24,053 nucleotides of DNA, taken from Chromera velia. Its lineage: Eukaryota > Sar > Chromeraceae. Positions within the stretch are counted from its first letter, which is position 1. Each line of letters begins with the position of its first letter. The stretch spans positions 2,998-27,050 of the forward strand of contig JAHBMJ010004416.1 of NCBI GenBank assembly GCA_018398765.1, read 5' to 3'. This document shows, in pieces, positions 1-24,053 of this stretch. The notes beneath the pieces were generated by a model. The model had not been told where the DNA came from. It ran no database searches and saw only the letters and a program-made list of their open reading frames with translations. Made by a program: the position numbers and the translations under genes.

Positions 1-759
1 GGGGGGGGGGGGGTGAGTGGGTGTGTGCATGCGCGCGCCTAATGGGAAATCCTTGCGTGTGTCAACCCGTTAGGCACCTTTGAGTATGTGGAAGTACGCA
101 TAAGACCAAGCAGGATTGTGTGCAAGTGTGAACGGGTCGCTCTGGCTTTTTGACTTGACGACCCGGTTGTCCGACATTCCGTAGATGTCCTCTTCGTCTC
201 ATCGTTTCTTTCTCATGCCTTTTGACTCTGAATTTGCGTAGTTTCGCTCTTTGACTGACGTCTCTGCATGCAGAGGATACCCCATATGCTGGAGGGTTTT
301 TTCATTTCCTGGTTGGTCTGCCTCCCTTCTTCCTTTCTTGAAAGCTCCTGTTTTATTTAGGCCCCATCCAATTGAAAAGTAGAGGTCATGGCGTTTCGCT
401 TCACCGAACATGGTGGGAATGAAAAGAAGTGTCTGTGCCAGTCCCTTTTGAATTTTGGGAATTCGGTGGACCGAAGGGGACGGAGTGAGACATGCTGCGA
501 GGAAAGAAGACTAGGAGCAATGGGAGGTGACGACTCATTTGTTCTCCTTCTGTTTCCACTCCCTCGCCTGCCCATTCTCTCCTTGTGCTACTTACTTGTT
601 GTCATCGCTGCTAGAGATTCTCAAACCGCTTCTCGTTCTGTACCCTTGTTCGTTGGCTACCCGCTCCTTATTGCCCTTCTCGAATATGCACAAACTGTAC
701 TTGATTCGTCTGTCTCTCTCTCTCTTTCTCTCTCTCTGTGTGTGTCAATGCTACTGCAG
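1..759 (+). other. Intron or 5' flank of the UBE2Z-like gene
   Basis: This stretch begins with 13 G residues and ends in a pyrimidine-rich run and CAG at 757-759, just before the first recognisable UBE2Z exon. The E2 N-terminal segment expected upstream (initiator helix and the first beta strands, including a YEGGFF-like motif) is not found in any frame here. The upstream exons therefore probably lie outside the window and this is intron sequence. A GTGAGT right after the poly-G run could be its 5' splice site, but that is only a guess. Open frames in the stretch look like chance. Confidence 0.5.
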
Positions 760-2899
760 GTTAACGCGCCGGACAATTACCCTCATGAACCGCCAAGGTA
801 GGCTTCAAATGTGTGTGGGTGGAGGCTGAATAGCCACCGTTCGCTTTTGTTCTGCCTGGCAGCGCAGGGCAGCAACGAGGGGATGGGATGTTGGACTGTT
901 GACATCCATCGTGAGTAGCTCGATTGACGCACGCACTAACGTTATTGCGGGCATCCATCGTGCAGTAGCTCTTTCGATCATTTCATTGAGAAAGGAAGGC
1001 TCGTTCTTTCTTCTTTCTTTGGCTTGTAGACTTTGGGGGGGGGTGTAGGATGATGTCTGGCCCCTTGTTCGCTGTCGTTCTTCCTGAGAGAGAGCACAGA
1101 CAGCGGATGTTAGACCGTTCACATCGTGAGGCAGAAATATGTAGACGAATGTTTGTTCTCTCTTTTTTGGTTGCAGGGTGAAGCTCTTGACGACCGACGG
1201 CAACAGCGTCCGATTCAACCCGAATTTATACGCCAACGGGAAGGTTTGCCTCTCTATCCTGAACACCTGGTCGGGCCCCGGTCAGTCAGTCGGCTTTTCT
1301 GTCTGTCTGTATGTAGCGTTATGTGTCTATGCTTCAGAAATGTGTTTGCTTCTCTTCTCCATCATGAAAGCGTAGTTGGGGCTTTCCTTTGGTAGGGCGA
1401 AAAGCTCAGTAGACTCTGTTCTTTTCTGTTTCCGGTCCTTTGAGTGTTCTTTTCTGTTTCTGGTCCTTTGAGTGTTCGTTTCTGTTTCTGGTCCTTTGAG
1501 TGTTTTGAGGGGCAATTGGCAAGATTGAGAACCGAAGGGAGCAGGATATTGTTCTTGTTCTGCTTTCCGGTGAACCATGTGATGAGATCACTCCACTGTA
1601 TACAGGAGAACCCATTTTCTTTTCTGTTTCACCCACGTAAGGCCGCTGTCTGGGCAGTGTCTTGAGTGGAAACGTTTGTTTCCCTTCTCGTCATTCTCGT
1701 GAGATGGATGGAGATCTCCACATTGCTTTGTGAGAAGACTCTTTCTGCATTTGCATTTTTGTCTCAAGCGTCCTCCCCACTGTGTGTCTAGTTGAGCAGG
1801 AAAGAAGTGAACGTGCATTGCATCTGTTCAGCTTTTTTCGTTTGTTGCCCTCTGCAGCTTGGACAGCTGTGCAGACGGTCGGATCAGTCCTCCTCTCTAT
1901 CCAGTCGCTGATGAACTCCAAACCGCTGCACAACGAACCGGGATTCGAAAACGAGGAGAGGCACCCTGGGGATGTCAGTCAGTCAGTCAGTCAAGGGGTC
2001 TAGACGGGGGAGGGGATTGGGAGCTTATGGGCAAGGAGAAGGGTTGCAGGCATTCCAGTGCCCGAGGTGTCGTTTGTATGCATGGCGGGCAACCCCTTCT
2101 CAGCCTGTAACAATAAAATGCCAATGAGGGTGTCCTTCTTTGTCCTTTCGGTTAATTGGGGTGGGTGCTGGCATTAGGTGTTTCTTTCACCCCTCCTTGT
2201 TTCTTTTTCTCTGCGTCGAATGAATTGCTGCAAGCAACAGCCGACAGACTGCACTCGCCCACCGAAAAGCAAATGACAGAGAGGCACACTTACAGCGATT
2301 GCCCTCCCGTATCCACACGCTCTCTCTCTGTGCGACTGCAGGCAGAGCGCTACAATGAGATTATCCGTCACGAAACACTGCGAGTTGCCGTGTGCGGGAT
2401 GGTAGAGACGGCTTTGAAGGAGATCGAGGAGGAGCAGAAGGAGTCTCAGGACGGGCAAAGGGAAATGACAGAGACCAAGACAGAGCCTGGGCAGAACAGC
2501 GCACCTGCTGCCAATAGCGCATCCGCAGGCGCCGCTCCGGCCGCTGTGGGCGCATCTTCGTCTTCTGCAACGGCCGCGGCAGCAGCGACTGGGGCGCCTG
2601 CCCCGTCTCCGACTCCGCGACTGCGTCTTCCCGGGACTTTGCGTCAGTTGATGGTTGATTACTTCAAGCCTTCCTTGTCTCTGTATGAGGAGCAGGCCCG
2701 GAAAGGTCGGGACAGCCGAGTGGAGGGCAGGCGCATGGAGGACCCCTTCGAGGACCCGAGAGGGAAATTCGAGTACGCAAAGATTCTCCAACGGTTGCAA
2801 GCGCTTCGGGAGAGATTGGGGGTGCCTGAAGGAGAGGAGGAGGATGAGGACGACGAGGATGAAGAGGACGAAGACTTGGAGGGGGAGGAAAGTAAATGA
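760..2899 (+). CDS. UBE2Z: Ubiquitin-conjugating enzyme E2 Z-like protein, 5'-partial, four exons
   Basis: Exons 760-797, 1177-1280, 1858-1973 and 2342-2899 join in frame across GT-AG introns of 379, 577 and 368 bp. The joined protein reads through [19 protein letters not shown], then [17 protein letters not shown], then [18 protein letters not shown] and [15 protein letters not shown]. These are signature stretches of UBE2Z/USE1 E2 enzymes, which in animals accept ubiquitin or FAT10 from the E1 UBA6. The presumed catalytic Cys is codon 1247-1249, and FNPN stands where most E2s have HPN. The family's C-terminal extension follows (a LMVDYF helix, then [18 protein letters not shown]). An Ala/Ser/Pro-rich insert of about 50 residues separates it from the E2 core, and the protein ends in an Asp/Glu run. 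The stop is TGA at 2897-2899. N-terminal exons are not in the window. Family assignment is firm; substrate and E1 partner are inferred from animals. Confidence 0.93.
1418..1501 (+). repeat. Three tandem copies of a 28-bp unit in UBE2Z intron
   Basis: Units at 1418-1445, 1446-1473 and 1474-1501 differ by one or two bases (for example CCGG versus CTGG). The array is pyrimidine-rich on the plus strand and lies within the intron 1281-1857, 137 bp after the 5' splice site. No function is evident. Confidence 0.9.
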
Positions 2900-3012
2900 A
2901 GGAAGCGCTGCGTATCTTGGGGGGGTGGGGGGTAGGTCCAGCGGCGTATGGAGTCAAATTATTTAAAGAAGTGCAGGGAACAGCTGGAACGGGGTGCGGG
3001 TTTGGGATCAAC

Positions 3013-3018
3013 AATAAA
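3013..3018 (+). terminator. Polyadenylation signal AATAAA, UBE2Z-like gene
   Basis: A canonical AATAAA lies about 115 bp after the UBE2Z stop codon, at the point where base composition drops to AT-rich spacer. An AATAAA at 2112-2117 is inside an intron and is less likely to be used. Inferred from the motif only. Confidence 0.5.
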
Positions 3019-4376
3019 AATAGTTTTGTGAAAACTAGTGTCGCATTAGGTCAGAATATTGCAGAACACAGCCCGTCGAATCGCCGGCGTCGATCAGCAA
3101 TAACCAAAATTTCTGTAAAAATTAGTAGCATGCAGGCTCACACTTATACAGCTAATTCAAAACTGTAACTAGTACTTTAACGCGAACTTAAACGAAACAT
3201 CGATAAGTGAAGTCACTGAAGTCGCTGTAAGGATATGTGCCAGTGATCATCATTATTTACTAGATGGTTTATTAATTTTTTATGCAGTGACATTGCAGTC
3301 TTCAGAGTCTCGTAGTTCAGTCTACTTGATTTTATCTAGAATTTTATGCTCAATTTAACGGTAATTTTAACCTGGATGCTTCTATTGATCGTGAATCCAT
3401 TCAATCGATCTCTTCCACTTGAAAAGAGTTGAGACATAGGGTGTCAGTTTTTTTTTTTGAAGTGTGACATTGACTTAAAGTTTGTTCCTAGCGTCTGGCC
3501 TATACGTCTTTCATCTCTTCCTTCTGTAGGGTGTCAGTCGTTCCGTCTGCGCACACGCAGGAAGGCCAAGCCGCGGGGCGGGCCGGAGGCAAGCCGTCGC
3601 GCGCGCCCTGGGCCGCAGGTGAATTCGATTAACCGCCGCGTGCGCATTCGATTCAGTGCCGCGCCGCGCGAATTTCAGCTCCGTCGAAATCATTTGACTT
3701 CATTGATTACTTCAGGCAACATCTGTTGGACTCTGCGTATGCTTCAGATTGACAGATTCACAGACCTCCCATAAAGAGCTCTGAAGAAAGAAGCCACCAC
3801 ACTCATTACTCTACTCCATTTCTAAAAGTAGCATGAGTACGCATGAATAACACTAAGTCATTAACTTTTATTTTAGAATTGAAATTAGTTTTCAATAAAT
3901 TAGTAACCAATCATTTTGTTAAGAAATTGATTTTTAAAAATTAATTACGGTCTAAATAAGTTTGTAGTAGTTCTATTTGTATTACTACTTGTATTCAAAT
4001 TTAAGTCAACATTCATAATTTTTCATTATGATGATTTCATAATCAATTAATGACATTTTGATGTCTGCCACTGTTAGTGACTTGACTAGTGACTTAATTA
4101 CGCGTAATCACGCTATATTCTAAACTATATTTCTAGGTAGTGGATTACACTAGGGATTATAATTTGAATCATACTTATACTGAAAGAGGTTTAAAAAACT
4201 AGGAGATTGAGGCCACTAGGGATAGTAGGAAACCAGGTGAAGGGTCAAACTTTGCAGTGTTTTCACGTTAGGGTCCCAGGCTCAAAGCCTTTTATGCATC
4301 TATACGTTATGCATGAATCAATGTTGTTACTGGTGCTGGCACAACTTTTAAATTTTAGATTAACACGTACGCACAT
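3019..4376. other. AT-rich spacer between two convergent genes
   Basis: This is the region between the 3' ends of the plus-strand UBE2Z gene and the minus-strand giant gene. It is strongly AT-rich, especially 3110-3440 and 3830-4360, with no coding sequence that I recognise. It holds three copies of ACTAGT (3034, 3168, 4085) and one sharply GC-rich block near 3530-3680, described separately. It may hold remnants of mobile elements, but I see no convincing terminal repeats. Confidence 0.6.
3530..3618 (+). other. GC-rich exon-like block in AT-rich spacer
   Basis: An 89-bp block preceded by a pyrimidine-rich run and TAG (3527-3529) and followed by GTGAAT (3619). It looks like an internal exon with flanking splice sites. 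One frame reads FRLRTRRKAKPRGGPEA, which is very basic. No neighbouring exon could be joined to it, and the GC-rich character continues to about 3670. It may be an orphan exon, part of a mobile element, or chance. Confidence 0.2.
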
Positions 4377-4578
4377 CTAGAAACGGTCCCTTCCAAAACG
4401 TGGGGGTCTTTCCGGTCGTCGCCCGTCTTTTGGCCCCACCCCCCCTTTGGCAACTGTTTCCCGAGCCTCTTTCAACCGCCGGGCGTGTGCTGCCCTCATA
4501 GAGTGGTCATGCGAACGCTGCAGCTCCTTCTCTAGGCCGTGCAACTGGGAGTTCTGAGTGTCAATCAACTCCTCAAGC
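4377..4578 (-). CDS. Giant repeat protein, exon 11 (C-terminal helix)
   Basis: Starts after CACTGCATGCAG; the first base makes an Arg codon with exon 10. It encodes RLEELIDTQNSQLHGLEKEL and then a His/Arg/Ala-rich helical segment, likely a short coiled coil. It ends Pro/Arg-rich with FGRDRF and TAG at 4379-4377. No clear AATAAA follows; an ATAAAA-like motif lies about 90 bp downstream, near 4290. Confidence 0.62.
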
Positions 4579-6511
4579 CTGCATGCAGTGACGGAAGAAC
4601 ACGAACGAAGGCACCACTCATTCACAAAGAGCAACAAACCACATTGATCGATGTGCCGGGAATGAGAAGGGCATGCAGAGCTTCCGTACACCGCTTCGAT
4701 ATACGTACCTGCCCCTATTTTGAAAATTAAGGGAAGAGAGAGAGTCCCACTTTCGCACACGGCCACGTACAGATGCCCACCCAGATGCACACACTCAGGG
4801 GTGACCGACGACCAAGCACAGGGGCCCAGAGAAAGAAGAATCAATCAAAGACAAGCCAGAAGCGGCGCTCTTTGGCCACCGAGTGCAAAGAGACGAGGAC
4901 AAGAGAATCAAACAGCAGCCTAACATTTTCTGGGGTCCGTTCTGTGCAGTGCATTTGGCTCTTGAAGGCAATAGGAAACACGGCACTGGCGCTGTGGAAT
5001 CAGAGAAGGCACTCACCTTCTGCACTGCATCAACAGCGTAAGCACTTCAGACTGAGCGGCCGCGTTGGGGTCAACCGGGCCGGCCCCAAGGTTGGGCCGT
5101 CTGCAGACAGACAGAGAGACAGACAGGCAGGCAGGCAGGCAGGCAGACAGACAGACAGACAGGCAGGCAGGGAGGCAGGCAGACAGACAGGCAGACAGAC
5201 AGACAGAGGAACAGAGAGACAGACAAAAAGGCGAAAGGGGGCAGCAGTATGTCGGTCAATTCTTTTGGAAGTGAACGCATGGTGCAGGACTGCAAAGCAA
5301 TCAGAGATTACAGTGAATGTCGGTGCCTATCGTTGACCTCCGTGGGGCCCGCAAAGAAGCAAGTCGGTCTCACACTTTGGAGCCGAACTGTTTTGTTCTT
5401 CTCTTTTCTACCAAGGTTGCTTGTGAATTACTGGTATTGACTGTTTTCTCAGCTTTTTTGCTCCCTCCCACGTCCCCTCGCAGTAGAAAGAAACACGGGG
5501 CTTTGTGAAGCGGGTGAGAGTTGAAAGAGTGTGCTGCATTTGTATGTCTTTTTTCCCGGACAGACTGAATGACTGAGTGTCTCCCTGGACACATTTTCTA
5601 CTGTACAAACGCAGCACAGCAAACAGGCTTCCCGCTGACTGACTGACTGTATTGATCGGTCCCGAGGACAGACGGACTCGACAGGGCTCCATTGGGGCCC
5701 TCTGTTGACCCCAAACGGCACCCCAGAAGGTGTCAACTGGGGACTTTCTGAAGTTAACATGGCGCCCTTGCCTATACGCATCATCGCCCCTGGATCTCTA
5801 CTCGAGTACCCCACCCGTACTCCGTCAATCATCTGGTCCTCTCCTTCCTCTTCCTCATCCTCTTCTCCAATTTCATCAATCCCAAATTCCTCTGCAGACA
5901 AACCAACAGGAATTCCCCCAACCCCAATACCCCCCTCTCCAGTCCCCCCCAAGCCTGCCTCATCTGCCTCATGGTCCATCATGTGCGCCCCCGCAGCAGT
6001 CCGCCCTCCTCTGACTGCCCTTCCGTGTTCGTCGTACAACATCTCCCCGGGACCTCCTCTCTTGCCCCTTACTCTTGCTCTTGCCCTGCCAGGAGAACGC
6101 CTGATGAGCAGAGGGGAACGATAGGCTCCTCCGGAAGCCGCAGGGAGCCCCTCCACATCCTCCTCCCCTTCGAGGGAATCTCCGGAGAAGGACCCTCCTG
6201 CCCCCCCCCTCCCTCTGCGTGCACCTCTATCTCTCCGTCTACGACCCCTCAAGCCGCGGGGGAGATACCCCCCTCCTCCTGCTGCCCCTCCATCCCCTCT
6301 CCCCCCCTCCCCATCTAGTGAAGGGTCGTCGTACAAATCCATTTCTTCTTCCTCGTCCATTTCGTCCAACAAATCCAAAAAGTCTGCACGATCCTCCGCT
6401 TCTGCAGGGAGGGACACGGGAGCAAGAGAAAAAAAGATTAATTTTTTTACGGATACAGAAACCCAATGATACACGTGCATGCAGGTCCACAGTTAGATTA
6501 AGAGAGAAATA

Positions 6512-6580
<69 letters not shown>

Positions 6581-7894
6581 CGAGAATGGAGGGAACGAAA
6601 AAGAGAGCGAACCTTCTATTGCGTCTTCAAAAGGGATCACATTTGCACCCGTCGCTTCAATTCTTCTTTGCGCCTCTGCATCAAAGTCGTCTGCAGCCAC
6701 GCCCTCAGACACAACAAAGGCCTCAAAGCCGGCCTCCACGGCTTCTGCTGCCGTCTCTTCAACTGCCGCCGACCCCACTCCCACAATGAAGAGCTGCTCG
6801 ACTCCCAAATCCCCGAGAAGCCCTGCAACCCCCTGCCGTCCCCTACCCGCCCTGTTTCCTGACTCGTCACCCTCGAGAGATTCAATCACAGTCTCGTCTG
6901 GCAATCTTTCCACGACCAAATCGCCGTCGGACTGTCTCAACAAACGATACAGGGCACCTCCTCCTGCAGCCCCCGCTACTCCCGCACCCCCCTCACCATC
7001 GGCCCCCTCGTTCCCCCCGTTTGAATTCGGAATCGAGACAATGATCTCATCAAACCCCCCACTGTCTTTCAGCTCGTTGATGTAAGGGGCCGCTCTCGCA
7101 AGCGCAGCTGCCAGGGCCGGAGGCCTGACCGAAGGGTCTACGTTGATGCCATCTGGAATTTCTCCCTCACCATGGGCGCCTCCGTCACCGTCCATCAGAC
7201 CCTTCCCGTCAACCACCAGCAGTGCAGCAACAGGCATGTCCTCCTCACTCTCCCCTTCGGAAACCGTTTGGCTGTCTTCATCCTCATCATAATAGTCACC
7301 GTCTCTGCCTCGCATCCTACGCCCTCTCCGACCTGAGACCCTTCCTCGGTCACCGTCACGTCTTCGGGGGCGGCGGCGCGTTCCCCTAGGGCTCCTCTCG
7401 TCTGAGTAGTACTCGATGCTGCCATCTGTGCCGATCGACTCTCGGCGGCGCCCTCGCCTATCTCGTAACCTGTCCCCCCCTCTCCTTGCTCGTCCACTTC
7501 GTAGGGGTCTCCCCCTTCTTTCTCCCCCCCCCCTTCTACCGCTTGCCCCAAGTCTTCCCTGGCCGCGACGAGACCGACCCAATCGCCCCCCCTCCCCTCC
7601 CCCCCCTTCTCCATCTTCGAAGGCCTCCGCCTCGTCCTGGAAAGGACGCACCTGAGAGAAGGGGAGCAAAGGGGAGCAGTCAGGTCACTCATGAGACCCA
7701 CGTGGGTAATCGGAAACGCAACAGTGCACGTGAGGCACTCGAGAGAGGCAAAAAGGAAAAACTTCGTCCGCGCCGACGCTAAGGAAAAAGCTGGTACACA
7801 GACACTTCTGTCTCAGTTGACTGTTTAGGCACGTCTAGGATGGTGGGGAAGAATGAGCAAAGAAACAACATTTGCTTCTCTCTCCGTGTGTGTA

Positions 7895-7925
<31 letters not shown>

Positions 7926-10900
7926 CCTTTTGAGAAGTCTACCTGTATGACCCCCTGGAAGACTGAACGATCATTGCATAAAACTGAGTCCGATTTACTG
8001 AGTGATTGACTGAATTGCTATTCTGCACAGATATGGTTTTCCCTTTCGTTCTCTTCTCCTTTTTGCTTCCTTCCTTCTTTCACGCCTTCCCTCCTTTCTT
8101 TCTTTCCTCCTTCCTTCCTTTCTTTCCTTCTCTTCTTCCTTGAAAGTTGCTTTCTTTCTTTTCTTCTCTCTCTCTCTCTCTCTCTGCTCTTTCTTCTATG
8201 TGCACATGTATTAATATATACATGCAGATATGTACACACAAAAAAACAGGCACGCTGACCTGTTCGTTGATGCCTTTCCACTTGCCGTCAAGTTTGGATG
8301 GAGGATGGAAGGCTCCAGATCGCGAGAGGGGAATCTCTTCTTCGGCATCCCTCAGAGGTCTCTCACGGGTCTTCCTTCCAAATTCGGGCACCTCCTCTTC
8401 CCTCTCTCCTGGCCTTCTAGCAGAATGGGGTCTCGGGGGTCTGTATCTCATCGTGCCACTAGGACCAGATCCCTCCAAAGACCCCTCGGCGGAGTGAGAC
8501 AAAGGGGTACTTTCGTCATCGTGCAGGGGGACGCGGTTTCGTCTTCTTCTTCTGCTCATCTCCCCCCGGTCTCGTGAACCCAGAGGCCGCTCCCCGCGTG
8601 TCGAACGGCCGTACGGATCTATGCGGCGGTTGTTGCGGGGACTGCGGGTACCTCGATCACCCCTGCCGCGTCTCCATCGTCCCCCACTCCTATCTCTCGG
8701 AGAGGTCAGACGATTTCTTGACTGGGGTGACCGACCTCGAAATCTGCCCCCGCCCCTTCTATCCGAACTTCTCAGACGTCGACCCCGACTGTCTCTGCCG
8801 TCTCGTCCCATTCGGCCTCCTCGGGGAGAACGACTGTTTGCGCCTCGAGGGGATAGACTCCGGGGTGATCGTCCACGTCCACCCCTGGGTGTGCTTGTAC
8901 TTCGCACACCTGCAGGAGACGTTCGGGGGGACGTCCGGGGTGATCGAGCAGAATGGGGTCTCCGACCTCTCGGAGATTCTCTTCCTTCTCCTCGTTTTCT
9001 GCTTCTGCCCGACCTCTCTGCTGCTCCTGCCGTTCGACTCGAAGTAGGCCTGCCTCTACTGCCATCTCCGAATTCATTCTCATTCTCATATTCACCTGAA
9101 GAACCTGCACCCGGGATGGGCACACGGAGAGGTGCCACACGGCTGCTGCCAGAGGGATCGGCTCCCCTGAATTCAATCGCAAGACCTCCGGCTGGTCTCT
9201 CGAGTGTTGTCATCCCAACGGACCCTCTCCGCATCACCTCGCCAGAGGAGCTCCCTCCCTCCCCAGACAAGGACATGTGCCCCCCTCTTTCAAATCTACC
9301 CCCCTCAGGGGAAGGTGGGCTCATCCCTCCTCTGCCACCTTCAGGGGAAAGGGAACCAATGCCCCCTCTACCCCTCTCATGACCGTCCAGGGGAGCAGCA
9401 ACAAACCCATCAACCAACTCAGCCTCCCTCTCCCTTCTGCGTGCAGAATTGACATGAGAGAGATTTCTGTCGGTTGCCAAAGGGGTACGGCTCCCCCTTG
9501 ATGAGAACCTTCCACCGTCAGCGCCTTCATCTAGGGCCCCTTCGTCTCCCGGACTGCCGGGGTGGCGGAGTGTGTGTCCCTGCAAGGACGTCCGTCTCGA
9601 GGTGTGCTGCCATCCGAGGTGCTCTCGGAGCTGATCGGAAGGACTTCCGGCAGATCCCCCACCCAGACTCCCCCTCTTGCTCCCTCTACGGCTCGCTCCC
9701 ATGCCAACCCCCCGGGGCCCCGGCATGCCCTCAACCCCCCCTCTAGACCCAGGCGAGGGTCCCTTAGGGCTTCCCTCAGGGCCCCCTGTGCACTGGCCCT
9801 TCGGGTGGACGTACCACGGGACGGCGTCGCCATCGGCAAAGGGGGGCGTCTTGCCGTCAGGCCCCTCTCCCTCAGCAAAATCGGAGGGGTGGGGGACGTT
9901 GTCGAGGTATGAGGATCTGCAACAAGGGGAGAGGGGTAGGGAAGGGCGGAAGAGATGAACACATCCATCAAGGTATTCCTTTATGCAACGAGATTGCGAC
10001 AGAAGAGAAGAAAATGGAAGACAGGGCGGGGCGGACGGATTCAGAGCGCTTCTCTACGTCCAGAATGCACCCATGCACACCGACACGAGGTCTCTCTCAC
10101 GCAAGAAGAGACTCCCCATAGAAGGAAATCAAACAATAAAGGATAGGAAAAAAAGTGAATGAAAGTGACTCTCTTCCTCCTTTCCTAGAGGTCAATCACT
10201 CACTCTTCAGTCCCGGGAAGGTTCAATTTCCCCTCGGGTCGGGGGAATGTCCCCAGAGTATACGCCTTCCCACTGGAATCTTTTCCCATCACTGAGGCAA
10301 CACCGTTATCATCAACAACCATGCGGAGTGGTCTCCCCATTTTGTCTCTCGTCACAATCACTGGGTGATGGTGAGTGCCTCGCATAATCACAACCGGGGT
10401 GCCCTCAGGCCCCCGCTCCAACACATCAAGTGCGGAGCCGTCCCATGCCGTTCCGAGTCGGAAGGCAGAAGCACCCCCTCCTGCCAAACCTCCTGACCCA
10501 AATGGACCGTCATCTACCGTTGCTAGTGTGTACAGTTGGTTTCTGTGATCCCGTCCGACCACCTCAACCACCCCCTCAGGTCCCCTAGGTTTCAATTTCA
10601 GTGGGAGGCCTTTTTGGTCTCTGGTCACGTACATCGTGTCACCCGTCTCATCTAGACAGAGAATCGCTACACCGCCCTCCGGAAGAGATTGCACGACAAC
10701 GTCGCGACCATACACGTCTTTTGCAGTTCTGAAAACTGAAGGGAGACCAGTCCACCCCTGGTAACTGGCTACTGTGTACGTCTGTCCGCTTCGGTCTCTT
10801 CCTATGACAGTGCGCTGCCTGGGGTCCCTTGGGTCTGCAACTATTCTCAGAGGCCCCCCACACGTGTCCCTGTCAATGACAGTGGCTTTGTTGCCCTCTC

Positions 10901-13900
10901 CGTCGAAACAGACAACAGACGGACCCCGAGGACCATCCTCCAAAACATCTACCCGCTGTCCGTGAGCATCCCGCCCGGCCAGAGCAGGCTGTTTTGGGTA
11001 GAACGCACGAGCTGCTTTGCTGGCTGTATCCATGCGGGTGCCTTCAATTCGGGCAACAACGTATTCGTTCCCGGAAGTGTCTCTTCCCAATACATGACCA
11101 TATGTCTGTCCGGGTACCTGCCGCCAAAAGAAAGGTTTGCCTGAAGAGTCGGCATCCCTCACTCTCGGCACACCTGTTGCGTCCTGCTCTTCCAGAGAGA
11201 TCAGAATGGGGCCTCTCTGGGGATCTTCTTTCACTAGAACGTGGCGCCCATTTTCATCCACACCTAGTGCACAGACCAAGCCACCCCCTCCCTTTCTGAA
11301 CGGACAAGGACGACGCGGGTCGTCTGAAGACTCAAACGTCCCCAGTTTATACCTTCTGCCCAAGTTGTCCTCTCCCACTACTGCAAAGACTCCCGGGGTC
11401 TCTTCTGGTTGAATCACAAGGGGTGCCCCTCGCTTGTCTCGTTCGACCAAAAACGGCTCACCCTGGCTGTCATGCATCAGCACAACGGGATGAAGCTCAT
11501 GGCCGGCCGCAATCACAACCATAGGACGACCTGCAAGATCGACCCCCTCACACGCTCCTGCCTTTCCGAGCTGACAGGGACCCTCAGCCCGCACAGGCAC
11601 CGAGCCGAGCTTGTATTGCGATGTGTCCGGATGCCGTCCTACGATCTCCTCTCTGCCCTCTCCTCGGGACAACAACATGTACGGACGGCCAGATCGGTCT
11701 GTTGCAGAGACCACAGCTCGACCTGCTGGGTCTCTTCCTATCGCAGTAGGAAAACCGTCGGCGCCAATCGCAACCACCAAGGGACCCCCCACTAGGTCCT
11801 TTCCTAGTTTATACTTTGCTTTGTGGTGCCTGTGCAGAGACCCCTCACCCCCTCTCAGAGTTCCTAGGAGGTATTCTCGGTCGTCTTTGTCTGTTCCCTT
11901 GACGCACGCAACTCCCTGAGAGTCGGTGAGCATCACGAGGGCCTGCCCGCTTCGGTCCCTGTCGATCAGAATGGGGGGTGACGTCTCTCCGTACGCAATC
12001 GCAACCACCTGCGCGCATCATCAGTTGAGGCGGAGAGAGAACGGATCATGTGGGTTTGAACCGCCCATGACAGCAACATATAAGAAACAGGGAATAGGCA
12101 GCAGCCCAAAACGAAAAGCGGAGACAGAAGAAGGAGTGCTCCCTTTGTCTCCCTCCCAAGCACACAACAAATGACAGAGAAAGAGAGGGGTCGAGCAATT
12201 TGGAAAGCATCGTTCTACGCACAGCCCTTCTTTGTTCTGCCTTCTCCCTCCTCACCCCCTCTTCTCTCTATCATGGCGGCACTCGAACCCGTACCTGGTT
12301 GTCTGCCTGTCTGAGTGCGACTGCCAGTCTCTGGTCTTTCAGGTCCAGGTCTGAGTTCTTCGTGTCCAGGTCCAGGAGGGGAGGGACTGCAGGGAACAGA
12401 CGACGAAAGAATCAAAGACAGTCACATTCAAACAGTGTCATGGGCATGTGCATGGTAGAGTATGGGGACAAGTTCGGCGCCTTTGAGAGCCCATACAGAG
12501 ATGAGGGCTCCAGATCGTCGGCAAAAAGAGGAATGTGCCCACATGTCGTCATTTGCACAGCAACTAAGAACATCACGAACAGTGGAACAAATGTTCTTCT
12601 AACAAAGCGTTAACGCAAAAATTATGAATCCAATTGCTCGATCAACTCACCAGTTGGTTGAAACGAGGCTATTAGGTACGGTTTCCCGTCTGAGTTCGTC
12701 CCAATGACCTCGCATGTCTCCCCCCCATTCCAGACAGGGGAAATCACTTGGAGAGGAAGTCCTACCTCGTCCGTCGTTTGGACGAATGGTGAAACCTTCT
12801 TATCACCTGTGTCTGAGGATGGTCTTTCTTCCAAATGCACAACAGAGATACGGTTTTTGGCATCAATATGCACCGCAATCTGCCGTCCTTTCGTGTCGCG
12901 ACCCTCGACAAGAACTGCCTTTCGATCCGCATCCCCACTGCCGAACAACTCCCGGGCATCTACTCGATCGTACAATCGCGCAACTCGGTACATCTCCCCG
13001 TCTCTTTCCCGACCCACAACAGATTTAGTCCCATCTCTGCCCTGTACCAACTGTAGGGGACCCCCACACGCATCTGAATCAATCATGTAGGGTGCACCTG
13101 AGGAGGCGTCAAGGCCGACTACAAGCAGATTTCCGTTGAGGTCTTCTTCGAAAACTGTTACCCTCTCTCCGTTCATGTTCGTTCCTGCTTTTGCTTTTTG
13201 GCCTTTCGGACGAAATGTTGCCAGGGTACAGGGCAAATCCTCAGAATTGTACCCCACAACTTTGAACGCACGCGCCCCCGCATCAGAGGGGAGGGGCACA
13301 ACATTCAACGGTGCACCTGTCACATCGGCAGCTATGACTTGTATTTTCCCTTCTTCTCCGGACTTCGATACAAGCACGGGCATGCCGCTGAATGCATCGC
13401 GATGGACAACCACTTGTTGTCCCTTCTCATCCCGTCCCAAGAAAAAGCAGGCACCAAACCCCCGAGGGGCATCATAGAGATCGTCATAGTAGGAGGCCAG
13501 AAGATACTCTTCCCCATTTGCATCCCTGCCTACCAAGTCGACTCCTCCATCTCTTTTAGGACGGCAACGAAGCGGCCTTCCTAGTGAGTCCCTATCAATC
13601 ATATAGGGCTCACCAGTGCCTGTCAGCCCGACCATAGCCGGCCTAGTGCCGTCCCCCCCCTCAGCCACAATGTGCACAATTCGCCCCTTGGCATCCTCCC
13701 CCAGACGTGCACGTGTGCCCGTGGCTTTGCCTCCAGGTGCTGCGACTAGGGTAGCAACAAGGTACTCTCTCCCATACACATCCTTTCCGACCACCTCTTG
13801 CACAGGCCCCCCCCCTCCAGGCTGAGGTGTCTCGACAATCCGGAGGGGGAACCCCGATTCGTCTGTCGACAGCACCTCGCACCGCCCCCTGTCGTTCAGC

Positions 13901-16900
13901 TGGCGGAGAATCTTCGGCTGCCTCCCGCTTCGGTTCATCTGAACGATCACCTGAAGACACAGACAGACAGATAGGCAGACAGGTAGACAGCAAAGGGTGA
14001 GAAAAGATGAGAAAAAAAACTAGATAGGAAGGAGATGCTTGCTTGCTCTGACGGACATGATCCAACTTGCATATGCGTAGAGAGAGCAGGCAATGGCACT
14101 GGAAAATGAAAAGCTCATAGGAAGCACAGACGCTGCCTAGGATCGAGTGGTGCATGTTTGTGTTTTTCTGATTCTCCTAGCACGCAAATTACTGCCAACG
14201 GACATGAAAAATGGTCTTCCTTCCATACCGCCAACACTTGTGCACACCCACGCAGGCAAACCCTCTCACATGTACCCGTCAACTCTTCACAGAGATTTCA
14301 CGCATGAACTTTCCCCGTACGAGAATCAATCCTTTGCCCGATGCACGCACTCACCTGCTCTCCCGAGGGATCCAGTCCCGCTCTGTACACGACACCCAAA
14401 TCAAGACCCCACTCATCGAGGTCTGAAGTCTCCTGAGCTGCGGGTTCGCAGTGTGCCACCAGGTATTTCCTTCCGGCCTTGTTAAGCCCGTCTGCCCTCA
14501 CCTCTCCCTCAAGAGTCTCCACGTATCTCAGGAGCCGCCCTCCCTCGTCATTCTGAACCAGACGCAGAATTTCGCCATTCGGGCCCACAGAGACGACAAT
14601 GGGACCCGGAAAACCGGGGGATGGGGGGAGAACAAACGCGCGATGGCCGTCCTCGTCTGTGCCGATTCGAAGGCCGTGTTGAGTCGGGTTCAAAGTCGCC
14701 ACGGCATGTTGTCTATTGTCAGCATCCCGACCTACCACATCCTCCAACCCACACCCCAAACGAGACGGCTGCATGGAAAACGGACGGCCTGTTGCATCAG
14801 TTGTGTCTGCCACGAGATACGTCTGTTGTGCTCCTGTAACAGGGTCCCTGGACCCGTCTGCTTCTGGTACTCTCTGCAGCACAATCAACCGACCGTTGGG
14901 CTGCTTGACCACCGTCACTGGCTGGTTATACTGTCCCCTTCCATACTGAAAGACAGGTCGGCCGGGACGGGACTCAGACGAACCCGGGGTCAGGGCACTG
15001 TTGATGTGGTATCTGCAAGCAGGCAGGCAGGCAGACAGGGAAGGGAAAGGAAAGGAAGGAGCAAGGGGGGAAAGATATTGGCACCTCAGAACAATGATTC
15101 ATGACAACGATATCTAGAACGGAATGTGTGTGTGATGATTGTGTTCCCTCATTTGAACATTTGTGGCATTCCGTTCATCCTTCCCTGCATCCTATCCGAA
15201 GTTCTGCATATTCATGACATGTCTGCTTCCTCTTCGTCTCTCTTTCTGTGGATGTGCGAATGTCTTGCAATTTACAATGGAGTCTGTGTGTCACTCATGA
15301 GGTGCCTGTAAATGAACACAGGGATGGATGTTGCGTGGTAAGTCCTGACTAACACCACTTTTGATTGCAATCGATTGTCCTCACTCACGTTCAAACAGTC
15401 CAAATTGATTTAAACAAAAACGAAAGACTGACTTGCACACTTCTTCCCTCACTCCGTGATCCCCCCTCATGAGCACGTGGCGGTCTCCGTTGGGCTGTGA
15501 GATCAATTGCAAGGGAGTGCCGTCGCTCCCCTGCAGTCGGAGCGTCTGCAGACCAGTCGCGTTCTCTCTGTGCAAAACAGCTGGTCTCCCAATGTCCCTG
15601 CGTTCCCACACAATGGATCTGTTTCCATTCACATCCGTTCCCTCGTATGCGGCCTCGCGTCTCTCGACAAAACCTATGATGTAATCTCGACCCCTCTCGT
15701 CGGTTCCTACCAACTCTAAGGCTCCCGGCTGTCCTTTTGCATCTCGAAATCTTAGAGGTCTGCCTGACGTATCTTGGTCTTGTCTGAATGCCTCTCGCCC
15801 TTGTTTGTCGTACGCAGTCATCACAATACCCATCGCGGGGTGTCGTCTGTTGCGCTCTACGACAATCGTGTTACCGTTGAGGTCTTCTCCCAAATAATAG
15901 ACCTTAGTATCCTCAGGCCTCCCTCCCATCCCCCCCCCTCCTGAGTCCTCTCCAGGACGGAGAAGATCAGGGTGTCTCGATAGGTCGGCTGCAGGCATCT
16001 CCATGCCCTCTGTCGGCAACCGCGCTTGCTCGAGTACTTCCTCGGGAGATCGGAATTCAATAATGCCCCGGTCGTTGCCCTCTCTCTGTAGTGCCGTTGC
16101 AGTGGCACTCCGCGGATCTGATTCATCAAACGATCCCAAGACATACTCCTCTCCTGACAAACTCACACCGACAACGGAGGTTCTCTTCCCTTCCCGTCGA
16201 AGAGAAAGGGGACGACCTCTCTCATCAGAGTCGACAATCATGGCATCCGCCAGACTGCCGCCAGACCCCCCGCCCTCTCCGTCTGTCCCCCCATGGTGAA
16301 TGACGAGGGGCCTGCCTGCAACGTCCGCTTCTACGATCGTTACCCGTCTCCCTCTCCCGTCTCTCCCGTCTCTGAATCCATCGAAATTCTCGTTGAAGAA
16401 AGTGCAGACAAGGTAACGATCCCCATCAGCATCCGTCCCCATTACATCGGAATATTCATTTCCCTTGCTTGAACGTGACACCTCGAGAGGTTTCCCTGTC
16501 TTGTCTGAATTGATGACAGTCACCGGTCGATGCCGCTCGCTAAAGGGCGGACGGAGGATGACAATAGGAAACTTCCCACCTCCTTCTGCTGACGCAAACT
16601 CTCGTAAATGGTCACTCGCAGACGCGTCGCGAAGTTCAACGACCGCCGTCCGCCCTGACAAATCACGACCGATGAAGTACTCACTTCCCAGCAATCGACC
16701 CTGTCGACCATGCAAAGGGCCCCCCGGGTCCCCTGACAGTTCATCGTAGGTCGCCACAAGGTAAGTTCTCCCCACTCCATTCTTCCCTTCGATTCTGTAC
16801 GTTTTCTCACCTGATCCTCCCTCTTCTTCTCTCACTGTCAGAGGCCGACCATTCTCGTCCCTTTCCAACAAACTGGTCGGCTTTCCCGATCTTCTGTCGC

Positions 16901-19160
16901 ATCTGACCACGACAGGAAGACCATCAGTGCCGGATCTCAGAACATACACGGGAAGACACTCACCCGTTGCTGCATCGGGGGCCCCGATTCCCCTTCTGAA
17001 AGGCATTGGTCGTGCCCGCACCGAGGCAATCACCTCTCTTCGTCCTTCCCGGGTTTTTGCAATGATCTCGTACATGTGCTTTGCCCCCCCCGGGACCGGA
17101 CAAATTTCCAAAGGGCCCCCATCTGGGCCTTCATGGAGCGTGGCGGTGCCTGACTCGGGCATACGGGAGAGCACAACGACCCCTCCGCCCTTTTCAGAGC
17201 GACACACGACCAACTCTCTGCTCATCGAGTCCGCCAAGCTGCCAACCTGCACGAAAATACAAACAAAGAATGCAAGGTATCACAAAAGATTTCATGCACA
17301 GATACATTCATCTGTTTTCAAAAGCAATTTTCATTCGGCTGTTTGGATATCAAGCCATTCAAATTAGCGTCTTGTACACGACGACGCAGAAAAATATACC
17401 AAAAATCCCTTTATTTCGACCGCTGCGTTGCACGTACATCATTTGAGAAGGCTCCCTCCGATCCCTCTACGGACCTGACGGTTTGCCCCCTCCTTCAGCC
17501 CATACAAATCGATACCCGCCTGTGTGTACATGCCTGGGCCCACCAACACAGCGTCGACCTCAAAGAGCCCCCCCGGCCCATCTGCCCCCTCGTGACCGAA
17601 CCGCCGACGCATCAGAGCAGTCGTATCAGGGTCGCCTAGCATGTCTGCGTCTACATCGGCAACTCGGGCGTTGGCAAGGGGGTCTTCTCGAAACTCAAAT
17701 TCTCCATTCAAAGTCTGCCCCCCACCACTTGCCGCTCCATCAGCACGCCGCTCGAACAACCCCGCACCCCCGGGAGCACACCTCATTACCGACTCGTACG
17801 GACCCGGAATCAAAGCATTCCCCCCCGCACCCCCTCCTGTGTCTGTTGTGGGGGGCACGAGGACTGCGACTACATACTGTTCTCCAGACACCCCCGTCCC
17901 AACTACCGTTTTCGGCCCGTCCGGACTTTCAATCACTCGGAGAGGAAGCCCACGCTCGTCCGAGTCGACCACCTGAGCATGGTGAAGCAGACTCAAATTT
18001 CCTTTCAACTCCCTCAAATCCGCTGCGAGCACTACGCAGCGACCCGCCACATCCTTTTCTAGCACCGTCACACGACGGCCCCGCAAATCGATGGCAGATC
18101 GGAGTTTTGTGTGCCCATCTGCCAAAACGGTACACACCTGCTTTCCGGGCCCATTGCTTGCCAGAGAATCTTCCCCCGTCCATACATCAATCTCCCTCTC
18201 CCTTCCTGACCCCGGTGGAGCAGGAACCAACAAAAGATTACGTCCGAAAGTTCCCGAGTCGATCACTTCAGTCACCCCCCCTCTCCCTGCACCACCTCCC
18301 GTTGAATCCAAATGCCGACGTTGCAAAGTGACAACAGGCCGACAGGCGGGATCTGAGATGGGCGCACCCTCAGGCACCTCCACCTCAACAAACGCAAAGT
18401 TGCCCTCTGCATCCCGACCGAAAAAAACATCCATCTGGCGACCCCCTGCATTTCGCGGTCTCCCTCCAACGAGTGTTCGTGAAAGTTCGGATGGGTCTGC
18501 CACATCGTTGAACGCAACTTGTTTGGCATGTTCAGCATCAAACGGTGTGAACGAATACCCTCCACCCCCAAACCCGTTTCGACTCTGTAGTCCCCCCCCG
18601 GCAAGTAGGTGCTGACCCTCAGCTTGGAGAGTTGCAAAAGCCTCCTTGTCCGCTCGAGAGACCACATAATCAGGCGGCCTGAAGGGGCTACCGTCTACAG
18701 ACAGAAGCTCCTGGGCACTGCGGGGCGCCAGAACTGTCCTTGAAAGCTCATGAAACGATGCAGCCTGGGCTTGCAACGGCGCTTGCAAGCGAGGATCGGC
18801 AGTTTGAAACCCCGGGCCCCCTGCGTTGGAGAGCTGATATGCCGGGGCCCCTGGGGATGAAAAGGGCAAACCCCCTCCAAGAGGGTGCATTCCAGGAGAT
18901 CCCCCTGTGCTCATGTGCCCAGGGAAGTGTGAGAACCCCCCTCCGCCGCCATGCCCATACGGTCTCTGCTGCTCTGCATGGAAGCCTCGGCGAGGGCTGA
19001 GACGGTCCGTGGGGGTGGACCGGAGCTTCCTTCTCAACGGCATAGACCTTGCACCTTGAGGCTGCTGCGTCCCGAGCACCCTCCTCGAGGTGGTCCTGGA
19101 CACAGACGATGTGCCTGGGGCCCTCCCTGCACATGCACATGCATGTATGCATGCATGCAT
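4377..19160 (-). CDS. Giant modular repeat protein with pseudo-isochorismatase domain, 11 exons
   Basis: Exons from 5' to 3' on the minus strand: 19160-17475, 17246-15433, 15012-14355, 13950-12651, 12386-12295, 12008-10204, 9916-8260, 7651-6613, 6401-5648, 5100-5017, 4578-4377. All ten introns (211-608 bp) are GT-AG, and exon phases match throughout. That gives 3,696 codons before TAG, or 3,657 from the Met at 19043. Order of parts: Gly/Pro-rich N-terminus; about 22 degenerate modules of 75-110 residues; Arg/Ser/Gly-rich region; a hydrolase-like domain lacking its nucleophile; acidic and basic tracts; charged helical tail. The module consensus is roughly xVxVxExDxxGxPxVV, then VxRDxxGxPLxxV, then VVGRDxxGxxYxLATF, and a linker ending DxxGRx. 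This suggests short beta strands joined by Asp-Gly turns. I see no signal peptide or membrane segment. The repeat family is unknown to me. The single-gene model is inferred from splice logic; two or more adjacent genes remain possible. Confidence 0.72.
5017..5100 (-). CDS. Giant repeat protein, exon 10
   Basis: An 84-bp exon located by splice logic. The 3' splice site is CTGTCTGCAG, directly downstream (minus strand) of a 120-bp CTGT/CTGC repeat, and the 5' splice site is AG/GTGAGT. It reads RPNLGAGPVDPNAAAQSEVL and then a Leu-rich helical piece. The phases (2 in, 2 out) fit both neighbours. Confidence 0.6.
5104..5224 (+). repeat. CAGA/CAGG tetranucleotide repeat at a 3' splice site
   Basis: About 120 bp of slightly imperfect CAGA and CAGG units. 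On the coding (minus) strand this is CTGT/CTGC, forming the pyrimidine tract directly before exon 10 of the giant gene. Confidence 0.95.
5648..6401 (-). CDS. Giant repeat protein, exon 9 (acidic and basic tracts)
   Basis: Begins after CCCTGCAG in phase 1 (the G of exon 8 plus AA makes Glu), giving EAEDRADFLDLLDEMDEEEE. Then come Gly/Arg-rich RRRRDRGARRGRGG, a mixed region, and a second acidic run, EEDEEEEGEDQMIDGVRVG. No repeat modules are present. It ends ATA CA/GTCAGT, where the GTCA unit continues three times; only the first GT keeps the frame open into exon 10. It is probably mostly disordered. Confidence 0.7.
6515..6583 (+). repeat. Compound microsatellite (CA)n(GA)n
   Basis: An AC dinucleotide run (6515-6546) passes directly into an AG run (6547-6572, imperfect to 6583). 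It lies in intron 8 of the giant gene, close to the exon 8 5' splice site. Confidence 0.95.
6613..7237 (-). other. Isochorismatase/nicotinamidase-like domain, probably inactive
   Basis: About 208 residues. The N-terminal strand ALLVVDGKG keeps the position of the family's catalytic Asp (codon 7210-7208). The C-terminal half, LGVEQLFIVGVGSAAVEETA followed by EAGFEAFVVSEGVAADD and ATGANVI, matches the family pattern of strand, GVxTxxCV-TA loop, helix, strand, DA-A and a final strand. The Cys nucleophile position just before V-x-x-T-A is Ala (codon 6766-6764). The catalytic Lys region (DLVVERLP) has Arg rather than Lys. Active enzymes hydrolyse nicotinamide, isochorismate or related amides; this copy should not. 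Fold assignment is from motif recognition, without a profile search. Confidence 0.6.
6613..7651 (-). CDS. Giant repeat protein, exon 8 (basic tract plus pseudo-hydrolase domain)
   Basis: Starts after TTCTCTCAG in phase 0 with VRPFQDEAEAFEDGE. An Arg/Gly-rich tract and an acidic DYYDEDEDSQ segment come next. From about 7237 to the exon end is a globular domain resembling the isochorismatase/nicotinamidase fold (entry below). It ends GAA G/GTTCGC, phase 1, followed in the intron by (CT)n(GT)n. GTTCGC is a weak 5' splice site, but the phase and the Glu codon it forms with exon 9 fit. Confidence 0.75.
7898..7925 (+). repeat. (GT)n microsatellite
   Basis: About 14 GT dinucleotides within intron 7 of the giant gene. 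Confidence 0.95.
8041..8193 (+). repeat. Polypyrimidine tract with CTTT/CCTT and CT repeats
   Basis: About 150 bp that is almost all C and T on the plus strand, so a purine run in the giant gene's transcript. It lies near the 5' end of intron 7. Such a homopurine-homopyrimidine stretch can form triplex DNA. Confidence 0.9.
8260..9916 (-). CDS. Giant repeat protein, exon 7 (Arg/Ser/Gly-rich)
   Basis: Starts after TTGTTGCAG; the first base completes a Glu codon with exon 6. No repeat modules are seen. The 552 codons are low complexity: SPEGG repeats, then a long Arg/Ser/Gly/Pro-rich stretch with SPRTSPRTSP, RSPRG and RGG-like elements, then a short segment ending GKWKGINEQ. The region is probably disordered and rich in potential proline-directed phosphorylation sites. 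It ends CAG/GTCAGC, phase 0. Confidence 0.78.
10204..12008 (-). CDS. Giant repeat protein, exon 6
   Basis: The exon with the cleanest repeats: about seven modules in 601 codons. It starts after CGCGCAG with VVAIAYGETSPPILIDRD and ends GA/GTGAGT, phase 2. Module ends include REYLLGTLRG, RRYKLGTFES, NEYVVARIEG, QTYTVASYQG, QLYTLATVDD and KAYTLGTFPR. Dipeptide turns DxxG or DRSG recur about every 15-20 residues. Copies have diverged well below easy nucleotide similarity, so the array is old or diversified. Confidence 0.85.
12295..12386 (-). CDS. Giant repeat protein, exon 5 (short linker exon)
   Basis: A 92-bp exon between CCCTGCAG and CAG/GTACGG. Its phases (1 in, 0 out) fit both neighbours. 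It encodes about 31 charged residues containing LLDLDTKNSDLDLKDQRLAV, probably a short helix. It contains no repeat module and separates the module block of exon 4 from that of exon 6. Support is splice-site and phase logic only; it has no recognisable homology. Confidence 0.6.
12651..13950 (-). CDS. Giant repeat protein, exon 4
   Basis: Begins after GTCTTCAG in phase 0 with VIVQMNRSG, a module start. About five modules follow, ending REYLVATLVA, EEYLLASYYD, LPCTLATFRP, EMYRVARLYD and KPYLIASFQP. The 5' splice site is G/GTGAGT, phase 1. The module boundary falls close to the exon boundary, as in exons 3 and 6. Confidence 0.82.
14355..15012 (-). CDS. Giant repeat protein, exon 3
   Basis: The 3' splice site follows a CTGT/CTGC repeat ending in TTGCAG. 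The first base completes a Lys codon with exon 2. It encodes about two modules after a Pro/Ser-rich linker (VVGRDADNRQHAVATLNP; NKAGRKYLVAHCEP). It ends GAG CAG/GTGAGT in phase 0, within DPSGEQ, so the next exon resumes exactly where a new module should begin. Confidence 0.8.
15433..17246 (-). CDS. Giant repeat protein, exon 2
   Basis: It begins after TTTTCGTGCAG, phase 0, and ends at AA/GTCAGT, phase 2. It carries about six modules. Recognisable module ends are RTYLVATYDE, DRYLVCTFFN, EEYVLGSFDE and RDYIIGFVER, and module starts include GRGRRVTIVEADVAGRPLVI. One linker, between the fourth and fifth modules, is extended to about 65 residues and is Pro/Gly/Glu-rich. Confidence 0.8.
17410..17415 (-). 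terminator. AATAAA inside intron 1 of the giant gene
   Basis: On the minus strand this signal lies 24 bp after the in-frame TGA (17441-17439) that ends the unspliced exon 1. If intron 1 is retained and the signal used, a short isoform of about 530-570 residues would be made, covering only the N-terminus and the first modules. Alternatively it marks the true end of a separate gene. Motif evidence only. Confidence 0.3.
17475..19160 (-). CDS. Giant repeat protein, exon 1 (N-terminus)
   Basis: The frame opens at an ATG at 19160, inside a GCAT microsatellite. Another Met is at 19043, in a more protein-like context. A CAG at 19129-19127 could be a 3' splice site, in which case further 5' exons exist. 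The protein starts basic, then becomes Gly/Pro-rich (HGGGGGFSHFPGH). After an Ala/Gln/Leu-rich stretch the repeat modules begin: one divergent copy around VFFGRDAEGNFAFVE and one clear copy around DLRGRRVTVLEKDVAG to SGEQYVVAVL. The 5' splice site is CAG/GTCCGT at 17474, phase 0. Read through that site, the frame stops at TGA 17441-17439. Confidence 0.65.
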
Positions 19161-19163
19161 GCA
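19137..19163 (+). repeat. GCAT tetranucleotide repeat
   Basis: Imperfect GCAT/GTAT units at the 5' edge of the giant gene's first open frame. It supplies the upstream ATG at 19160, which makes that start codon doubtful. Confidence 0.85.
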
Positions 19164-20177
19164 GATAGACTTGTGTTCACATGGAGAGTCCTAGTGCGCA
19201 GCCAAAAAAATGACACGAAGATACGGCAGACGTGCACATGTCTGCTTTACATAGGAACCAGGTAGCTCCGTTCGCTTCCGGGTGCATAGCAGCAGCGGTA
19301 ACGTGACTTATGAATGTATGATCGCATGTGGAACTGACTTGGCGATCGCCGGGAAGTCCTCGGGCTCCCCGGACAAATTCCGTCGTGGTTGAACATTCTG
19401 CAAGCCGCTTCTGGAAGGCAACTCTTTCGCAGTGAGCTCCGTTCAGGGGTCTATCGGGCTACAGGAGAGAAGAAACCACTTCATGCAAGGCCAATGAGAT
19501 GCTCGAAAGAAGAAGAGTGCTTCAGATCCGTCTATTGTTTGGAACCGGTGTTCCTGTGCAGGGACACCGATCAAGTGATTCTACATGCGAATCTTGCTGG
19601 TCTTTAGAGCAGGAACGTTCCCGTCTATGCTTATACAGCTCTGTGTACGGCTGTCAGAGTTCAACTTTCATACATGCTTTCATACATGCGTACATAAAGA
19701 TATAGAAATATGTATGCATGGCCGGATGTACGCGTATATATCGATATCTCTTGTGCATGTATATATACGCGTATATACGTATATTAATGTAACATGCGTG
19801 CATTATTACGGAATCCGGACGGCATCCGGGTTGGGCAATCCGGAGGGCGCGCCGAAGGCGCGCGGTCCCCAACATTTTTCAATCCGGACGACTTTGACCG
19901 CGAAGCGGGTGCCAACATGCGCGCGTGCCCTTCAAAAGCTTCCGGACTCTCATCCGGACTGCATGCATGACGTGCGTGCGTCACTGCATGCCGGGGCCCT
20001 TTTGTCGCTCGCAAATTTAGCTATTCCGCCACCTTGACGTGCATGGACCGGAGACGGGACTGTTGCTGTTGGGTACACACTCCGTTTTTTCCTTCGTGAG
20101 GAAGCCTCCAATTGCCAAGAACAAAACCATTGGCAACGATCTATCTGTCTCTTCTGCTTTCTTCTCACTGTTCTCAG
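19161..20177. other. Region upstream of divergent gene models
   Basis: The region lies between the giant gene (minus) and a small plus-strand gene model, so promoters for both could be here. No TATA box or initiator can be assigned with confidence. It holds TATATA-rich DNA at 19734-19790 with a perfect 16-bp palindrome (19762-19777), a cluster of ATCCGGA motifs at 19811-19959, and GC-rich hairpins. An open frame at 19389-19607 has no recognisable homology and I do not call it. Confidence 0.45.
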
Positions 20178-20189
20178 CTGCTGCCGATC

Positions 20190-20873
20190 ATGCAGCCGAT
20201 GTTTGCCACGGCGGCCGCGGCGGCAAAGTCTGCCATTCAGTCTGATTCCCTTCTCTCGCATGAAGAAAAGCAGAAGTTGAAACAAGACGTGGATGCTTGC
20301 ACAGGCAAGGTAAATGAGGTTGATATGGACTCCGCACTCTCTCCACAAGAGAAGAGAGAGAGAAAGACTTGGATTCTTTCGTTTGCCGGACGAGATAGGA
20401 GGAAGCTGCGTTTTGGTTAGTATGGTCAAAATGACTATGCCACGATGGCAAAAAACAAGACGTTTGTCAAGATCCAGAGGGGGCACCATTCGAAGGGGGC
20501 CAGAGTTGAAAAGTTTCTCGAATATGTCTTGGACAGGGAGAACAATCCTTGGTATGTCCCCTCAAATCTGCCAGCTCCTTCTTTTCTCGATCGGCTGAAC
20601 CAGTTGAGACAAGGGAAGGACGAAGCGGCAGAAGCGAAACTGTCTGGTCAGGAAGCAAAGGCAGCGGCAGACAAAGCCGCTGCCGAGGCCTTCCAGCTGC
20701 ACCAGTTCGGACGATTTCTTTTGTCTCTCTTTGGGGGACCCCTGCCTTTCATCTGTAGGTTACCAACTCTCGGACCGATTTCTTTTGTCCCCGCACTCCT
20801 GGCAGGATTGCCCCTACCCCCACAGACGGTGTTGGTGATGTCAGGAGTCCAGTCCACCGGTCCTGCCGGGTGA
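20190..20873 (+). CDS. Unrecognised small protein, two-exon model
   Basis: Exons 20190-20309 and 20421-20873 join in phase 0 (AAG/GTAAAT; TTTTGGTTAG/TAT). The start is the ATG at 20190; a pyrimidine tract and CAG at 20175-20177 suggest an earlier 5' exon. The protein begins with an Ala run and a Lys/Glu-rich helix, then KNKTFVKIQRGHHSKGARVE, a segment with ENNPWYVPSNLPAPSF, and an Ala/Lys/Glu-rich helix. From about codon 20700 the frame runs antisense to the recombinase fragment, so its last 55-60 residues are probably not native coding sequence. I do not recognise the protein. It may be a host gene broken by an insertion, or part of the mobile element. Confidence 0.35.
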
Positions 20874-21205
20874 TGGATCGCAATTGCTGATTTGATGAAG
20901 TCGACTGTTGACTCGGCTCTGATCGCCACCGCGTCCCCTGTTGGCTGCTCTTGACCGTAGGCATATTTGTTGAGGTACTGGATAACGTGGGTGTCTGTGA
21001 CGCAGTACATCAAGGAAACTGGAGGACATTCAAACTGAATGGTCCCTTCATCCCAAGGAAAGTCTGCCCCCATTTCGGCTTTCAGCTTCGGGACTACCCA
21101 AACAACAAACTCCTTGAATCTCCTCCTCCGGTCCTCTCGACAAAAAAAAGCACGGATGCGAGTAGTCAGATCTATGCCTTCCGACAACTTCCTTCGGACG
21201 AGCAT
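20648..21205 (-). pseudogene. Crypton-like tyrosine recombinase, N-terminal fragment
   Basis: The minus-strand frame reads RRFKEFVVWVVPKLKAE, CVTDTHVIQYLNKYAYG and ESTVDFIKSAIAIHHP. It continues to NPARS and a basic stretch, RGPPKRDKRN. This resembles the core-binding, DNA-binding part of Crypton-like tyrosine recombinases found in algal and protist genomes (TVIQYLN, NPTRS and basic-tail motifs, recalled from memory). The catalytic domain with its Arg-His-Arg-Tyr residues is absent. Homology fades near 20730 and a stop follows at 20650-20648. A TAG lies shortly upstream of the first Met. It is a relic, inserted opposite to the plus-strand gene model. Confidence 0.5.
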
Positions 21206-21641
21206 GATGCCGGAGTGGACAGGCCGGACAGGCCGCTAAAGAAGAAGGAGACGGCTACGAAGAAGGAGACGCCAAGATACAGAAAATACCGGGTCACTCC
21301 CAGAACTCCACACACCAGTCCGTTCTACAAAAGAGCACTGACAGTCAATCAGGGGATGTGTCCTGATGGCAACGATACCTTATTCAGCTCTGGGGACGTA
21401 CTGGTTGTGAATCCGGATTCTCATCCGGACCAGATTCCAACATTAATGCAATGACGCAACATTCAGTTTAATCATGTTTCGATCTTCGACGGCAGTCAAT
21501 TAAAGCAGATCCATCATGTCAGATCTGGCATTGTTGCTAGTCATTGTTGATCGATCGAGCTGTCGGTGTTGGAAGCGACAGAACAGCACATTGTCCTGGG
21601 TTTGGTCAGTTACCGTAGAAAGAGTTTTTCACTCTCCTCAT

Positions 21642-21659
21642 TGGTATATCGATATACCA
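21642..21659. repeat. Perfect 18-bp palindrome
   Basis: TGGTATATCGATATACCA is its own reverse complement. It lies 34 bp before the 3' splice site of the SUMO-like fusion ORF, just outside the candidate mobile element. It could be a binding site for a dimeric protein or an insertion footprint. Confidence 0.85.
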
Positions 21660-21693
21660 GTCTGATGACCTAGTGTTGAACTCTTTTTTTCAG

Positions 21694-22626
21694 ACTTCGT
21701 TTCTATCCCACTCCTGTGAGCGTGTAATGCGGTGTCCACGCCCGAGGCACAGCCGTCGTCTTCCCCTCCAGCCGACCAGGGGGAAACACGAGTTGCTGAA
21801 GGATCTCTGTAGTTGCATCAATGAACATTTTGACAAGAGCCTCTTCTCAGACGTACTCGACCGGTGGGCATCCACGGAATCAGAGAGAACAGACATGATT
21901 GACTGTTACATTCGCTGTCTTGCCTTCAAGGCACTTATGAACGACACCATGGTAGAGTCTCTCTCGATGCCTGCTCAGATCGACGCTCTCTGGCACGAGC
22001 ACGTGTTAGAGATATAGAGCTACGTGAAGCTCATGCAGCTCCTCGAGACCAAGTACGATGTCCCGTTCGTCCACCACAGCTCCCGTCTTGCGAAGGATAG
22101 GGAGGCGCAAGCTTTGCGCTTTTCTCTCATGTGCACCGTCTACGGGCGGTTTTTTCCGAATGCCGACATGAAAAAGTTCATCAAATGGGACGAGCCCTTC
22201 CAGTTGGATACAGATGATGAAGCCCCACAGCAGCCCCAGCAGCCCCCGCCACTGCCCGCGCCCTAGCCCGCGCCGCCACTGCAGCAACAGCAGCAGGGGG
22301 CAGGGGAGGAAGGGGGGGACGCCGATCCCCCACCCTCTCCAGTGTGGGGAGGTGCACCCAACCCCGAGAGAAACTGGAAGGATGGCCTGCATCTGAATCT
22401 GAGGGTGCGTGCTACGGATGGACAGGAGATCCACTTCCGAATCAAAGAAACCACACGGCTAGAGAAGCTTATGAACGCATACTGCCAACGTCTGGGACAG
22501 AACATCGATGCGGTCTGCTTCATGTTCGACGGTGAGGCCGTGGCCAAAGAACAGACCTGCAGAGAAATCGTCGGGCTGGGGGACTGGGGTCTGCTCGATG
22601 CGATGCTGCCTCAGACAGGCTGCTGA
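21694..22626 (+). pseudogene. WHxH-domain and SUMO-like fusion ORF with two in-frame TAG codons
   Basis: One frame stays coherent from a likely 3' splice site (TTTTTTTCAG, 21693) to TGA at 22624-22626, broken only by TAG at 22015-22017 and 22264-22266. The first possible Met is at 21727. The first domain holds IDALWHEHVLEI, then SYVKLMQLLE and FVHHSSRLAKDREAQALR. That fits a conserved WHxHIL domain I recall fused to ubiquitin-like modules in algal proteins. A Pro/Gln-rich linker follows, then a SUMO-like beta-grasp domain (LHLNLRVRATDGQEIHFRIK, LMNAYCQRLG, FMFDGEAV). The end is QTGC where conjugable SUMO has QTGG. Both TAG codons could derive from CAG by one C-to-T change. Most likely a recent pseudogene; stop readthrough or editing would be the alternative. 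Confidence 0.6.
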
Positions 22627-23230
22627 GCATGCATGAGAATAGGTGGATAGCTAGGTGTGGGTCGGTTGAGAGTCTTCACTCAGTGGTATGTATTGTGTGA
22701 TTTGTATTTAACTGCATGGAAGCTTGGGGAGGGTGGGCAATCTGGGGGCATGCACAGAGTCTTTGTTTCTTTTTTTTTTTTCTCCCTCTCTGGATGGGGA
22801 ACGATCTGCTGATCCAGATTCTGCATGAAGCGTGTAAACGGACAGATTCACATCTTTTCCAGTAAAATGTATGAATAGGAAAGTAAAATTGAGGGAAATC
22901 GTGGCCATAAAGGGTGGAGATAAAGGAGAGACTGGTGCGAGCCGGCGGAAACTTTTCAGGAAAGGAATGTTCGATATCATGAAGCACATGAAGGTGATTT
23001 CAAAAGAGAAAAGGACGTACGAGCACTCTTTCTGTTCATGCAATCTCTTAGCTCCTCATGCCAGGAAGCCGGGCAGGCGACCGAGTTCCGTGTGCCTTCA
23101 TTTTTCAAATCCATGAAGGCGGACTCACAGAAAGAAATCCCATAAAGGAGAACACAGAGACCTGGTTTTTCAGCGTCTCTCTACGTCTCTCCAATCATTC
23201 AAGAAAGTGCCTGGATGTCACATGAATGAT
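22627..23230. other. No supportable gene
   Basis: This is the 3' flank of the SUMO-like ORF. It contains a T-run at 22769-22781 and an open frame at 22871-23116 (Lys/Arg-rich start) with no recognisable homology or flanking splice sites. No AATAAA was found near the TGA. Confidence 0.5.
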
Positions 23231-23740
23231 TCTGACATCTAGTCTGACATTTAGAGTCTATTGTAGAGGTTTCGTTTGTTTGATATTATTTGAGCCTTAA
23301 TCGACAAACATTGACGAACCATGTGTTTAATCTTCGGCTAATGATATTTGTAATGATGTTCTTAGTGATATTCACTCAAATAAATTTGTGTTTAGAATTT
23401 ACTTGAATTTATGTTAGTATGCAAATCATATACTACTATACTGTTACTAGTAACTCTGAAACTCATTTAAATTCATTTATCAATCCTAATCATAATTCTA
23501 TAGCATAGCTCTACTAGTAGAGCATAACTTTGTATAACATAAATTAGCTGATTCAAATTGATTGATATTGATTGATTTCTAAATTAATTTATCACAATTC
23601 ATTTATAAACCGACCCAGAAAATTACTTAAATTCGTAAGTACTAGTGACAGAAATTCATATAAATTGACTGCGCAAATTCGCTTAATTTAAATTTATTTG
23701 CATGCAAATTGCAAATTCACTCAGCTAACTTATTTTCTTT
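23230..23740. other. Second AT-rich spacer island
   Basis: Strongly AT-rich with many stops in all frames. It has three ACTAGT sites (23446, 23513, 23641) and a perfect 16-bp palindrome around the middle one (23508-23523). In composition it resembles the island at 3019-4376. Confidence 0.7.
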
Positions 23741-23869
23741 CACACATATACAAACAGCAGCGCACGTACGCGCGCGCAAACATGTATATACACAGACAGA
23801 GCGGAAGAGAGAGAAGAGAAAGAGGGGGAGGGGAACACAACATTTCTTTTTCTTTCTTTCTTTCTCTCC

Positions 23870-23871
<2 letters not shown>

Positions 23872-23936
<65 letters not shown>
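23872..23936 (+). repeat. Compound microsatellite (CA)n(GA)n
   Basis: A CA run (23872-23904) passes directly into an AG run (23905-23936). It has the same architecture and orientation as the repeat at 6515-6583. Confidence 0.95.
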
Positions 23937-23941
<5 letters not shown>

Positions 23942-24002
23942 GAGACATCCCCGGGAGTTGAAAGCTCCACCTAGGGTTTGGGATCAATCAATCAATCAGA
24001 TA

Positions 24003-24004
<2 letters not shown>

Positions 24005-24033
<29 letters not shown>
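24005..24033 (+). repeat. (CA)n microsatellite
   Basis: About 14 CA dinucleotides, preceded by four ATCA units at 23985-23999. Confidence 0.95.
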
Positions 24034-24035
<2 letters not shown>

Positions 24036-24053
24036 ACAGAGTGTCAGAGAGAG

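Follow-up and report, generated by a model that had tools for sequence, protein, structure and literature searches.

The minus strand of a 24,053-nucleotide stretch of Chromera velia DNA (the window, hereafter) carries a series of long open frames whose translations repeat the same strand motifs. This raises the question of whether the frames belong to one gene, what kind of domain they repeat, and what such a protein might do.

Reconstruction of the giant gene

We rebuilt the gene by hand from the minus-strand open frames 19190-17439, 17279-15381, 15098-14298, 14019-12622, 12017-10200, 10053-8080, 7684-6239, 6492-5449 and 4844-4377, adding 12386-12295 and 5100-5017 as two short exons. The result agrees with the preliminary description in having 11 exons joined by 10 GT-AG introns, with matching phase at 10 of 10 junctions. 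From the ATG at 19043 the coding length is 10,944 bases (3,647 residues), while an alternative in-frame ATG at 19160 gives 3,686 residues, within the range of ~3,660-3,700 first proposed.

Exon 1 (17475..19043; all exons are on the minus strand) encodes residues 1-523 counted from ATG 19043, with a Gly/Ala/Pro-rich N-terminus and modules 1-2, and exon 2 (15433..17246) encodes residues 524-1127 with modules 3-8. Modules 9-10 and the start of module 11 lie in exon 3 (14355..15012), the remainder of module 11 and modules 12-15 in exon 4 (12651..13950), the start of module 16 in the 92-base exon 5 (12295..12386), and its remainder together with modules 17-22 in exon 6 (10204..12008). Beyond the modules, exon 7 (8260..9916) encodes a Gly/Arg/Ser/Pro-rich tail (residues 2413-2965) with a net charge of +40, and exon 8 (6613..7651) an Arg/Gly-rich stretch and then a nicotinamidase-like region. 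Exon 9 (5678..6401), preceded by intron 8, is acidic and Gly-rich; exon 10 (5017..5100) has 84 bases, and exon 11 (4377..4578) supplies a short charged C-terminus and the stop codon.

Phase agreement alone is weak proof of such a model, since donors and acceptors could be chosen. We thus considered other features of the sequence. All exon frames are open, while each of the two alternative frames contains 7 to 34 stops in the eight exons of at least 658 bases, and 0 to 4 in the three short ones. GC content at codon positions 1, 2 and 3 is 67, 53 and 55%, and the first-position value stays between 63 and 73% in every exon; the introns (211-608 bases) have a GC content of 41-52%. Introns 3 and 5 are further supported because the modules they interrupt gain profile score on splicing: module 11 scores 63.6 bits spliced versus 53.8 and 1.0 for its separate parts (+9.8 over the better part), and module 16 scores 52.2 bits versus 44.8 and -0.3 (+7.4). 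Introns 6-10 have no comparable splice-score support. Retention would introduce stops at nine of the ten introns; intron 8 is stop-free and, judged by its sequence, is the weakest and a doubtful junction. Skipping exon 5 breaks the frame, and skipping exon 10 keeps it. On this sequence evidence, the giant gene is real. Dinucleotide runs occur at 6515-6585 (inside intron 8), 7886-7925 (inside intron 7) and 23872-23936 of the window, and a search of the window against Rfam gave no match at gathering score.

Gly and Arg abound in exon 7 and at the beginning of exon 8, with Arg making up 27.5% of residues 2966-3103. The region that follows (6614..7249, minus strand; residues 3100-3311) probably contains a degenerate isochorismatase/nicotinamidase-like domain. 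It matches PF00857 over the C-terminal half only (E 5.8e-5, 23.7 bits versus a cut-off of 27), with no match to the N-terminal half, and it aligns with nicotinamidase 1ilw (E 6.4e-4) and with an alignment of three isochorismatase-type frames from the same genome (E 5e-4, probability 31). A genome-wide search for this family returned four above-cut-off matches elsewhere, and residues 3100-3311 were not among them. Isochorismatase-like hydrolases depend on a catalytic cysteine. In both alignments, to 1ilw and to the genome's own frames, the region differs from the family in carrying Ala in this column, and the domain is probably no longer an enzyme.

We also weighed whether the locus is made up of two or more genes, with the module protein terminating around exon 6/7 and the tail and nicotinamidase-like region belonging to another protein. 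Introns 6-10 are spanned by no homology test, and neither exon 7 nor exon 8 has another match in the C. velia genome at E <= 0.001 that could serve for comparison. However, the phases match at all junctions and the exons share one strand and a similar codon-position GC throughout, which makes such a split fairly unlikely.

The module array and the proposed role of the protein

The array occupies positions 10245..18422 on the minus strand (residues 208-2399) and is interrupted by introns 1-5. A self-trained profile, iterated from eight seeds, gave 26 matches at domain E <= 1, 23 of which lie within these residues and represent 22 modules (one being split in two); the three others, in the tail (E 0.5-1), were dropped as chance. 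After refinement with the second gene described below, the profile again found 22 modules; 21 reached 20 bits or more across a minimum of 45 positions, module 1 scored 17 bits, and reversed frames gave no match. The core of about 75 residues is a strand meander with DxxG-type turns, with a consensus running from GRPLRVV and VVGRDADG through to YVVAT. Such motifs are far more frequent in the module region than in shuffled sequences: DxxG occurs 67 times, where shuffling gave 23.5 on average and 41 at most, while G.P[LF]..[VIR] occurs 14 times versus 0.45 and Y.[VLI]A 11 times versus 0.77. The earlier proposal of about 22 modules sharing strand motifs and DxxG turns is therefore borne out. The linkers range from 7 to 134 residues (median 17), with 10 residues or fewer in 5 of 21.

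Taken together with the structural models described below, this layout suggests that the first two thirds of the protein would form about 22 seven-stranded beta-domains on flexible linkers, and we infer from the models that every module folds independently. A basic, probably disordered Arg/Ser/Gly tail would follow, and then the nicotinamidase-like domain, an acidic stretch and the short charged C-terminus. The highest 19-residue hydropathy, 1.51, indicates no clear membrane span, inspection by eye shows no evident signal peptide, and the module region has 26 Cys in about 2,200 residues. Because of these features, the many linked beads and the basic tail, we prefer a cytosolic tether or spring. 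The protein could then act as a long, multivalent tether, spring or ruler, in which the beads would provide length and many binding faces and the tail would serve as an anchor. We consider the chances about even that it is such a cytosolic beads-on-a-string scaffold of a photosynthetic alveolate, both the location and the tethering function being inferred. The same genome contains 11 IMCp (alveolin-type) and 58 light-harvesting matches, a content in keeping with a photosynthetic alveolate.

Alternatively, the protein could be a secreted or surface adhesin, or a component of the cell wall. Chromerid cells have robust walls, according to PMC6212826, the best PDB profile match of the module is a lectin, and the choice between ATG 19043 and 19160 leaves the N-terminus unfixed. 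Yet the predicted product has neither an evident signal peptide nor a clear span, and its few cysteines and Arg/Ser-rich tail also speak against this reading, which we regard as fairly unlikely. The various readings are not mutually exclusive; this one and the split into separate genes are the chief rivals of the cytosolic scaffold.

Database searches and predicted fold of the module

Across 9 of the 11 exons, Pfam and NCBIfam yielded no model at or above its cut-off, no Ig or FN3 profile at E <= 1 and no listed RHS_repeat match. PHROGs and PDB sequence searches of the exons gave weak matches only. Several candidates were set aside: Pfam DUF1176 (E 0.016) and TseB (E 0.067) in exons 2 and 4 and DNA gyrase chains in PDB (E 0.03 and 0.12) as weak, an NCBIfam ureidoglycolate lyase in exon 6 with 26 bits versus a cut-off of 260 (E 7.4e-6), and phrog_12126 in exon 6, with no single stretch passing (E 9.3e-6; 5 of 11 exons searched against PHROGs). 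A search of phage records gave no match, and the one plasmid match, to a VirB4 gene (E 0.3), was set aside as weak. In one scan each, with a method that detects close relatives only, exon 6 gave 22 pattern matches to bacterial/archaeal contigs and 4 to viral contigs, none of them confirmed. Our literature search found no paper describing the module family. In the second gene, Ig_CycH reached E 0.029 (14.5 bits versus a cut-off of 27). Within the libraries covered, the initial view that the modules belong to no known family is thus supported, matches to well-described families being weak or below cut-off; by its sequence, the module looks like an undescribed domain.

We modelled module 20 (10746..10994, minus strand; 83 residues) with AlphaFold2. 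The model has seven strands and no helix, with a pLDDT of 94.5 and a pTM of 0.84. A model of three modules (pTM 0.57) likewise has seven strands per module; its only helix is a single one of three residues, and pLDDT stays at 50 or above outside the two linkers and the five N-terminal residues. The solved folds nearest to the single module, weakly, are PH/PTB/FERM-F3 domains (IDOL F3ab, FERM of 4.1R, p63RhoGEF PH and p190RhoGEF PH), with no structure match at E <= 0.001 in PDB or the viral library. The module as modelled would share with these domains its seven strands and a similar size. The PH/PTB superfold is defined by a C-terminal alpha-helix that caps the barrel, and this helix is absent from the module model.

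A different reading takes the modules as blades and the array as several closed beta-propellers, as in PLL-type lectins. The best PDB match of the module profile is the lectin CV39L (E 8.9e-6, or 1.7e-5 in another run), with which it shares a strand motif of the type VVGxDxxGxxYLV, and the first ~42 residues of the module superpose on single PLL-type blades with an rmsd of 2.3-2.5 over 41-42 residues. Foldseek returned 39 matches at E <= 0.001 for the three-module model, most of which we take to be propellers (PLL lectins, Sec13, TolB). The CV39L match, however, is made up of several weak stretches, none passing on its own, and the modules have seven strands, not four or eight. The blade arrangement is also mismatched, with a TM by query of 0.13-0.20 and an rmsd of 15.9-22.8 among the 50 matches listed, and the model shows no ring closure. 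A lone module, moreover, is modelled confidently. The Foldseek and VIA matches of the three-module model were mostly to single blades and Rtt106-type structures, and we gave more weight to the single-module model. We consider the propeller reading unlikely.

Rhs/YD repeats form a continuous shell and not separate domains, and repeating-beta-groove lipid bridges are built of five-strand units lining one long groove. A continuous sheet of either kind is the least probable reading. It has a faint basis in DxxG-turn meanders, in a below-cut-off PF05593 RHS_repeat match (E 0.0013, 19.6 bits versus 22), given by one piece out of six into which the second gene's contig was divided, and in teneurin-type chains in the PDB profile search (E 0.17-0.82). 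The confident model of one module alone and the linkers, variable in length and low in confidence, speak against it, and the models of one and three modules have seven strands per unit where the groove bridges have five. The beta-solenoid or Rhs/YD shell to which the modules had been likened is therefore not supported by these models. Discrete, separately folding beta-domains thus remain the favoured prediction.

A second module gene and the growth of the arrays

The eukaryotic genome searched for modules was that of C. velia (177.8 million bases, 4,040 contigs), in which two further contigs, C2816 and C3290, carry them. The two contig ends have in common 799 bases (99.5% identity) and, next to module exons at the break, a repeat array with a unit spacing of 59 bases (L024 right end, L025:559-799). 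We therefore read them, most simply, as one second gene broken at a repeat and split over two contigs. Its module matches number 51 on C2816 and, outside the overlap, 4 on C3290, giving 55, some of them partial; two more on C3290 are the overlap counted twice and were excluded. Among the 55, 49 reach 20 bits or more across a minimum of 45 positions, and one open frame of 2,445 codons holds 24 matches. At a third place (C3671:8908-11601, minus strand), fragments of modules are spread over seven short frames with E < 0.01, the best being 2.5e-10; this could be a decayed copy.

Mean pairwise module identity is 27.7% within the giant gene (22 modules passing the length filter), 31.2% within the second (49 modules) and 27.7% between the two. 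The best match lies in the same gene for 11 of 22 giant-gene modules and for 48 of 49 in the second gene. In the latter, mean identity at successive even lags (0.339, 0.355, 0.325, 0.342) is higher than at odd ones (0.305, 0.307, 0.303, 0.323), raw means that hint at two-module units.

The preliminary description had proposed growth by exon duplication. In the giant gene the case is weak. Four of six module-region junctions lie at or outside module ends versus ~24% expected (hand-computed P ~0.03), but P rises to ~0.16 on treating intron 2, which lies no more than two residues from a module end, as internal. No internal module-bearing exon is phase-symmetric, and an adjacent neighbour is the best match for 1 of 22 modules versus 1.96 expected. 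Comparison of the DNA of positions 10001-19100 with itself gave no match at E 1e-3, and the array therefore looks old. For the second gene, by comparison, the proposal stands. Of the 8 exon frames examined, 6 have their final module match ending at profile position 56, with an in-frame phase-0 GT there, and five exon frames, read by eye, start after a CAG in phase 0 with VVG, VVG, VLG, LVG and VVS. Growth by exon units is thus well supported by the sequence. It is also more recent there, since two blocks of the long exon have counterparts: one of 344 bases is 81% identical to another block of the same exon, and one of 382 bases is 87% identical to a different exon.

We offer as a tentative proposal that amplification of a minimal PH/PTB-like beta-domain, helix-less and so far undescribed, to about 22 and about 55 tandem copies gave this lineage titin-like springs or rulers of its own, on which the nicotinamidase domain, presumably dead, might serve for binding or as a sensor head. 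To our knowledge, a PH/PTB-like fold has not been known in arrays of this sort, and few giant tandem-domain scaffolds outside animals are understood. Titin-type giants (see PMC3859903) likewise gain length from many beta-domains in a row; the module genes differ in having no Ig/FN3 profile above cut-off in the exons and contig pieces scanned and in belonging to an unrelated host group. Should the module prove to be a new domain family, its profile would annotate two giant alveolate genes at once, together with any dinoflagellate or apicomplexan relatives. The second gene also offers a clear example of an array that grew through phase-0 exon units, with the cut at a constant position in the domain.

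Elsewhere in the genome, three closely similar light-harvesting frames (L038, L039 and L040) of 213, 213 and 182 residues lie on different contigs, the last being cut by a contig end. Within the window, a 28-base unit forms a tandem array at 1417-1504 (3.1 copies, 96% matches), and the neighbouring plus-strand frame at 22267-22626 encodes a Rad60-SLD/SUMO-like domain (E 3.3e-13), with possible upstream exon frames of the same gene at 21619-22266 on that strand.
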